Shown: positions 1 through 64,000 of the stretch, piece by piece
How the letters are laid out: every line of letters starts with the position of its first letter
How positions within the stretch are numbered: position 1 is the first letter of the stretch
Assembly: GCA_945904955.1 (NCBI GenBank)
Contig: CAMDPO010000002.1
Span: 62,001-126,000, forward strand
Length of the DNA: 64,000 nucleotides
DNA from: Rhizobium sp. Q54
Lineage (GTDB): Bacteria; Pseudomonadota; Alphaproteobacteria; UBA2966; CAIVPW01
Direction of reading: 5' to 3'
Notes under the pieces: generated by a model
The model's input: the letters and a program-made list of their open reading frames with translations, nothing else
Database searches by the model: none
What the model was told of the DNA's origin: nothing
Translations under genes and position numbers: made by a program

Positions 1-909
1 CATGTTGTCGATGGCGGCGATGTGCGGGCCGACAGTGCCGCAGCAGCCGCCGACGATGGAGACACCCTCCTCCACGACGAAGCGTTCCTGCCAGCGCGCG
101 ATCTCGTCGGGGCCGAGCGGATAGTGGGTCTTGCCTTCGATCAGCTCGGGCAGGCCGGCGTTCGGCTGCACCGAGATGTGGCGGCGCCAGTTGCGCGACA
201 GCCAGCGCACGTGGTCGGCCATCTCTTGCGGACCGGTGGCGCAGTTGAGGCCCATGGAATCCGCGCCGAGCGCGTCGACGATGGTGGCAGCGGCGGCGAT
301 ATCGGCACCGACCAGCAAGGTGCCGGTGGTCTCCACCGTCACCTGGACGAGGATGGGCACGTCTTTCTTGGCGTCGGCGCGGGCGCGCTTGGCGCCGTTG
401 ATGGCGGCCTTGATCTGCAGCGGGTCCTGGCACGTCTCGACGAGGATCGCGGAAACCCCGCCGGCGACGAGGCCGGCGCACTGGATGGTGAGCGCGTCTT
501 CCAGCTCCTGGTACGGGATGTGGCCGAGCGTGGGCAGACGCGTGCCGGGGCCGACAGAGCCGAGCACGAAGCGCGTGCGGCCGTCGCCCTTGAACTGGTC
601 GATCGCTTCCCAGGCGAGCTCGGCGGCGCGCCGGTTGATGGCGTGGGCCTCGTCGCGCAGGCCGAACTCACCCAAGGTGATGGGTGAGCCGCCGAACGAG
701 TTGGTCTGCACCATGTCGGAGCCGGCGGCGAGGTACGTCGCGTGGATCTCGCGGACGAGGTCCGGCCGGCTCTTGTTCAGGATCTCGGTGCAGTTCTCCT
801 GGCCGAGATAGTCGCGGTTCAAGTCGAGGTTGCGCGACTGCACCTGGGTACCCATGGCGCCGTCGCACAGCAGAACTCGTTGCGAGAGGTGGTCGAGAAA
901 ATTGCTCAT
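1..909 (-). CDS. metH: Homocysteine S-methyltransferase domain protein (methionine synthase N-terminal part), truncated by window edge
   Basis: The reading frame starts at ATG 909 and is still open at base 1, giving 303 residues. The N-terminus carries DGAMGT, typical of homocysteine methyltransferase barrels. The sequence reaches the zinc-ligand motif GGCCGT, and a third cysteine lies in GLNCATGP. These residues bind zinc and activate homocysteine. The product transfers a methyl group to homocysteine to make methionine. It follows metF with a 49-nt gap, so enzyme and methyl-donor supply are probably co-transcribed. Many alphaproteobacteria split MetH into a methyltransferase protein and a separate cobalamin protein. 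Because the 3' end is outside the window, split and full-length MetH cannot be told apart. Confidence 0.9.
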   Translation of the reverse strand, partial: MSNFLDHLSQRVLLCDGAMGTQVQSRNLDLNRDYLGQENCTEILNKSRPDLVREIHATYLAAGSDMVQTNSFGGSPITLGEFGLRDEAHAINRRAAELAWEAIDQFKGDGRTRFVLGSVGPGTRLPTLGHIPYQELEDALTIQCAGLVAGGVSAILVETCQDPLQIKAAINGAKRARADAKKDVPILVQVTVETTGTLLVGADIAAAATIVDALGADSMGLNCATGPQEMADHVRWLSRNWRRHISVQPNAGLPELIEGKTHYPLGPDEIARWQERFVVEEGVSIVGGCCGTVGPHIAAIDNM

Positions 910-958
910 GCGTACCCGTTACGCTTCCGATCGCACTGATATGGGAGGGAGAGGAGAC

Positions 959-1852
959 TTAGCCAGCCGACGCGGCCATCGCCGGTGCGACCGCCTTAAA
1001 CGGCCGCAGGCCGAGAATATGGCAGATCGAGTAGGTCAGGTCGGCGCGGTTCAGCGTGTAGAAGTGGAAGTCGCTCACGCCTTCATCGCGCAGGTCCTGG
1101 CACTGGCGGATGGCGACGGCGGCGGCGACCTGCTTGCGCGTCTCGGGGTCGTCGTCGAGGCCGTCGAACGCATCGGCGAGTGAACGCGGGACGTGGGCGC
1201 CGCATTTCTTGGCGAACTGCACGATCTTGGCGAAGTTGGTCACCGGCGTGATGCCGGGGACGATCGGCACCGTAATGCCGGCCTTGCGAGCGCGGTCGAG
1301 GAACGCGAGGTAGCGCTGATTGTCGAAAAAGAGCTGGGTGATGGCGCGGGTGGCGCCGGCGTCGATCTTGCGCTTCAGGTTGTCGAGGTCGGCCTGCGCG
1401 CTGGGTGCCTCGGGATGCACCTCCGGATACGCGGCAACCGACAGCTCGAAGTCGGCAACCTTGCGCAGGCCCGCCACCAGGTCGGCGGCGAACGCGTAAC
1501 CGCCCGGATGCGGCGCGTATTTGGTCTGGCCTTCGGGCGGATCGCCGCGCAGGGCGACGATGTGGCGGATGCCGGACGACCAGTACTCGCGCGCGACCGT
1601 GTCCACCTCGGCGCGGGTGGCGCCGACGCAGGTGAGGTGCGCGGCCGAACGCAGGCCGGCTTCGGCTTGGATGCGGCGCACCACCGAGTGCGTGCGCTCG
1701 CGCGTGCTGCCGCCCGCGCCGTAGGTGACGGAGACGAACTTCGGGCCGAGCGGTGCAAGACGTTGCACCGCCTGCCATAGCTGCTCGTTCATCTGCTCGG
1801 TCTTCGGCGGGAAGAACTCGAACGAAACGGAAAGTTTGTTGTCGGGCATCAT
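959..1852 (-). CDS. metF: Methylenetetrahydrofolate reductase
   Basis: This 297-residue protein reduces 5,10-methylenetetrahydrofolate to 5-methyltetrahydrofolate, the methyl donor for methionine synthesis. The N-terminus has the family pattern SFEFFPPKT. VSVTYGAGG and ALRGDPP belong to the FAD/folate TIM barrel, followed by AAYPEVHPEA and ITQLFFDN. Length matches bacterial MetF. The frame is open further upstream, but the chosen ATG lies where homology begins and overlaps the TGA of the upstream regulator gene (ATGATG containing TGA), indicating translational coupling. A second ATG at 1849 is equally possible. It sits between the ArsR-methyltransferase gene and metH in one operon. Confidence 0.95.
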   Translation of the reverse strand: MMPDNKLSVSFEFFPPKTEQMNEQLWQAVQRLAPLGPKFVSVTYGAGGSTRERTHSVVRRIQAEAGLRSAAHLTCVGATRAEVDTVAREYWSSGIRHIVALRGDPPEGQTKYAPHPGGYAFAADLVAGLRKVADFELSVAAYPEVHPEAPSAQADLDNLKRKIDAGATRAITQLFFDNQRYLAFLDRARKAGITVPIVPGITPVTNFAKIVQFAKKCGAHVPRSLADAFDGLDDDPETRKQVAAAVAIRQCQDLRDEGVSDFHFYTLNRADLTYSICHILGLRPFKAVAPAMAASAG

Positions 1853-2823
1853 GCCGCGTTTCTTTCGGAAGCCGGCTGCGCGGGAGCGTCGGCGGCCCAG
1901 ATGGTGACAGTGAGGGGATCGCCGGCGAGCTCGGTCGGCTTGGTCGGCACCAGGCCGGCCGACACGAACCACGCCGCGACTTCGTCGTGGGTGAAGCCTA
2001 GACGGCGATGGGCATGCTCGTCGCGCAGCGTCTCGAGCTGGTGCGGTGCGAAGTCGACGACGGCGAGACGTCCGCCGGGCGCCAGCACCCGTGCCGCCTC
2101 GCGGATCGCCGCTGCCGGCTCGTCGGCGTAGTGGAGAACCTGATGGATGCTGATGGCGTCCACCGAGCGCGCCGCGAACGGCAGATGATACATATCACCG
2201 TGACGCACCTGGAACTGGCTGCAGCCGGCGTCTTCGAGGCGCGCGCGCGCCACGGCCAGCATTTCGCGCGACAGGTCGATCCCCATACCGCGCTCGGCGC
2301 GCCCCTTGAACAGCTCGAGGATGCGGCCGGTACCGGTGCCGACGTCGAGGAACTGACGGATGGGCCGTCCGGCGAACGCGGTGAGCAGCGCGCCTTCCAC
2401 TTCCGCTTCGGGCACGTGCAGCGATCGGATCTCATTCCAGTGCGCGGCGTTGGCGCGGAAGTACGCTTCGGCGCGCGCCTGGCGCGCCCGCTTGACCTCA
2501 GCGAGACGGGCGAGGTCTTGGGAGAGGTTCGGATCGTCGCCACGATCCTGCGGCGCCATCAACCGCGCCAGCGCACGGCTGAGCTCAAGCCCGGGTCCGC
2601 GTTCCGCCAAGCGGTAGAAGGCCCACGTACCTTCGGGGAAACGATCGAGGAGGCCCGCATCGCAGAGCAGCTTGAGATGGCGCGAGATGCGCGGCTGGCT
2701 TTGGCCCAGAATCTGGGTCAGCTCGCTGACCGTCAGCTCCCCCTGGGCAACCAGGGCCAAGAGCCGCAGCCGGGTCGGTTCCCCGGCGGCGCGCAAACCG
2801 GCCAGCAGTTCGTCGGTGTGCAT
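1849..2823 (-). CDS. ArsR-family regulator fused to a class I SAM-dependent methyltransferase
   Basis: A 324-residue fusion. Residues about 5-85 form an ArsR winged helix (GEPTRLRLLAL, then SQPRISRHLKLL as recognition helix). Residues about 130-300 are a Rossmann methyltransferase with motif I DVGTGTGRILE, a motif II-like MGIDLS and the post-motif VDFAPHQ. No cysteine metal site is visible in the ArsR part, so the ligand is unlikely to be a metal. ArsR-type regulators of the SAM cycle (SahR/SamR group) are known beside metF/metH in proteobacteria, and the SAM-binding fold here suggests it senses SAM or SAH. It heads the metF-metH operon and a palindromic operator lies 61 bp upstream. Whether the methyltransferase is catalytic or only a sensor cannot be seen. 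Confidence 0.88.
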   Translation of the reverse strand: MHTDELLAGLRAAGEPTRLRLLALVAQGELTVSELTQILGQSQPRISRHLKLLCDAGLLDRFPEGTWAFYRLAERGPGLELSRALARLMAPQDRGDDPNLSQDLARLAEVKRARQARAEAYFRANAAHWNEIRSLHVPEAEVEGALLTAFAGRPIRQFLDVGTGTGRILELFKGRAERGMGIDLSREMLAVARARLEDAGCSQFQVRHGDMYHLPFAARSVDAISIHQVLHYADEPAAAIREAARVLAPGGRLAVVDFAPHQLETLRDEHAHRRLGFTHDEVAAWFVSAGLVPTKPTELAGDPLTVTIWAADAPAQPASERNAA

Positions 2824-2884
2824 GTTCGTCCTCTCGGTCGCCTCGGGCGACCTCGTCCTCTGGTCGCCTCTGGCGACGCGCGAG

Positions 2885-2904
2885 ACATAAACATATCTTT
2901 ATGT
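2885..2904. promoter_or_regulatory. Palindromic operator upstream of the methionine operon
   Basis: ACATAAAC-ATAT-CTTTATGT is a 20-bp inverted repeat in which only one symmetric pair (positions 8/13) fails to match. It lies 61 bp before the ATG of the ArsR-methyltransferase gene, in an AT-rich island surrounded by GC-rich DNA. Size, symmetry and position fit an ArsR-family operator for autoregulation of the operon. That the adjacent regulator binds it is inferred. Confidence 0.75.
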
Positions 2905-3161
2905 TTGTGTCGAGGCCGATGCGAAGCCCCTTTTCGCTAGCTTTGGCTTCGCGGCACCACTGTGGCCCTTGGACAACTCCGGTGCTTCTTTCGCGCAGCC
3001 AAGTGACGCCACATACTGACGAACCCCCGGACCCTATGGTACCCAGCACACTTGTTTATGCGACTTGTCTGCCACGGGGGCGGCGGGGTTCCGGCGAGTA
3101 ACCGGAGGCCGCCGACGGCACGGTCGCCTGGGGCGGGACACCTCCCGCAAGTAGTGGGGCG

Positions 3162-3899
3162 ATGATTGTAAGGCTGTTCTTCCTTGGCGCCGCAGCGTTC
3201 CTGACGGCTTGCGCCAGCGTCCCGACCGACCCTGTGGCGCGGGCGGCCTATGACGAGGCCAATGACCCGTTGGAGCCGCTCAACCGCGCGGTTTTCGCCT
3301 TCAATATGGAGGTCGATCGCTACGTCCTGGAGCCGGTCGCGCGCGGCTATCGCAACACGGTGCCGACGGGCGGACGCGTCGCGATCCGCAACTTCCTGCA
3401 CAACCTGCGCGCGCCGGTGACCTTCGCCAATGACCTGCTGCAGGGCGAGGTGCGCCGCGCTGCCGAGACGTCCTGGGATTTCGTCTTCAACTCGACGATC
3501 GGCATCCTCGGCTTCTTCGACGTCACCGGCGACGATTGGGAGCCGCACGAAGAGGACCTTGGCCAGACTCTCGGTGCCTGGGGGGTCAAGGAAGGCCCCT
3601 ACCTGGTGCTGCCGTTCCATGGCCCCACCAACGTGCGCGACACCGCCGGCATGTTCGGCGACCGCACCCTCGATCCGTTCGAGCACGGAATCGACAATCC
3701 GGAAGACACCTGGTTCTTCACCGGGCGCACGGTGGGTGGCGCGGTGGAGGCCCGTGAGCGCACCCTGGACGAGTTCAATGACCTTCGGCGTACCTCCTTG
3801 GACTTCTACGTCACGGCACGAAGCCTCTACCGGCAGGCGCGGGATAACCAGATAAGGAACGGCGCGCCGGCACCGTTCGGCGATTTCAACTTCGAATAG
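3162..3899 (+). CDS. mlaA: MlaA/VacJ-family outer-membrane lipoprotein
   Basis: A 245-residue lipoprotein precursor: a short hydrophobic signal ends in lipobox LTAC, so Cys18 is the predicted lipidated residue. The mature part shows the MlaA pattern NDPLEPLNRAVFAFN near the start and GYRNTVPTGGRVAIRNFLHN and DLGQTLGAWGV further on. MlaA removes misplaced phospholipids from the outer leaflet of the outer membrane and passes them to the periplasmic carrier MlaC. The mlaC gene follows after 13 nt, so both are probably one transcript ending at the hairpin at 4564. The inner-membrane MlaFEDB genes are not in the window. Confidence 0.93.
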   Translation: MIVRLFFLGAAAFLTACASVPTDPVARAAYDEANDPLEPLNRAVFAFNMEVDRYVLEPVARGYRNTVPTGGRVAIRNFLHNLRAPVTFANDLLQGEVRRAAETSWDFVFNSTIGILGFFDVTGDDWEPHEEDLGQTLGAWGVKEGPYLVLPFHGPTNVRDTAGMFGDRTLDPFEHGIDNPEDTWFFTGRTVGGAVEARERTLDEFNDLRRTSLDFYVTARSLYRQARDNQIRNGAPAPFGDFNFE

Positions 3900-3912
3900 G
3901 CGGGGTCTGCCT

Positions 3913-4539
3913 ATGCGCACATCCTTGTTCCAACCCGCACGTCTGCTCGCCGCCGCCCTGGTGGCGTCCCTTGGTCTGACCAGCGTTGCCGCCCTTGCGG
4001 CACCGAAGGACGCCGAGAACTTCGTCCGCGAGCGGGGCGCCGAAGCCATCGCCGTCCTGAGCAAGCCGGGCCTCACCGACCAGGAATACGCGCGCGAGTT
4101 CGTCGCCTTCGTTGATCGCTCGTTCGACGCACCGGCGATGGCGCAGTTCGCCCTCGGCGTCTATTGGCGCCAGGCCACCGAGCCGCAACGCGCCGAGTTC
4201 GTGAAGCTCTACCGGGACTACTTCATCAACACGTACTCCCAGCGCTTCCGCCAGTTCTCCGGCGAACGCTTCGACGTGCACGGCGTGCGCGCCGTGAACG
4301 CCACCGAGAACCTGGTGCAGTCGCGCATCGTGCGCCCCGCCCCGGCCCAGCCCATCAACATCGAGTGGCACGTGCGCGAGGCCGCCGGCCAGCAGCGCGT
4401 GGTGGACCTCATCATCGAGGGCCTGCGCCTCGGCATCACGCTCCGCGACGAGTTCAGCGCCATTGTCCAGCAGGGTGGCCTCGATGCGCTGTTCAAGGCG
4501 CTGCGCGACAAGAACCTGACGTTCAATCGCGGCGCGTAG
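3913..4539 (+). CDS. mlaC: MlaC/Ttg2D-family periplasmic phospholipid-binding protein
   Basis: A 208-residue protein with a signal peptide (hydrophobic core AAALVASLGL, cleavage probably after ALA near residue 29). The mature chain has MlaC-type features: FVDRSFDAPAMAQFALG, RAEFVKLYRDYFINTY and IEWHVRE, followed by a C-terminal DEFSAIVQQGGLDAL. MlaC carries phospholipid between the outer-membrane MlaA complex and the inner-membrane Mla transporter. The closest alternative is the hopanoid-associated HpnM branch of the same family, but no hopanoid genes are nearby and mlaA is directly upstream. Confidence 0.9.
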   Translation: MRTSLFQPARLLAAALVASLGLTSVAALAAPKDAENFVRERGAEAIAVLSKPGLTDQEYAREFVAFVDRSFDAPAMAQFALGVYWRQATEPQRAEFVKLYRDYFINTYSQRFRQFSGERFDVHGVRAVNATENLVQSRIVRPAPAQPINIEWHVREAAGQQRVVDLIIEGLRLGITLRDEFSAIVQQGGLDALFKALRDKNLTFNRGA

Positions 4540-4563
4540 CGCACCACGATAGGCGAACGAAAA

Positions 4564-4586
4564 ACGGCCGGGCATTGCCCGGCCGT
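4564..4586. terminator. Bidirectional terminator between mlaC and ettA
   Basis: A 10-bp GC-rich stem (ACGGCCGGGC/GCCCGGCCGT) with a 3-nt loop. It is preceded by AAAAA and followed by CTTATTTCT, so both strands have a U-rich tract after the stem. It lies between two convergent genes. Confidence 0.85.
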
Positions 4587-4606
4587 CTTATTTCTAGCGC
4601 GCCGCT

Positions 4607-6286
4607 CTAGCGCGTGAGCGGCTTGAACTTGATGCGGTGCGGCTGGTCGGCGTCGTGGCCGAGGCGGCGTTTGCGGTCGGCCTCGTAGGCCTGGAAGTTG
4701 CCCTCGAACCACTCGATGTGGGAGTCGCCCTCGAACGCCAGGATGTGCGTGGCGATACGGTCGAGGAACCAGCGATCGTGGGACGTGACCATGACGCAGC
4801 CGGCGAACTCGGCGAGCGCATCTTCCAAGGCGCGCAGGGTGTCGACGTCGAGGTCGTTCGAAGGCTCGTCGAGCAGCAGGAAGTTGGCGCCGGCGCGCAG
4901 CATCTTGGCGAGGTGAACGCGGTTGCGTTCGCCGCCGGAGAGTTGGCCGACCTTCTTCTGCTGGTCGGGGCCCTTGAAGGCGAACTGACCGCAGAAGGCG
5001 CGGCTCGGCATCTTGATCTTGCCGAGCTCGATCTCGTCGACGCCGCCGGTGATCTCCTGCCAGACCGTCTTGGCCGGATCGAGCGAATCGCGGGACTGGT
5101 CGACGTAGCCCAGCACCACCGATTCGCCGAGGATCAGCTTGCCGCCGTCGGGCTTCTCTTGGCCGGTGATCATGCGGAACAGCGTCGTCTTGCCGGCGCC
5201 GTTCGGGCCGATCACGCCGACGATGGCGCCGCGCGGCAGCTTGAAGGTGAACTCGTCGATCAGCAGGCGGTTGCCGTAGCCCTTGCGCACGTCATGGGCT
5301 TCCAGCACCAGATCGCCGAGGCGCGGCCCGGTCGGGATGACGATCTGCGCGCTGGCTGCCTGCTTGTCGTGCTCGTCCGACAGCAACGCCTCGTAGGCGG
5401 AAACGCGCGCCTTGCTCTTTGCCTGACGCGCCTTGGGCGAGGCGCTGATCCATTCGAGCTCGCGAGCGAGCGTGCGCTGGCGCGCCTCGTCCTTGCTGGC
5501 CTCCTGCTCGAGGCGCTTGGCCTTCTGCTTGAGCCAGCCGGAGTAGTTGCCCTCGAACGGGATGCCCTGGCCGCGATCAAGCTCGAGGATCCAGCCGGCG
5601 ACGTTGTCGAGGAAGTAGCGGTCGTGGGTGATCGCCACGACGGTGCCGGTGTACTCGTGCAGAAAGCGTTCGAGCCAGGCGACGGACTCGGCGTCCAAAT
5701 GGTTGGTGGGCTCGTCGAGCAGCAGCAGGTCGGGCTTCTGCAACAACAGCCGGCACAGCGCGACGCGGCGGCGCTCGCCGCCGGACAGCTTGGTGACGTC
5801 GGCGTCACCGGGCGGGCAGCGCAGCGCGTCCATGGCGATCTCGATGGTGCGCTCGAGCTCCCAGCCGTTGGACGCGTCGAGCTTCTCCTGCAGCTCGGCC
5901 TGCTCGGCGATGACGGCATTCATCTCGTCGTCGTCCATCGGCTCAGCGAACTTGGCGCTCACTTCCTCGAAGCGGTCGAGCAGCGCCTTGGTCTCGGCCA
6001 TGCCCTCCATGACGTTGCCCATCACGTCCTTGTCGGGATCGAGGTGCGGCTCCTGGGCCAGGTAGCCGACCCGCGCCGACTTCTCGGCCCAGGCCTCGCC
6101 TTGGAACTCGGTCTCGACGCCAGCCATCACTTTGAGCAGCGTCGACTTGCCGGCGCCGTTGGCGCCGAGCACGCCGATCTTGGCGCCGGGCAGAAAGCTC
6201 AGCCAAATGTCCTTGAGGACCTGCTTGCCGCCCGGGTAGGTCTTCGACAGACCCTTCATGACGTAGATGTACTGGTAGGCGGGCAC
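4607..6286 (-). CDS. ettA: Energy-dependent translational throttle protein EttA (ABC-F ATPase)
   Basis: A 559-residue twin-cassette ABC-F protein with no membrane segment. Cassette 1 has Walker [10 protein letters not shown], signature [12 protein letters not shown] and Walker [12 protein letters not shown]. Cassette 2 has [24 protein letters not shown] and [11 protein letters not shown]. An arm rich in Lys, Arg and Glu separates them, including [12 protein letters not shown]. EttA binds the ribosomal E site and gates the first elongation step according to the ATP/ADP ratio. The start is taken as GTG 6286 (protein [15 protein letters not shown]), because family homology begins there and GAGGA lies 6 nt upstream. 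The longer frame adds 24 low-complexity residues. Confidence 0.92.
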
Positions 6287-6396
6287 GGCGAATCCTCGGC
6301 TAGGGGAAGGCGCTCTTGCTAACGGAAGGCGGCAGCGTTTGCAAACTGGGCGAAGCAAATTTGCAGTCCGCCCCGCCGTACAGGTAGGGTCCGGCC

Positions 6397-7125
6397 ATGG
6401 GTGAGGCCAAGCGCAAGCAGCAGAACGCGCCCTACGGACCGGCGCTCGCCACGGGCGTACGCGCGGCCGTCGCCAAGGCGATGCCGGCGCTGGATTCGCC
6501 GCGCTTCGATGCCCTCATGGGTCAGCTGTTCGGTGTCGCCGACTCGGCTCTGGCGGCGCTGGTCGCCAAGGACCCGCCGCGCCGCACCATCGCCTGCAAG
6601 GCCGGATGTGCCTATTGCTGTCACCTGTACGTGCAGGTGACCCCGCTGGAGGCGATCGGCGTGATGCGCGCCATCCAGGCGCAAGGGCCCGAGGCATTGG
6701 CGGCGGTCAGAGCGCGGGTCGCGGACACCTTCGTGAAGGCCGAGGGCAAGGATGCGGCCTATCGCAACCTCCTCGCCCTGCCCTGCCCGCTGCTCGTGGA
6801 CGGGCAGTGCTCGGTCTACGCGGCGCGGCCGTTCGTGTGCCGCGGCGCCAACTCTGCCGACGTCGACGCCTGCCGGCGCGGCATGGGCTCAGCCTCCGGC
6901 GTGCCGCTACCGACGTTCGTGCATCAGCGCACGGTGTACGCCGCCGTCGGTCAGGGCGCGGCACAGGGACTGCGCGAGCGCGGCGTCGATCCGGATCTGC
7001 TCGAGCTGGTCGCGGCGCTCAAGATCGCGCTCGACCACGACGATCCTCTCACCGCCTGGCGCAACGGCACCCTCAACTTCACGCCGGCGCGCTGCATTGA
7101 GGTGGCGAAGCAGCGGAGCGCTTAG
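6397..7125 (+). CDS. YkgJ-like cysteine-cluster protein
   Basis: A 242-residue soluble protein. [11 protein letters not shown] near residue 68 starts a cysteine cluster continued by [17 protein letters not shown] and DACRRG, the layout of YkgJ/UPF0153 proteins predicted to bind zinc or an iron-sulfur centre. The N-terminus MGEAKRK resembles a short basic motif found in several small bacterial proteins. Molecular function is unknown for the family. It is divergent from ettA. Its stop overlaps the stop of the convergent YhgE-like gene by 4 nt. A start at ATG 6397 fits the homology. Confidence 0.7.
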
Positions 7126-8444
7126 GCGCGCTGCCGGCCGCGCCGGCTCCAGACCAAGGTGCCGATCCAAATCGCGACGATGGCGCCGCCCAGCACGACG
7201 CTGAGCGCATTCCAGGGGATCACGTTGGCGGGGCCGCCGATCAGCAGCGTGCGGAGCGCCACGGTCGTCTCGTAGAACGGCGCGCGATCGAGCCAGGTGA
7301 GCCACGCGGGCGCGGCAGAGGGCGGCGCCAGCAATCCGGCCAACATCGATTGATAGAAGACGAGGGGCACGGCGACCAAGAAGGCGAAGAAGCCGAGCAG
7401 GCTGAACAGCGCCGTGATCGTCATCATGCTGGCGGCCATCTCGAGCCAGCGAAACGCCCACAGCTCCCAGAAGTGCTCCCACGCTCCACCGAGCCAGCCG
7501 ACCAACAGCACGCCCATCAGAGCCGCGAGCACCGTGGCGAACACCGGAATGACGGTGCGCACCAGCGCCACTGATCCCGTTGCGCCGCCGCGCAGCAACG
7601 GCCGCGTGCCGAAGAACAAGAGGATGCCGCCGATCAGAGAGCCCATCCACGAGGCGAAGCTCATCACGAACGGTACCTGCAGCAGGACCGGGTTGGCGGC
7701 AGCGTGGAGCGCAGTCATGGCGACGATCAGCGGCGGACCGGCAGCGGCCGGCAGCGGCGGCACGTTCGTTGTGGTAGCTGGCGTTGTGGTAGCTGGCGTT
7801 GCGGTAGCGGGTGTTGCGGTAGCGGGTGTTGCGGGAGCGGGCGCCACCGGCGCGGGCGGCGCTTCCAGAGGCGTTACGGTGACCGGCGGTACCGGCACGG
7901 CTGGCACGAGGCCCGGCGTCGCGGGAGCGGCCGGGGCCGCCACCGCATTGCCCAGGCGCGTGGCGAACTGCGTGCGCGCGCTCAGGACGGCCACCGTCAA
8001 TGCGGCTTGCAGCTGGCCGGCGACGGTGCGGCCGACCTGGGTCTCCAGCACGCTCAGGTGATCGGTGTTGATGACGCGCGCCTGCGCGGTCGCACCGGAC
8101 GCGATGGTGCGGCTGAAGTCGGGGGGCAGGATGAGGGCCGCGACGATGACGCCGCGATCAAGGGCAGTCATCGCGCTGGGCTCGTCGGGGAACTTGATCG
8201 TCGACAGCGGCAGCTGCCGCTCGAGCGCGGCGACTGCCTGGTCGGCGACATGAACCGGGCCGGCGCCCGCCAGCGTCACGCCCTCATCGAGGTTGACGAT
8301 GCCAACCGTCAGACGCTGGACGACGGCGTTCTGATCGACGGTCGCGGTCAGGTTGAAGAAGACGAAGACCAGGACGACGAGCGACGGGGCGATCAGAGCA
8401 CCGCGCAGGATGGGCTGAACGCGCATCATCTCGGAGAGCTTCAT
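7122..8444 (-). CDS. YhgE/Pip-type membrane protein with ABC-2-like C-terminal transmembrane domain
   Basis: A 440-residue protein. It has one N-terminal transmembrane helix (LIAPSLVVLVFVFF), an extracytoplasmic domain (about 40-190), a Pro/Thr/Ala linker (about 200-260) and a C-terminal block of about five helices ending in VLGGAIVAIWIGTLVW. This one-helix plus domain plus multi-helix plan is that of YhgE/Pip and SNG1-like ABC-2 permeases. The start at ATG 8444 is preferred because upstream residues are not membrane-like. No ATPase gene is adjacent, so a transport role is not shown. The linker is encoded by 15-bp tandem repeats (7767-7841). Confidence 0.65.
   Translation of the reverse strand: MKLSEMMRVQPILRGALIAPSLVVLVFVFFNLTATVDQNAVVQRLTVGIVNLDEGVTLAGAGPVHVADQAVAALERQLPLSTIKFPDEPSAMTALDRGVIVAALILPPDFSRTIASGATAQARVINTDHLSVLETQVGRTVAGQLQAALTVAVLSARTQFATRLGNAVAAPAAPATPGLVPAVPVPPVTVTPLEAPPAPVAPAPATPATATPATATPATTTPATTTNVPPLPAAAGPPLIVAMTALHAAANPVLLQVPFVMSFASWMGSLIGGILLFFGTRPLLRGGATGSVALVRTVIPVFATVLAALMGVLLVGWLGGAWEHFWELWAFRWLEMAASMMTITALFSLLGFFAFLVAVPLVFYQSMLAGLLAPPSAAPAWLTWLDRAPFYETTVALRTLLIGGPANVIPWNALSVVLGGAIVAIWIGTLVWSRRGRQRA
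7767..7841. repeat. Five 15-bp tandem repeats inside the YhgE-like gene
   Basis: Five head-to-tail copies of a 15-mer, (c/t)gttg(t/c)gg(t/g)agc(t/g)gg, encode Pro-Ala-Thr repeats on the minus strand. Copies 1 and 2 are identical and copies 3-5 diverge by a few bases. The unit is a multiple of three, so copy-number change would alter linker length without a frameshift. Confidence 0.85.
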
Positions 8445-8567
8445 GGCTCCTCTCTTGTTCGCGGGGGTCGAGGTGGCGGGCGCGGCGCGATGGCGCGCCG
8501 CCGACCCAGCAGGTAGCATTCTAGCTCGATTGACGTTGAACCTCAGGCGCATGGGGACCACGGGCGC

Positions 8568-9365
8568 ATGGACTTCACTGCAGCGGGAATGCGACGGGCC
8601 GCGCTTCTGGGCGCCATCGGCCTAGCCGCGGCCGTGGGTCTGACGGCGGCGACCCAGGCGGCCGTGACCATCCCGGTGCCGTGCGCGGGGCCCGCGGTGA
8701 CTTACCCGCCCGTGGACGAGGCGCCGGCAATCAACGTGCACTATTACGACGCCCTCGGGCCGCAATGGGCGCCCGCGGCGTGCGCCGGCTGGCGCACCGC
8801 CAAGGTCGCGTTCCTGATCACCACCGCCGGTAAGTTCCATCACGCCGGCGGCGTCGAGGAGATCGCCGCGCGTCTCGGCGCGATATCGAGCTACCACGAC
8901 ATCCTCTATTGGTCGCACCGGCGGCAAGAGTGGCGGCCGCTGATGCCCGAAGCGTTCGCCCTCGCCGGACCCGATCCGGAGAAGAAGCGCGACGACTTCA
9001 CCGCGGCGGAGATGCTCGGCGGCGATCCGCATTACTTCTGGCAGAGCGCCTCGGGCAAGTTCGCCTATCGCGTCCAGGTGCGCGAGGGCGACGCCAACCG
9101 CCTCGTCATCGAGATGGAGAACATCACCGGCTTCCAGATGCTGTTCCTGCCGGTGTTCCGGCCGGGCGACGCGCGCATGCTCTACTTCATCGAGAAGGAA
9201 GCAGGCGACGTGTGGCGGTACTACGCGATGATCGCCGTTTCGGGGCCGTTCAGCGGCATCCTGCGCAGCGGCCACGAGTCGTTCATCAACCGCGCCGGCG
9301 CCATCTACCGCTACTTCACCGGCATTCCGATGACGCAGGAGCCGCCGCCCATCAAAGGCGGCTGA
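8568..9365 (+). CDS. Secreted protein of unknown function
   Basis: A 265-residue protein with a signal peptide (RRAALLGAIGLAAAVGL, predicted cleavage after ATQA near residue 32). The mature part has two cysteines (VPCAG, AACAG) that could form a disulfide. It then has a globular region with EWRPLMPEAFAL, a segment YFWQSASGKFAYRVQVREG, ENITGFQMLFLP and a GHESFINRAGAIYRYF C-terminus. The length and lack of a membrane anchor suggest a periplasmic protein. I do not recognise the family with confidence. Translation could also begin at ATG 8589. It is divergent from the YhgE-like gene. Confidence 0.65.
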   Translation: MDFTAAGMRRAALLGAIGLAAAVGLTAATQAAVTIPVPCAGPAVTYPPVDEAPAINVHYYDALGPQWAPAACAGWRTAKVAFLITTAGKFHHAGGVEEIAARLGAISSYHDILYWSHRRQEWRPLMPEAFALAGPDPEKKRDDFTAAEMLGGDPHYFWQSASGKFAYRVQVREGDANRLVIEMENITGFQMLFLPVFRPGDARMLYFIEKEAGDVWRYYAMIAVSGPFSGILRSGHESFINRAGAIYRYFTGIPMTQEPPPIKGG

Positions 9366-9422
9366 AAGCGGAAGGGGCGGGCCCCGCGCGCGCCGCGCGC
9401 GAGGCGCATCACCCAAGTAGTT

Positions 9423-9471
9423 CCCGCCCGTTCGCAAAACGCGGAACGGGCGGGAATGACCCCGCCCGTTC
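9423..9471. repeat. Three-arm inverted repeat between convergent genes
   Basis: CCCGCCCGTTC (9423-9433) pairs with GAACGGGCGGG (9444-9454), and a second copy of the first arm follows at 9461-9471, so two alternative hairpins are possible. It sits between two convergent genes and may act as a terminator in both directions. No clear U-tract is present. Confidence 0.6.
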
Positions 9472-9497
9472 TGCTCGTACTGGTGACGAACGGCAGG

Positions 9498-9911
9498 CTA
9501 CATCGCCCGCCACCAGCCGATCACTGCACCCGCGATGACGAAGGTGACGAGACTGTTGCCGCCGTACACCCAGTACAGGGAGTTGGAACGACCCTCGAAG
9601 AGGACGTTCATGGCGACGGTAGCGAAGACGAGTAGCCAGACCAGCAGGCCGGCGATGATGCCGTCCTGGATGCCGGCGACGCCCGCCCAGCCGAGCACGG
9701 CGGCGAGCACCGTCATCTGCACGAGCGCGACGACGACGGCGGCGATATAGATGGATGGCTTGCCCGCGGCGCGCATCTCGGCTTCGGTCTTGCCGATGGC
9801 GGCCAGCCACGCCTTGCCGGCGACGGCCGGTAGGTACCAGACGAAGCCGATGATCATGGCGGCGATCGTAGCGACGAGGATGGCGACGTAGTTGACGTCC
9901 CAGTCAGGCAT
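9498..9911 (-). CDS. DUF1761-family small membrane protein
   Basis: A 137-residue protein with four predicted transmembrane segments: VAILVATIAAMIIGFVWYL, YIAAVVVALVQMTVLAA, IAGLLVWLLVFATVAMNVL and the C-terminal VTFVIAGAVIGWW. The FVWYLPAVAGKAW motif after helix 1 and the F-E-G-R-S loop before the last helix match the DUF1761 pattern. Function is unknown. ATG 9911 is chosen over GTG 9920 because GGGGGAG lies 8-9 nt upstream of the ATG and would abut the GTG. Confidence 0.75.
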   Translation of the reverse strand: MPDWDVNYVAILVATIAAMIIGFVWYLPAVAGKAWLAAIGKTEAEMRAAGKPSIYIAAVVVALVQMTVLAAVLGWAGVAGIQDGIIAGLLVWLLVFATVAMNVLFEGRSNSLYWVYGGNSLVTFVIAGAVIGWWRAM

Positions 9912-10105
9912 GGCCTGCACTCCCCCAAGCGGCCCTTGCGGGCCAATCCGCGACCATATCTTGCGCGCAATTGGGCGCGGAACACAAGTGCTAGGAGAGA
10001 ATTGGCGCTTGCGAGTGATGGGCTACCAGGTGTGGGCTTCAAGCGCTTCGTGGAAGAGCCTCAAGGGCGGCGCCCGTTTGGCCGCCTTCGCTGCGCTACG
10101 GCCGG

Positions 10106-10166
10106 CAGCCTTCGCGCTGGGCTTGCGTCTGGCCTGCCGAGCCGAAGCGCGTCAGCGCGAAGGCTG
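10106..10166. repeat. 14-bp perfect inverted repeat just downstream of the tRNA
   Basis: CAGCCTTCGCGCTG (10106-10119) and CAGCGCGAAGGCTG (10153-10166) are exact reverse complements separated by 33 bp. The right arm overlaps the tRNA CCA end by two bases. On the minus strand the structure follows the tRNA 3' end and could be part of a terminator or processing signal, or a dispersed palindromic repeat. Confidence 0.6.
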
Positions 10167-10241
10167 GTGGGCCCGGGAGGATTCGAACCTCCAACCAAGC
10201 GGTTATGAGCCGCCGGCTCTGACCAGTTGAGCTACAGGCCC
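10165..10241 (-). tRNA. tRNA with CAT anticodon, probably tRNA-Ile2 (lysidine type)
   Basis: 77 nt including encoded CCA. Acceptor GGGCCTG pairs with CGGGCCC. The D stem is GCTC/GAGC, the anticodon stem GGCGG/CCGCT with loop CTCATAA, and the T stem GGAGG/CCTCC with loop TTCGAAT. Anticodon CAT is shared by initiator Met, elongator Met and Ile2. It is not an initiator, because pair 1-72 is a normal G-C. Base pairs C4-G69 and C5-G68 are the TilS identity pairs known for tRNA-Ile2 in Escherichia coli, so Ile2, read as AUA after lysidine modification, is favoured over elongator Met. Confidence 0.93.
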
Positions 10242-10322
10242 GCCGGCGCGGACCCTATCACAAGGACACAGGCGCGGAACGACGGGGCGCGCATGCGCGC
10301 CGTCGTCGCCCTGCGTCGCAGT

Positions 10323-10454
10323 TCACTCGAACTTGGCGCCGCCCTCCGCTGTGTTGTCGCCCTTGGCGATGCCGTCGAGGGTGCGGCCGTCTTCGCCAAC
10401 ACCGACCATGGCGCCGAGCACGAGTCCAAGAGCAAGTCCCGAGGTACGACGCAT
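10323..10454 (-). CDS. Small exported or membrane peptide, 43 residues
   Basis: ATG 10454 is preceded by AAGGAGG at 7-8 nt, the strongest ribosome-binding site in this area, and the frame runs 43 residues to TGA. The peptide begins MRRTSGLALGLVLGAMVGV, a signal-peptide or single-helix pattern, followed by a polar tail ending GGAKFE. Upstream codons in the same frame are not protein-like. No family is recognised. A similar-sized lipoprotein lies just upstream on the same strand. Confidence 0.6.
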   Translation of the reverse strand: MRRTSGLALGLVLGAMVGVGEDGRTLDGIAKGDNTAEGGAKFE

Positions 10455-10557
10455 GGGCGCCTCCTTGTTGTGAGACGAATCTGCACAACAGGTGGGCGCG
10501 GAGCGCTGAAACCGTAGCGAGCAGATGGCGTAGCAGCCCTCCCGATTGGGGGAAGGC

Positions 10558-10590
10558 AAGCTCGGCCGCCCGGACGGGACGGCCGAGCTT
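10558..10590 (-). terminator. Hairpin after the small lipoprotein gene
   Basis: AAGCTCGGCC (10558-10567) pairs with GGCCGAGCTT (10581-10590) around a 13-nt GC-rich loop. It lies 17 nt past the stop of the small lipoprotein gene on the minus strand. No U-run follows, so intrinsic termination is uncertain. Confidence 0.6.
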
Positions 10591-10606
10591 GGGACTCAGC
10601 GGGGTA

Positions 10607-10804
10607 TCAGCACTTGGTCTCGGGGCCGACATCGACCGGATTGCCGTCCGTGTCGGTGGCGCAGTCCATGCCGGCTGTGCCCGGGTTGAGGTTCAACTGG
10701 CGCGGCACCGAATTGGCCGTCGGCGACGTGGCGAACATAGCGTTGGTGCAGCCCGCCAGAGTGGTAGCGGCGACGAGCAGTGTGGCGAGAAACAAGCGTT
10801 GCAT
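10607..10804 (-). CDS. Small lipoprotein, 65 residues
   Basis: ATG 10804 has AAGGAG about 10 nt upstream. The 65-residue product starts MQRLFLATLLVAATTLAGC, a classic lipoprotein signal with lipobox LAGC, so Cys19 would be lipidated. The 46-residue mature part has two further cysteines (MDCAT and the C-terminal residue), which could form a disulfide. Asp/Thr/Asn-rich sequence follows the anchor. No family is recognised. Confidence 0.7.
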   Translation of the reverse strand: MQRLFLATLLVAATTLAGCTNAMFATSPTANSVPRQLNLNPGTAGMDCATDTDGNPVDVGPETKC

Positions 10805-11065
10805 GAACTGACGCTCCTTGGTTGGCGTTGTGGTGCGCTCTCTGCCAGCGCACGTCGTCACCCGAAGCGTCCGTCATCGGGAACCGGCAATGTAACGCCC
10901 ATGACCCGCGGAGCCGTCGGTCACTTCGACTCACGATGCCGCGAGGCGACACACGCCGTTACGAATGTGGGTGTCCTCTGCAATCATCGCGACGGTTCAC
11001 AATGTTAAGTTTTGTGAGTGGCCCGTGCGGGCCATCTCGTGATGACCAAACGCGGAGGACCATTG

Positions 11066-11713
11066 ATGAACCACGCTTGGACTCGCCGCGCCTTCGCCGC
11101 GGGAGTGGTCGGTGGCGGCGCGATCGTGCTGACGATGCCGTTGCTGGCGCGCGCCCAGCAGGCGGGTGCGGCGCTCACCTATCCGTTCCCGGCGGTGCCG
11201 CGGAACCTCGGTCTCACGTTGGCACCGACGCCGTCGTGCAGCACGGCGACCGAGGCGCAGACCGAGGGGCCGTTCTACTCACCGCGCACGCCCGAGCGCA
11301 TCAGCCTGATCGAGGGCGCCTCTCGCGCGCGCACGCTCGTGCTCGAAGGCCTTGTGATGACGCCCGACTGCAAGCCGGTCGCCAACGCGGCCATCGACTT
11401 CTGGCACTGCGACGACGAAGGCGTCTACGACACGCGCGGCATGCGCTATCGCGGCCACCAGTTCACCGACGCCAACGGCGTCTACCGGCTGGAGACCATC
11501 CGGCCGCCGCAGTACCCGGGACGCACGCCGCACATCCACGCCAAGCTGCAGGGCGAGCGCACGCGCATCCTGACCACCCAGATCTACTTCCCAGACGAGC
11601 CGGTCGCCAACGCGCGCGACGGCATCTTCCGCCCGAGCCTCCTGATCGCCCAGCAGACGGCGCCGGATGGCTCGGTCCTAGGGCGTTTCGACTTCGTTCT
11701 TACATCCGTATAG
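11066..11713 (+). CDS. Tat-exported intradiol ring-cleavage dioxygenase-like protein
   Basis: A 215-residue protein. A twin-arginine signal (TRRAFAAG, then a hydrophobic stretch ending in ARA) predicts folded export. The body has the protocatechuate/catechol dioxygenase layout: EGPFYSP, IDFWHCDDEGVYD, then QYPGRTPHIHAKL. The family binds non-haem Fe(III) with two Tyr and two His. Here they would be Tyr of GVYD, Tyr of QYPG and the two His of HIH. It presumably cleaves a catecholic ring, but its substrate is unknown and it stands alone without other aromatic-degradation genes. GGAGG lies 7 nt before the chosen ATG. Upstream ATGs lack such a site. Confidence 0.85.
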   Translation: MNHAWTRRAFAAGVVGGGAIVLTMPLLARAQQAGAALTYPFPAVPRNLGLTLAPTPSCSTATEAQTEGPFYSPRTPERISLIEGASRARTLVLEGLVMTPDCKPVANAAIDFWHCDDEGVYDTRGMRYRGHQFTDANGVYRLETIRPPQYPGRTPHIHAKLQGERTRILTTQIYFPDEPVANARDGIFRPSLLIAQQTAPDGSVLGRFDFVLTSV

Positions 11714-11752
11714 GCAGTGACTTAAGGCGTTGACGGTGCTACCGATTTGGGC

Positions 11753-12127
11753 GTGACCGGTCAGCATATCCTCGTGGCCGAAGACGAGGGCCTCATCGCC
11801 ATGGACATCGCGTTCATGCTGGAGCGGCTTGGCTTCCATGTCATCGGGCCGGTGGCCGAGGTGGACGAAGTCCTTCAGGCCGCGAAGCAACTCGGCCAAA
11901 TCGACTGCGCGCTGCTCGACGTCAACTTGCGCGGCCGCAAGGTGTTCACCGCCCTGCCCGCTCTGCTCGATCGCGGCATACCGGTGTTCCTGGCCTCCGG
12001 CTACGACGGCGACTCGTTCTTCCCGGAGGCCTACCGCACGCTGCCGCGCATCTCCAAGCCGTTCAACGAGGAGATGCTGCGCCGCATCGTGCTCGGCGGC
12101 CGGCAACAAAAGCTGGCGTCCGCCTAA
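11753..12127 (+). CDS. Single-domain response regulator receiver
   Basis: About 124 residues, consisting only of a receiver domain. It has acidic residues in VAEDEG, the predicted phospho-acceptor Asp in ALLDVNL, the Thr/Ser-position segment FLASGYDG and the conserved Lys in ISKPF. There is no output domain. Start codons are weak: GTG 11753 or TTG 11747. It is convergent with the HWE histidine kinase gene and overlaps its 3' end by 4 nt, so the two probably form a phosphorelay pair. HWE kinases are often paired with such stand-alone receivers. Confidence 0.85.
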   Translation: MTGQHILVAEDEGLIAMDIAFMLERLGFHVIGPVAEVDEVLQAAKQLGQIDCALLDVNLRGRKVFTALPALLDRGIPVFLASGYDGDSFFPEAYRTLPRISKPFNEEMLRRIVLGGRQQKLASA

Positions 12128-13638
12128 CCGGCTTCCACCGTTGCCAGCAAGTTGCGCCGTTCCGAGATCGGAAAGCGCAGCGTGCACGTGAGCCCTTCCG
12201 GCTTGAAGTCGAGGTGCGCGTTGCCGTCGAGGTCGTAGGCGCCGAGGCGGCTGATCAGCTTGGTGCCGAAGCCGGTCGCCGGGCGCGCCGCGACCGGCGG
12301 TCCGCCGAGCTCCGTCCAGGTGATGGCGACGCACGGCAGGCCGGCGTCCTCCGTCAGCACCCAGTTCACCTCGAGCCGCCCGGTCTTGGCGGAGAGCGCA
12401 CCGTATTTGACCGCATTGGTCGTGAGCTCGTGCAGCGTCATCGCCAGCGGCACGACGATTTGGGTCGGCAGCAGCACCTCCGGTCCGGCCGTGGTGACAC
12501 GGTCGGCACCAAGCCCGCGATAGGGCGCGAGGCTTTCCGCCACGAGGTGGCTGAGCCGCGTGTCGGCCCAGCGCTGCATGGTGAGGATGTCGTGGGCAAG
12601 CGCCAGCGCGCGCAGGCGGCCGTCGAACGCGCCCTTGAACGCGGTGAGCGACGCCGAGTTGGTGATGGTCTGCGAAGCCACCGAGCGCACGATCGCCAGG
12701 ATGTTCTTGACGCGATGGTTGAGCTCGGCGACGAGCATCGCCTGATGTTCCTCGCCACGCTTGCGCTCGGTGATGTCGGTGAGCGTGACCGTGCAACCCA
12801 TCGGGTTGCCGCCGGAGTCGGTGAGCGGGCCGGCACTCAGCAAGAAGTGGCGGTCCTTGAGGGCACGGTGGCCGATCGTCACCTCGATCCCCTGCAAGCA
12901 CGCCGGCTTGTTGCCCGCCGGCGCAATGCCGGTGACGACCTCCAGCAGCGCTTCGTGATCGGACGGCAGCAGGTCGAGCGGGAAGACATCGTGGAATGGC
13001 CGCCCCGCCGCGGCGGAGCCGGACAGGCGCTCGGCCGCGCGGCTGAGGTGGGTGATGCGACCGGTGGTGTCGCACACGACGACCGCCTCGGTGGCTTGCT
13101 CGAGCAGCGAACGCGCAAAGCGCTCAGCGGAAGCCAACTCCTCGGTGTGCAGGCGCGCGGTGAGGTCGGTGACGGTGACCAAGAGCGTCGGCTCGTCGCC
13201 TGTGTCGAGCGGTCCCGCCCACACCAGCGCCGGAAGGAGCGAGCGGCCGGAGCGCACGAACGTCATCTCGCGGTGCAAGGGTTGATGCACTGCCTCCTGT
13301 AAGAGCTGCTCGACGCTGTCGTGGCGGCCCGCCGGCACCCACGAGAGGAGCGAGCGCCCGACCACCTGCTCAAGGGGAGTCTCGGTGAGCTCGGCGAAGC
13401 GTCGGTTGCAGTAGAGCACCGTGCCGTCGGCCGCGACCGTGAGCGCGCCGTCGTTCATGCGCTCGACCAGCATGCGGTAAGGGTCCTGAGCTCCCTGCAG
13501 AGTGAAGACCTGCGGGCCGCTGGGGCCTGCGACAACCAGGGCATCGACGTCGCCCCGGCGAATCGCTTCTAGCGTGCCCTCCACCTCGGCGAGGCGTTGG
13601 CGCAGGGCCTCGACTTCGCCTTCGGCCGCGGTGGTCAT
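12124..13638 (-). CDS. PAS-domain HWE-family sensor histidine kinase in the kai cluster
   Basis: A 504-residue soluble kinase. An N-terminal coiled segment (residues 5-30) is followed by PAS 1 (about 50-165), PAS 2 (about 170-290), a dimerisation/phospho-acceptor region with His308 in ELNHRVKN and an HWE ATPase domain. The diagnostic residues are His403 in the N-box HELTTNAVKYG and Trp441-Thr-Glu443. No membrane segment is present, so it senses a cytoplasmic signal. It is the last gene of the kaiC-kaiB-kaiB operon, with its ATG overlapping the kaiB stop (ATGA). This position fits a clock-output or clock-input kinase. Confidence 0.9.
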   Translation of the reverse strand: MTTAAEGEVEALRQRLAEVEGTLEAIRRGDVDALVVAGPSGPQVFTLQGAQDPYRMLVERMNDGALTVAADGTVLYCNRRFAELTETPLEQVVGRSLLSWVPAGRHDSVEQLLQEAVHQPLHREMTFVRSGRSLLPALVWAGPLDTGDEPTLLVTVTDLTARLHTEELASAERFARSLLEQATEAVVVCDTTGRITHLSRAAERLSGSAAAGRPFHDVFPLDLLPSDHEALLEVVTGIAPAGNKPACLQGIEVTIGHRALKDRHFLLSAGPLTDSGGNPMGCTVTLTDITERKRGEEHQAMLVAELNHRVKNILAIVRSVASQTITNSASLTAFKGAFDGRLRALALAHDILTMQRWADTRLSHLVAESLAPYRGLGADRVTTAGPEVLLPTQIVVPLAMTLHELTTNAVKYGALSAKTGRLEVNWVLTEDAGLPCVAITWTELGGPPVAARPATGFGTKLISRLGAYDLDGNAHLDFKPEGLTCTLRFPISERRNLLATVEAG

Positions 13639-13976
13639 TCTGCGGGCGACTCGTTGAGGCCAAGGCCGGCAAGCACGCGCACCGTGTCCGACATGTCACC
13701 GACGAGGCGGCGCATGGGCAGCGGCAAGAGCTTGACCAGGGTTGGCGCCGCGACGAGCTGCTGCTCGGCGGCGAGCTCGGGCTGCTGATAGACGTCGATG
13801 ACCTCCAGGTTGTAGTGGCCGGGGAGGTGCTGGTCGCAAAGCTTGGTGACGTTCTGGACCGCGCGCACGGACTTGGGCGTGTGCCCCGTCACGTACAGGC
13901 GCAGGACGAAGTCGCCGTCGGGGGCAGCCTTGTCGATCATCGGCGTGGGCTCCGCGGCTTCATCGGGCTTAGCCAT
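13635..13976 (-). CDS. kaiB: KaiB-family protein, second copy
   Basis: A 113-residue thioredoxin-like KaiB protein. The core starts [20 protein letters not shown], followed by [24 protein letters not shown] and [20 protein letters not shown], all in KaiB order. It carries a 26-residue acidic and proline-rich N-terminal extension that the first copy lacks. KaiB binds phosphorylated KaiC and slows or resets its cycle. The start at ATG 13976 overlaps the end of the upstream kaiB by 8 nt, and the stop overlaps the kinase start. The two copies are clearly paralogous but well diverged, so this is not a recent duplication. Confidence 0.92.
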
Positions 13977-14283
13977 TAGCGCCGTCGGCGTCGAGCAGCA
14001 GGTCGAGGCCGAGCAGCACGCGATCGGTGTTCGACAGGTCGCCAATGATGCGCTTGATCGGGGGCGGCAGACTGCGCACGAGGGTCGGCACTGCGACGAT
14101 CTCGTCGCGTTGGGCGAGCGCCGGGTTCACGGAGAGGTCAACGATCTGCACCTCGTAGGGCTGCGGCAGCTGCTCACAAAGCTTCTTCAGGTTGCGGATC
14201 GCGGCCACCGATTTGGGCGACTGGCCGGCGACGTAGAGACGCAGCGTGTACGCGGCGACTTCGCTGGTGATTGGACTGCTCAT
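13969..14283 (-). CDS. kaiB: KaiB-family protein, first copy
   Basis: A 104-residue KaiB. It has [20 protein letters not shown] at the first strand and helix, then [24 protein letters not shown] and [20 protein letters not shown]. Length and motif spacing match typical KaiB (about 100 residues). It follows kaiC by 24 nt and overlaps the second kaiB, giving one transcript kaiC-kaiB-kaiB-kinase. Confidence 0.93.
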
Positions 14284-14307
14284 GACCTGTCCTAAATGCG
14301 CATCGGT

Positions 14308-16026
14308 CTAGGCGGGGGCGCGCTTGCGCTCCGTGCCCCGTTGCTTCCCCATCTTCGTGCGGTTGTCGACGATGCGAGTCTCGCGCGTAGTGCCCTCCGA
14401 CTTGAGCAACCGCAGCTCCGCTTCCCTCTCGGCCAGCTGCGCGGCGAGCTCGTCGATCTGGCCCGTGATCTGGCGGCGTACCCGTTCGAACTCACGCGTC
14501 TTGTGCTCCAGCTCCTGGCCGCGCGACGTGCGCTCGGCCTCATCGCGCGCTTCCTGCTGCAGGCGCGCCGTACCGGTGAGCACGCCTTCCGGTCCCACAT
14601 ACATGTCGCGCAGGCGCACGCCATCGTTGGTGATGTGGAACTCGCGCACTTGGTTGGAGTGCGCCATGCCGCGCGACTTGATCAGATAGAGCTGGCGGTT
14701 GTGCTCGCCGTTGGCCTCGCGGTTGTAGAGCAGGAGCCACGTGTCGATCAGCGACGAGACCTGGATGTCGGTTAGCGCGTTTTCGACGTTGCCGTGGGTG
14801 AGATTGGACATGACCGCGGTGACGCCGCGCGCCTTGAGGAAGTCGATGAGACGCAGCACCATGGCGTGGACGTCGCCGGTGGTGCCGGCGGCGAGCAGGC
14901 TCGACAGCGGATCGACAACCACGGCCGCCGGCTCGATCTCCTCGACCTCGCGATGCATGCGGGCGAGGTGCGTCTCGAGGCCGTATAGGCTCGGCCGGTT
15001 GGCGAGGAAGCGGAGCGTGCCCTTGTCCACCGCGGGCTGAAGGTCGAGCCCGATCGAGCGCATGTTGCGGATGATCTGCTGGGGCGACTCCTCGAGGGCG
15101 AAGAAGATGACGCGCTCGCCGCGCTGGGCAGCCGCCAAAGCGAAATGCGCGCCGGCGCTGGTCTTGCCCGCGCCCGCCATGCCCGAGACGAGCACGGTCG
15201 AGCCGCGGAAGTAGCCGCCACCGAGCATCTGATCGAGGTCCGGGATCCCCGACGAGATGCGCTCGTCGCTGACGTCGTGGTTGAGGCCGGTGGAGGTGAC
15301 GGGCAGGACGGAAATGCCCTGGTCGTCGATGAGGAACGGGTACTCGTTGCTGCCATGCGACGAGCCGCGGTACTTGACGACGCGCAACCGCCGCGTGACG
15401 AGCTGATCGGTGACGCGGTTGTCGAGCAGGATGACGCAGTCCGAGACGTACTCTTCGAGACCCTGGCGCGTCAGCGCACCGTCGCCGCGCTCGCCGGTGA
15501 TGACGGCGGTGACGCCCTTGTCCTTCAGCCATTCGAACAGGCGGCGCAGCTCGGAGCGCAGGATCGCGGTGTTGCTGAGGCCGCTGAACAGCGACTCGAT
15601 GGTATCGAGCACGACGCGCTTGGCGCCGATCGAATCGATGGCGTGGCCGAGGCGGATGAACAGGCCCTCGAGATCGTACTCGCCGGTCTCCTCGATCTCA
15701 CCGCGATCGATGCGCACGTGGTCGATCTTGAGCTTGCCGCTATCGATGAGGTCGCCGAGGTCGTAGCCGAGCGAGGCGACGTTGTTGACCAAGTCGCCGG
15801 CGCGCTCCTCAAATGACATGAAGACGCCGGGCTCGCCGTACTTCACCGCGCCGTTGCGCAGGAAGGTGACGGCGAACAGCGTCTTGCCGCAGCCGGCGGC
15901 CCCGCAGATGAGCGTCGGGCGGCCTGCGGGCAGGCCGCCGTTGGTCAGCTCATCGAGGCCTTTGATGCCGGTCGGCGCCTTGGCAATGCCCTGCGCCGCT
16001 ACGGCTCTGCTTCCTTGTGGCTTCAT
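14308..16026 (-). CDS. kaiC: KaiC double-domain ATPase (KaiC2-like)
   Basis: A 572-residue RecA-type protein with two KaiC domains. CI has Walker A GAAGCGKT (42-49) and the catalytic glutamates in SFEERAG (73-74). CII has GMAGAGKT (282-289) and ALEESPQQ (312-313). At the CII position where cyanobacterial KaiC carries the Ser431/Thr432 phosphorylation pair, this protein has Ser424-Ser425, as reported for KaiC2-type proteins. After residue 485 a charged coiled-coil tail of about 85 residues follows. KaiC is the ATPase/autokinase core of circadian or proto-circadian timers. The start at ATG 16026 (MKPQGSR) is preferred over the longer frame. Confidence 0.94.
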   Translation of the reverse strand: MKPQGSRAVAAQGIAKAPTGIKGLDELTNGGLPAGRPTLICGAAGCGKTLFAVTFLRNGAVKYGEPGVFMSFEERAGDLVNNVASLGYDLGDLIDSGKLKIDHVRIDRGEIEETGEYDLEGLFIRLGHAIDSIGAKRVVLDTIESLFSGLSNTAILRSELRRLFEWLKDKGVTAVITGERGDGALTRQGLEEYVSDCVILLDNRVTDQLVTRRLRVVKYRGSSHGSNEYPFLIDDQGISVLPVTSTGLNHDVSDERISSGIPDLDQMLGGGYFRGSTVLVSGMAGAGKTSAGAHFALAAAQRGERVIFFALEESPQQIIRNMRSIGLDLQPAVDKGTLRFLANRPSLYGLETHLARMHREVEEIEPAAVVVDPLSSLLAAGTTGDVHAMVLRLIDFLKARGVTAVMSNLTHGNVENALTDIQVSSLIDTWLLLYNREANGEHNRQLYLIKSRGMAHSNQVREFHITNDGVRLRDMYVGPEGVLTGTARLQQEARDEAERTSRGQELEHKTREFERVRRQITGQIDELAAQLAEREAELRLLKSEGTTRETRIVDNRTKMGKQRGTERKRAPA

Positions 16027-16272
16027 GATCCTTCTGTCGCGGAATCCACGCGCCGGCGGCGCGCCGTCAGTCAGCTCCGCAGCGAACTTATCGGGCGGAC
16101 CCTTTGCACGTCCCGTCCCGACAGCGGAGCGCAGCATCGGTTCCATTCCCGATTGACAAGGACGCCGCGCCCCCAATCCGCGGCCCGGTGCCTGTGATTG
16201 GTCGGCGGACCGTTGCTAGCGTCGGCCGCTTTTCTGACTCGCGGCGCGCACTGCTCGGCTAGGCTTCGCGAC

Positions 16273-16486
16273 ATGGCGGAGAAATCACAGCGCTTTCGGG
16301 ACCGCGCGTCGCAGCTGCGCTACACCGCCGGGAACGACAAGGATCCGGTCCAGAAGGCGAAGCTCACTGAGCTCGCCGTCCAGTGGAGACGCTGGCAAAC
16401 GAGGCCGAGGAGCTGGAAAGCCAGCAGCGCGTGACGCTCAAGCCGTTGGCACCGCTGACGCCGAAGCGCACGACCGAGCCGACCAA
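16273..16486 (+). pseudogene. Small helical protein gene with an apparent frameshift
   Basis: From ATG 16273 the frame reads MAEKSQRFRDRASQLRYTAG and on through KLTELAVQW. At about 16387 protein-like sequence jumps to the +1 frame (ETLANEAEELESQQR). Joined, the product resembles short alphaproteobacterial helical proteins of the pattern RFRDRAxELR...LAxxYExLAxxAE. One missing G after TGG would explain the break. In the uncorrected frame the product is 53 residues ending in an unrelated tail. Function is unknown. The 3' limit is approximate. Confidence 0.5.
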
Positions 16487-17226
16487 GCGGCAGCGCAAGT
16501 CCCAGAGGACGGCGCCCGCTACGACGTCCGCCATTGTTTGGGCCGGCTCCGCGCTGCCCGCCCCTCTCGGTCCGCGGCCATCAAATCCCACGACTTGGCG
16601 ATGTCGAGCAGGGCCTGCTTCGCACCTTTGCATTTTCGGCGCGGCGCGCCGGGGGTTTCAATGCGCCGCGGAAGACGTGGAACTTCTGGCGCTCCGGTCG
16701 GAGTCGACTGGCTCGACAGGTTCAGCCTGAGGAGTCTCGGGGGTTGAAACGAAATCGCCGCGAGGGGGGAGGACCCTCGCGGCGATCTTGCTAGCGAACC
16801 CGCTTCAATACGGGACGCTATTGGAGAGGGAGCTCAGGTCGCCATGGCACCGAAGGGGCGCCGCGCGCCCCACGCGCGTGTCCCGCGCGACGCACCTGCG
16901 AGCACGAGAATCAGGAGAGCGGTTGCCACCGTATGCGGTCCTGCGCCGACCAAGGTCGCCGCTCGGGCGAACGACGATGGGTGGGGTCGGGCGGGGTCCG
17001 AGTGCGGAAGGACGCGGGACGAGAGGGAGACCACGTTCTGCACAACTCCGATTTGGCGGGGGAGTAGACCCCACACACGACCGCGGGCGGCAACCGCCCT
17101 CGCATTCCCTATCGCAAGGCGCGTGCCGAACGAGCGGGATGCAAGGGCACCATAGAGAGCGGCTGTTTCCGCCACGTTACGGATGGGTGCGACGCGCCGC
17201 CGCAGATGCGAGGGCGCGCGCAATCG
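16487..17226. other. Gene-free stretch between the kai region and the membrane-protein operon
   Basis: About 740 bp with GC-rich open frames on both strands, but none has protein-like composition, a credible start or a recognisable motif. The clearest structure is the hairpin at 16754-16786. No transposase, integrase or tRNA was found. Only hairpins and non-coding DNA follow until the membrane-protein gene ends at 17380. Confidence 0.5.
16754..16786. terminator. Perfect 13-bp stem hairpin
   Basis: ATCGCCGCGAGGG (16754-16766) and CCCTCGCGGCGAT (16774-16786) pair perfectly around a 7-nt loop, followed by CTTG on the plus strand. It may terminate the small frameshifted gene or a non-coding transcript. 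No long U-tract is present. Confidence 0.55.
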
Positions 17227-17270
17227 CACACGCGAGCAGCAGACAATGCTGCGAAACGCAGCAGCGTGTG
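17227..17270. other. Composite hairpin, possible structured RNA
   Basis: Outer arms CACACGC (17227-17233) and GCGTGTG (17264-17270) enclose a perfect inner hairpin TGCTGCG-AAA-CGCAGCA (17247-17263) with a 13-nt bulge on one side. Both 7-bp helices are perfect and coaxial on one side. It lies in gene-free DNA, 110 bp past the end of the membrane-protein gene. No promoter or U-tract was identified. Confidence 0.4.
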
Positions 17271-17323
17271 ACGCGGTGACAATTCGGTGACGCCCACGGC
17301 GACGTGGATGCGCGGGGTGTGGT

Positions 17324-17354
17324 GCGGGGAGCACGCCTTTCGGCGTGACCCCGC
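17324..17354 (-). terminator. Hairpin downstream of the small membrane-protein gene
   Basis: GCGGGG...CACGCC-TTTC-GGCGTG...CCCCGC forms a 12-bp interrupted stem with a 4-nt loop, 26 nt beyond the stop of the minus-strand membrane-protein gene. No strong U-tract follows. Confidence 0.55.
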
Positions 17355-17379
17355 GCATGACGAACAGAGAGAGAAAGCC

Positions 17380-17922
17380 TCAGCGAGTCGGATCGCCGAG
17401 GACGACGTCGGCGTTGGCGAGGCGGAGGTAGAGATCGCGGCGGCGTTTGATCGGCTGCCAGTCGTAGAGAAGGGTTTCGATCGCCTTCCAGCACGCCACC
17501 CAGCCCAGGATGATGAGGCTCTCCACAACCAGGGTGACCGGACCTTGCGGAGGCAGGACGTTGCGCGCGACCTGGCTCAGCGCAAGGCAGAGGCTGAGCA
17601 CCGGCAACGCCACCCAGGCGTAGCGGACGCCCTGGCGCAGCTCTTCGCGCAGCTCGCGCCCGGCCATGGCGGCGCTCTCCGAGAAATAGTGGGTGATGGC
17701 GCGGGCGAGCTCGGGCTGCTTGGCCGCCTGCGCGGCGCCCTCGGGGAGGTGCAGGACGATGCGGATGGGGCCGCGCTCGGACAACTCGCGTGCCCAGCTG
17801 ACGATGAACACCTCGGCGCGCGGATCGAGGTCGCGCTCGTGGAACGGCGAGGGATCGAACGAGTTGAAGAGCTGCGCGAGGTCGCCGAGCTTGACGTCGA
17901 TGACGCCGGGAGATGGGCTCAT
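17380..17922 (-). CDS. Small membrane protein of unknown function
   Basis: A 180-residue protein. The cytoplasmic-looking N-terminal part has charged segments around LNHPEGAAQ-like residues and EELRQGVRYAW. Two transmembrane segments follow (WVALPVLSLCLALS and LVVESLIILGWVACWKAI), then a basic C-terminus with RRRDLYLRLANADVVLG. I do not recognise the family. Its ATG overlaps the stop of the upstream HAD gene (ATGA), so the two are translationally coupled and may act together. Confidence 0.7.
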   Translation of the reverse strand: MSPSPGVIDVKLGDLAQLFNSFDPSPFHERDLDPRAEVFIVSWARELSERGPIRIVLHLPEGAAQAAKQPELARAITHYFSESAAMAGRELREELRQGVRYAWVALPVLSLCLALSQVARNVLPPQGPVTLVVESLIILGWVACWKAIETLLYDWQPIKRRRDLYLRLANADVVLGDPTR

Positions 17923-18557
17923 AGGAGGTGCTCCAGCCTGGGGTGGTGGTGCAGGTCCGCGACCGAATCGAAAACGTGCGCGTCCCAACCGGCCGCACAC
18001 GCGACCGCGACGATTTCCTCGGTATCGTCGAAGAACAACGGTCGCTCGCCGGGAGCGATGCCGAGTGCTTCATTGACCGTGGCAAAGAACTCCGGCGCGT
18101 ACTTCAGATGGCCGACACGGGCGCTGTACCAGATGTCGCGGAAGTGGTTGCGCAGGCCGACGTCGTTCCACAGGAAGGCGGCGCGGTGGTGCTCCTGGAT
18201 GGTGGCGATGTGCAGCTCGACGCCGGCATGGCGGCCGAGGCGGCGCACCACGTCGAGGACCGGATCGTTGAGGACCGCGTCGTGCTCGAACCAGTAGCGC
18301 AGGTAGGCATCGACCGAGCCGGTGTACCCGGCGCTCGGCAGGATCTCTGCGAGTGCCTCCTTGAGGTCGCGCCTGCCGATCGCACACGCGTGGTACGCGG
18401 GTGGGGCGGACGTGCGGGTCTCGAACAGGAGCTGGCGGACGATCGCGCCGTCAATGCCGAGGTCTTTGGCGATGGTGGCATCCCACGGGCGGCGGCGCTC
18501 GGGCTTGGCGTGCCAGCCGTTGATCAAGACGCCGTCGATGTCGAAGAAGACTTTCAC
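17919..18557 (-). CDS. HAD-superfamily hydrolase
   Basis: A 212-residue HAD phosphatase-like protein. Motif I is FFDIDGVL, with Asp6 as nucleophile and Asp8 as acid/base. Motif II is probably the Thr of HIATIQE, a Lys lies in GHLKYAPEFF, and motif III is the acidic FFDDTEE. A helical cap lies between motif I and residue 100. The substrate is unknown. The gene follows chorismate mutase by 19 nt and is coupled to the membrane-protein gene downstream, suggesting one operon. Confidence 0.85.
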   Translation of the reverse strand: MKVFFDIDGVLINGWHAKPERRRPWDATIAKDLGIDGAIVRQLLFETRTSAPPAYHACAIGRRDLKEALAEILPSAGYTGSVDAYLRYWFEHDAVLNDPVLDVVRRLGRHAGVELHIATIQEHHRAAFLWNDVGLRNHFRDIWYSARVGHLKYAPEFFATVNEALGIAPGERPLFFDDTEEIVAVACAAGWDAHVFDSVADLHHHPRLEHLL

Positions 18558-18576
18558 GGCGGAGCCGCGCGCGCGC

Positions 18577-18891
18577 CTAGCGCTTGGCCTTCACGGTGGC
18601 GATGTGGGTCTCTTCGAGGGCGCAGGCTTCGTCGATGATGGCGCGCCAAAGACGCCTCGCGATCGCCGGGTCCAGGCCGGCCGCCTTGGCGTGACCTTCG
18701 ACACGGACGAGCACCGCTTCGATGCGGGCCGGCACGACGACGGGGTCGCCGCGCGCGGCCTTGATCTCGCCGATCTGCTCGACCAGGGCGAAGCGGCGCG
18801 CGAGGACGCGCACGAGCTCTTCGTCCGCGGCGTCGATCTGGCGGCGCAGCGCGGCGAGGCGGTCGTCTGTGGGGGCCTTCGGGGTCGTCAT
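18577..18891 (-). CDS. AroQ-type chorismate mutase
   Basis: A 104-residue all-helical protein. LAALRRQIDAADEELVRVLARRF is the first AroQ helix, with the catalytic Arg. Lys and Arg in IGEIKAARG and PARIEAVL, and the C-terminal RRLWRAIIDEACALEE, complete the fold. It rearranges chorismate to prephenate for Phe and Tyr synthesis. ATG 18891 is chosen; an in-frame GTG 18 nt upstream adds six residues. It is a stand-alone mutase, not fused to a dehydratase. Confidence 0.9.
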   Translation of the reverse strand: MTTPKAPTDDRLAALRRQIDAADEELVRVLARRFALVEQIGEIKAARGDPVVVPARIEAVLVRVEGHAKAAGLDPAIARRLWRAIIDEACALEETHIATVKAKR

Positions 18892-18942
18892 CTCAGCGAG
18901 CGATGCCACGGCCGCCAGCCCACGTCAATTCGCGAGGGTCGC

Positions 18943-19055
18943 CCCCTCCCCCTGCATAGGGGAGGGCTGGGGTGAGGGTCAAGAAAAGGGCGCGCGAAGC
19001 GCGCAAGTCGTTTGCCCCTCACCCTGCCCTCTCCCCGTGCGGGGAGAGGGTGGGA
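18943..19055. repeat. Nested intergenic palindrome of the CCCTCACCC type
   Basis: Two inner hairpins (CCCTCCCC..GGGGAGGG near 18945-18966 and CTCTCCCC..GGGGAGAG near 19029-19048) are flanked by complementary GGGTGAGGG and CCCTCACCC segments. A shorter relative is at 41075-41115. Such elements are common as dispersed intergenic repeats in alphaproteobacteria. Confidence 0.7.
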
Positions 19056-19060
19056 AACGG

Positions 19061-21052
<1,992 letters not shown>

Positions 21053-21131
21053 ATCCGAATCCGTCCCGGTTCAAGGATCTAGTACTCAGCCGCAACAACG
21101 CCGCGCGGGTACGCCCGCGCCGGGCGATTTC

Positions 21132-22883
21132 TCAAAACCAGCGATGCTCGATTTCCGACGCTGCACGCATGTGCTGCTCCCATACGTCACGCCAGCAGGC
21201 CTCGACTTCCGCTAGGTCGATGCCGGCCTGCACGAACTTATCCGCCATACTTGTCGATTCCGCCGACAGCCGCTCGGCCACCTGTTTGGCGGTGCCGGTG
21301 AGTTGGGCGCGAAGGCCCGCAGAGTCAAGGCTTTCAACCAACGGCGCGATGTCTAAGAGGCTCTGGCGGAGGGTGTCAAGCTCGGCGTCCGCGAAGCTGG
21401 TTTGGACCAGCTGTTCCTCGACCAGGGACACCAGGGCGGGATGGTTAACGAGGGCCGCCAGCAGCACCCGCTCGCGCGGCCGCGACGAACCGGAGTCGCT
21501 GGTGCCGAGGCCACGCCGGGAGGCGAGCTTGGGCATCACGCGGGGGCCCCACGGGGTCTTGGCGCCGGGCTTGGCGCGGAAGTCGGGCCGTTGCGCATAG
21601 CCGCCCTGAGGGCGGCCGGGGGCCGGAAAGGCGGCCTGCAGCTGGGTACCGAAGTAGCGCTTGTAGTACTCGCGCACCACCGGGTGGGTGATCTCGCGGA
21701 CCAAGTCCTTGAGCTCGGCGTTGAGGCCGGCGCGGCGCTCCGGCGTGCTGCGGTCGCCGGCGCTGGCGGTGCGCCACAGAACATCGGAAAGCGGGATGGC
21801 GGCGTCGATGGCGGCCTTGACCTCGGCGGCGCGGCCCTGGCGCACCAGGCTGTCGGGGTCCTCACCGGCCGGGAGCGCGGCGAAGCGCAGGGAATGGCCG
21901 GGCTGCAGCAGCGGCAGGGCGTGGCGGGCGAGGCGGACGGCCGCGTTCCAGCCGGCGGCGTCGCCGTCGAGGCAGACGATCGGCTCGGGCGCCATGCGCC
22001 ACAGTTCCTTGAGCTGGTTGTCGGTGACGGCGGTGCCGAGCGGCGCGACCGCGGCGGCATACCCCGCCAATGTGAGCGCGATGACGTCGGTGTAGCCCTC
22101 GCTGAGGATGACCGCGGCCGAGTCGCGCGACGCCACCCGTGCGTTGGCCAAGTTGTAGAGCAGCGTGCCCTTGTGGAAGAGCACGGTCTCGGGCGAATTC
22201 AGGTACTTCGGCTTGGCGTCGCCCAGCGTGCGGCCACCGAAGGCGACGACGCGGCCGCGCGCATCGGTGATCGGGAACATGACGCGATTGCGGAAGCGGT
22301 CGTAGGTCTCGCGGCCGTCGTCGGGCTTGATGATGAGGCCGGTGTCGAGGAGGACCTTCTCGGAAATGCCGCGGCCGAGGAAGGTGTCCTTCAGGGCCGT
22401 GCGGCCCTCGGGCGCGAAGCCAATGCGGAACTTCTGCAATGCCTCGGGCGGCAGCTGGCGGGACTCGAGGTAGTCGCGGGCCTCTGCTCCGGCGCGCTGG
22501 CGCAGCTGATCCATGAACCACGCGGCGGCGGCTTCGCAGGCCTCGGTGAGGACGGCGCGCTCGTCGCGGGTCTCGGCGTCGCGGGGCGAGCGGGCAGGCA
22601 TGGCGAGGCCAGCCTCGCCGGCGAGGCGTTCCACCGCTTCGGGAAACTCGATCCCTTCGGTCTTCATGACGAAGTCGAACAGGCTGCCGTGCGCCTGGCA
22701 GCCGAAGCAGTGATAGAAGCCCTTGTCCTCGTTCACGGTGAACGAGGGCGACTTCTCGTGGTGGAAGGGGCACAGCCCGGTGTGCTCGCGGCCGCGCTTG
22801 GTGAGCTTGGTCTTCTTGCCCACCACCTGCGCGAGCGAGACGCGCGAGCGGATGTCGTCGAGAAACTGCTCGGTGAACGCCAA
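21132..22883 (-). CDS. dnaG: DNA primase
   Basis: A 583-residue primase. The N-terminal CHC2 zinc finger (CPFHHEKSPSF, then CFGCQAHG) recognises template. The catalytic Toprim core includes ILSEGYTDVIAL and CLDGDAAGWNAA. A C-terminal helical domain (about 430-583) should bind the replicative helicase DnaB. It synthesises RNA primers for replication. The C-terminal region has a Pro/Arg/Gly-rich linker before it. The start is 3 nt after the stop of yqeY. Confidence 0.96.
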   Translation of the reverse strand: MAFTEQFLDDIRSRVSLAQVVGKKTKLTKRGREHTGLCPFHHEKSPSFTVNEDKGFYHCFGCQAHGSLFDFVMKTEGIEFPEAVERLAGEAGLAMPARSPRDAETRDERAVLTEACEAAAAWFMDQLRQRAGAEARDYLESRQLPPEALQKFRIGFAPEGRTALKDTFLGRGISEKVLLDTGLIIKPDDGRETYDRFRNRVMFPITDARGRVVAFGGRTLGDAKPKYLNSPETVLFHKGTLLYNLANARVASRDSAAVILSEGYTDVIALTLAGYAAAVAPLGTAVTDNQLKELWRMAPEPIVCLDGDAAGWNAAVRLARHALPLLQPGHSLRFAALPAGEDPDSLVRQGRAAEVKAAIDAAIPLSDVLWRTASAGDRSTPERRAGLNAELKDLVREITHPVVREYYKRYFGTQLQAAFPAPGRPQGGYAQRPDFRAKPGAKTPWGPRVMPKLASRRGLGTSDSGSSRPRERVLLAALVNHPALVSLVEEQLVQTSFADAELDTLRQSLLDIAPLVESLDSAGLRAQLTGTAKQVAERLSAESTSMADKFVQAGIDLAEVEACWRDVWEQHMRAASEIEHRWF

Positions 22884-22886
22884 GTC

Positions 22887-23348
22887 CTAGCCCAGCAGGC
22901 CCTTGACGACGTTGCTGGCCTTGCCGAAGTCCATCTGGCCCGCGTACTTGGCGCGCAGGGCGGTCATCACCTTGCCCATGTCCTTCATGCCGGCGGCGCC
23001 GACGGCGGCGATCTCCTGCTTGGCGAGATCGGTGATCTCGGCATCGCCGAACTGCTGGGGCAGGAAGGTCTTGATGACGGCGATCTCAGCGTTTTCCTTG
23101 TCCACCAGGTCCTGGCGGTTGCCCTGCTGGAACATGGTGATCGAGTCCATGCGCTGCTTGATGGCGGACTGCAGGAAATTGAGGATCTCGGCGTCGCCGA
23201 TGCCGTCCTTGTTGCCGCTGGGGCGCGCGGCGATGTCCCGGTCCTTGATGCCCGCAAGCATCAATCGCACCGTGGCAACCCGCGTCTCGTCCTTGGCTCT
23301 CATGGAGTCCTTGAGCGCCTCGCTCAAGCGAGTTCGCAGATTCGACAC
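22887..23348 (-). CDS. GatB/YqeY-domain protein
   Basis: A 153-residue all-helical protein beginning VSNLRTRLSEALKDSMRAKDE. It has LVDKENAEIAVIKTFLPQQ and the C-terminal GKASNVVKGLLG typical of YqeY. YqeY resembles the tail domain of the GatB amidotransferase subunit, and its independent role is unclear. GTG 23348 is preferred because homology begins there. ATG 23381 would add 11 basic residues. Genes yqeY-dnaG-rpoD form the usual macromolecular-synthesis cluster of alphaproteobacteria. Confidence 0.9.
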   Translation of the reverse strand: MSNLRTRLSEALKDSMRAKDETRVATVRLMLAGIKDRDIAARPSGNKDGIGDAEILNFLQSAIKQRMDSITMFQQGNRQDLVDKENAEIAVIKTFLPQQFGDAEITDLAKQEIAAVGAAGMKDMGKVMTALRAKYAGQMDFGKASNVVKGLLG

Positions 23349-23631
23349 GTTCCAAAACTTTCGCTTACGGGAAGGGACCATCGTACTCGAAACGATGTGT
23401 CCCGGCAAATCGTCACGGCGTCGCAACGCCGCGCGTAAGTGATTGAAAGTACGAAGTGAACGGTGCCCGTTGCGAGGTGCGTTTTCCTTGACGGCGCGTT
23501 CGTCACTCCCTAGGTTGCGCGAAATAATCCTCCTCGTCGTGGCACGGGCAGCAGGCGTGCGCCTGCATACCTCCGCGCGGCCCAAGATACGGCCGCCACC
23601 CACCGGCGCAGGCAGTAGGAGCCAGTAGTAC

Positions 23632-24840
23632 ATGGGCGAAGCGCAACTGGGACGCGCTCGGGCTGAAGAGCACCGGGCCGCGGAGATTCCGGCTGCGCGT
23701 GCTGCCGCTCCGTACACGGCTGCGCTCGTGCTTTCCGACGGCACCGTGATTCGCGGCCAAGGGTTTGGCGCAGCCAGCGCCGTGGTCGGCGAGGTGTGCT
23801 TCAACACCGGCATGGCGGGCTATCAGGAGACGCTGTCCGATCCGTCCTATGCCGGGCAGATCATCACCTTCACCTTCCCGCACATCGGCAACGTTGGTGC
23901 CAACCTCGAGGACGTCGAGTCGAAGAGCCCGGCCGTGCGCGGCATGGTGGTGCGCGAGGCGGTCACCGATCCGTCCAACTTCCGTTCCGAGTTCACCCTC
24001 GACGTGTGGATGCGCACGCACGGCATCCCGGGCATCGCCGGCGTCGACACGCGCCGCCTGACGCGCCACGTGCGCGCCGGTGGCGCGCCGACGGGCGCGC
24101 TCGCCCACGACCCCAACGGCAAGCTCGACATTGACGCGCTCAAGAAGATGGCGCGCGAGTGGCCCGGCCTAGAAGGCATGGACCTCGCCAAGGACGTGTC
24201 GACACGCGAGAGCTACGAATGGAACACGGCGCGCTGGAAGCTCGGCGCTGGGTACAAGCAGGCCGATGCGGCCAAGTTCCGCGTCGTCGCGGTAGATTAC
24301 GGCGCCAAGACCAACATCCTGTGCTGTCTCGCCTCCGCCGGCTGCGCGGTGACAGTGGTGCCGGCGACGGCGACTGCCGACGACATCCTGCGCCACAGCC
24401 CGGACGGCGTGTTTCTCTCCAACGGACCGGGCGATCCGGCAGCGACCGGCACGTACGCGCTAAAGCCGATCCGCGCGGTACTCGACAAAGGCATACCGCT
24501 GTTCGGCATCTGCCTCGGGCATCAGCTGCTCGGCCTCGCGGTCGGCGGCAAGACCGGCAAAATGCACCAGGGCCACCGCGGCGCGAACCATCCGGTCAAG
24601 GACGTGACGACCGGAAAGGTCGAGATCACGTCCCACAATCACGGCTTCTGCGTCGACCCCGACACGCTCCCCATTGGCATCAGCGCGACACACCTGTCGC
24701 TCTTCGACGGCACGCTGGAAGGCCTCAAGATCGACAACGCGCTGGCGTTCTCCGTGCAGTACCACCCGGAAGCATCGCCGGGACCGCAGGACAGCCACTA
24801 CCTGTTCGATCGCTTCGTGCAGATGATGGAGCGGCGTTGA
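23632..24840 (+). CDS. carA: Carbamoyl-phosphate synthase small subunit
   Basis: A 402-residue glutamine amidotransferase subunit. The CarA-specific N-terminal domain (ALVLSDGTVIRGQGFGA; CFNTGMAGYQETLSDPSY) is followed by a class I GATase domain. The nucleophile Cys lies in GICLGHQLLGLA, and the catalytic His/Glu in QYHPEASPGP. It releases ammonia from glutamine for CarB. About 25 residues precede the normal start, so an internal start is possible, though none with a better ribosome-binding site was seen. It is divergent from yqeY-dnaG-rpoD and is followed by carB. Confidence 0.96.
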   Translation: MGEAQLGRARAEEHRAAEIPAARAAAPYTAALVLSDGTVIRGQGFGAASAVVGEVCFNTGMAGYQETLSDPSYAGQIITFTFPHIGNVGANLEDVESKSPAVRGMVVREAVTDPSNFRSEFTLDVWMRTHGIPGIAGVDTRRLTRHVRAGGAPTGALAHDPNGKLDIDALKKMAREWPGLEGMDLAKDVSTRESYEWNTARWKLGAGYKQADAAKFRVVAVDYGAKTNILCCLASAGCAVTVVPATATADDILRHSPDGVFLSNGPGDPAATGTYALKPIRAVLDKGIPLFGICLGHQLLGLAVGGKTGKMHQGHRGANHPVKDVTTGKVEITSHNHGFCVDPDTLPIGISATHLSLFDGTLEGLKIDNALAFSVQYHPEASPGPQDSHYLFDRFVQMMERR

Positions 24841-24954
24841 TCGTGACGTTCTCGTCCCCGCGCCGCGCGCCGCCCTCCAACCCATCACGCGGCGCGCGTG
24901 CTCCGCACGCGGAGCGTGCCTCCGGCACGACGGCGCGGGGCCCCGGTGCTCTCC

Positions 24955-28236
<3,282 letters not shown>

Positions 28237-28330
28237 GCCGTAGTTCCCACCATGGCGCCGGAGGCCAGGCAGGCCCCGCGCCATAATTGATTTTTGGGTG
28301 GCAGGTCTCCCCCGCGAGGTTTTGAGAAGA

Positions 28331-28810
28331 GTGGCAGTCGAAAAGATCCCCATGACCCAGCGCGGGTATGAGCGCCTCGTGGAGGAGCTCAAGCGCCTCA
28401 AGCAGGAAGAGCGCCCGGCGGTCATTCGTGCGATCGAAGAGGCGCGCGCCTACGGCGACATCTCGGAGAACGCCGAGTACCACGCCGCCAAGGAGCGCCA
28501 GAGCTTCATCGAGACGCGCGTCGCCGAGCTTGAAGACCGCACGCGCCGCGCGGAGGTCATCGACGTCGCGCGCCTGACCGGCAACCAGATCAAGTTCGGC
28601 GCCACGGTAACGCTGGCCGACGAAGACACCGACGAGAAGACGACGTACCAGATCGTCGGCGCCGACGAGTCCGACATCCGTGCCGGCCTGCTCTCGATCC
28701 AGTCGCCGCTGGCGCGCGCGCTCATCGGGAAGGCGAAGGGCGAGTCGGTCGAAGTGGTGACGCCGGGCGGCGCCCGCGCCTACGAGATTCTTTCTGTCGC
28801 TTTCCGCTGA
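28331..28810 (+). CDS. greA: Transcription elongation factor GreA
   Basis: A 159-residue protein. The N-terminal coiled coil ([22 protein letters not shown]) carries the tip acidic residues in [16 protein letters not shown]. The C-terminal FKBP-like domain includes [11 protein letters not shown] and [18 protein letters not shown]. GreA stimulates transcript cleavage by backtracked RNA polymerase. GTG 28331, reading MAVEKIPMT, gives the usual family length. The carB-greA gap is about 94 nt. Confidence 0.95.
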
Positions 28811-28831
28811 GTCGTGCGCGCGCCGCGCGCC

Positions 28832-29314
28832 CTACTCGGTCGCATGCTCCAGCGGAACTCCGGGCAAGTGCTTGGACTCGCGGATCGCCAGCGTGCTGCG
28901 CACGGTGTCGACGTTGGCCGCCGCGACCAGCTCGCGCGTCAGCCAGTTTTGGTAGGCGTCCCAATCCTTGGCCACGACCTTCAGGATGAAGTCGGTCTCG
29001 CCCGCCATCATCGAGCACTCGCGCACCATCGGCCACAGGCGCACCTTTTCCTCGAACGCGGCGAGGTCGGCCTCGGCCTGGCTGTGCAGGCCGACGTGGG
29101 CGAACACGGTGACGCCGAAGCCGAGTTGGGCCGAGTCGAGCTCGGCGTGGTAGCCTTTGATGTAGCCGGCCTTCTCGAGGGCCCGCACCCGGCGCAGGCA
29201 CGGCGGCGGCGAAATGCCGACGTTGCGCGCCAGGCGCACGTTGGTCATGCGGCCGTTCTCCTGGAGTTGCGCCAGGATGCGGCGATCGATGTCGTCGAGC
29301 TTCACGCGTGCCAT
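28832..29314 (-). CDS. Lrp/AsnC-family transcriptional regulator
   Basis: A 160-residue regulator. The N-terminal winged helix has LDDIDRRILAQLQENGRM, followed by ARNVGISPPPCLRRVRALE as recognition helix. The C-terminal RAM ligand-binding domain contains VRECSMMAGETDFILKVVAKD. It resembles Lrp proteins that sense branched-chain or other amino acids, but the ligand is unknown. It is convergent with greA and divergent from the ELM1-family gene at 29392, which it might regulate. Confidence 0.93.
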   Translation of the reverse strand: MARVKLDDIDRRILAQLQENGRMTNVRLARNVGISPPPCLRRVRALEKAGYIKGYHAELDSAQLGFGVTVFAHVGLHSQAEADLAAFEEKVRLWPMVRECSMMAGETDFILKVVAKDWDAYQNWLTRELVAAANVDTVRSTLAIRESKHLPGVPLEHATE

Positions 29315-29391
29315 CGGGGCCCCCTGGTGCCGCCAGGACTGGGCCTAGCCGCAGCGGCCATAGCAACACCAGTTGAAAGATTATTTCAAGG

Positions 29392-30423
29392 GTGGCCCGC
29401 AAGCGGGCCGCAGAGCCAGTTCTCGTGACCGAAGACCTAGGCGAAACATGGGTCGTCAGCGACGGCAAGGCCGGCATGGAGAACCAGTGCCTGGGCCTCG
29501 CCGAGGCTGTTGGCCTGCCCGTCGTGGTGAAGCGCATCCAGGTGCGCGCGCCGTGGCGGTGGTGGTCGCCGCAGCTCGCGCCGGCGCCGCTGAGCGCCCT
29601 CAGCAGGCGAGGCGACCGGCTCGAGCCGCCATGGCCGCGACTGCTGATCGCGACGGGGCGCGCCAGCGTGGGTGCGGCCATCGGCGTCAAGCGCGCCAGC
29701 CCCGAGACGTTCACCGTGCAGATCCAGAACCCCGGCGTCGAGCTCAACAACTTCGACTTGGTGGTGGCGCCGGAGCACGATCGGCTGCTCGGCCACAACG
29801 TCATGCTGACCGCGGGCGCGCTGCATCGGGTCACGCGCACGCGTCTGGACGCGGAAGCGCGCAAGCTCGGCGCCGCCCTCTCGCACCTGCCCAAGCCGCG
29901 CGTCGCCGTGCTGGTAGGCGGCAACAACAAGAGTTATCGCCTCGACCTGTCGGTCGCCCGGCGTCTCGCCGACGGACTGGCAGTGCTGTGCGATGCCGGC
30001 GCCGGCCTCGCCATCACCCTGTCGCGCCGCACCGGCAGCGGCGTCGCCGACGTCCTGCGCGACCGGCTGCGCGGCAAGGCCGCCGTCCTGTGGGACGGCA
30101 CGGGTGACAACCCCTACTTCGCGTATCTGGCGCTGGCCGACGCCATCGTCGTGACGTGCGATTCGGTGTCGATGGCGTCCGAAGCGGTGAGCACCGGCAA
30201 GCCGGTCTACGTATTCGACCTGCCCGGCGGCAGCGCCAAGTTCGAGGCGTTCCACGAGTCGTTGCGCCGCGAGCGCATGACGCGGCCGTTCGCCAACAAG
30301 ATCGAGTACTGGAGCTATGAGCCGCCCAACGACACCGCGCGGGTTGCCGCCGAGGTGCGGCGACGACTAAAGTTGACGCCGGACTTCGCTCCCGCCCGCA
30401 CATCGCAACCCGGCCGCGCATGA
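29392..30423 (+). CDS. ELM1/DUF1022-family protein
   Basis: A 343-residue protein of the mitochondrial-fission ELM1 family. TWVVSDGKAGMENQCLGLAE near the N-terminus, QIQNPGVELNNFDLVVAPEHD and VLVGGNNKSYRLD are family hallmarks. The later SVSMASEAVSTGKPVYVF resembles the nucleotide-sugar-binding part of GT-B glycosyltransferases. In plants ELM1 acts at the outer mitochondrial membrane, and the bacterial role is unknown. Its stop overlaps the start of the 2OG oxygenase gene (ATGA), starting a tightly coupled three-gene operon. Confidence 0.85.
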   Translation: MARKRAAEPVLVTEDLGETWVVSDGKAGMENQCLGLAEAVGLPVVVKRIQVRAPWRWWSPQLAPAPLSALSRRGDRLEPPWPRLLIATGRASVGAAIGVKRASPETFTVQIQNPGVELNNFDLVVAPEHDRLLGHNVMLTAGALHRVTRTRLDAEARKLGAALSHLPKPRVAVLVGGNNKSYRLDLSVARRLADGLAVLCDAGAGLAITLSRRTGSGVADVLRDRLRGKAAVLWDGTGDNPYFAYLALADAIVVTCDSVSMASEAVSTGKPVYVFDLPGGSAKFEAFHESLRRERMTRPFANKIEYWSYEPPNDTARVAAEVRRRLKLTPDFAPARTSQPGRA

Positions 30424-31043
30424 ACGTTCTCGACCTCGCCGCGTTCCGTGCCACGCCGCTGGCGCGCGAACCCTACGAGCACATGATCGTGCCCGGACTG
30501 GTGCCGGTGGCTGCCACCAACGCCGTGGCGCGCGACTTTCCGCGCATCCCCAAGGCGGGGCTGTATCCATTGTCCGCGCTCGACGTGCGCGGCTCGTTCG
30601 CCGAACTGATCGCCGCGCTCGACGGCGCGGAATTCGAGGCCGCGGTCGCGCAGAAGTTCGGTGTGGCGCTGGCCGGCAAGCCCAAGCTGTTCACCATCCG
30701 CGGCCGCTGCCACGCGCGCGACGGCGGCATCCACACCGATTCACTCACCAAGATCGTCACCGTGCTGCTGTATCTCAACCCGGCGTGGGAAGCGGACGGC
30801 GGACGGTTGCGCGTGCTGCGCAGTGCCACCGACATCAAGGATTTCCATGCCGAGGTGCCGCCGCTCGCCGGCACCATGCTGGCGTTCCGCCGCTCGGAGC
30901 GCTCCTACCACGGCCACGAGCCGTTCGTCGGCGAGCGCCGCGCTATCCAGGTCAACTGGATCACCGACGTGGCGACGCGCGACCGCGAAGAGACGCGCCA
31001 CCGCTGGTCGGCCCGCTTCAAAGCGCTCAATCCGTTCGCCTGA
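30420..31043 (+). CDS. 2-oxoglutarate/Fe(II)-dependent oxygenase-like protein
   Basis: A 207-residue protein with a double-stranded beta-helix signature. The iron triad is His-Thr-Asp in GGIHTDSLTK plus a distal His in RSYHGHEPFVG, followed by the 2-oxoglutarate-binding Arg in ERRAIQVNW. The AEVPPLAGTMLAFRRS segment is typical of prolyl-hydroxylase-like 2OG-Fe(II) oxygenases. The substrate is unknown. Its start overlaps the ELM1 gene by 4 nt and its TGA shares a base with the ATG of the next gene, so the three products are probably made in fixed ratio. Confidence 0.88.
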   Translation: MNVLDLAAFRATPLAREPYEHMIVPGLVPVAATNAVARDFPRIPKAGLYPLSALDVRGSFAELIAALDGAEFEAAVAQKFGVALAGKPKLFTIRGRCHARDGGIHTDSLTKIVTVLLYLNPAWEADGGRLRVLRSATDIKDFHAEVPPLAGTMLAFRRSERSYHGHEPFVGERRAIQVNWITDVATRDREETRHRWSARFKALNPFA

Positions 31044-33001
31044 TGGCGCAACCCAAGAAGGTACCCAAGCCCCAGGGACCAAGGCTCGGACCAAGCCTTG
31101 GCCTGGCCATCGAGACGTTCCGCCACGACGGTGCACGTCACTTCGGCACCACGCCGTTCAAGGCGCTCGGTCACCCGCTCGCCGCACCCAAGGGGCGCGC
31201 GCTCGCCAAGACGCTGCGCAAGCGCGCGCCGATTGCGGTGTTCGATCCCGACGGGCTGCTTGCGTCGTTCGCGGCGTTCTACGGACTTGAGTCCGAAAGC
31301 GTCGGCGGCGTCTACGTACGGCGCAGCGAGGATGCCGGCAAGAAGGTCCTCGGGCGCACGACGCAAAGCGTCCACACGCTCGCGTGGTCGAAAGCCCGCA
31401 CGGTGTTCGTCGCGGCATTCGATGCCAAGCGCACCATCGAGCAGTTGCGCACCGTGCTGCCCAAGGCGACGTATTTCAGCTTCGACGAGCTGCGCATTCC
31501 GGCCGATTGGCTGAGCAACAAGCGCCAGTATCTGGACGCACGCAACTTCGCCACCAATTTTGCGTTCTTGCGCGACGAGCCGGGGCATCACACGGCGGTG
31601 CGGACGGCCAACTATTGGGGCAGCTACGGCGCCACTGACGCGGCGATGTGGCTGCGCCTGTTCGGCGCCGACGGCAACGTGCTCGCCGAATGGACCGAGC
31701 AACTGGGGGGCGCGGGGGCGAGCTTCGTCGTTGACAGCCGCGCCGTGCGCGAGCGCTTCGGCCTGGGGCCGTTCGCGGGATCGCTGTTCCTGCATGCGCT
31801 GCGCATTCAGGGCCACGACATCGTCAAGTACGCCCTCGATACCTTCGGCGACAATGACACGGTGCTGTCGGCAACCCACGACGCCAATGCGTGGCCCGCC
31901 GACCTGTACGCAGGCTTGCCGGCGCCGGCGGCGGATGAGCGCGTCGTACTGTGGGTGCAGAACAGCCACCCCATTCCGATTCCGGCGCGCGGCATTTCGT
32001 TCGGGCTCATGGGCGGGACATCCACCGTCGCCTACCCCGAAGAGGTGCCGCCGTTCGCGACGCGCGCCATCGACGTCGGCGCGCTGTTGCCGCGGGCGCG
32101 CTGGCCGCATCAGCTTGAGATTCACGCCGGGCGCTATTTCGTGCGTCCGCGCTATGAGATCGAGCGCAACGGGCGCAGCCGCATCGCCCACGCCAACGTC
32201 GAACGCACGGACCTGAAGACGGACGCGACCATCGCCAAGCTCGGGCCCGAGTTCGGCAAGGGATTCATCCTGCCCTTCCCGTTGCCACCGATCGCGCGCT
32301 TCCGCACGACCCTGCTGCCGACGCCGATGGCGACCGGGCAGAGGTCCCTGCCCATCGCGGTTGCAGTGATGGACAAGCGTGGCAAGGAGATCGCGCGCCG
32401 TTCGCTCGGCAAGCTGTCGCGCGGTCACGAGACACTGGTGGACATCGACAAGCTGTTGGGCGGCGCCAAGGTCGGTACCTTCGGGCACGCGGAGCTCATG
32501 TACGACTTCAAGAAGGGCAGCGACGCCGACGGCTGGCTGCATGGCATCGCGCGCTTCGAGGACCGGCGCACGGGACACATCGCCGAAACCAGCTTCGGCG
32601 CGCACATCTTCAATACCCTCGCGGTCTACAAAGACGAGCCGCAGTCGTATGCGGGGCCGCCGCCCGGCCTGTCCACGCGCCTGTTCCTGCGCGTCGGGCC
32701 GGCGCCGGCCGAGACGTTCTGCCACCTGGTCTACGCCGCGTCGTTGCCGTGGCGGCCGAAGTCCGAGACGGCGCTGGTGCTCACCGCCGCCGACGGCAAG
32801 GAGGTCGCCACCGAGACGGTACGGATCGCCTGTGGCGGGTCGCTGTTCTGGCAGGTGAGCGACGTGTTCGACGCGGCGACGCGCGCCAAGGCCGGCGCGA
32901 ACTCTTATGTCCTCGTGCGCGATGCGACCTGCCGGCTGTTCGGCTTCCACGGCCTGGATACGGGGGCGGCGTTTTCCCTCGATCACATGTTTGGGTTCTA
33001 G
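31043..33001 (+). CDS. Large conserved-looking protein of unknown function
   Basis: A 652-residue soluble protein. No signal peptide or membrane helix is seen. The N-terminal 170 residues include PIAVFDPDGLLASFAAFYG and TYFSFDELRIP, followed by a region with SYGATDAAMWLRLFGADG. The middle and C-terminal parts are beta-rich, with repeated patterns such as TLLPTPMATGQRSLPIAVAV and HAELMYDFKKGSD, suggesting stacked beta domains. I do not recognise the family. The start at ATG 31043 (sequence TGATG) gives 1-nt overlap with the oxygenase gene. Confidence 0.75.
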   Translation: MAQPKKVPKPQGPRLGPSLGLAIETFRHDGARHFGTTPFKALGHPLAAPKGRALAKTLRKRAPIAVFDPDGLLASFAAFYGLESESVGGVYVRRSEDAGKKVLGRTTQSVHTLAWSKARTVFVAAFDAKRTIEQLRTVLPKATYFSFDELRIPADWLSNKRQYLDARNFATNFAFLRDEPGHHTAVRTANYWGSYGATDAAMWLRLFGADGNVLAEWTEQLGGAGASFVVDSRAVRERFGLGPFAGSLFLHALRIQGHDIVKYALDTFGDNDTVLSATHDANAWPADLYAGLPAPAADERVVLWVQNSHPIPIPARGISFGLMGGTSTVAYPEEVPPFATRAIDVGALLPRARWPHQLEIHAGRYFVRPRYEIERNGRSRIAHANVERTDLKTDATIAKLGPEFGKGFILPFPLPPIARFRTTLLPTPMATGQRSLPIAVAVMDKRGKEIARRSLGKLSRGHETLVDIDKLLGGAKVGTFGHAELMYDFKKGSDADGWLHGIARFEDRRTGHIAETSFGAHIFNTLAVYKDEPQSYAGPPPGLSTRLFLRVGPAPAETFCHLVYAASLPWRPKSETALVLTAADGKEVATETVRIACGGSLFWQVSDVFDAATRAKAGANSYVLVRDATCRLFGFHGLDTGAAFSLDHMFGF

Positions 33002-33099
33002 TCGGAACCTGGGCCGCCTTGCCCGGCGCCGCGCGACGCCATACATAAGCGGCTCTCACGCTATCTAGAGTGCGCGCCTAAGGCGCGACGAGGCACCCC

Positions 33100-34074
33100 A
33101 TGGCGACGCGGCGTCATTCCAAGGTCCTGATCATCGGCTCCGGCCCGGCCGGCTACACCGCCGCCATCTACACGGCGCGGGCAAGCCTCGCGCCGATGCT
33201 GGTGCGCGGCATCCAGCCGGGCGGCCAGATGACCATCACCACCGACGTCGAGAACTATCCGGGCTTCGCCGACGTCATCCAGGGGCCGTGGCTCATGGAG
33301 CAGATGGAGAAGCAGGCGCGCCACGTCGGCACGCAGATGCTCGAGGACATCATCGTCTCCGTCGACCTGTCCAAACGGCCGTTCGAGGCGGTGGGCGACT
33401 CCGGCGACATCTATTCCGGCGACGCGCTGATCATTGCGACCGGCGCGCGGGCACGCTGGCTGGGGCTGGCGTCGGAAGAGAAGTTCAAGGGCTTCGGCGT
33501 CTCCGCGTGCGCCACGTGCGACGGCTTCTTCTACAAGGGTCGCGAGGTCGTGGTGGTCGGTGGCGGCAACACCGCAGTGGAAGAGTCGCTCTACCTCGCC
33601 AACTTCGTGTCCAAGGTGACGCTGGTGCACCGGCGCGATTCGCTCAAGGCCGAGCACATCCTGCAGAAGCGCCTGTTCGCGCATCCGAAGATCAACGTGG
33701 TGTGGGACAGCGTCATCGACGAGATCGCCGGCACCCAGAACCCGCCCGGCGTCAACGCCGTGCGCTTGCGCAACGTGCGCACGGGAGCGACCTCGGACGT
33801 TGCCGTGCACGGCGTGTTCATCGCGATCGGTCATGACCCGTCGACCGAGCTGTTCCGCGGCAAGGTGGATATGGACGAATCCGGCTACCTGAAAACCGTG
33901 CCTGGATCGACGCGCACCAACATCGAAGGCGTGTTCGCGGCGGGCGACGTGCAGGACGCGGTCTATCGCCAGGCGGTCACCGCGGCCGGCACCGGCTGCA
34001 TGGCGGCGCTCGATGCCCAGCACTTCCTCGCCGACCAGGCCGATAGCCAAGCGCCGCGCGCCGCCGCGGAGTAG
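33100..34074 (+). CDS. trxB: Thioredoxin reductase
   Basis: A 324-residue NADPH- and FAD-dependent disulfide reductase. The FAD-binding IIGSGPAGYTAAIY lies near the N-terminus and the redox motif CATCDG at about 143. The NADPH Rossmann fold VVVGGGNTAVEESLY follows, with FAAGDVQDAVYRQAVTAAG at the C-terminal FAD site. It reduces thioredoxin. The gene order after greA-Lrp resembles many Rhodospirillales genomes. It is followed after 64 nt by a TPR-like secreted protein that may or may not be co-transcribed. Confidence 0.96.
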   Translation: MATRRHSKVLIIGSGPAGYTAAIYTARASLAPMLVRGIQPGGQMTITTDVENYPGFADVIQGPWLMEQMEKQARHVGTQMLEDIIVSVDLSKRPFEAVGDSGDIYSGDALIIATGARARWLGLASEEKFKGFGVSACATCDGFFYKGREVVVVGGGNTAVEESLYLANFVSKVTLVHRRDSLKAEHILQKRLFAHPKINVVWDSVIDEIAGTQNPPGVNAVRLRNVRTGATSDVAVHGVFIAIGHDPSTELFRGKVDMDESGYLKTVPGSTRTNIEGVFAAGDVQDAVYRQAVTAAGTGCMAALDAQHFLADQADSQAPRAAAE

Positions 34075-34138
34075 CGCTCGGTTTTTCGCCGGCGCGGCGA
34101 AGCTGGTATAAGAAGCCAACGCTCTTCGGGAGGCAGCG

Positions 34139-34855
34139 ATGATGATCGCGCGCGCGGCACGAGCCTTGGGGTTGGCGGTCGGGCTCGCCCTTGCCAGCAC
34201 CGCTCCGGCTTGGTCGCAGGACGTCGCGGCCGAGTGGGAGCAGCACATGCGCGCCGGCGCGCAGGCCTACGGCCTCGCCCAGATGGACGTCGCCACGCGC
34301 GAGCTCGAGGCAGCGCTTGCGATCGCCGAGAAGAACTTCGCCAACGACGACACCAAGATGATCAACACGTGGCTCAACGTGGTGCCGCTGCGCCGCTCCC
34401 AGAACAAGCTGGCCGAGGCGGCCGCCACGGGTGAGCTGATGCTGGCGCGGCTGGGCAAGGTCGCGGGCGAGAACAGCCCCGACCTGATGGCGCCGCTGGT
34501 GATGGTGGCGGCGACCTATCGTGACCTCAAGGATTGGGCCAACTCGGACAAGCTCTACCAGCGCACCATCGCGCTGCACGACGAGTACTACGGCGACGCG
34601 CACCCGCGCACGATCACCATGCTGGAAGACCGCGCGGTGATGTTGGGCCTCGCGGGACGCGGTGCGGAGAGCCTTGAGCTGTTCGCCGACCTGGTTGACC
34701 GCTGGCGGTACGGACTGGGGGACAACCACATCCGCGAGGCGATCAGCCGGCGTGGCTATGCCGACGCCCTGCGCAAGGCCGGCCGCGATGCCGAAGCCGT
34801 GGCGCAGGAGAAGATCGCGGACCAGATCTCCTTCATCTGGGAAGCCGGACGCTAG
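34139..34855 (+). CDS. Secreted TPR-like protein
   Basis: A 238-residue protein with a signal peptide (GLAVGLALASTAPAWSQ, cleavage near residue 26). The mature part is helical, with TPR-like pairs: ATRELEAALAIAEKNF, LAEAAATGELMLARLG and NSDKLYQRTIALHDEYYG. The last one resembles the tetratricopeptide tandem of the NB-ARC/kinesin light chain type. Probably a periplasmic scaffold. A 5-nt gap to the next secreted protein suggests co-expression. Confidence 0.75.
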   Translation: MMIARAARALGLAVGLALASTAPAWSQDVAAEWEQHMRAGAQAYGLAQMDVATRELEAALAIAEKNFANDDTKMINTWLNVVPLRRSQNKLAEAAATGELMLARLGKVAGENSPDLMAPLVMVAATYRDLKDWANSDKLYQRTIALHDEYYGDAHPRTITMLEDRAVMLGLAGRGAESLELFADLVDRWRYGLGDNHIREAISRRGYADALRKAGRDAEAVAQEKIADQISFIWEAGR

Positions 34856-34860
34856 CCGCC

Positions 34861-35412
34861 GTGCGGGTTCTACGGTTCGCCTTGCTGGCCGCCGCTCTCG
34901 CTGCCGGGCCCGCCGACGCAGCGCCCGGGGTGCTCGCCGGCTTCGGCAACGTGCCGTTCGGCACGCCGATGGATCTCGCCAAGGCGGCGCGCGGCGTCGA
35001 GGTGCGCGAGCAGCGCTGCGACGACACATGGTGCGAGATGGTCTACCGCACGACGGTGCGCGAGCTCGACGTCACGGTGTGGCAGCAGTTCTCGAACGGA
35101 CGCGCCATCGATGCCGAGGTGCTGGTGCGCGGGCCGGGCGCCGAGGGGCGGCACCTCAACGTGTCGCGCTGCGATGCGACCTATAGCCGCGTCCACATGC
35201 TGCTGACCGAGACGTATGGCCCGTCCGACGTGCCGATCATCCTGCGCAACGAGTACACGCCCAACGGCATCGTCGAAGTGCGCGAGACGACGTGGACGTT
35301 CAGCAACGGCGCCCGCATCCGCGAGAAGCGCGATGCCACCATCGATGGCACTTGCGCGGTGCGCCTGTTCTATCGGCCGGGCCTGGACCGGGTCGGCGAC
35401 GCGCGCCTCTGA
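34861..35412 (+). CDS. Secreted four-cysteine protein, paralog A
   Basis: A 183-residue protein from a GTG start with a short signal peptide (LLAAALAAGPADA). The mature part starts GVLAGFGNVPFGTPMDLAKAA and has cysteines in QRCDDTWCEMVYRTTV, SRCDATYS and GTCAVRLFYRPG. The neighbouring gene at 35532 encodes the same layout, so these four cysteines are conserved and probably form two disulfides. Predicted periplasmic. No known family is recognised with confidence. Confidence 0.75.
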   Translation: MRVLRFALLAAALAAGPADAAPGVLAGFGNVPFGTPMDLAKAARGVEVREQRCDDTWCEMVYRTTVRELDVTVWQQFSNGRAIDAEVLVRGPGAEGRHLNVSRCDATYSRVHMLLTETYGPSDVPIILRNEYTPNGIVEVRETTWTFSNGARIREKRDATIDGTCAVRLFYRPGLDRVGDARL

Positions 35413-35531
35413 GTTATCCTCACAACGGAACGTCTTGGTTGCGGAACACAGAGTCGTCACCGTGCATACGGGCGTCCTCCGTGCTATGGAGTCCCTAAGC
35501 TTGGGGGAGCTTCGAGCAGGAGTACTCCGTC

Positions 35532-36098
35532 ATGCGTTTGGTACAACCGATGCTGCTGGCCGGCGTGGCGACACTGGCGGTGGCGCTGGCCGGACCGGCA
35601 GTTTCCGCGAATGGTAAACTCGCCGGGTTCGGCAACGTAGCTTTTGGAACAGAGTTCGAGACGGCCAAGCGCGCCAAGGGCCTCGAGATTCGCGAAGAAA
35701 CCTGCAACCCGACGCTTTGCCAGCTCGTCTACCGGACGACAGTCTCGGACCTGCCGGTGACCGTATGGCAGGCCTTCACCGACCGGCGCGCCGCCGAAGC
35801 AGAAATCCAGGTACGCGGCACGGCTGACCAGGGGCGTTTCGTCAGCGCCTCGCGCTGCGATGCGACCTTCAACCGGGTCTACGTCATGCTGCGCGACAAG
35901 TACGGCGAGGCGGACCTGCCGGTGGTCCAGCGCCAAGAGCCGACCACCTCGGGCGTGGCCGACGTACGCGAGGTCACGTTTACCTTCCCGGACGGCGCCC
36001 AGATTCGGCAAAAGCGCGACGTGACGGAGGATGGAACCTGCGCCGTCCGTGTATTCTACCGCCCGAGTTCGCCTTCGGGGGGTGACGCCGCCTTCTGA
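35532..36098 (+). CDS. Secreted four-cysteine protein, paralog B
   Basis: A 188-residue protein with a signal peptide (LAGVATLAVALAGPAVSA, cleavage near residue 26). The mature part follows paralog A closely: KLAGFGNVAFGTEFETAKRA, EETCNPTLCQLVYRTTV, SRCDATFN and GTCAVRVFYRP. All four cysteines keep their positions. A tandem duplication is evident. GAGCAGGAG lies upstream of the ATG. A 119-bp gap separates it from paralog A, so it may have its own promoter. Confidence 0.75.
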   Translation: MRLVQPMLLAGVATLAVALAGPAVSANGKLAGFGNVAFGTEFETAKRAKGLEIREETCNPTLCQLVYRTTVSDLPVTVWQAFTDRRAAEAEIQVRGTADQGRFVSASRCDATFNRVYVMLRDKYGEADLPVVQRQEPTTSGVADVREVTFTFPDGAQIRQKRDVTEDGTCAVRVFYRPSSPSGGDAAF

Positions 36099-36126
36099 GG
36101 ATCTGAGCCTTGGGAGGGGCAGTACA

Positions 36127-38313
36127 GTGTTTGCTCGCAACGGTCGCTCGCGCACGTCGGTTCTGTCGGCTTGGCTCGTCGTAGCTGGGCTCGGCCTGCC
36201 CCTACCCTCCTTCGCCGCGGCCATCGACGACGCAGCGGCAGGACTAGTCGCGTTTCAGCGCGGCGCGCACCCCGAGGCGATCACGCTCTTCACGCGCGCG
36301 ATCGGCTCGGGTGAACTCACCGGCACCAACCTCGCCGCCGCTCACACCAATCGCGGCCTCGCGCTGTCTGCTCGGGGCAGCCAGAGCGAGGCGCTGGCGG
36401 ATTTCGAGCGCGCCATCGCGCTCCGGCCGGACTCCGCCGCGGCGCTGGCCGGGCGCGGCGCGGCCCTGCGCGGTCTCGGCCGCCTGAACGAAGCGATCGC
36501 CGACCTCGACAAGGCGATCGCCCTCGACCCCACCGATCGCGCGGCACGGCATTCGCTGGCCGCCGTGCGCTTCGACCAGGGGCAGTACGACACGGCGGCC
36601 GCCGACTACACCGACCTGTTGCGCACCAATCCGAACGACACGGCGGCGCTGACCAACCGCGGCATGACGTACCTCGCGCTGAACGATGCCCCCAAGGCGG
36701 TGCCGGACTTCGCGGCGGTCCTGCGCTTGCAGCCACAGAACCCCGTGGCGCACTTCAACCGTGGCCTCGCCTTCGCCCAGGCGGAGATCTGGGATCGCGC
36801 CGACGCCGACTTCCAGGGCGCCATCCGGCTGAAGGCGGACTATGTCGAGGCGCACTATCAGCGCGGCCTGACGTGGGCGGCGCGCAATCGCCTGGACTGG
36901 GCCGACGAGGAATACACCCTCGCCCTCAACGCCGACGCCAAGCACACGCCCTCGCTGCTGGCCCGCGCCGTTGCCCGCAAGGTGCGCGGCGACGCGGCCG
37001 GAGCGCTCAACGACTTCGGCGTGGTGCTGGCCCAGGACGCCGGGCAGGTCGACGCGCTGCTGGCGCGCGCCGCCCTGCAGATGGAGCGCGGCCAGGTGGC
37101 GGAAGCCATTCGCGACTACGACCAGGTAATCGTCGCCGATCCGCGCAACGTCACCGCCATCGCCAACCGCGCTGCGGCGTACGGTCGCCTCGGCGACTAT
37201 GCGGAGGCGGCGCGCGGCTTCACCCGCGTCACCGAGCTCACGCCGAACGATGCGCGCGCCTGGTACGCGCGCGCCACCGCCTACCGGCGGCAGGGCCGCA
37301 ACGACCTGGCGATGACCGACCTGGGCCGGGCGATCCAGCGCGATGCCACCATGACCGAAGCCTTCGCCGATCGCGGCGAGCTCTATTTGCGCGAAGGCAG
37401 CTTTGGCTCGGCCTTGCGCGACTTCAACGCCGTCATCGCTCTGAACCCCAACCATGTCGCAGCGTTGATCAACCGCGGCATCACGCAACATCGCCAGGGC
37501 GAGACAGCGGCCGCAGTGAAGGATTTCGATGCCGCGCTGGCGGTAGACCCGCGCTCGGCACCTGCGCTCTACAATCGCGGCAATTCCTACGCGGCGCTCG
37601 GCGACTACGCGCATGCCCTCGCGGACTACACCGCCGCCGTCGCAATCACGCCGACGGCCGAGGCGCTCCACAACCGCGCCAACGCACTGGTCGCCTTGGA
37701 CCGTCGCGTCGAGGCAATGCCGGACTACGACCGTGCCGTCGCCCTCAACCCCACGTTCGCGCTCGCGCACTACAATCGCGGCATGGCCCACAACGCCGCC
37801 GGCAATAGCGATCAGGCGCTCGCCGATCTGAACCGCGCCGTCGAACTCGACAGCGCCCTCCGGGGGGCACGGTTGGAGCGTGCCGTGCTGCACTTCGGCC
37901 GCGGCGAGTTCGCCGATGCGTCCGAGGATTTCTTCGTCATGATGCGCCTCGACCCGGGCCAGACCACGCGCTGGCAGATGTGGCGCTACCTCGCCGCGCG
38001 GCGCTCCGGAAACCAGGACATCGTTGACTACGCGCGTCCGTCGCTGGCCGGCGCCGACCGGCTCCAGTGGCCGGCGCAAATCATTGCGTTGCTCTTCGAC
38101 GAGATCACCCCGGACGCTGCGCTCGCCGGCACCGCCGGCAACAAGGAACGCGCCACCATGGCGCGCTTCTTTGCCGGCGAGATCCTGTTGCTGAAAGGGC
38201 AAAAGGACGCGGGGGTTGCGATGCTCGCCAGCGCCGTCCAGGAAGGGTACCCGGGCTACGAGGCCATCGCCGCGCGCGCCGAACTGGCGCGCATGGGGTT
38301 GGTCCCGAACTAG
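36127..38313 (+). CDS. Secreted tetratricopeptide-repeat protein
   Basis: A 728-residue protein from GTG 36127, preceded by GGGAGGGG at 7 nt. The signal peptide is SVLSAWLVVAGLGLPLPSFAAA. The mature chain is about 16 consecutive TPR units with the canonical pattern (AHTNRGLALSARGSQSEALA, ALTNRGMTYLALNDAPKAV, AHFNRGLAFAQAEIWDRADA, ALYNRGNSYAALGDYAHAL). TPR arrays bind other proteins. Predicted periplasmic. The longer frame overlapping paralog B's 3' end is not used because it lacks a signal peptide. Confidence 0.85.
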   Translation: MFARNGRSRTSVLSAWLVVAGLGLPLPSFAAAIDDAAAGLVAFQRGAHPEAITLFTRAIGSGELTGTNLAAAHTNRGLALSARGSQSEALADFERAIALRPDSAAALAGRGAALRGLGRLNEAIADLDKAIALDPTDRAARHSLAAVRFDQGQYDTAAADYTDLLRTNPNDTAALTNRGMTYLALNDAPKAVPDFAAVLRLQPQNPVAHFNRGLAFAQAEIWDRADADFQGAIRLKADYVEAHYQRGLTWAARNRLDWADEEYTLALNADAKHTPSLLARAVARKVRGDAAGALNDFGVVLAQDAGQVDALLARAALQMERGQVAEAIRDYDQVIVADPRNVTAIANRAAAYGRLGDYAEAARGFTRVTELTPNDARAWYARATAYRRQGRNDLAMTDLGRAIQRDATMTEAFADRGELYLREGSFGSALRDFNAVIALNPNHVAALINRGITQHRQGETAAAVKDFDAALAVDPRSAPALYNRGNSYAALGDYAHALADYTAAVAITPTAEALHNRANALVALDRRVEAMPDYDRAVALNPTFALAHYNRGMAHNAAGNSDQALADLNRAVELDSALRGARLERAVLHFGRGEFADASEDFFVMMRLDPGQTTRWQMWRYLAARRSGNQDIVDYARPSLAGADRLQWPAQIIALLFDEITPDAALAGTAGNKERATMARFFAGEILLLKGQKDAGVAMLASAVQEGYPGYEAIAARAELARMGLVPN

Positions 38314-38318
38314 CCAGG

Positions 38319-38545
38319 ACTCGTCGCGCGATAGAGGGCCATGGCGCCCTCGTCGTGCAGCGTTTCGACGCCGATGAATCCGGCCGCGCCGGCACCACGT
38401 AGCTGTCGCAGTAGAGGAACTGCCGTTCCCGCGCAGCGCCGCGCGCGCGACCCGGAAGAACGCAGGGATACGGGTCTTGTGGCGCACCTCGTGCGCGGAC
38501 TGCTGCGCAACGACGAAATCGAATAGACCGAGTCCGTCGCCCCAC
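38319..38545 (-). pseudogene. Possible decayed gene remnant
   Basis: On the minus strand, protein-like pieces lie in three different frames in consistent order: RIPAFFRVARAALR, then RQFLYCDSYVV, then GFIGVETLHDEGAMALYRA. Read together they resemble the C-terminal part of a class I methyltransferase, but no single frame is intact. The call rests on composition only. Confidence 0.3.
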
Positions 38546-38581
38546 CGGGGCTCGCGAAAGTCGAAGGGGAGGGACCTTGCG

Positions 38582-38962
38582 TTAGCGGAGGTTGCGGTTG
38601 GTGGTGCCGGCGGAGTTCTGCGGACGCACGAAGCTGTTCACCAGGTCGCCGAGGTAGGTGTCGCACTCGTAGTTGTGGCGGGCCGAGGTGCCTTGCGGGT
38701 TGCGCATGATGACGACGCCGCCGAAGTTGACGCGATCCGGCCCGATCTCCTGGTGCCAGACGGTGTCTTCGAGGAAGTTGAGCGGCTCGCGCGCATAGAT
38801 CTCGGCGTCAAAGATGACCTCGCGGCAGATGCGGATCTCGCGCTCCCACCTGCCGTAGCCCGCGACCACGGTGCCGGACGGGCTCGGCCACAAGAAGTAG
38901 GCGGCGGCCACAAGCACCACCGCCGCACCGCCTACGAGGGCGGTGCGCATCGTCTTCGTCAT
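38582..38962 (-). CDS. Small single-helix membrane protein after msrP
   Basis: A 126-residue protein from ATG 38962, with AGGAA 8-9 nt upstream. It has one N-terminal transmembrane segment (ALVGGAAVVLVAAAYFLW), then an extracytoplasmic domain with cysteines in IRICREV and YECDTYLG, and FGGVVIMRNPQ. No family is recognised. The frame extends upstream through msrP but is not protein-like there. It follows msrP by 17 nt, the place where the haem protein msrQ usually lies. Confidence 0.75.
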   Translation of the reverse strand: MTKTMRTALVGGAAVVLVAAAYFLWPSPSGTVVAGYGRWEREIRICREVIFDAEIYAREPLNFLEDTVWHQEIGPDRVNFGGVVIMRNPQGTSARHNYECDTYLGDLVNSFVRPQNSAGTTNRNLR

Positions 38963-38979
38963 ACCGGAAGTTCCTGGAG

Positions 38980-39972
38980 CTACATGAACAGGGTGCGGGC
39001 GTTGCCCATGCCGGCGTAGAGCGGTGCGACGTACTCGGCGTAGCCGTTGTAGAGCAGCGTCGGACGCAGGTTGCGGCTGCTGCCACCGAGCAGCCACTCC
39101 TCGGCCTGGCTCCAGCGCGGGTGGTCGACGGCCGGGTTGACGTTGGCCCAGAAGCCGTACTCGCGCGGCTGCAGGGTTTCCCAGAACGTGGTCGGACGCT
39201 GGTCCGTGAAGGTGACCTCGACGATCGACTTCACCGACTTGAAGCCGTACTTCCACGGCAGTGCCAAGCGCAGCGGCGCGCCGTGCTGCTTGGCGGCGGG
39301 CTTGCCGTAGACGCCGGTGACCATGAAGGCCAAGTCGTTGGTCGCTTCCTCGATGGTCATGCCCTCGGTGTACGGCCACGGATAGCCGGCGAAGAAGGAG
39401 CGCTGGGTCGGGAACATGTCCTTGTCCATCAGCGTCTTCATGACGACGTACTTGGCCGAGCCGAGCGGCTTGGCGTAGTCGACCAGCGCCTTCAGCGGGA
39501 AGCCGGTCCACGGCACGGTCATCGCCCAGCGTTCCACGCAGCGGTGACGGTAGACGCGCTCCTCGATGGGCATGGCGGCGAGCAACGTGTCGATGGCGAC
39601 CTTGCTTGGCTTCTCGACCATGCCGCCGATGGCGACTTCCCACGGGCGCACCACCAGCTTGGCGGCGCGGTCGGTGATCTCGCCGGCTTGCGGCAGGAAC
39701 TCATAGAAGTTGTTCCAGGTGCCGGCCGCCTTCTCGTCGGTGATCGGACGGTCGACCTTGTAGGTCTCGTTGCGCTTGGCCGGGTAGAGCTTGAGGGACG
39801 GGTCGGGCGGATCGGCGGCGAAGACGTCCTCGGTCAGGAACGGCACGGAGCCGGCGGCGAGGATGGGACCGGCGGCGAGGCCCTTCATGAGCTCGCGGCG
39901 GTTGAGGAACATCGACTCCGGTGTGGCCGCCGACTCGGGCAGCTCCCAGCCGCGGGGATTCTTGATCAGCAT
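38980..39972 (-). CDS. msrP: Protein-methionine-sulfoxide reductase catalytic subunit MsrP (YedY)
   Basis: A 330-residue molybdoenzyme of the sulfite-oxidase fold. The Tat signal NRRELMKGLAAG near residue 24 predicts folded export with the molybdopterin cofactor. VYRHRCVERWAMTVPWTG contains the Mo-ligating Cys. GAPLRLALPWKYGFKSVKSI is another signature. MsrP repairs methionine sulfoxide in periplasmic proteins, taking electrons from the haem membrane protein MsrQ. No msrQ is visible here; an unrelated small membrane protein follows. AGGAG lies upstream of the ATG. Confidence 0.93.
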   Translation of the reverse strand: MLIKNPRGWELPESAATPESMFLNRRELMKGLAAGPILAAGSVPFLTEDVFAADPPDPSLKLYPAKRNETYKVDRPITDEKAAGTWNNFYEFLPQAGEITDRAAKLVVRPWEVAIGGMVEKPSKVAIDTLLAAMPIEERVYRHRCVERWAMTVPWTGFPLKALVDYAKPLGSAKYVVMKTLMDKDMFPTQRSFFAGYPWPYTEGMTIEEATNDLAFMVTGVYGKPAAKQHGAPLRLALPWKYGFKSVKSIVEVTFTDQRPTTFWETLQPREYGFWANVNPAVDHPRWSQAEEWLLGGSSRNLRPTLLYNGYAEYVAPLYAGMGNARTLFM

Positions 39973-40059
39973 CGGTCGTGCTCCTCGGATTTGCTTGGGC
40001 GCAGTCTACCCGTCAAAGGCGGGCCTCTGGAATGTAGTCCGCGAAACCCTGGCGACCGC

Positions 40060-41040
40060 TCACACCCCTGTGAGTCGGCGCAGAACCTCGGCCTCGCGGG
40101 TGCGCGCCATGCCGGTGGTGCCCTGGGACGAGGCCAGCGCGTCGGTGATGGAGTCGCCGAGCGGGCGCAGCAGCAGCCCCGCCGCCCGCGCTTTCGCAGA
40201 AGAGACGGTGTAGAAGCCGACGCTCTCCGGGCCGGCGGGCACCCACAGCGGCAGATCAGCGCCGGTCACGCCCTCGCCTCGCAGCAGCATCTCCGGAGCC
40301 CACACGAGGTTGGCGGCGGTCTTGGTGATGCGCTGGCATTCCTCGAGGAAGGTGCCCCAGGTGAGGGGCTGGTGCGGGCCGGTGGCGTTGTAGAGGCCGG
40401 CGTCGGCGACCTCGATGCGGGCGATCATCCAGGCGGCAAGGTCGCGTGCGTCGATGACCTGCAGGGGATGCGACGGCTCGCCCGGAGCCAACACGTCACC
40501 GCCGTCGGCTGTGCGGCGCGGCCAGTAGGCGAAGCGGCCGGTGTAGTCGTAGGGGCCGACGATGATGCCGGGACGCACGACCAAGAGGCGGCCGGGGAAG
40601 TGATTCGCCGCGGCGCGTTCGCAACGCGCCTTCAGGGCGCCGTAGGTCTCGGCGTTGATGACGTCGGGCAATGGCTCGGCGATGACGGCGCGCGGGGCGT
40701 TCTCGGTCATGCCGATGGTGGCGAAGCTTTTGTAGACGCTGACGCTGGAGACGAACGTGTAGTGCGCGACGTGGTCGGCGAGCGCGCGCGCCGAGCGTTC
40801 GACGACGCGCGGCAGGTAGGCGCTGGTGTCCACCACCGCGTCCCAGGTGCGGTTGGCGAGTGGGGCGAGGTCGGAGTCACGCTCGCCGAGAATCCTCTCG
40901 ACGTCGGGGAAGACGTGTTTGTTCGTCTTGCCGCGATGGAAGATGGTGACTTCGTGGCCGCGCGCACGCGCCGCCTCGACGATGTGGCGGCCGACGAAGG
41001 CGGTGCCACCGAGAATCAGTAGCTTCAAGCGTTCACTCAC
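40060..41040 (-). CDS. NAD-dependent epimerase/dehydratase-family protein
   Basis: A 326-residue Rossmann-fold protein. The NAD-binding motif LLILGGTAFVGRHIVEAA is at the N-terminus and VSSVSVYKS in the catalytic region. The usual YxxxK becomes AETYGALKARCE. LVVRPGIIVGPYDYTGRF matches extended short-chain dehydrogenases. Substrate unknown: nucleotide-sugar epimerase or reductase-like. It stands alone between msrP and the EF-G-like gene. Confidence 0.88.
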   Translation of the reverse strand: MSERLKLLILGGTAFVGRHIVEAARARGHEVTIFHRGKTNKHVFPDVERILGERDSDLAPLANRTWDAVVDTSAYLPRVVERSARALADHVAHYTFVSSVSVYKSFATIGMTENAPRAVIAEPLPDVINAETYGALKARCERAAANHFPGRLLVVRPGIIVGPYDYTGRFAYWPRRTADGGDVLAPGEPSHPLQVIDARDLAAWMIARIEVADAGLYNATGPHQPLTWGTFLEECQRITKTAANLVWAPEMLLRGEGVTGADLPLWVPAGPESVGFYTVSSAKARAAGLLLRPLGDSITDALASSQGTTGMARTREAEVLRRLTGV

Positions 41041-41074
41041 ACGATGAGCGACGCGAAGCGTCGCGAGTCTTAGG

Positions 41075-41115
41075 CCCTCACCCTACCCTCTCCCGCAAGT
41101 AACGGGAGAGGGGCA
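41075..41115. repeat. Short CCCTCACCC-type intergenic hairpin
   Basis: CCCTCACCCTACCCTCTCCC is followed by a short spacer and GGGAGAGGGG. It shares its left half with the repeat at 18943-19055, and both are next to a CGCGAAGCG palindrome. It lies between the EF-G-like gene and the epimerase. Confidence 0.7.
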
Positions 41116-41123
41116 AATAAGCG

Positions 41124-43181
41124 TCAGGCTTTGGCGTGTTCCTTGGCGTCGGTGGCGCGGGCGGCGATGACTTCGTCGGCGAGGCGGCCGATCAGTTCCT
41201 GGAGGTGGTCGAACTTGCTCGTGAAGGTTCCCACGCCGGAGGTCAGCGAGCGCAGCTCGATGATGAGGTCGCGGGTTTCCACTTGGGGAAGGTGCGCGGT
41301 GACGACGTCCCAGCCGGGCCAGCCGGGGCGGGCGTCGAAGCCGAGGATTTGGCCGCGACGGCCGCTGACCAGCGCGTTCACTTTGGACGTGTAGCTCGAG
41401 GGCACGGCGATATCGACTTGGACGATCGGCTCCAGCAGCACGGGCTCGCACTTGGGCGTACCTTCCTGCATGGCCATGCGGCCGACGGTCTTGAAGGACA
41501 TCTCGGACGAGTCCACGTCGTGGTACTTGCCGTCGATCAGCTTCACCGCAACGTCCACCAGCGGGAAGCCGAGCGGGCCGCGCTTCAAGTATTCGGCGAC
41601 GCCCTCCTCCACCGCCGGGATGAAGTTCTTCGGCACGACGCCGCCGACGATGCCGTTCTCGAACTTGAAGCCGGAGCCGCGCGGCAGCGGCTTGATCTCC
41701 AGCGTCACGTCGCCGAACTGACCGTGACCGCCGGATTGGCGCTTGAAGCGGGCGGGCTGGGTGACCGGCTTGCGGATGGCTTCCTTGTAGGGGACGTGCG
41801 GGCGGCTGGTGACGACGGAGAGACCGAACTTGCTCTTGAGGCGATCGGCGGAGACGCGCAGGTGCATCTCGCCGTTGCCGGCCAGGATCCATTCGTGGGT
41901 GTCGTCGTCGTGGTAGAAGCGCAAGCTGCGGTCTTCCTCCAAGAGCTTGTGCATTGCGGAGGAAATCTTCACCTCGTCGTTGCGATCGGCGGCGGCCATG
42001 GCGAGGGCGTACACCGGCTGGTGGACTTTTGGTTTGGGTAGGGCGGGCTTGGACGTTTCGTCGCCCTTGCCGGACGACAGCGTGTCGCCGGTGAACGCCT
42101 TTTCCAGGCGGCCGAGGCCGACGACCTCGCCGGGGCCGGCTTGCTCCAGCTTCTCGGTGGTCTGGCCCAGCAGGCGGAACAGGCCCGAGACGCGCTCGCC
42201 GTTCAACGTCATGCCGTCCTTCAACGTGCCGCGCCAGACGCGCGCCACCGACAGCTTGCCGCCGCGCGTCGTGTGGTAGGTCTTCAGCACTTGGGCGAGC
42301 GGCTCGCCGAGCTCGTCGATGCCGCGATGCTTGGCGGCGCGGGCGGCGCCCGGCGTCTCGTGGCGCAGCGCCTTCAAGAGGCGATGCACACCGCCCATGC
42401 GATCAGCGGCGCCGAGGAACACGGGCGCAATGAGGTCCTCGGATAGGTCCTTGGACAGCTGCGCCATCACCGTGTCCTTCTCGGGCGTGCGGTCCTCGAG
42501 CAGCTGCTCCATCAGCTTGTCGTCGAAGTCGGCGAGCTTCTCCAGCATGCGCGCGCGCTCGGCCTTCTCGTGGTCGGCCTCGCCGGCGGGGATGTCGATG
42601 CGCTCGGACTCGTGGCCGGGCTTGTAGATGTAGCCGCGCTCCTGGGCGAGATCGATATAGCCGATCGGATGCTCGCTGCCGTTTATGAGCGGGATCTGGC
42701 GCAGCACGAGGGGCTTGGTGGAAACGGCCTGGAGCGCGTCGAACAGGTCCGTGATGGAGCCCGACGCGCGGTCGATCTTGTTGACGAAGACGTAGCGCGG
42801 CAGGTCGAGCTCATCGAGCAACTTGAACAGCGGCACCAGGGCCGCGGCCTTCAATGGGTCGGCTTCGCACACCACGACCGCGGCGTCGGCGCCGGTGAGC
42901 GCGTCGGCGGTCTCCTGCGCGAACTCGATCGAGCCGGGCGTGTCGAGGAAGGTGAAGGTCTCGCCCATGAAGGTGGTGGTGGCGACGTTGAGCTCGACGC
43001 TCATGCCGCGCGCGCGGGCTTCGGCCGAGGAGTCGCCGACGGTGTTCTTGTCACCGACCTTGCCGAGCCGGGTGATGCGGTTGGTGGCGAACAGGATGTT
43101 CTCGAGAAGAGTGGTCTTGCCTGAGAGATACGGGCCCACCAACGCAATGGTGCGGGGGCCCATGGGTGTGCGTGCCGGCAT
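41124..43181 (-). CDS. Elongation factor G-like protein (EF-G2 type)
   Basis: A 685-residue translational GTPase. G1 is GPYLSGKTT, G3 FLDTPG, G4 NKID. Domain II, the EF-G domain IV-like segment (KRQSGGHGQFGDVTLEI) and domain V follow. This clade is shorter and more divergent than canonical EF-G, with KYHDVDSSEMSFK in domain IV. EF-G paralogs of this kind occur in alphaproteobacteria with unclear or specialised function. The start at ATG 43181 has GGAGGAGG upstream. Confidence 0.9.
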   Translation of the reverse strand: MPARTPMGPRTIALVGPYLSGKTTLLENILFATNRITRLGKVGDKNTVGDSSAEARARGMSVELNVATTTFMGETFTFLDTPGSIEFAQETADALTGADAAVVVCEADPLKAAALVPLFKLLDELDLPRYVFVNKIDRASGSITDLFDALQAVSTKPLVLRQIPLINGSEHPIGYIDLAQERGYIYKPGHESERIDIPAGEADHEKAERARMLEKLADFDDKLMEQLLEDRTPEKDTVMAQLSKDLSEDLIAPVFLGAADRMGGVHRLLKALRHETPGAARAAKHRGIDELGEPLAQVLKTYHTTRGGKLSVARVWRGTLKDGMTLNGERVSGLFRLLGQTTEKLEQAGPGEVVGLGRLEKAFTGDTLSSGKGDETSKPALPKPKVHQPVYALAMAAADRNDEVKISSAMHKLLEEDRSLRFYHDDDTHEWILAGNGEMHLRVSADRLKSKFGLSVVTSRPHVPYKEAIRKPVTQPARFKRQSGGHGQFGDVTLEIKPLPRGSGFKFENGIVGGVVPKNFIPAVEEGVAEYLKRGPLGFPLVDVAVKLIDGKYHDVDSSEMSFKTVGRMAMQEGTPKCEPVLLEPIVQVDIAVPSSYTSKVNALVSGRRGQILGFDARPGWPGWDVVTAHLPQVETRDLIIELRSLTSGVGTFTSKFDHLQELIGRLADEVIAARATDAKEHAKA

Positions 43182-43704
43182 CGGATCCTCCTCCGATTGA
43201 CGGCGCGTCTCGCCAGCTCGCTGGTGCGTGCGCTTTGCGTGCTTGCGCACGGGGCGTGCAATGGCACGAAACGCGCCATACCCACCGCTCAGGTCGCGGC
43301 CTTGCCAGAGCCGCGAACGCGGCAGGCTACTGCGCGACCATCGTTCCAAGCGGCACCCGTGCTGGCAAGGGGGTGTCGGCCGGATTGCGCCGCGCATGCA
43401 GGGCAGCGCGAACGCGGACGGCGCGCCGACAATACGGGCGATTTACGGTCATACAGGGGTCGTGGGTGGCGCCGCGGGGCGCGGGGCCGCCCGCGCAAAG
43501 AACGCGGGATTACGCGGCGCAGGGACGGACTGCGGCCGGCGCAAGCGCACGAGGGCGCGGGGCGGCGCGAGGCAGACGGAGTGCGGCTCAGGGTTGGCAT
43601 CGCGTCCGAACAATACACTTTGTACGCCTAAAAGTCAATACGTTTCGTATGACAACCCACGGTCGAGTTCTTGTTATGTTCCCTGGGCCGAGTCACCGTA
43701 GGCC
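43182..43704. other. Intergenic stretch with an AT-rich promoter-like region
   Basis: 523 bp without a credible gene. GC-rich low-complexity DNA fills most of it. The last 100 bp before the zinc-ribbon gene are AT-richer and contain the palindrome ATACG-TTT-CGTAT (43638-43650), which could be an operator. GGAGGAGG at its left end is the ribosome-binding site of the EF-G-like gene. Confidence 0.5.
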
Positions 43705-43950
43705 ATGGCCCGCGACGCACCCCACCTCGCCCCTCTGTACGACTTCCGTGTCGAAGACCTGTGCCAGTGGCACATCGTCGAAGCGATCTGCTTCCGCTGC
43801 CGGCGCACGGCCGAGGTGCGCCACGACGCGATCACCCGCGGCGTGCGCGGCACCGAGCGCCTCACCAACCTGTTCCGCAAGCTCAAGTGCACGAACTGCG
43901 GCAACCGGGAGGACAACCGGTTGGCGGTAAGGTTGATGAGTAGGAATTGA
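43705..43950 (+). CDS. Small zinc-ribbon-like protein, 81 residues
   Basis: An 81-residue protein with two CxxC pairs: CFRC at about residue 29 and CTNC at about 62. The spacing of about 30 residues fits a zinc ribbon. ARG- and Leu-rich helices lie between them. No DNA-binding or enzymatic family is recognised. The stop codon is immediately followed by the tRNA-like sequence at 43951. Confidence 0.65.
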   Translation: MARDAPHLAPLYDFRVEDLCQWHIVEAICFRCRRTAEVRHDAITRGVRGTERLTNLFRKLKCTNCGNREDNRLAVRLMSRN

Positions 43951-43978
43951 CGCAGGTCCAAATTCGGTCCCGCAACCA
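43951..43978 (+). other. Degenerate copy of a tRNA-fMet 3' end, possible attachment-site remnant
   Basis: CGCAGGTCCAAATTCGGTCC, followed by CGCAACCA, matches the 3' end of alphaproteobacterial initiator tRNA (CGCAGGTTCAAATCCTG..., ending CCCGCAACCA) except for about five changes and one missing base. The first 9 and last 10 positions match exactly, and the T stem no longer pairs. The rest of the tRNA is absent. Integrative elements commonly leave such 3' tRNA segments at their ends. It sits at the left edge of the accessory stretch. Confidence 0.5.
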
Positions 43979-44240
43979 ATGCCCGCCAACGCTTTGGGCT
44001 GGCGGTGCTTTTCGTCCTACGCATAGGTATATGGTTGCAGGCCCTAGTGTACGATAGGGTGCGGCACACAATATCTGGTGTGTGCGGCCCTCCGTGCCTG
44101 AACCAAGCACCGCACTGCCTGATTTCGACTCGCTCCCGCCGAATGAGAAGCGTCGATCACAATCGGGAAACTGCGTTGAGACACGCTGAAGACTCGGGGC
44201 CCGTCTCCTCGTTGGGACCGCGCGAAGCGGCGCCCTAGTC
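43979..44240. other. Intergenic stretch with hairpin
   Basis: Contains the hairpin CCGCCA (43983-43988)/TGGCGG (44000-44005) followed by TGCTTTTC, a plausible terminator of the zinc-ribbon gene. The rest, including an AT-richer segment at 44015-44085, has no gene but may hold the promoter of the pentapeptide-repeat gene. Confidence 0.5.
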
Positions 44241-45518
44241 ATGCCCTGCTCGTTCAAGCTCAAGCGCCCCTGGCCCTACGAGCATCTCGGAGAAGGTTGT
44301 CAGTTCGGCGACATCGAACTCGAAACGTGGGAAGGCCGACAGTGGTGCAGCTTTCACCTTCCGCTAGTGGCGCAGCGCCAATCGATTGGCGATGCGGACG
44401 GCGACGCCGAGCTTCGGCAAGGAAGGCGCGACGGGCTACACAACTGGATTTCACGCCAACGAGAGGTTACGGGACGAACAATTGACCTATCCGGCGTTCA
44501 GGTCTTCGACGACATAGACCTTAGCGGAATCAATCCCTTTGAACCTCTATGTGCGGCGGGGGCTCATTTCGGTGAACGCGTGAAGTTCGACGGAGTCGCG
44601 TTCGGATCCAGTACATCCTTCGTTGCGGCGGAGTTCGACAACGGTTGCACTTTCAAGCATTGCCGCTTCGGCGTGGAATCGAAGTTCGATCGCGCTGTCT
44701 TTCACGCGCCAGATTTCTATGGTGCGATATTCAACGATAGCGTCGTTCTCCGCGACGCAACCTTCGTTTCCGCAGATTTTACAAGCGCGCAGTTCGGCGA
44801 CTGGTGCGAATTCGCGGGGTCGAGATTCTCGACATACGTGGGTTTTCGTGGCGCTGCCTTCGCGGCAGTCCATTTCGACGCCGTTCAATTCGAGGGGCTC
44901 GCCGATTTCACGAACGCGCACTTCGATAGCACCGCGAATTTTCGCGCGGCGGTCTTCGGGGCGGCGCCCTCATTTCATGGCTGCAAGCTTCACGCGGACA
45001 TTACATTTCCGGACGAGCGAGGGTTTCCGGACACCAGGGGCACCAACGCAGCGGGCGCTTACCGTGTGCTGAAGAAGGGTATGGAGGAGCTGCGGGCGCA
45101 TGAAGAGCAAGCTCTGTTCCATGCCCTCGAACAGCGTAGCCGGCGCCACCAACGCCCCTGGTACGATATTTCGCGCGTTGTTTCGGCCGCTTACGACAAG
45201 GCAGGGCGCTACGGACAGAGTTTCGTCCTACCGCTAGCTTGGATCGGTGCGACGTTTGCGTCGTTCTCTTGGCTGTTGGTTGTGCGGACGGAAGTTGAGA
45301 GCAAGGCCTCGTTGCCGAGCGCGCCAGAAGTAGCCGAAGCACTGTTGATTGTGCTCCGTCAGACATTTCGGCCCTTCGAAATACTGGGTCGAACGACCGT
45401 GGCCTCTGACGCTTACCCGTTCTGGCTGCAGTTGGTCGGTGTCACCTATAGCCTCGCGATTCTGAGCCTTTTTGCGTTGTTCCTCGTCGCCCTTCGACGC
45501 CGCTTCAAGCTCGACTAG
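44241..45518 (+). CDS. Pentapeptide-repeat-like membrane protein
   Basis: A 425-residue protein. Residues about 80-270 are a run of imperfect five-residue repeats of the A(D/N)LXX type in variant form (FDGVAF, FVAAEF, FKHCRF, FDRAVF, FYGAIF, FTSAQF, FRGAAF, FDAVQF), predicted to fold as a right-handed quadrilateral beta helix. A helical segment follows (about 285-330), then two transmembrane helices (FVLPLAWIGATFASFSWLL and VGVTYSLAILSLFALFLVAL). The function is unknown. GC content and codon use appear lower than in neighbours, suggesting transfer. No ribosome-binding site is obvious. Confidence 0.75.
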   Translation: MPCSFKLKRPWPYEHLGEGCQFGDIELETWEGRQWCSFHLPLVAQRQSIGDADGDAELRQGRRDGLHNWISRQREVTGRTIDLSGVQVFDDIDLSGINPFEPLCAAGAHFGERVKFDGVAFGSSTSFVAAEFDNGCTFKHCRFGVESKFDRAVFHAPDFYGAIFNDSVVLRDATFVSADFTSAQFGDWCEFAGSRFSTYVGFRGAAFAAVHFDAVQFEGLADFTNAHFDSTANFRAAVFGAAPSFHGCKLHADITFPDERGFPDTRGTNAAGAYRVLKKGMEELRAHEEQALFHALEQRSRRHQRPWYDISRVVSAAYDKAGRYGQSFVLPLAWIGATFASFSWLLVVRTEVESKASLPSAPEVAEALLIVLRQTFRPFEILGRTTVASDAYPFWLQLVGVTYSLAILSLFALFLVALRRRFKLD

Positions 45519-45830
45519 GCCCGATCGCAGCAGGCGTTGTGGCGGACCTGCCTAGGCCTGTAACCAGACCCGAGCCGAACCGACGACTGCGCCTGCACCG
45601 TGTCCGGCCGGGCCGCGGAGCCCACGCTGCGGCGCAATGTGATTCTCGCCAAACAAGTTTTGGGATAGTAGACCGTCGTTGTGGAGTGGCGCCGCCACAA
45701 GCGGCGGCGTGCTCCACTGCGTATTTCCACATCGTCCCCTGCTGAAGCTGGAAAGCACGCGAGGGATGGACAACTCTCATCGAGTACAGCGCGCCAATCC
45801 GAACCTCCGACAGAACGAGGACGTAACATC
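45519..45830. other. Intergenic stretch with a strong hairpin
   Basis: About 310 bp without a credible gene. GTGGAG (45681-45686) and CTCCAC (45712-45717) enclose a second stem CGCCGCC (45690-45696)/GGCGGCG (45703-45709), forming a strong two-part hairpin about 110 bp before the MFS remnant. No terminator U-tract follows. Confidence 0.5.
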
Positions 45831-46040
45831 GTGACTCAGGAAACCACTTTGGATTCAGCGCCAGAGGCAGTCGCGGAGCAACTGAGTCCGGCGCACAAGA
45901 GCCTCGTCATCAACGTGCTGTTGGTCTCGACGTTCGTCGTGATGCTCAATGAGACGGCGATGGTCGTCGCCATTCCAAGTCTGATGACGGCGCTCGGCGT
46001 CGATGCAAACGCGGCGCAGTGGCTCACGGCCGCGTTTCTC
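45831..46040 (+). pseudogene. Truncated MFS (DHA2-type) transporter
   Basis: From GTG 45831 (GAGG 10 nt upstream) the product begins with an N-terminal extension and then one transmembrane helix (VINVLLVSTFVVMLNETAM), followed by VVAIPSLMTALGVDANAAQWLTAAFL, the start of a DHA2-type multidrug transporter. After that residue the frame runs into antisense sequence of the redoxin gene. The remaining about 12 helices are absent, so a deletion joined the transporter's 5' end to the redoxin's 3' end near 46040. Confidence 0.8.
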
Positions 46041-46578
46041 ACGCGCCCCCATCTGCTGGCAGCGGACGGACGTCTTCGTCACAATCCGAGGCGGCGCTCT
46101 TGGAGTGGCCCGGCTCGCTGACAAGCGACTGTATCGCCGCGCCGAGGCGCAGATCGTCAAGATGGCCAAATTTCTGCAGGCAAAGCCTGCCCGCCCGATC
46201 GATCAGAATAGTCGTCGGCGTGCCCTGCATCTGATAGGCGCGCATGGTTTGCGGAACGCCCTGGTCCGACTGTGCGTCGATGCCGACCGGGAAATCGATC
46301 CGGTACTCGTGCAGAAAGGCAGCAAGCGCCTGGGGGGTGCCTTGCGCTTCATGATGCTCGAACACGGTGTGCAGGCCAACGACGGCGAGGTCTTCCGGAG
46401 AGAAAGCGGCGCGTGCGCGTTGCGCCTGCGGCAGGCCGTGGCTGACGCAGCCCGGGCACAGCATCTGGAAGGCGACCGCTAAGACCGTCCTCCCACGCAA
46501 GCTTTCCAGCGACGGCGGTGACGGCGTGTTCAGCCAATGCGCCATGCGCCACTCTGGCGCCGGACGAAATGCGGCCAT
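46039..46578 (-). CDS. Thioredoxin-fold redoxin (AhpC/TSA-like)
   Basis: A 179-residue thioredoxin-like protein. AVAFQMLCPGCVSHGLPQA holds a CxxC redox motif (Cys-Pro-Gly-Cys). DLAVVGLHTVFEHHEAQ and QGTPTTILIDRAG, with cis-Pro in GTPT, complete the fold. It may reduce peroxides or disulfides. The C-terminal 15 residues (from SDCDEDV) run into the MFS breakpoint, so the native end may have changed. The start ATG overlaps the stop of protoglobin (ATGA). Confidence 0.85.
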   Translation of the reverse strand: MAAFRPAPEWRMAHWLNTPSPPSLESLRGRTVLAVAFQMLCPGCVSHGLPQAQRARAAFSPEDLAVVGLHTVFEHHEAQGTPQALAAFLHEYRIDFPVGIDAQSDQGVPQTMRAYQMQGTPTTILIDRAGRLCLQKFGHLDDLRLGAAIQSLVSEPGHSKSAASDCDEDVRPLPADGGA

Positions 46579-47165
46579 CAGAAGTCCCCGTCTTTGGCGT
46601 AGGGTCGCGCCCAGAGAATCGCTTGCAGCCAGACGGACTTCGTCCAGGCGGCGTGCATGGCCTCCACATCGCCCGCGTTGGCGCCCGACTTGGCGAGGAA
46701 CGGCTTCATCGTTACGGAGATCGGGATAGCGAGCGCCAAGAGTTGGCTCATCGGGATGTGCGCTGCGGCGATGACCCTATCGGTCTTGTTCTTGCCGATT
46801 CGGTGATGCCGCTTGCCGATCTCTTCCTGATAGGCGAGCCAGGCGCCGTCGTAATTTGCGCGGCAGGTATCGAGGATCCACTGGCCGAAGCGCTTGCGAA
46901 CGCCGTCGAGATATGGGCCCACCGGCGTGCCGGTCTTGGGATCGGAGAAGTAGCGGAGCAGATGCGGATTGCCGCCAACAAAGCCGTACCAGACATCCAA
47001 GATCGCCTCGACCTGTGGCGTCAGCAGATCATGGGCCCGTTTCAGGGACGCCACGTCGCTCGGCCCGAACAGAAGCGAGGCCTTGAGCTCCTCGAATTGC
47101 GCCGCCGAAACTGGCGAGGCGGGCAGTGTGGGATCGCCGAGGCGATAGCCGGGAATAGAGGTCAC
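46578..47165 (-). CDS. Protoglobin
   Basis: A 195-residue single-domain haem protein of the protoglobin family. It begins VTSIPGYRLGDPT; the core includes LLTPQVEAILDVWYGFVGGNPHLL and the His-containing EEIGKRHHRIGKNKTDR region, where the proximal haem His is expected. C-terminal helices follow. Protoglobins bind O2, CO and NO and act as sensors or detoxifiers. GTG 47165 is chosen because GAGGAG lies upstream and homology begins there. It is divergent from the MarR gene, with an operator between. Confidence 0.9.
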   Translation of the reverse strand: MTSIPGYRLGDPTLPASPVSAAQFEELKASLLFGPSDVASLKRAHDLLTPQVEAILDVWYGFVGGNPHLLRYFSDPKTGTPVGPYLDGVRKRFGQWILDTCRANYDGAWLAYQEEIGKRHHRIGKNKTDRVIAAAHIPMSQLLALAIPISVTMKPFLAKSGANAGDVEAMHAAWTKSVWLQAILWARPYAKDGDF

Positions 47166-47200
47166 GATGGTCTCCTCGCGAAACCTGTGAAAGCGCGATA

Positions 47201-47215
47201 ATATCGACTCGATAT
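47201..47215. promoter_or_regulatory. Palindromic operator between protoglobin and MarR genes
   Basis: ATATCGA-C-TCGATAT is a perfect 15-bp palindrome in the 53-bp space between the divergent genes, ending 3 bp before the ATG of the MarR gene. It fits a MarR-family operator controlling both directions. Binding is inferred. Confidence 0.8.
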
Positions 47216-47218
47216 CAA

Positions 47219-47830
47219 ATGGCCGTGTCACTTTCAATGAAAAAGAGCGACTCGCTACCATCTTCCGCGGCCCTCCAGGCCGCCCACCTGATTGAACGGC
47301 TGGGACGGGTCCTGCGTGCTGGCGATCACGCCACCGGGCTCAATCCCGTCCAGGCAGAGGCGCTGCGCTATCTGGGGCGGGCCAATCGCTTTTCGCGCAC
47401 GCCGGCGGCACTCGCCGATTTTCTTGGCTCCACGCGCGGGACCGTCTCGCAAACCCTGCTGGCGCTTGAGGCGAAGCGGCTGATAAGGCGCCAAGCCAAT
47501 GCCCGTGACGGCCGCTCCGTGACGTTGGCACTGACCAAAGCCGGCACGGAGTACCTGAAGTCAGACCCGGTGCGCACGCTCGCGGCGTCGATCGATGCAA
47601 GTGGTGCGGACGCGCGGCTCGCGGAATATCTGGGTGCCACCTTGCGCGAGGCAATTGTTCAGCGCGGCGGCCGCACCTTCGGCGCCTGCAACACCTGCCG
47701 CCATTTGCGGCGCGACCAATCTAGAGGCGCAGCGCCCCACTATTGCGCGCTTCTTCAAGAGCCTCTGAGCGACATCGACGTTTCGTCGATCTGCGCGGAA
47801 CAACAGGACGGCCCGCAGGTGCGCCCCTAG
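47219..47830 (+). CDS. MarR-family regulator with a C-terminal cysteine cluster
   Basis: A 203-residue winged-helix regulator. The wHTH spans about 40-120 (ADFLGSTRGTVSQTLLALEAKRLIRR and the wing ANARDGRSVTLALT). Beyond the MarR fold a 45-residue tail has Cys157 and Cys160 (GACNTCRHL), Cys176 (HYCALL) and Cys192 (SSICAEQ) plus His residues, suggesting a metal or redox-sensing site. It is divergent from protoglobin-redoxin with a palindrome between, so it probably represses or activates them in response to redox or NO stress. The start lacks an evident ribosome-binding site; a second ATG lies at 47237. Confidence 0.88.
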   Translation: MAVSLSMKKSDSLPSSAALQAAHLIERLGRVLRAGDHATGLNPVQAEALRYLGRANRFSRTPAALADFLGSTRGTVSQTLLALEAKRLIRRQANARDGRSVTLALTKAGTEYLKSDPVRTLAASIDASGADARLAEYLGATLREAIVQRGGRTFGACNTCRHLRRDQSRGAAPHYCALLQEPLSDIDVSSICAEQQDGPQVRP

Positions 47831-47833
47831 CGG

Positions 47834-48148
47834 CTAGCGCGTGTTCCGCTCTCGCGATGCCGGCGGCGCAAACGCCGCCAGTCCTTCGAGACAGCCGATC
47901 CACCCTCGTTGGTGCAACGCGCGGCTCTCGTCAGTCGTGATGTTCTCGTGCACGACGCTGACCTCGGTTCCCTCGGCGTGCGGCACGAAGCGCACGGTCA
48001 CGCGTTCGTTCGACGTGCCGTCGAGGCCGATGCGCCACGAATAGACCAGCATGTGCGGGGGCTCGATCCGCTCGAACTCGCCGACAATCCATACGAGGTG
48101 TCCGTCGGGCAGCCGGTTGGCGGCAACGCCTGCGCCGCGTCCACGCAC
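47834..48148 (-). pseudogene. N-terminally truncated SRPBCC/AHSA1-like gene
   Basis: The frame encodes the C-terminal two-thirds of an AHSA1-like SRPBCC protein: LVWIVGEFERIEPPHMLVYSW, NERVTVRFVPHAEGTEVSVVHENI and HQRGWIGCLEGLAAF. The normal N-terminal part (START-domain entry, VWRALTDPxLLxxWW) is missing; upstream residues are low-complexity and do not match. It is probably a remnant cut off during rearrangement, but expression of the truncated product cannot be excluded. Confidence 0.75.
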
Positions 48149-48259
48149 GGGAGCTCCCCCGCGCGTCTCCGGCGAGTGTCCCCGGCGTGCCGAAAAGGCC
48201 CCGCTGCTGGCGGCCAGCGCCCCGCGGGTTGGAAGCCTTGCTTTGCGCCGAAAATGTCG

Positions 48260-48275
48260 ATATGTCTGGACATAT
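48260..48275. promoter_or_regulatory. Palindromic operator at the arsR start
   Basis: ATATGTC-TG-GACATAT has two perfect 7-bp arms. It overlaps the proposed ATG of arsR by two bases, so ArsR binding would block its own translation start or promoter. It fits autoregulation of the ars operon. Confidence 0.75.
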
Positions 48276-48612
48276 GGATACTATGGTGGCGACCGAGGCG
48301 TTCGGCGCGTTGGCGCAGCCTACCCGGCTGGCGGTGTTCCGGCTGCTGATGGCGGCCGGGCCGGAGGGCATGGCGGCCGGAGCGGTCGCCGAGAAGCTCG
48401 GGGTGCCGCACAACACGTTGTCGACGCACCTCGGCATTCTTGCGCGGGCGCGGCTGCTGACATCGCGGCGCGAGGGGCGGTCGATCTTGTATGCGCCGGA
48501 TATCGAAGGCGTGCGGGCGCTGCTGAGCTTCCTGGTGGCGGATTGCTGCAACGGGCGGCCGGAGCTGTGCGCGCCGTTGGCGGCGGTCGTCGAGCGCGCG
48601 GCGTGCTGCTAG
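48274..48612 (+). CDS. arsR: Arsenic-responsive ArsR regulator
   Basis: A 112-residue winged-helix repressor: AQPTRLAVFRLLMAAGPEG, then PHNTLSTHLGILARARLL as recognition helix. The metalloid site is at the C-terminal end: Cys91-Cys92 and Cys99 in VADCCNGRPELC, the arrangement known from Acidithiobacillus-type ArsR, plus a Cys-Cys terminus. Arsenite or antimonite binding releases it from DNA. The start is uncertain: ATG 48262, 48274 or 48283; 48274 is given. Genes arsC and aquaporin follow. Confidence 0.9.
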   Translation: MDTMVATEAFGALAQPTRLAVFRLLMAAGPEGMAAGAVAEKLGVPHNTLSTHLGILARARLLTSRREGRSILYAPDIEGVRALLSFLVADCCNGRPELCAPLAAVVERAACC

Positions 48613-48616
48613 CGCC

Positions 48617-49126
48617 ATGACGTACGCCATGCCGCGCACGTTCCACGCGCTGTTCCTGTGCACCGGCAACTCGGCGCGCTCGATCCTGGCGGAGGCGATT
48701 CTCAACAGGCAAGGTCACGGGGCGTTCCGTGCGTACTCGGCGGGGAGCTTTCCCAAAGGCACGGTCCACCCGCAGGCGCTGGCGCTGCTCAACAGCCTGC
48801 AGTTCGACACGAGTGGGTTCCGCTCGAAGAGCTGGAACGAGTTCTCCGGGCGCGATGCGCCGGTGCTCGACTTCGTGTTCACGGTTTGCGACAACGCGGC
48901 CAACGAGGTGTGCCCGGTGTGGCCGGGGCAGCCGATGACGGCGCATTGGGGTGTGCCGGATCCGGCCGCGGTCGTGGGGAGCCCGGCGGAGGTGGGGGCG
49001 GCGTTCGCGGACACGTACCGGATGCTGCACAACCGGATCGCGGTGTTCACCAGCCTGCCCTTCGACAAGCTCAACCGCCTGTCGCTGACCGCGAAGCTGC
49101 GCGACATCGGCGCGATGCGCACGTGA
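48617..49126 (+). CDS. arsC: Arsenate reductase, low-molecular-weight phosphatase type
   Basis: A 169-residue protein of the LMW-PTP-like arsenate reductase family. The P-loop LFLCTGNSARS contains the nucleophilic Cys. SAGSFPKGTVHPQA and TVCDNAANEVCPVWPG hold the further cysteines needed for thioredoxin-coupled turnover. It reduces arsenate to arsenite. The start at ATG 48617 lies 4 nt after arsR; ATG 48629 is an alternative. Its stop overlaps the aquaporin GTG (GTGA). Confidence 0.92.
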   Translation: MTYAMPRTFHALFLCTGNSARSILAEAILNRQGHGAFRAYSAGSFPKGTVHPQALALLNSLQFDTSGFRSKSWNEFSGRDAPVLDFVFTVCDNAANEVCPVWPGQPMTAHWGVPDPAAVVGSPAEVGAAFADTYRMLHNRIAVFTSLPFDKLNRLSLTAKLRDIGAMRT

Positions 49127-49821
49127 GCGGCGTGCCGCTGGCGCGCGCGCTCGCGGCGGAAGCGTTGGGGACGGCGCTGCTGGTCGCGGCCGTGATCGGC
49201 TCGGGCATCATGGGCGAGCGGCTGGCGGGCGGGAACGATGCGGTCGCGCTGCTTGCCAATACCGGCGCGACGGCCGCGGCGCTGTACGTGCTGATTACGC
49301 TGTTCGCGCCGCTGTCGGGGGCGCACTTCAATCCGGTTGTCACGGTCGTGCTGTGGGCGCGCGGGGACGTCGCGGCGCGTACGGTCGTGCCGTATGCGGC
49401 GGCGCAAGTCGCCGGTGCGGTGGCGGGCGCGGTGACGGCGAACGCGATGTTCGCGCTGCCGCTGGTGGCGGCGGCGGCGACGGCGCGGTCGGGGGCGGCG
49501 CTGTGGCTGTCCGAGATCGTGGCGACATCTCTGCTGGTGCTGGTGATCCTCGGATTGAGCAAGGCGCGGCCGGCGGCGGTTCCCGCCGGCGTCGCGCTGA
49601 CCATCGCGGCGGCCTACTGGTTCACGGCGTCGACCTCGTTCGCCAATCCGGCGGTGACGCTGGCGCGCAGCTTGTCCGACACGTTCGCGGGCATCGATCC
49701 GCGCCACGTGCCGGCGTTCGTGGTGGCGCAGGCGGTGGGCGGCGCGCTGGCGCTCGGCGCGGCGAACCTTTTGTTCGGGCGCGCGCGGGCGGCGGCGGCT
49801 GCTCTGCCTCGCGTCCCCTGA
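49123..49821 (+). CDS. MIP-family aquaporin/aquaglyceroporin (AqpS-like)
   Basis: A 232-residue channel with six predicted helices. The two half-helix motifs are NPV in GAHFNPVVTV and NPA in FANPAVTLARSL. In the known arsenic operon of Sinorhizobium meliloti an aquaglyceroporin (AqpS) lets arsenite leave the cell after ArsC reduction, replacing the ArsB pump. Placement directly behind arsR-arsC, by overlapping GTGA, supports that role here. Translation from GTG 49123 is inferred from the overlap. Confidence 0.85.
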   Translation: MSGVPLARALAAEALGTALLVAAVIGSGIMGERLAGGNDAVALLANTGATAAALYVLITLFAPLSGAHFNPVVTVVLWARGDVAARTVVPYAAAQVAGAVAGAVTANAMFALPLVAAAATARSGAALWLSEIVATSLLVLVILGLSKARPAAVPAGVALTIAAAYWFTASTSFANPAVTLARSLSDTFAGIDPRHVPAFVVAQAVGGALALGAANLLFGRARAAAAALPRVP

Positions 49822-49839
49822 ACGAGGGGTGCCGCCGCG

Positions 49840-51708
49840 CTAGATCTGCGGCAGGGCGAACACGTAGAGGGTCGTGCCGCTGCGGCGCTGGCGGGCGGCG
49901 GCGTCGGGGGCGGTGTTGAAGCCGACGCCGGTGTTGGTCGCCGACGAGCTCGCGACGATGGCGACGTACTGGCGGTTGTCCCACAGGTAGGTGATCGGCG
50001 ACTGGCTGAAGCCGGAGCCGGAGCGGAACGACCACAGGGGCTCGCCGGTGCGCGCGTCGTACGCCTCGATGAGGCCGCTGGCGTTGTTGCCCTTGAAGAG
50101 CACGTCGCCGGCGGTGACGAGCTGGGGCGTGCGCGTCTCGTCGCCCATCGGCCGCGACCACGCGACCTTGCGCGTGGCGGGATCGAGGCCCTTGAGCTCC
50201 GACAGCACGGTGGTGTTCTGGCCGGCGACGTCCTTGCGCGGCACGTTGGCTACGGCGGCGCGGCGCATCAGCAGGTAGGGCTCGGCGGGCTTGTACTCGC
50301 CGGCCGTCGCCACGGTGGCGGCGCAGGTGTTGTTGGTGTGGGCGTAGACGAGCTTGGTGCGCGGCGAATACGCCTCGGCTTCCCACTTGCGCGCGCCGCC
50401 GGTCGGGCACGCCACGACCTCGGTGCCGGTGTAGTCGGCGGGGCGGCGGTCGCCGGCGGCGGGGTCGGCCTGGGTGACGCGGCGGCGATCGGCGACGGCG
50501 GTGAAGGCGAGCTTGTCGACGTCGTACGCCGGCAAGCCGGTCTGCATGTCGACGTGTCTGATGATGTCCTGGAAGGAGTGCGCCCAGGGCTCCGCCAGCA
50601 ACTTGCCGGTGGCGCGGTTCCACGCATAGACGAGGCCGTTGGCGGAGGCGCGCAGCGCCGCCTTGCCCGCGTCGAGGTCGATGAGCGGCGTGATGCCCTG
50701 CTCGTCCAGGCCCCACATGTCCTGGGGCGTCAGCGTGTAGGCCCACACCAGCTCGCCGGTGGTGGCGTCGCGCGCCATCTGCGCATCGCAGAAGTTGTTG
50801 TGGAACGTCGCCAGCTGGCCGGCGACGTTGAGATCGACCTTGCCCTGCTCGCGCCGGTAGTCGGCGTTGGCCGGGCGGCAGCCGCCCGTGGCGTAGAAGA
50901 ACAGGTTGGTCTCGGGGTCGTAGGTGAAGAAGCCGGAGGCGTTGCCGCCGCCGCGCTGCCACGAGTCGCCGAACCACGAGTCTTGGGCCGGGTTGGCGCC
51001 GGCGAGGTACGGATAGTTCTTCTGGAAGCGGGCGCCGATGCCGACGTCGGCGTTGGGGCCGACGTTGGTGCGGCTCCAGGCGATGCGGCCGGTGTTGAGG
51101 TCCGCCGCCAGCACCTTGCCGCGGCCGCCGTAGCCGTCGGTGGCGGTGAGGAAGTTGCGGCCGACGACCAGGCCGTTGCCGGCGCTGGTCTCGCCCTTCT
51201 GGGAATCACCGGCGGGCGAGCGCCACACCTGTTCGCCCGATTGCGCGTCCACGGCGAAGACATGGCCGTCCGCGGCGGTGAAGTAGACTTTGCCTTCGGC
51301 ATAGTAGAGGCCGCGCGGCGGCGAGCCGCAGCAGCTGACCAGGTTGTTGGGCACCGACTCGAGGGTGGGACGGAACTCCCAGTTGAGAACACCGTCGGTG
51401 GCGAGATCGAATGCGACGAGGTAGTCCTGGCGCGGCGAGATCACGAACATCGTGTCGCCGATGACGATCGGCGAGGCCTCGTGGGATTCGAGCGCGCCGA
51501 TCTGCAGCGTCCAGTTGAGGGACAGCAGCTTGGCGTTGGCGGGCGTGATCTGATCGAGCAGGCTGTAGTTCCAGCCGCTGTAGGTGATGCTGGGCATCAC
51601 CACGTTGGCGGGATCCCGCGACAGCTTGAGGACGTCTTCGTTGGCGACGGACGCGCCGGCCCAACCCAACAGCAGCGGCAGTGCCGCCATCGCACGCAGA
51701 GCACGCAT
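49840..51708 (-). CDS. PQQ-dependent dehydrogenase-like beta-propeller protein
   Basis: A 622-residue secreted protein with signal peptide AMAALPLLLGWAGASVA. It has the eight-bladed quinoprotein layout, with W-motifs such as VWRSPAGDSQK and PLWSFRSGSG and the vicinal disulfide Cys126-Cys127 (SCCGSPPRG). By eye the catalytic segment HDxWDYD is replaced by QDMWGLD: Gly333 occupies the position of the catalytic Asp, while Asp335 keeps the lanthanide-type Asp. Expected Ca-binding Glu and Asn positions also look altered. So it may be inactive or use another mechanism. GGAGGGG lies before the ATG. No cytochrome or PQQ genes are adjacent. Confidence 0.8.
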   Translation of the reverse strand: MRALRAMAALPLLLGWAGASVANEDVLKLSRDPANVVMPSITYSGWNYSLLDQITPANAKLLSLNWTLQIGALESHEASPIVIGDTMFVISPRQDYLVAFDLATDGVLNWEFRPTLESVPNNLVSCCGSPPRGLYYAEGKVYFTAADGHVFAVDAQSGEQVWRSPAGDSQKGETSAGNGLVVGRNFLTATDGYGGRGKVLAADLNTGRIAWSRTNVGPNADVGIGARFQKNYPYLAGANPAQDSWFGDSWQRGGGNASGFFTYDPETNLFFYATGGCRPANADYRREQGKVDLNVAGQLATFHNNFCDAQMARDATTGELVWAYTLTPQDMWGLDEQGITPLIDLDAGKAALRASANGLVYAWNRATGKLLAEPWAHSFQDIIRHVDMQTGLPAYDVDKLAFTAVADRRRVTQADPAAGDRRPADYTGTEVVACPTGGARKWEAEAYSPRTKLVYAHTNNTCAATVATAGEYKPAEPYLLMRRAAVANVPRKDVAGQNTTVLSELKGLDPATRKVAWSRPMGDETRTPQLVTAGDVLFKGNNASGLIEAYDARTGEPLWSFRSGSGFSQSPITYLWDNRQYVAIVASSSATNTGVGFNTAPDAAARQRRSGTTLYVFALPQI

Positions 51709-51774
51709 AGTCACCCCTCCCGGTGTGGAAAGAGTATAGCGGGTGGTAGGCCTTGGAGGCATCGGCGGCTCACG

Positions 51775-51868
51775 CCACTCACCCTTTGACAAGGTCGCGC
51801 CGAATTCGGCGCAACCTTGCCGCGAGCGGCCCGACGGGCCGGCTCGTGACAGGCTCAGGGTGAGGTCT
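51775..51868. repeat. Nested dispersed palindrome
   Basis: A 16-bp perfect palindrome GCGCCGAATTCGGCGC (51797-51812) is flanked by AAGGT and ACCTT, and outer segments CTCACCC and GGGTGAG enclose the whole. Sequence of this kind (TTGACAAGG...CTCAGGGTGAG) is a common intergenic repeat in alphaproteobacteria. It lies between the PQQ-like gene and the csp genes. Confidence 0.65.
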
Positions 51869-51900
51869 TGTTGGGCGGTTGCGCGGGCCCCGAAATACAA

Positions 51901-51928
51901 GAAGCCCCGGCGTTGCCGCCGGGGCTTC
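51901..51928 (-). terminator. Terminator of the first cold-shock gene
   Basis: GAAGCCCCGGC (51901-51911) pairs with GCCGGGGCTTC (51918-51928). On the minus strand the stem is followed by TTGTATTTC. It lies 27 nt beyond the csp stop. Confidence 0.85.
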
Positions 51929-51955
51929 AGAGCTCCGTTGGAGCAGCGTGGCGAG

Positions 51956-52159
51956 TTAGGCGTTCTGCAGATTGACTGCAGCCGACTTGCCGCGCTCCGT
52001 GGCCACATCATAAGTGACCTTCTGGCCTTCGTTCAGGCCGGCCATGCCGGCGCGCTCAACGGCGGTGATGTGGACGAACACGTCCTTCGAACCGTCGTCG
52101 GGCTGAATGAAGCCGAAGCCCTTTTGGGAGTTGAACCACTTCACGGTGCCTTTAGCCAT
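51956..52159 (-). CDS. Cold-shock protein, copy 1
   Basis: A 67-residue single cold-shock domain. It has [17 protein letters not shown] (RNP1) and [14 protein letters not shown] (RNP2), the RNA- and single-stranded-DNA-binding strands. It acts as an RNA chaperone during cold or stationary phase. The ATG at 52159 gives standard length; the longer upstream frame is leader sequence. It shares its leader with copy 2, about 540 bp upstream on the same strand. Confidence 0.96.
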
Positions 52160-52212
52160 CGTAGTGTCTTTCTCTAAGTGTGCGCTTGTGGCGCAGTCGG
52201 TAACGCTCCCGT

Positions 52213-52300
52213 GCGACAATCGCGCGGTCTCGACAATCGCAATGGGGGAGTCTTGTCGGAGGCCCACCAATCGGGGCGGGCGCGGCGGCCAGATGGCCAC
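52213..52300 (-). promoter_or_regulatory. Conserved long leader of csp copy 1
   Basis: About 90 bp, lying 54-141 nt upstream of the copy 1 ATG, closely match 52762-52853 upstream of copy 2. The shared blocks include CGGTCTCGACAATC, GTCGGAGGCCC and GCGCGGCGGCCAGA. Cold-shock genes commonly have long structured 5' UTRs that control translation. Whether the conserved block is UTR, promoter or both is not known. Confidence 0.65.
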
Positions 52301-52429
52301 AGTGATTGCGGGCTCAGAAGACCCGCCACGACCCCATATGTCAAAACAAATTCCAGGACACCCCAAAAGGGCAACGGCGCCGCCAAAAACAAGAGGCCAG
52401 GCGCAATGCGGAAATACCTGAAAAAACAA

Positions 52430-52457
52430 GAAGCCCCGGAGTTTCCTCCGGGGCTTC
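52430..52457 (-). terminator. Terminator of the second cold-shock gene
   Basis: GAAGCCCCGGAG (52430-52441) pairs with CTCCGGGGCTTC (52446-52457) around a 4-nt loop. On the minus strand it is followed by TTGTTTTTTC. The stem is nearly the same as that of copy 1, so the terminator was duplicated with the gene. Confidence 0.88.
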
Positions 52458-52495
52458 TAAGGCTCCTTTAGGAGCGGTTCTTATGGAGCCGTCGG

Positions 52496-52699
52496 TTAGG
52501 CGGCCGAGAGGTTGATCGCGGCAGCCTTGCCGCGCTCGGTGCCAACCTCATAGTTGACCTTCTGACCTTCGGTCAGACCCGGCAGGCCGGCGCGCTCGAC
52601 TGCGGTGATGTGGACGAACACGTCCTTGCTACCGTCGGCCGGCTGGATGAAGCCGAAGCCCTTCTGGGAGTTGAACCACTTCACAGTGCCTGTAGCCAT
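52496..52699 (-). CDS. Cold-shock protein, copy 2
   Basis: A 67-residue cold-shock domain protein, nearly identical in layout to copy 1: [17 protein letters not shown] (RNP1) and [14 protein letters not shown] (RNP2). Differences are concentrated in the C-terminal half. Tandem duplication included the leader and terminator. The start at ATG 52699 is set by homology. Confidence 0.96.
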
Positions 52700-52761
52700 T
52701 GTCGTTCTAGCTTTCTCAAAGTGCGCCCGCAGGGGGCGCGGTCTCAAAACATACGCAGCCG

Positions 52762-52853
52762 GCGACGATCGCACGGTCTCGACAATCTCGATTGTGGGAG
52801 TCTCGTCGGAGGCCCCGGCCCTAAGACCTGGGGGGCGCGGCGGCCAGAGGCCA
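52762..52853 (-). promoter_or_regulatory. Conserved long leader of csp copy 2
   Basis: Counterpart of 52213-52300, lying 63-154 nt upstream of the copy 2 ATG. By eye about 46 of 54 positions match in the first block, and the GCGCGGCGGCCAGA block is exact. Between the leader and the ATG the two copies differ more than within the block, which argues for selection on the block. Confidence 0.65.
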
Positions 52854-52975
52854 CGGATCGGTTGCACCTCCCAGATGGGGTCGGGCTGGTTGGGAGTCAA
52901 TGTAGGGGTCGTCACAACGGGTGCGGGCGTGATGGCTTGTCCACAAGCGTCCACACACTGCGCTAGTGTTCGCGT

Positions 52976-54811
52976 GTGGAATTCGCCCATGACCTGATCC
53001 TCCTGGGCGCCGGCATGATCGTTCTATCGATCCTGGCCGGGCTCGTGTCGACGCGCTTCGGCGCCCCCTTGCTGCTCGTGTTCTTGGGCTTGGGCATGCT
53101 GGCCGGCGAAGACGGGCCGGGCGGCATCGCCTTCGACGATTTCGGCGCGTCCTACCTGGTCGGCAGCATCGCGCTGGCCATCATCCTGTTCGACGGCGGC
53201 TTGCGCACCAGCCGCTCCGACATGCGCCTGGCGCTGACGCCGGCCGCGGCACTCGCCACCGTCGGCGTGGTGGTGACGGCCGGGGTCACCGGCCTCGCCG
53301 CGATGTGGCTCCTCGATGTCGGCTGGCTCGAAGGGTTCCTGGTCGGCTCGCTGGTGGCGAGCACCGACGCGGCAGCGGTGTTCTTCCTGTTGCACCAGCG
53401 CGGATTGCGCCTGCGCGACCGCGTGCGCGCCACGCTCGAGGTCGAAGCCGGCCTCAACGACCCGATGGCGATCTTCCTCACCATCACCTGCGTCGAGTTG
53501 CTGACCATGCAGACCGGGGTGCCGTGGACCACGGATGTCCAAGTCCTGGTCGGGCGCTTCGCGCTGGAGACGGCGGGCGGCATTCTGGTCGGCCTCGGTG
53601 GCGGCATCGCCCTGCTCGCCCTCATTAATCGCATCGCCATCGCCCAGGGCCTCTATCCCGTGCTGGCGGTGGCGGGCGCGCTCACGCTGTTCGCGGGCGC
53701 CCAGCAAGTCGGCGCGAGCGGGTTCCTGGCGGTGTACTTGGCCGGCTACGTCATCGGCAGCCGGCGCCACCGTGCCACCCAGATCATCCACCGCTTCCAT
53801 GACGGGCTCGCGTGGCTGGCGCAGATCGCCATGTTCCTGATCCTTGGGCTGCTGGTCGATCCGAGCGCGCTCGTGCCGACCCTCGCCGCGTCGTTGGGCG
53901 TCGCCGCGGTGCTCATCTTTGTCGCGCGCCCGCTGGCGGTGATGGCGTGCCTGGCGCCGCTGCGCTTTGGCGCGCAGCGCTTCGAGCCGCGCGAGATAGG
54001 ATTCATCTCGTGGGTCGGACTACGCGGCGCGGTGCCGATCTACCTTGGCACGATTCCCGTGCTGACCGGCGTCGTCGGCGCCGAGGTGTACTTCACCGTC
54101 GTGTTCGCGGTCGTCATCGCCTCCCTCGCCGTGCAGGGCTGGACCATCGCCTTCGCCGGGCGCCGGCTGGGCGTCGTGCTGCCGCCGCGCCCGGATGCGC
54201 CGGCGCGCGTCGACATCGACCTGCCGGGCGCGGGTGGACAGGACATGGCGGCATACACCGTGCAGCCGACCAGCCTGGTGCTGCGACGTCCGCTGGCGCG
54301 CCTGCCGCTGCCGCAAGGCGTCGGTATCGTGTCGGTGGTGCGCGACGGCACCATACGCGCGGTGGCGAGCCTCGAGCGTCTGTCGCCCGGCGACTACGTG
54401 TTGCTGGTGGCGGCGCCGGAACAACTGCCGGCGCTCGACTTCCTGTTCGGCGGCAAGCCCGATACCGCCGACTCGCGCGTCGATTCGCTGCTGCTCGGCG
54501 AGTTCGTGTTCCCGGCCGATGCGAACCTCGGCGCCATCGCCGACAGCTACGGCTTCCGCGTGCCGGCCATCGATCGCGACGGCGCCGTCGGCGCGTTCCT
54601 GGCCACGTACATTCCGGGCAAGGTGCGGCGCGGCAAGCGCCTGCGCATCGGCAAGGTCGAGCTGATCGTGCGCGAGGTCAGCGGCGGTGTCATCGCCCAG
54701 GTCGGCCTGGAGGTCGAGCCGGACGAGACGTCGCGCCATCGCCTCGATCCGCTGCGCATCTGGGCCAAGGCGGGGATCCGCACGGTCGGGGCGGCGTGGG
54801 CGTCCGCGTAG
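52976..54811 (+). CDS. CPA1-type potassium/proton antiporter (CvrA/NhaP2-like)
   Basis: A 611-residue protein with about 12 transmembrane helices. The Na/H-exchanger fold includes the conserved acidic segments [13 protein letters not shown] and the [13 protein letters not shown] motif, with the ND-P core for ion and proton binding. A C-terminal cytosolic TrkA-C/CorC-like region (about 420-590) has the regulatory ligand-binding signature. It exchanges K+ or Na+ for protons. GTG 52976 is used. It is divergent from the csp copies. Confidence 0.9.
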
Positions 54812-55169
54812 CGGCGCGGCGCTGCGGCGGCCGCCAAGACCTTCACCCGCAGCCGATAGCGCGCCTCTGGGAGTGCAGCAATGCGTGGGCTGGGCCGTGT
54901 CGTGGCCGCGCTTTGCTCGCCGATTGCGGTATTGGGGCGGCGCGAGGCCCAGGATTTCTGCGGCCCTCGACCAGGCCGAAAGGGCCGGTGCAGAGCCACG
55001 TTTTGCAGGGGCTGGTTGGCGGCGCGGCGGTTGCGACCTTGGCGTTTTCCATGCGACAACTCTGCTTGGCGAGGTATGGCCAGCCAAGACCGATGTCCCC
55101 GCCGGCCGGCGCTGCTTTGTTCTGCAGTGCCGCGGTCACGGTGTGGGGGGAAAATTTGAGCAGGAGACT
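54812..55169. other. Gene-free stretch before the double cold-shock gene
   Basis: 358 bp without a protein-like frame. AGGAG lies just before the next ATG. By analogy with the csp leaders this may be a long 5' UTR of the double cold-shock gene, but no shared block was recognised. Confidence 0.5.
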
Positions 55170-55877
55170 ATGAGCAGGGACTACGACCATCGCGGCCCCC
55201 GGCGCCGCGGTTTCGACGACGATGATTTCACTCCGCGTGACAAGGGCGGCGCCAACCGACGCGGCCCACCTTCCGGACCTCCGATGGGCCTGGGCGGTGG
55301 CAGCAGCAGTAGCAGCAGCGGCGGCGGCAGCAGCATGGGCGGCGGATCCTTCCAGCGCGAAGGTCCTCCCGGCGGCCCACCCACCGACGCGGTGGTGAAG
55401 TGGTTCAATCCCGAAAAGGGCTTTGGATTCGTTGAGCTCGGCAACGGCTCGGGCGACGCGTTCTTGCACATCGGTGTCCTGCACAATTCCGGGCGCGACA
55501 GCGTCTCGCCCGGCGCCAAGATGAAGGTCACGGTCGGCACCGGGCAAAAAGGCCCGCAGGTGGTGAGCGTGATCGAGGTCGACGAGAGCACCGCGACCCA
55601 AGCGGCGCGTCCGGCAGGCCCGCGTGGCCCGCGTCCGGCGCGCGCCCAGATCGACCTGTCGACCGCCACCGAGGTGGCCGGCACGGTCAAGTGGTTCAGC
55701 CCCGACAAGGGTTATGGCTTCGTCGCCACCGGCGACGGCGCCAAGGACGTGTTCGTACACGTCTCGATCCTCGAGAAGGCCGGACTGACGGGCGTGAACG
55801 AATCGCAGAAGGTTTCCATGCGCGTCGTCGAGACGCCCAAGGGCCGCGAAGCGGTGAGCATCAGCCTGGCCGAGTAA
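55170..55877 (+). CDS. Double cold-shock-domain protein with a Gly/Ser/Arg-rich N-terminus
   Basis: A 235-residue protein. The first 70 residues are intrinsically disordered: RGG-like (RGPRRRGFDDDDF), then poly-Ser/Gly blocks from repeated AGC and GGC codons. Two cold-shock domains follow: AVVKWFNPEKGFGFVE (about 74-140) and GTVKWFSPDKGYGFVA (about 168-235), joined by a Pro/Arg/Ala linker. Double-CSD proteins occur across alphaproteobacteria as RNA-binding regulators. The low-complexity N-terminus could promote condensate formation. AGGAG lies 4 nt before the ATG. Confidence 0.92.
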   Translation: MSRDYDHRGPRRRGFDDDDFTPRDKGGANRRGPPSGPPMGLGGGSSSSSSGGGSSMGGGSFQREGPPGGPPTDAVVKWFNPEKGFGFVELGNGSGDAFLHIGVLHNSGRDSVSPGAKMKVTVGTGQKGPQVVSVIEVDESTATQAARPAGPRGPRPARAQIDLSTATEVAGTVKWFSPDKGYGFVATGDGAKDVFVHVSILEKAGLTGVNESQKVSMRVVETPKGREAVSISLAE

Positions 55878-55903
55878 CTCCGGCACAGCGCGAGACGGCA
55901 TCA

Positions 55904-55929
55904 GGCCGGAGCGGGACACCGCTCCGGCC
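55904..55929 (+). terminator. Terminator of the double cold-shock gene
   Basis: GGCCGGAGCGG (55904-55914) pairs with CCGCTCCGGCC (55919-55929) around a 4-nt loop and is followed by TTCGTCGTTCT, 26 nt after the stop. Confidence 0.85.
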
Positions 55930-56126
55930 TTCGTCGTTCTCAGACACGCACGCCTCACACACGCATGTGCGCTTGTCACACGACACGGCCGTCGCGCAGC
56001 GCGCTTGGGGCTAGGCGCTCGCCGCGCCGGTAGGAATGCGCTAGTGTGCCCCGAACGCTGGGTCGAGGGGTCCGCCCCAGCGCACTGGGGCACGCGTGGC
56101 TCGCCACGGCGGGGATTCTACATACA

Positions 56127-56675
56127 ATGTTCGGCCTATTTGGCTCGAAGAAGCAGGAAAAGGACCTTCGCGACAACCTTTCCCTGCACAAGTTCGAAAT
56201 GGAATTTCCGAAGGTCATCGAGACCTTCAAGATCGCGCCGAACCGCCGTGCCAGTAAGACGGAGCGGTACGCGGAGATCGAAGGGGTCGCCCGCTACATC
56301 CTGGAGCGCGTCGTCAAAGAGGCGGAGCGCGCGGGCAAGATGAAGGCGCAGGACGACCTCGCCGCGGCTGCCGCGTTCTCGGCCTTGCTGTGCGACTACC
56401 TCGGCCGCTGCGGCGGCCTCGAGGACTCGGACGTGCGCGAGCTGCAGGGCTTCGTGCCGGGCTTCGTGTTTCCGCGCGTCGCGGCACAACTGATGAAGTC
56501 GACCGGCGACTTCCGCACCATCGTCTCGAAGGGCCTGTTCAAGTACGACTCGCTCAACAAGAAGCGTGGCGCAGCGGTGCTCGGCCGCCTGGAAGACAAC
56601 GTCTCGCAGTTCATTTGCCAGCGCGACCCGCAATATCTCGTCGCCATCGGCGAGGGCATGGTCGAACTGAAGTAG
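56127..56675 (+). CDS. Soluble protein of unknown function
   Basis: A 182-residue protein without signal peptide or membrane helix. It is mostly helical: KKQEKDLRDNLSLHKFEMEF, AERAGKMKAQDDLAAAAAFSA and RTIVSKGLFKYDSLNKKR. Two cysteines lie in ALLCDYLGRCGG and one in FICQRD. No family is recognised. The start is ATG 56127, because earlier codons in the frame are not protein-like. Confidence 0.65.
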   Translation: MFGLFGSKKQEKDLRDNLSLHKFEMEFPKVIETFKIAPNRRASKTERYAEIEGVARYILERVVKEAERAGKMKAQDDLAAAAAFSALLCDYLGRCGGLEDSDVRELQGFVPGFVFPRVAAQLMKSTGDFRTIVSKGLFKYDSLNKKRGAAVLGRLEDNVSQFICQRDPQYLVAIGEGMVELK

Positions 56676-56722
56676 CGTCGCGCCGTCGGCGCGACGTCGA
56701 GTTGAGGTCGGCCTCCCACGCT

Positions 56723-56819
56723 GTCATCGCGAGCCGAAGGCGAAGCGATCCACGCTTCGTCCTTTGGTCGCCAGACAAAACAAACAAGACCTGGATTGCT
56801 TCGCTTCGCCCGCAATGAC
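56723..56819. repeat. Dispersed inverted repeat (GTCAT...AATGAC type)
   Basis: GTCATCGCGAGC and CCCGCAATGAC, and GCGAAGCGATCC with GGATTGCTTCGC, form an imperfect 97-bp palindrome. This is a well-known intergenic repeat type in alpha- and betaproteobacteria. It lies between two convergent genes. Confidence 0.75.
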
Positions 56820-56837
56820 CGGACGAGCGAAGGTGCG

Positions 56838-58376
56838 TCAGCGCGGCTTGCGTCCCAACAAGTAGAACGTCTCGACCTCGCCGCGACCGCGGATGTTGAG
56901 GATGCCGCGCGACTGCAGCTCATAGCGCTCACGCAGGAACGGCGTTGCCTCCAGGGCGACGTGGATCTTGCCGGGCTCACAGTAGGATTCGTGCCGGGCG
57001 GCCATGTTGACGGTGTGGCCCCACACGTCGAACGCAAACTTGTGGGTGCCGATGACGCCGGCCATTACGGGTCCGCTGGAGATGCCGATGCGCATCTGCA
57101 GGGGTTCGGTGAGCTCCGGGTTGATCTGGGCCAGCGTCGATTGCATGCCGAGGGCGAGCTCGGCGATCTGCTCGGCGTGATCGAGGCTCGGCGTCGGCAA
57201 ACCCGCCACCGCCATGTAGGCGTCGCCGATCATCTTGATCTTCTCGACGTTGAGGCGAAGCACGAGGTTGTCGAACGCCGAGAACACCCGGTTCAAGGTC
57301 TCGACTACCTGGCGCGGCGACAGGCGCGCGGCGAAGCGCGTGAAGCCAACAAAGTCGGTGAACAGAACGGTGACGTTGTCGAAGGCGTCGGCGATAATGT
57401 CCTCACCCGCCGACAGGCGCACCACCATCTGGCGCGGCAGGATGTTGAGGAGAAGGGCGTCGGACTTGCCCTTCTCTTCTTCCAGACGGGCGCGGTGCTC
57501 GCGCTCGGTATCGCGCAGGCGCTTGCGGGCGAGCGTCGCCGCCAAGCGGGCGCGCAGGAGCACAGGCTTGATCGGCTTGACCAGGTAGTCGATGGCGCCC
57601 GCCTCGATGCAGCGCACGATGCGATCGTCTTGGCCGGCGCTGGAGACGATGATGACCCCGGTCTCGCGCAGGTCTGGATCGGCAACGACACGCGTCAGCA
57701 CGTCGTAGCCGCCGAGCCCAGGCATGTTGAGGTCGAGCAGCGCGACGTCGAACTCGTCCTTGCGCATGAGAGCGAGCGCGTCCTCGCCGCTCGCCGCGGC
57801 GACCACTTCATGGCCGTCCCGGCGCAGCTGCTGGGTGAGCAGTGTGCGCATGGAGTCGTCGTCGTCGACCACGAGCACGCGGCCGGGCTGGGTGTCGGGC
57901 CGATCGAGCACGATCGGCGCCGCGGTTACGCCCACCGCATCGAGGATGCGATCGATGACGACGAGGGTTTCGTCGGCGGTGGCGAGCAGGGTCTGGACGT
58001 CCGCGCCGAGGTAGCCGAAGCCAGCCCCCTCGGCGTCTTCCGCCAGGATTTCGACGAAGCCGCGGACCGCGGCGATCGGGTTGCGCAGGTCGTGGCGCAG
58101 GCGGCGCTGGGCGGCCGGGGTGGCGAGGGCAACCTCGGCGCGTGGCTCGAGCGAGGCGGACACCAGGCGTTCGAGGGAGCGCGAGGCAGTGATGGTGCGG
58201 TCGGCCACGGCCAGCAGCTGGGTGGCGGCCTTGGCGTCGGAAAATTGCTGGCGCAAGGCCGTCGACTGGCTGACGCACAGTTGGGCGATCGGCAGCAACT
58301 GGGAGCGGATGCGCGTCACGACCTCCCCGACAGCGGCATCGCTGGTTACCAGAGGCGTGATGGTGGCAGATGGCAT
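56838..58376 (-). CDS. HisKA-receiver-class III adenylate/guanylate cyclase fusion
   Basis: A 512-residue multidomain protein. Residues about 90-150 are HisKA-like, with His in RRLRHDLRNPIAAV. A receiver follows (VLVVDDDDSMRTLL; phospho-Asp in ALLDLNMPG; Lys in VKPIKP). Then a coiled linker and a class III nucleotide cyclase (about 330-505) with the metal Asp residues in FTDFVGFT and KMIGDAYMA, and WGHTVNMAARHE near the C-terminus. It likely makes cAMP or cGMP under phosphorelay control. No ATPase domain is present, so another kinase must supply phosphate. ATG 58376 is used; TTG 58382 is possible. Confidence 0.9.
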   Translation of the reverse strand: MPSATITPLVTSDAAVGEVVTRIRSQLLPIAQLCVSQSTALRQQFSDAKAATQLLAVADRTITASRSLERLVSASLEPRAEVALATPAAQRRLRHDLRNPIAAVRGFVEILAEDAEGAGFGYLGADVQTLLATADETLVVIDRILDAVGVTAAPIVLDRPDTQPGRVLVVDDDDSMRTLLTQQLRRDGHEVVAAASGEDALALMRKDEFDVALLDLNMPGLGGYDVLTRVVADPDLRETGVIIVSSAGQDDRIVRCIEAGAIDYLVKPIKPVLLRARLAATLARKRLRDTEREHRARLEEEKGKSDALLLNILPRQMVVRLSAGEDIIADAFDNVTVLFTDFVGFTRFAARLSPRQVVETLNRVFSAFDNLVLRLNVEKIKMIGDAYMAVAGLPTPSLDHAEQIAELALGMQSTLAQINPELTEPLQMRIGISSGPVMAGVIGTHKFAFDVWGHTVNMAARHESYCEPGKIHVALEATPFLRERYELQSRGILNIRGRGEVETFYLLGRKPR

Positions 58377-58623
58377 TGGCAATACCGTGCCAAGGACGGC
58401 CGCGCGCGTCCACTATCCTGTGAGCCTGGCCACACGTTTCACGACGTCGTCCATCGGCGCGAGGCCGGGTTTGTTCGCCCGTCACACGCAAACGCCACTC
58501 CCCCGGGGGAGATAGGCACCCACCGCGAAAGCGCGACCGTTGGGCTTCGGCCGCCGGCGTAGGTTGCGCGGTGAGGCGAGCTTTTGACCCTGCCGGGCAG
58601 TGGCGGCGCGTCGGGAGGACATT

Positions 58624-59022
58624 ATGGAAAAGTCGGAGACCTACGAGCGGGCGCCGCACGCACCGCCGTGCCGGGTGCTGCTCGTCGAAGACGACGCGTT
58701 GATCAGCATGTCCACCCTGGACGTGCTCGAGGGCCTCGGCCACCAGGTGCTGGAGGCGCCCTCCCCGCGCAAGGCGTTGGAAATCCTGCACGCCGGCACC
58801 CCGATCGACGTCGTGCTGACCGACCAATCCATGCCGGGCATGACCGGCACCCAGCTCGCCGCCGAGATTCGCGCCAAGTGGCCGGAGCTGCCCATCATCG
58901 TCGCCACCGGCTACGTGGAACTGCCGAAGGACAAAGCGCCCCGGCTGCTGCATCTGATGAAGCCGTACGTCGGCGAAGATCTGGACGCCGCCATCTCTTC
59001 CGCGGTCGCCGGGCGGGTCTAG
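58624..59022 (+). CDS. Single-domain response regulator receiver
   Basis: A 132-residue receiver: acidic pocket VEDDALIS, phospho-acceptor Asp in VVLTDQSMPG, Thr in IVATGYVEL and Lys in MKPYVGEDL. No output domain. GGAGG lies 5 nt before ATG 58624. It resembles receivers that follow HWE or hybrid kinases. It is divergent from the cyclase gene, and its partner is unknown. Confidence 0.9.
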   Translation: MEKSETYERAPHAPPCRVLLVEDDALISMSTLDVLEGLGHQVLEAPSPRKALEILHAGTPIDVVLTDQSMPGMTGTQLAAEIRAKWPELPIIVATGYVELPKDKAPRLLHLMKPYVGEDLDAAISSAVAGRV

Positions 59023-59064
59023 CCAAGCTCCTCCGCACGGCGCCGCCTTGACAGAGGTGCGCCG

Positions 59065-59370
59065 TTGGCCGAATGGACGGCCATGGAGGAGTTCTCGTCG
59101 AACCCGTTCATCGTGCTGTCCTACGTGAGCGGCCCCGCGCTGCTCACGAACGCGACCGCGCTCCTCCTGCTCAGCACGACCAACCGCTTCGGCCGCGCCA
59201 TCGATCGGTCGCGGGTGCTTGCGGCGCGGTTGGCCGACGCAGGCGCACGTACCACCCTGCCGACGCTCGAGGCGCAGTGGGCTAACGTGCAGGGCCGGGT
59301 GCGGCTGATGGCGCGTGCCCTGTTCGGGCTCTATTTGGCCGCGGCCACCTTCGCGCCGTCTTACGTGTAG
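59065..59370 (+). CDS. DUF2721-like membrane protein, probably C-terminally shortened
   Basis: A 101-residue protein with a first transmembrane segment (VLSYVSGPALLTNATALLLL), NRFGRAIDRSRVLAARL (the DUF2721 loop) and a second helix at the C-terminus (ALFGLYLAAATFA). DUF2721 proteins are usually 130-150 residues with a third helix, so this one may be truncated. TTG 59065 has GAGG at a good distance; ATG 59083 is the alternative. Confidence 0.6.
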   Translation: MAEWTAMEEFSSNPFIVLSYVSGPALLTNATALLLLSTTNRFGRAIDRSRVLAARLADAGARTTLPTLEAQWANVQGRVRLMARALFGLYLAAATFAPSYV

Positions 59371-59455
59371 TGCCTGTGTGAGCTTTCCTTCTTCTCCTCC
59401 CCTCAGAACAAGGGCCCAGGCCGCCACGCCGGGGCCTTTGTCGGTGGTGAGGCCC

Positions 59456-61210
59456 CTACTCCGCCGCGAGCGGGTGCGGCTCGGAGGCGGGGCGGATGTC
59501 AACGGTGCGGTCGTGGAACTCGGCCAGCGACGGACGGTGGCCGATGCTGACGATGGCGGCGCCGGGCAAGTGCTTGCGCACGAGATGGTAGAGCGCCGTC
59601 TCGCTCTTGTCGTCGAGCGCCGACGTTGCCTCGTCCATGAACACCCAGTCGGGCTTGTTGAGGAAAATGCGCGCAAAGGCGACGCGTTGCTGCTCGCCCT
59701 GGCTTAGCGTCTGCGCCCAATTGCGGTCGGTATCTAGTTCGTCGATGAGCTGCGGCATGCCGACCGCGCGCAACGCCTCCACGAGTTCGGCGTCGGTGTA
59801 ACCCTGGGCGGGTGCCGGATAGCTGATCGCCGCGCGCAGCGTGCCGATCGGCAGGTACGGCCGCTGCGGCAGGAACAGCACCCGGTTGGTGCCGGGGACG
59901 TCAACGGCGCCGCTGCCGAACTTCGTCAGGCCGGCCATGGTGCGGAACAGGGAGGTCTTGCCGACGCCCGAAGGCCCGCGCACGAGCACCGATTCTCCGG
60001 GGGCAACGGCGAAGTCGATGGGCTGGGTCAACATCTTGCCGTCCGGCTGCATCAGGCGGACGTCCCGCACGTGCAATTGGCCATCCGCCGCGGTGGTCAC
60101 GGCGATGCCGCCTTGCGCCTCATTCAGTGCGTGCGCCTCTTCGAGCGCGTCGGTGAAGGTGGTGAGACGGTCCACGGTGGCGCGCCAGCCGGCGATCGAG
60201 ATGTACGCGTTGATGAACCACGACATGGCGCCCTGCACGCGGCCGAACGCCGACGTCGTCTGCATCAGGCCGCCGAGCTGGAACGTACGGGTGATGAAAT
60301 AGGTCGGCGCCGCGGCGACAAACGGCACGATCACCGACGCTTGTCCGTAGATGTTGGAGAACACCACGATCTTCACCTGGCGCGTGATGATCGCCCAAAA
60401 GTTCAGGATGACGCGGTCGAAGCGCACGTTGAACACCCTGCGCTCATCGGCCTCGCCACGGTAGAGAGCGACCTGCTCGGCGTTCTCGCGCAGGCGCACC
60501 ATCGAGTAGCGGAAGTCGGCCTCCAAGCGCTGCCGCTGGAAGGTCAGCGCGATCAGCGGCCGGCCGATCCAGTGAATCAGGAAGCTGCCGCCGATGGCGT
60601 AGACCAGCGCGATCCAGAACATGTAGCCGGGGATGTTGATCTCGCTGCCGAACAGAGGCACGGCGAGCGGACCGGACAGGGTCCACAGGATGACGCTGAA
60701 CGACACCAGGACCATGATGGAATCGAGAAGGCCGAGCACCAAGAGCTCGGTCGATCCGATGTACGAGTCGACGTCCTCGGCGATGCGCTGATCGGGGTTG
60801 TCGGTGCCGAGCTGACGCATCTGCAGGGTGTAGTACGCCCGCTCGCGCAGCCAGTCGCCGAGGTAGCGGCCGGTCAGCCAGACGCGCCAGCGCACGAGCA
60901 GCACCAGGCGCAGGTAGAGTTGCAACACGGCGCCCGCGAGACCGGCGAACGCCCAGCCGCCGAACACGAGGATCTCCCACCAGAACGTGGCCCAGTCGTA
61001 CTCCTGCAGCGCGTTGTAGAAGCGGCCGTACCAGGTGTTGATCTTCACATCGATGAAGACGGAGAAGACCGCCAAAGCAATCACCGCGACCGCGAGCCCG
61101 CGCGCGCTCCACTTCTGCTCGGAATAGAAGTACGGCCACGTGAGGCGCCAGAGGGAGCGCACCACGCCGCGCTTGGGCTTGGTGACGACGGCGGCGGGGA
61201 TGTCGGTCAT
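59456..61210 (-). CDS. ABC transporter with fused permease and ATPase (SbmA/YddA/ABCD-like)
   Basis: A 584-residue half transporter. Six helices (about 30-330) precede an ATPase domain with Walker A GPSGVGKTS, signature LSQGEQQRVAFARIF and Walker B WVFMDEATSALD. The membrane part resembles SbmA_BacA and YddA (WPYFYSEQKWSARGL), whose homologs take up peptides, cobalamin or very-long-chain fatty acids in other organisms. The substrate here is not known. It should work as a homodimer. Confidence 0.9.
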   Translation of the reverse strand: MTDIPAAVVTKPKRGVVRSLWRLTWPYFYSEQKWSARGLAVAVIALAVFSVFIDVKINTWYGRFYNALQEYDWATFWWEILVFGGWAFAGLAGAVLQLYLRLVLLVRWRVWLTGRYLGDWLRERAYYTLQMRQLGTDNPDQRIAEDVDSYIGSTELLVLGLLDSIMVLVSFSVILWTLSGPLAVPLFGSEINIPGYMFWIALVYAIGGSFLIHWIGRPLIALTFQRQRLEADFRYSMVRLRENAEQVALYRGEADERRVFNVRFDRVILNFWAIITRQVKIVVFSNIYGQASVIVPFVAAAPTYFITRTFQLGGLMQTTSAFGRVQGAMSWFINAYISIAGWRATVDRLTTFTDALEEAHALNEAQGGIAVTTAADGQLHVRDVRLMQPDGKMLTQPIDFAVAPGESVLVRGPSGVGKTSLFRTMAGLTKFGSGAVDVPGTNRVLFLPQRPYLPIGTLRAAISYPAPAQGYTDAELVEALRAVGMPQLIDELDTDRNWAQTLSQGEQQRVAFARIFLNKPDWVFMDEATSALDDKSETALYHLVRKHLPGAAIVSIGHRPSLAEFHDRTVDIRPASEPHPLAAE

Positions 61211-61307
61211 GGGGCGGGGCGTCCGAAAGCAGGCGGGCCCCGATTGTACGCGGGAAACGCTGCCTTAGGCAGCGGGCAGGCCGCGGCAACGTTCAGATTT
61301 CCGCGCG

Positions 61308-62786
61308 CTAGGCGGCGGGCTTGAGCTGCAGGCCGAAGAAGCGGCGGATACCGCCGAGAATGCGGTCGGCGACCGACTTGATCTCGCGCGCGTCCGGCAC
61401 CGCCTCGGGGCCGGCCGCCGGATTGGCCATCGCCACCTGGCGCTCGGCCACCACGGCGCTGATCGCCTCCGCCAGCGAGGGACGCGAGTCGAGGATCGGC
61501 GCGAGCTGTTCCTTGCCGATCTCGAAGGCGAACGCGGCGCTCGCCGCGACCACGGTCGCCGAGCGCGGATCGCCGGTGAGCAGCGACATCTCGCCGAAGA
61601 ACTCGCCGGGGCGGACGCGGCCGACCTTGACCAACGCGTCGCCGTCCTTGGACGGCACCGACACCTCGAGCACGCCCTCGACCAGCACGAACATGGAGCG
61701 GCCGGCCTCGCCGGCGCGGATGACGAGGTCGCCAGCGCGGAACTGGCGAGGCGTCATGTTGGTGGCGAGCCCCTCGCGCTCGTCGTCGGTCAGCCCACGG
61801 AAGAGGCTGACGCGACCGAGCAGCTGCGCGCCGTGGGACAGCACATCCAGCATACGCTCGGGCATTGGCGCGGAGAACGTGTCCTGCTTCGGATAGGCGG
61901 GCGTCAGGCCGGCCTTCTGCAGGTGGTGCAGGACATGGTCGAGTACCTGGTGGCGCAGCTTGCCGGGGCCGCCGCGGCGCGGATCGATGTGGTACTTGAG
62001 CTTGTAGCGCACGCCCTTCTCATCGATGCCGGCGATGCGCGCCTTGGGCGCCGGGTCGGCGAGCGGACCGCCGCTGAGCACGGCCTCCTTCAGAGCGGCA
62101 TCGAGGATGCGCAGTACGCGGCTGGAATCGACCGAGAAGTCCAGCACGACGACGAGCTCGAACTCGGACACGTTGGTCGGCCGCGAGAAGTTGGTGATGA
62201 CCGCCAGCCCAAGCACGCTGTTCGGAATCACCTGCAGGCTACCCTCGGCGGTGAGCAGGCGCGTGCTGCGCCAATTGACCTCTTCGATGCGGCCGCCGCC
62301 GTGGATGAGGCCGCGCTCGGTGACCGAAACGTAATCGCCGATCTGGAACGGCCGCTCGATGTTGATGGCGATGCCCGAGAACACGTCGCGGATCATCGTC
62401 TGCAGCGCGAGGCCGAGCACAAGACCCATGGCGCCCGACGCGGCGAGGACGCCCGTGAGCGACCGGTTGAAGACGATGCCGATGATGCCGAGTGCCGCGA
62501 GGAAGAAGATCGCCGCACCGGTGATCTGGATGAGCAGGCGCGGCGCCTGCGCCCCGGTGACGCGCTGGAATACCGTCTGCCACAGGAAGACGTTGACGAC
62601 ACGGTTGGCGAAGAACGCCGCCGACATCCACGCGCCGATGCCGAGGAAATACGGCAGGTAGTCGAACGTGCGGCCGAGGGCGCGGCCCGAGAACTCGCGC
62701 AGCGCGTCGTTGCCGAACGCGAAGATCGAGACGAATGCCGTGAAGACGGCAGCCGGCAGGAACAGCTTGCGTGCTGTTTGCGTCAT
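61308..62786 (-). CDS. MscS-family channel with cyclic-nucleotide-binding domain
   Basis: A 492-residue protein. N-terminal helices (about 10-110) precede the MscS pore and beta domain (LAASGAMGLVLGLALQTMIRD; NWRSTRLLTAEGSLQVIPNS). A cNMP-binding domain follows (about 325-450) with the phosphate-cassette region GEFFGEMSLLTGDPRSATVVA. Such channels open or close in response to cAMP or cGMP. The class III cyclase at 56838 lies 2.9 kb away on the same strand, suggesting a functional link. Confidence 0.92.
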   Translation of the reverse strand: MTQTARKLFLPAAVFTAFVSIFAFGNDALREFSGRALGRTFDYLPYFLGIGAWMSAAFFANRVVNVFLWQTVFQRVTGAQAPRLLIQITGAAIFFLAALGIIGIVFNRSLTGVLAASGAMGLVLGLALQTMIRDVFSGIAINIERPFQIGDYVSVTERGLIHGGGRIEEVNWRSTRLLTAEGSLQVIPNSVLGLAVITNFSRPTNVSEFELVVVLDFSVDSSRVLRILDAALKEAVLSGGPLADPAPKARIAGIDEKGVRYKLKYHIDPRRGGPGKLRHQVLDHVLHHLQKAGLTPAYPKQDTFSAPMPERMLDVLSHGAQLLGRVSLFRGLTDDEREGLATNMTPRQFRAGDLVIRAGEAGRSMFVLVEGVLEVSVPSKDGDALVKVGRVRPGEFFGEMSLLTGDPRSATVVAASAAFAFEIGKEQLAPILDSRPSLAEAISAVVAERQVAMANPAAGPEAVPDAREIKSVADRILGGIRRFFGLQLKPAA

Positions 62787-62936
62787 CGTGCCTGTGTGAA
62801 CAAGAGCGCCCCCGGCACAGAAAGGCCGCCAACGCCGGCGGCGATTCGGTGCGCAACGGGATCCGTGACGGTTCGGTTACGGTTCCGTTACAGCCCAGGG
62901 ATTAGCACGACCGGACGGGCCGCGAAAAGGCTCGAT

Positions 62937-64000
62937 TCAGGTCCCGAGCTCGGTGCCCCGCACGGGCAAGGCAAAGCTCACGGTTGTGCCTTCGCCGATG
63001 CTGCTTTGCACCACGAAGCTGCCGCCGTTGGCCCGGCACAAGGCGCCGGCCTCGGATAGGGCCTTTTCGGGGGCGAGGTCGCCGTCGCGGGCGCCGGCGC
63101 CGCTGACCGCCAGGGTGCTGGCGATGGCGGTGGCATCGATGCCGGCGCCGGTATCCTTGATGCGGAAGGTCACCTTGCGGCCGGTAGCGCCGCCGCCGCT
63201 GGCGGCGATGAACACGCTGATGCGGCCGTGCGGCGTCAGGCGCGCCGCGCTTGCCAGCACGGCCGCCAGGACGCGCCGGCCGGTGCGCCCGTCGATGGGC
63301 AGAGCGGCGGCGTCGGCGGGACAATCCACGGACAGGCGCGAGCCCGCCCTGGCGACGGCAGAGGCGCAGTCTTGGGTGGCGTCCTGGATGACTTGGGCGA
63401 CCTTGTCGCGCTCGGGCGCGGGCGCCGCCGCGCCGGGGCTGACGACGTTGGCGAGCTTCTGCACCAGGCGCTCTACCTGATGGTAAGCGCCGCGCACCAA
63501 CGTGAGTGTCGATGGTGGCATGCGCGCGCCGATCTCGCGGTCCATCGCCAGGAGGGTCGAGCCGACCTCGGCGAGGGGAGTGCGCATTTTCTCCTTCACG
63601 AACGCCATGACCCGCTCGTTGCTCGCCTGCATGGCGCGGAGGGCGGCGCGGTCTTGCGCAGCCGTGCCCGCGCTGTCGTCGCGCGCCATCAGGCGGGCGT
63701 AGCTGCGATCCAGTACCGCGAGCATGGCGTCGGGGTCGAAGGGCTTCTTCAGGTAGTCATCGGCGCCGAACCGCAGCGCTTGGATGGCGGTGTCGGCCTC
63801 GGCGTAGGCGGTCGCCATGATGCACACGAGCCCGGGCGGGCGCGCGCGCGCGCAGGATCGGAATCAGGTCGATGCCGCTGGCGGAGCCGAGGCGGATGTC
63901 GAGGATGGCGACTTCGGGCGTATGCTCGGCAACGCGCGCGATCGCTCCCTCGACGTCGAACGCCACCGCGACGACGTAGTCGCGCATCTTCAGCGCGAGG
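62937..64000 (-). pseudogene. Receiver-pseudokinase hybrid gene with a frameshift at a CG run, truncated by window edge
   Basis: The N-terminal half of a receiver (EVAILDIRLGSASGIDLIPILRAR) is in one frame. After the alternating CG run at 63840-63853 the reading continues in another (VCIMATAYAEADTAIQALRFG, KPFDPDAML). The second frame adds a helical segment and a HATPase-like domain. The expected phospho-acceptor His is absent (FVKEKMRTPL), the N-box asparagines are lost (VLAAVLASAARLT), but the G1-like DTGAGID remains. A two-base change of one CG unit, or a one-base loss, restores the frame. The 5' end is outside the window. Confidence 0.75.

Follow-up and report, generated by a model that had tools for sequence, protein, structure and literature searches.

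Several described regulators resemble in part the MarR-type protein with a four-cysteine tail, here called MarR-C4, that we analysed in Rhizobium sp. Q54. ArnR of Corynebacterium, like MarR-C4, has a winged-helix N-terminus reminiscent of MarR followed by a C-terminal cysteine domain, which is sensory in ArnR, and it represses the globin gene hmp until released by NO, a role similar to the one we propose for MarR-C4 (PMC12343034). ArnR is an actinobacterial protein with three cysteines (179, 193 and 223), no CxxC pair and a proven [4Fe-4S] cluster, whereas MarR-C4 has four cysteines and a predicted cofactor; we set the two apart from the published description, by cysteine number and spacing. 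The thiol-based MarR proteins OhrR, RosR and CosR are autorepressors that control redox-stress genes, as MarR-C4 may be, but they carry single or paired cysteines and have no separate tetracysteine domain (PMC8524982 and general knowledge). The Rrf2/NsrR sensors of NO control haem NO-detoxification genes and are comparable in proposed signal and Fe-S chemistry, but their DNA-binding family differs, and the Pfam scan gave no match of the Rrf2 DNA-binding profile in MarR-C4. CioR of Chromobacterium violaceum is likewise an autorepressor of the MarR family, and the haem protein operon under its control gives protection against NO, but CioR is of the GbsR type, controls cytochrome bd and is induced by cyanide and not by the other stressors tested (PMC11837568). 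On the effector side, the protoglobin of Methanosarcina acetivorans (2veb), which acts in vitro as a nitrite reductase and a peroxynitrite isomerase (PMC4020757), is homologous over its full length to the protoglobin studied here and has the same haem-pocket residues; the latter differs in that its operon is bacterial and also encodes a redoxin, and in having a repressor that is probably its own. We found no description of a MarR protein of the four-cysteine-tail kind in the open-licence literature.

The divergent genes and their candidate operators

Coordinates are positions within the window, the 64,000-nt stretch of contig CAMDPO010000002.1 that was analysed (Table 1). The initial annotation had described a haem protein coupled to a CxxC redoxin, and this is borne out, with the open reading frames as it gave them. 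The first protein matches PF11563 at 106.6 bits in a Pfam scan (cut-off 25), has the length of a single domain and, among solved structures, aligns end to end with 2veb (E 2.3e-55), its Trp-Tyr distal pair and proximal His121 falling on W60, Y61 and H120 of the M. acetivorans protein. Haem binding and gas ligation are predicted. The redoxin is nearest to SPOA0173 (E 7.3e-52), with the CxxC active site aligned; in the Pfam scan it reaches 26.4 bits with PF00578 (AhpC-TSA, cut-off 26) and falls slightly under the cut-off of PF08534, and no signal peptide was apparent on inspection by eye. The TGATG overlap is kept in all five relatives checked (L107, L111, L121, L124 and L118), which suggests translational coupling of the two genes. 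A fragment from the 5’ part of an MFS transporter gene (45831-46045) ends abruptly where the redoxin gene has its 3’ end, marking a rearrangement junction. Truncation of the redoxin by this adjoining fragment was rejected, because the alignment with L107 spans residues 1-179.

Table 1. Features of the MarR-C4/protoglobin locus in the window
Feature	Position	Strand	Details	Basis
Redoxin	46039..46578	-	thioredoxin fold, 179 aa, CPGC motif	homolog of SPOA0173 (3eyt)
TGATG overlap	46576..46580	-	protoglobin stop and redoxin start, one base in common	ORF reading
Protoglobin	46578..47168	-	single domain, 196 aa, GTG start at 47168	PF11563 profile; 2veb alignment
Operator O2 (candidate)	47200..47217		AATATCGACTCGATATCA; palindrome 47201-47215	overlaps inferred -10 of protoglobin promoter
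Protoglobin promoter (inferred)	47209..47237	-	TTGAAA - 17 nt - TATCGA	by reading; relatives with TTGACG/TTGACA
MarR-C4 repressor (predicted)	47237..47830	+	197 aa	PF12802; start from relatives; AF2; MepR-like fold
Operator O1 (candidate)	47243..47260		AAGAGCGACTCGCTACCA; within first MarR codons	43 bp from O2
Tetracysteine tail	47678..47812	+	FGxC-x2-C-x15-C-x15-C	invariant in 44 aligned proteins, 26 tail sequences; AF2
Codons of Cys151, 154, 170, 186	47687, 47696, 47744, 47792 (starts)	+		

Globin-coupled sensors are relatives of the protoglobins (PMC4020757), and from this kinship the protein could be a sensor of O2, CO or NO, passing its signal on through the redoxin or the MarR protein, and not a detoxifying enzyme. 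We consider this very improbable, since the protein consists of one domain and lacks an output domain, and its gene lies downstream of the operator that MarR-C4 would control, which is the layout of an effector gene.

The regulator matches PF12802 (MarR_2) at 46.5 bits in the Pfam scan (cut-off 27). Its start appears better placed at 47237 than at the ATG at 47219 chosen in the initial annotation, which lies 4 bases past the palindrome, because translation from 47237 opens with MKKSDSLP and relatives open with MKKSDSLP or MKKSESLP; the codons between the two ATGs show no conservation among the relatives. The divergent orientation and the four-cysteine tail described earlier stand, and with the start moved the tail cysteines are no longer residues 157, 160, 176 and 192 but those of Table 1.

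The perfect palindrome reported between the genes is real, but it is not alone, being part of one of two related candidate operators. O1 and O2 are 78% identical, and a repeat finder returns them as an 18-nt direct repeat with a spacing of 43. O2 would cover the -10 element of the protoglobin promoter as we read it; a consensus promoter scan called nothing, this promoter included. In the intergenic regions of related loci there are two dyads, in most cases separated by 43-50 bp, and they are of the types TATCGAsTCGATA, TAGCGAsTCGCTA or TTGCTAsTAGCAA. The best site scores at least 11/13 in 26 of 26 homologous regions versus 1.2% of Markov-shuffled controls and the second at least 9/13 in 25 of 26 versus 10%, a contrast that is an upper estimate because the reference sites were taken from the same loci. 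Two checks are independent of that choice. The same dyads precede MarR-C4 genes that stand without protoglobin, among them those of Phaeobacter and Enterobacter, and also the one in Agarilytica, where protoglobin is present. In a genome scan the exact operator 13-mer occurs once in the 2.38-Mb genome, at the MarR/protoglobin locus; in 13 other genomes it has ten sites, spread over nine of them; eight of the ten sites are at a MarR-C4 locus, which makes 8 of the 13 genomes with such a site, and a reversed control pattern has 0 matches in the same 13. As the exact operator is unique in the genome, the regulon looks local, and the site distribution supports local regulation by MarR-C4 well. The divergent protoglobin-redoxin operon is very probably under its control, and the phylogenetic footprint lends good support to the putative repression of both genes from O1 and O2.

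Recurrence of the module and its neighbours

From a genome scan with the protoglobin as query we took the best 80 loci, comprising the 33 closest (at least 61% identity), nearly all from Alphaproteobacteria, and 47 that are more distant. MarR-C4 stands beside the protoglobin on the opposite strand in 33 of the 33 closest loci, though separated from it by a single gene or gene remnant in three (L114, L122 and L123), and in 22 a redoxin comes after the protoglobin. For the 47 more distant loci the numbers are 15 with MarR-C4 and 14 with the redoxin. The counts include one partly masked regulator gene (L128) and one that is interrupted or split (L129), each read separately, and some of the 80 loci are near-duplicates, so that the independent number is smaller. 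No other flanking genes are common to the alphaproteobacterial loci. Laboratory strains are among the natural carriers of the module, for instance a Mesorhizobium type strain (L124, L125 and L129). In Myxococcota and Acidobacteria the regulator is mostly upstream on the same strand and belongs to a second subfamily. Judged from gene order, MarR-C4, protoglobin and redoxin form a conserved module that recurs in many bacteria, and because of this conservation the hypothesis of the initial annotation is stronger than its author could know.

Nitrospira or Nitrospirae names are attached to 23 of the best 80 protoglobin loci. Nitrospira live with nitrite. Most of their protoglobins have neither the regulator nor the redoxin. 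By eye, many Nitrospira protoglobins (in L142-L183) lie downstream of a conserved acyl-CoA thioesterase-like gene, mostly without MarR-C4 or redoxin.

A phylum sample of 398 genomes contains about 38 full-length MarR-C4 matches, and 21 of the 30 loci examined (L064-L093) have at least one recurrent partner within about 4.5 kb, the recurrent partners being an SPOA0173-like redoxin, a glutaredoxin-like protein, HTHP, MOSC, DUF2024 and an exported protein of about 250 aa. The conserved partners are mostly redox and haem proteins. Four single cases point towards haem, Fe-S and reactive nitrogen: MarR-C4 lies directly downstream of cytochrome P460 on a Thermus plasmid (L031:4506-5522), next to the ferredoxin FdxA in Bradyrhizobium, next to an NUBPL-type Fe-S carrier in Octadecabacter and, in Hymenobacter, in a cluster with hmpA, Rrf2, catalase, HTHP and protoglobin. 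In many genomes MarR-C4 adjoins genes without an evident link to NO.

Two further observations concern these neighbourhoods. The exported family, with the motifs HPDFDDTPLFDENGDGD and WHSHWVVL, lies repeatedly beside MarR-C4, redoxin, HTHP or protoglobin; it occurs in Pseudomonadota and Bacteroidota (L022:3140-3907, L066:3370-4134, L068:3187-3924 and L100:2906-3637) and matches no Pfam or NCBIfam model. Alphaproteobacterial MarR-C4 genes are sometimes divergent from a gene for an RpoH-like sigma factor (L002, L003, L004, L028 and L065), and operator-like dyads are found in the promoters between them.

In a sister species with 87% identical flanks the segment from about 43950 to 48235 is replaced by other genes, and the regulator is absent from four congeners, so in this genome the cassette is an acquired or variable element. 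The replacing genes (for 43951-48235) appear by eye to be phosphoesterase-like, PstB-like and pyruvate-kinase-like. A genome search found neither a PF00042 globin or flavohaemoglobin nor NirK, so any NO would be exogenous or come from another enzyme. An AHSA1/SRPBCC protein that adjoins the MarR gene (47834-48148) has its N-terminal part missing (profile 40-122 of 125). Beyond it, at 48187-49821, an ArsR-type regulator, a low-molecular-weight phosphatase/arsenate reductase-like gene and an aquaporin-like channel, identified by eye, make up a probable arsenic operon. An Rfam search of the window returned only one tRNA.

The tetracysteine tail

The AlphaFold2 (AF2) model of the whole MarR-C4 chain, for which the alignment was built without rows from plasmid records, has a mean pLDDT of 90.8. 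The best structural match of its core in the PDB is MepR (probability 1.00), with the dimerisation helices included; MepR and the other matched MarR chains have about 125-165 residues, not enough to extend over the tail. Phenolic compounds or other small molecules are the ligands of classical MarR proteins. It could accordingly be argued that the tail is a structural Zn site only, that a small organic compound binds in the MarR pocket and is the substrate of the protoglobin as an enzyme, and that MOSC or the redoxin is auxiliary to its detoxification, and the ordinary MepR-like fold of the core is consistent with this. We regard this as unlikely, since conservation in the family is highest at the cysteines and the partners are redox proteins that belong to no single metabolic pathway.

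Only six columns are invariant in an alignment of 44 proteins that are about 40% alike on average, and four of them are the tail cysteines; the six hold after rows of the more distant second subfamily (RMCxSC type) are added. Across 26 tail sequences the pattern is FGxCxxC...C.L...PL......C.E. In the full-chain model the tail has a pLDDT of mostly 80-93; folded by itself without an alignment it reached 44, and that model was discarded. Searched against PDB sequences the tail gave nothing significant and no match to a solved Fe-S protein; a Pfam search with E values of up to 10 allowed returned nothing beyond weak and insignificant matches (DUF7140 and zinc-finger types). The cysteine spacing may resemble that of HiPIP-type [4Fe-4S] domains. 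We infer that the tail is a folded metal site, and an [Fe-S] centre is somewhat favoured over Zn, which is possible too because no solved Fe-S sequence was matched and the zinc-finger matches in Pfam were insignificant.

If the tail were instead Zn(Cys)4 or a thiol switch, oxidants, reactive chlorine or electrophiles would oxidise its thiolates, and the module would protect thiols and not remove NO. This explanation ranks second, close behind our main reading, and we hold it to be possible, short of probable. The CxxC pair in the tail, the weak zinc-finger-like profile matches and the thiol-repair partners (redoxin and glutaredoxin-like protein) are in its favour, as is the reported electrocatalytic activity of HTHP with peroxide (PMC4813847). 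Thiol stress alone would leave the haem gas-binding partners (protoglobin, Hmp and P460) unexplained, and Fe-S handling genes adjoin some members of the MarR-C4 family.

Proposed mechanism and its meaning

The reading that we tentatively prefer over the others is that of a local autorepressor with a metal centre in its tail, from which reactive nitrogen or oxygen species release the protoglobin and the redoxin. A MarR-C4 dimer would bind the dyads O1 and O2 and repress the MarR-C4 gene together with the protoglobin-redoxin operon, while the tetracysteine domain would hold a metal centre, more likely [Fe-S] than Zn. NO, nitrite-derived species, peroxynitrite and possibly peroxide may damage this centre, so that the repressor would leave the DNA and protoglobin and redoxin would be produced. 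By analogy with their relatives, the protoglobin may consume or isomerise the reactive species and the redoxin may repair oxidised or nitrosated thiols; with the stress over, the centre would be rebuilt and repression restored.

This preferred reading draws on the divergent order kept in all close and 15 of the distant loci without other common flanks, the invariance of the four cysteines in proteins otherwise so divergent, the confidently modelled tail, and an operator pair kept across the family, members without protoglobin included, whose exact site is unique in the genome. The recurrent partners and the four single cases, the share of Nitrospira among the protoglobin loci, the in vitro activities of the M. 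acetivorans protein and the precedent of ArnR also count for it. Against it stand the failure of the tail to match a solved Fe-S protein, the many genomes in which the neighbours of MarR-C4 have no NO link, the Nitrospira protoglobins that lack regulator and redoxin, and the absence of NirK and flavohaemoglobin from the host genome. The gas/redox-stress module suggested at the outset is upheld as regards the operon, the divergent MarR protein very probably regulating it, the conserved operator, the invariant tail and the redox and haem partners.

More broadly, and with greater reserve, we propose that MarR-C4 may be a widespread undescribed class of MarR proteins whose tail carries an [Fe-S] centre sensing NO or related species, and that the cassette may be a mobile unit of reactive-nitrogen defence. 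MarR-C4 points to a MarR family that spans several phyla and has an uncharacterised sensor domain; its single operator motif can be used to find its targets. The physiological role of protoglobins is unsettled and the family is poorly understood. The module, in which the redoxin is coupled and a dedicated repressor combines a domain that probably senses through a metal with an exact operator, makes that role directly testable by genetics and, if true, a reactive-nitrogen cassette would assign to bacterial protoglobins a first clear role in physiology.
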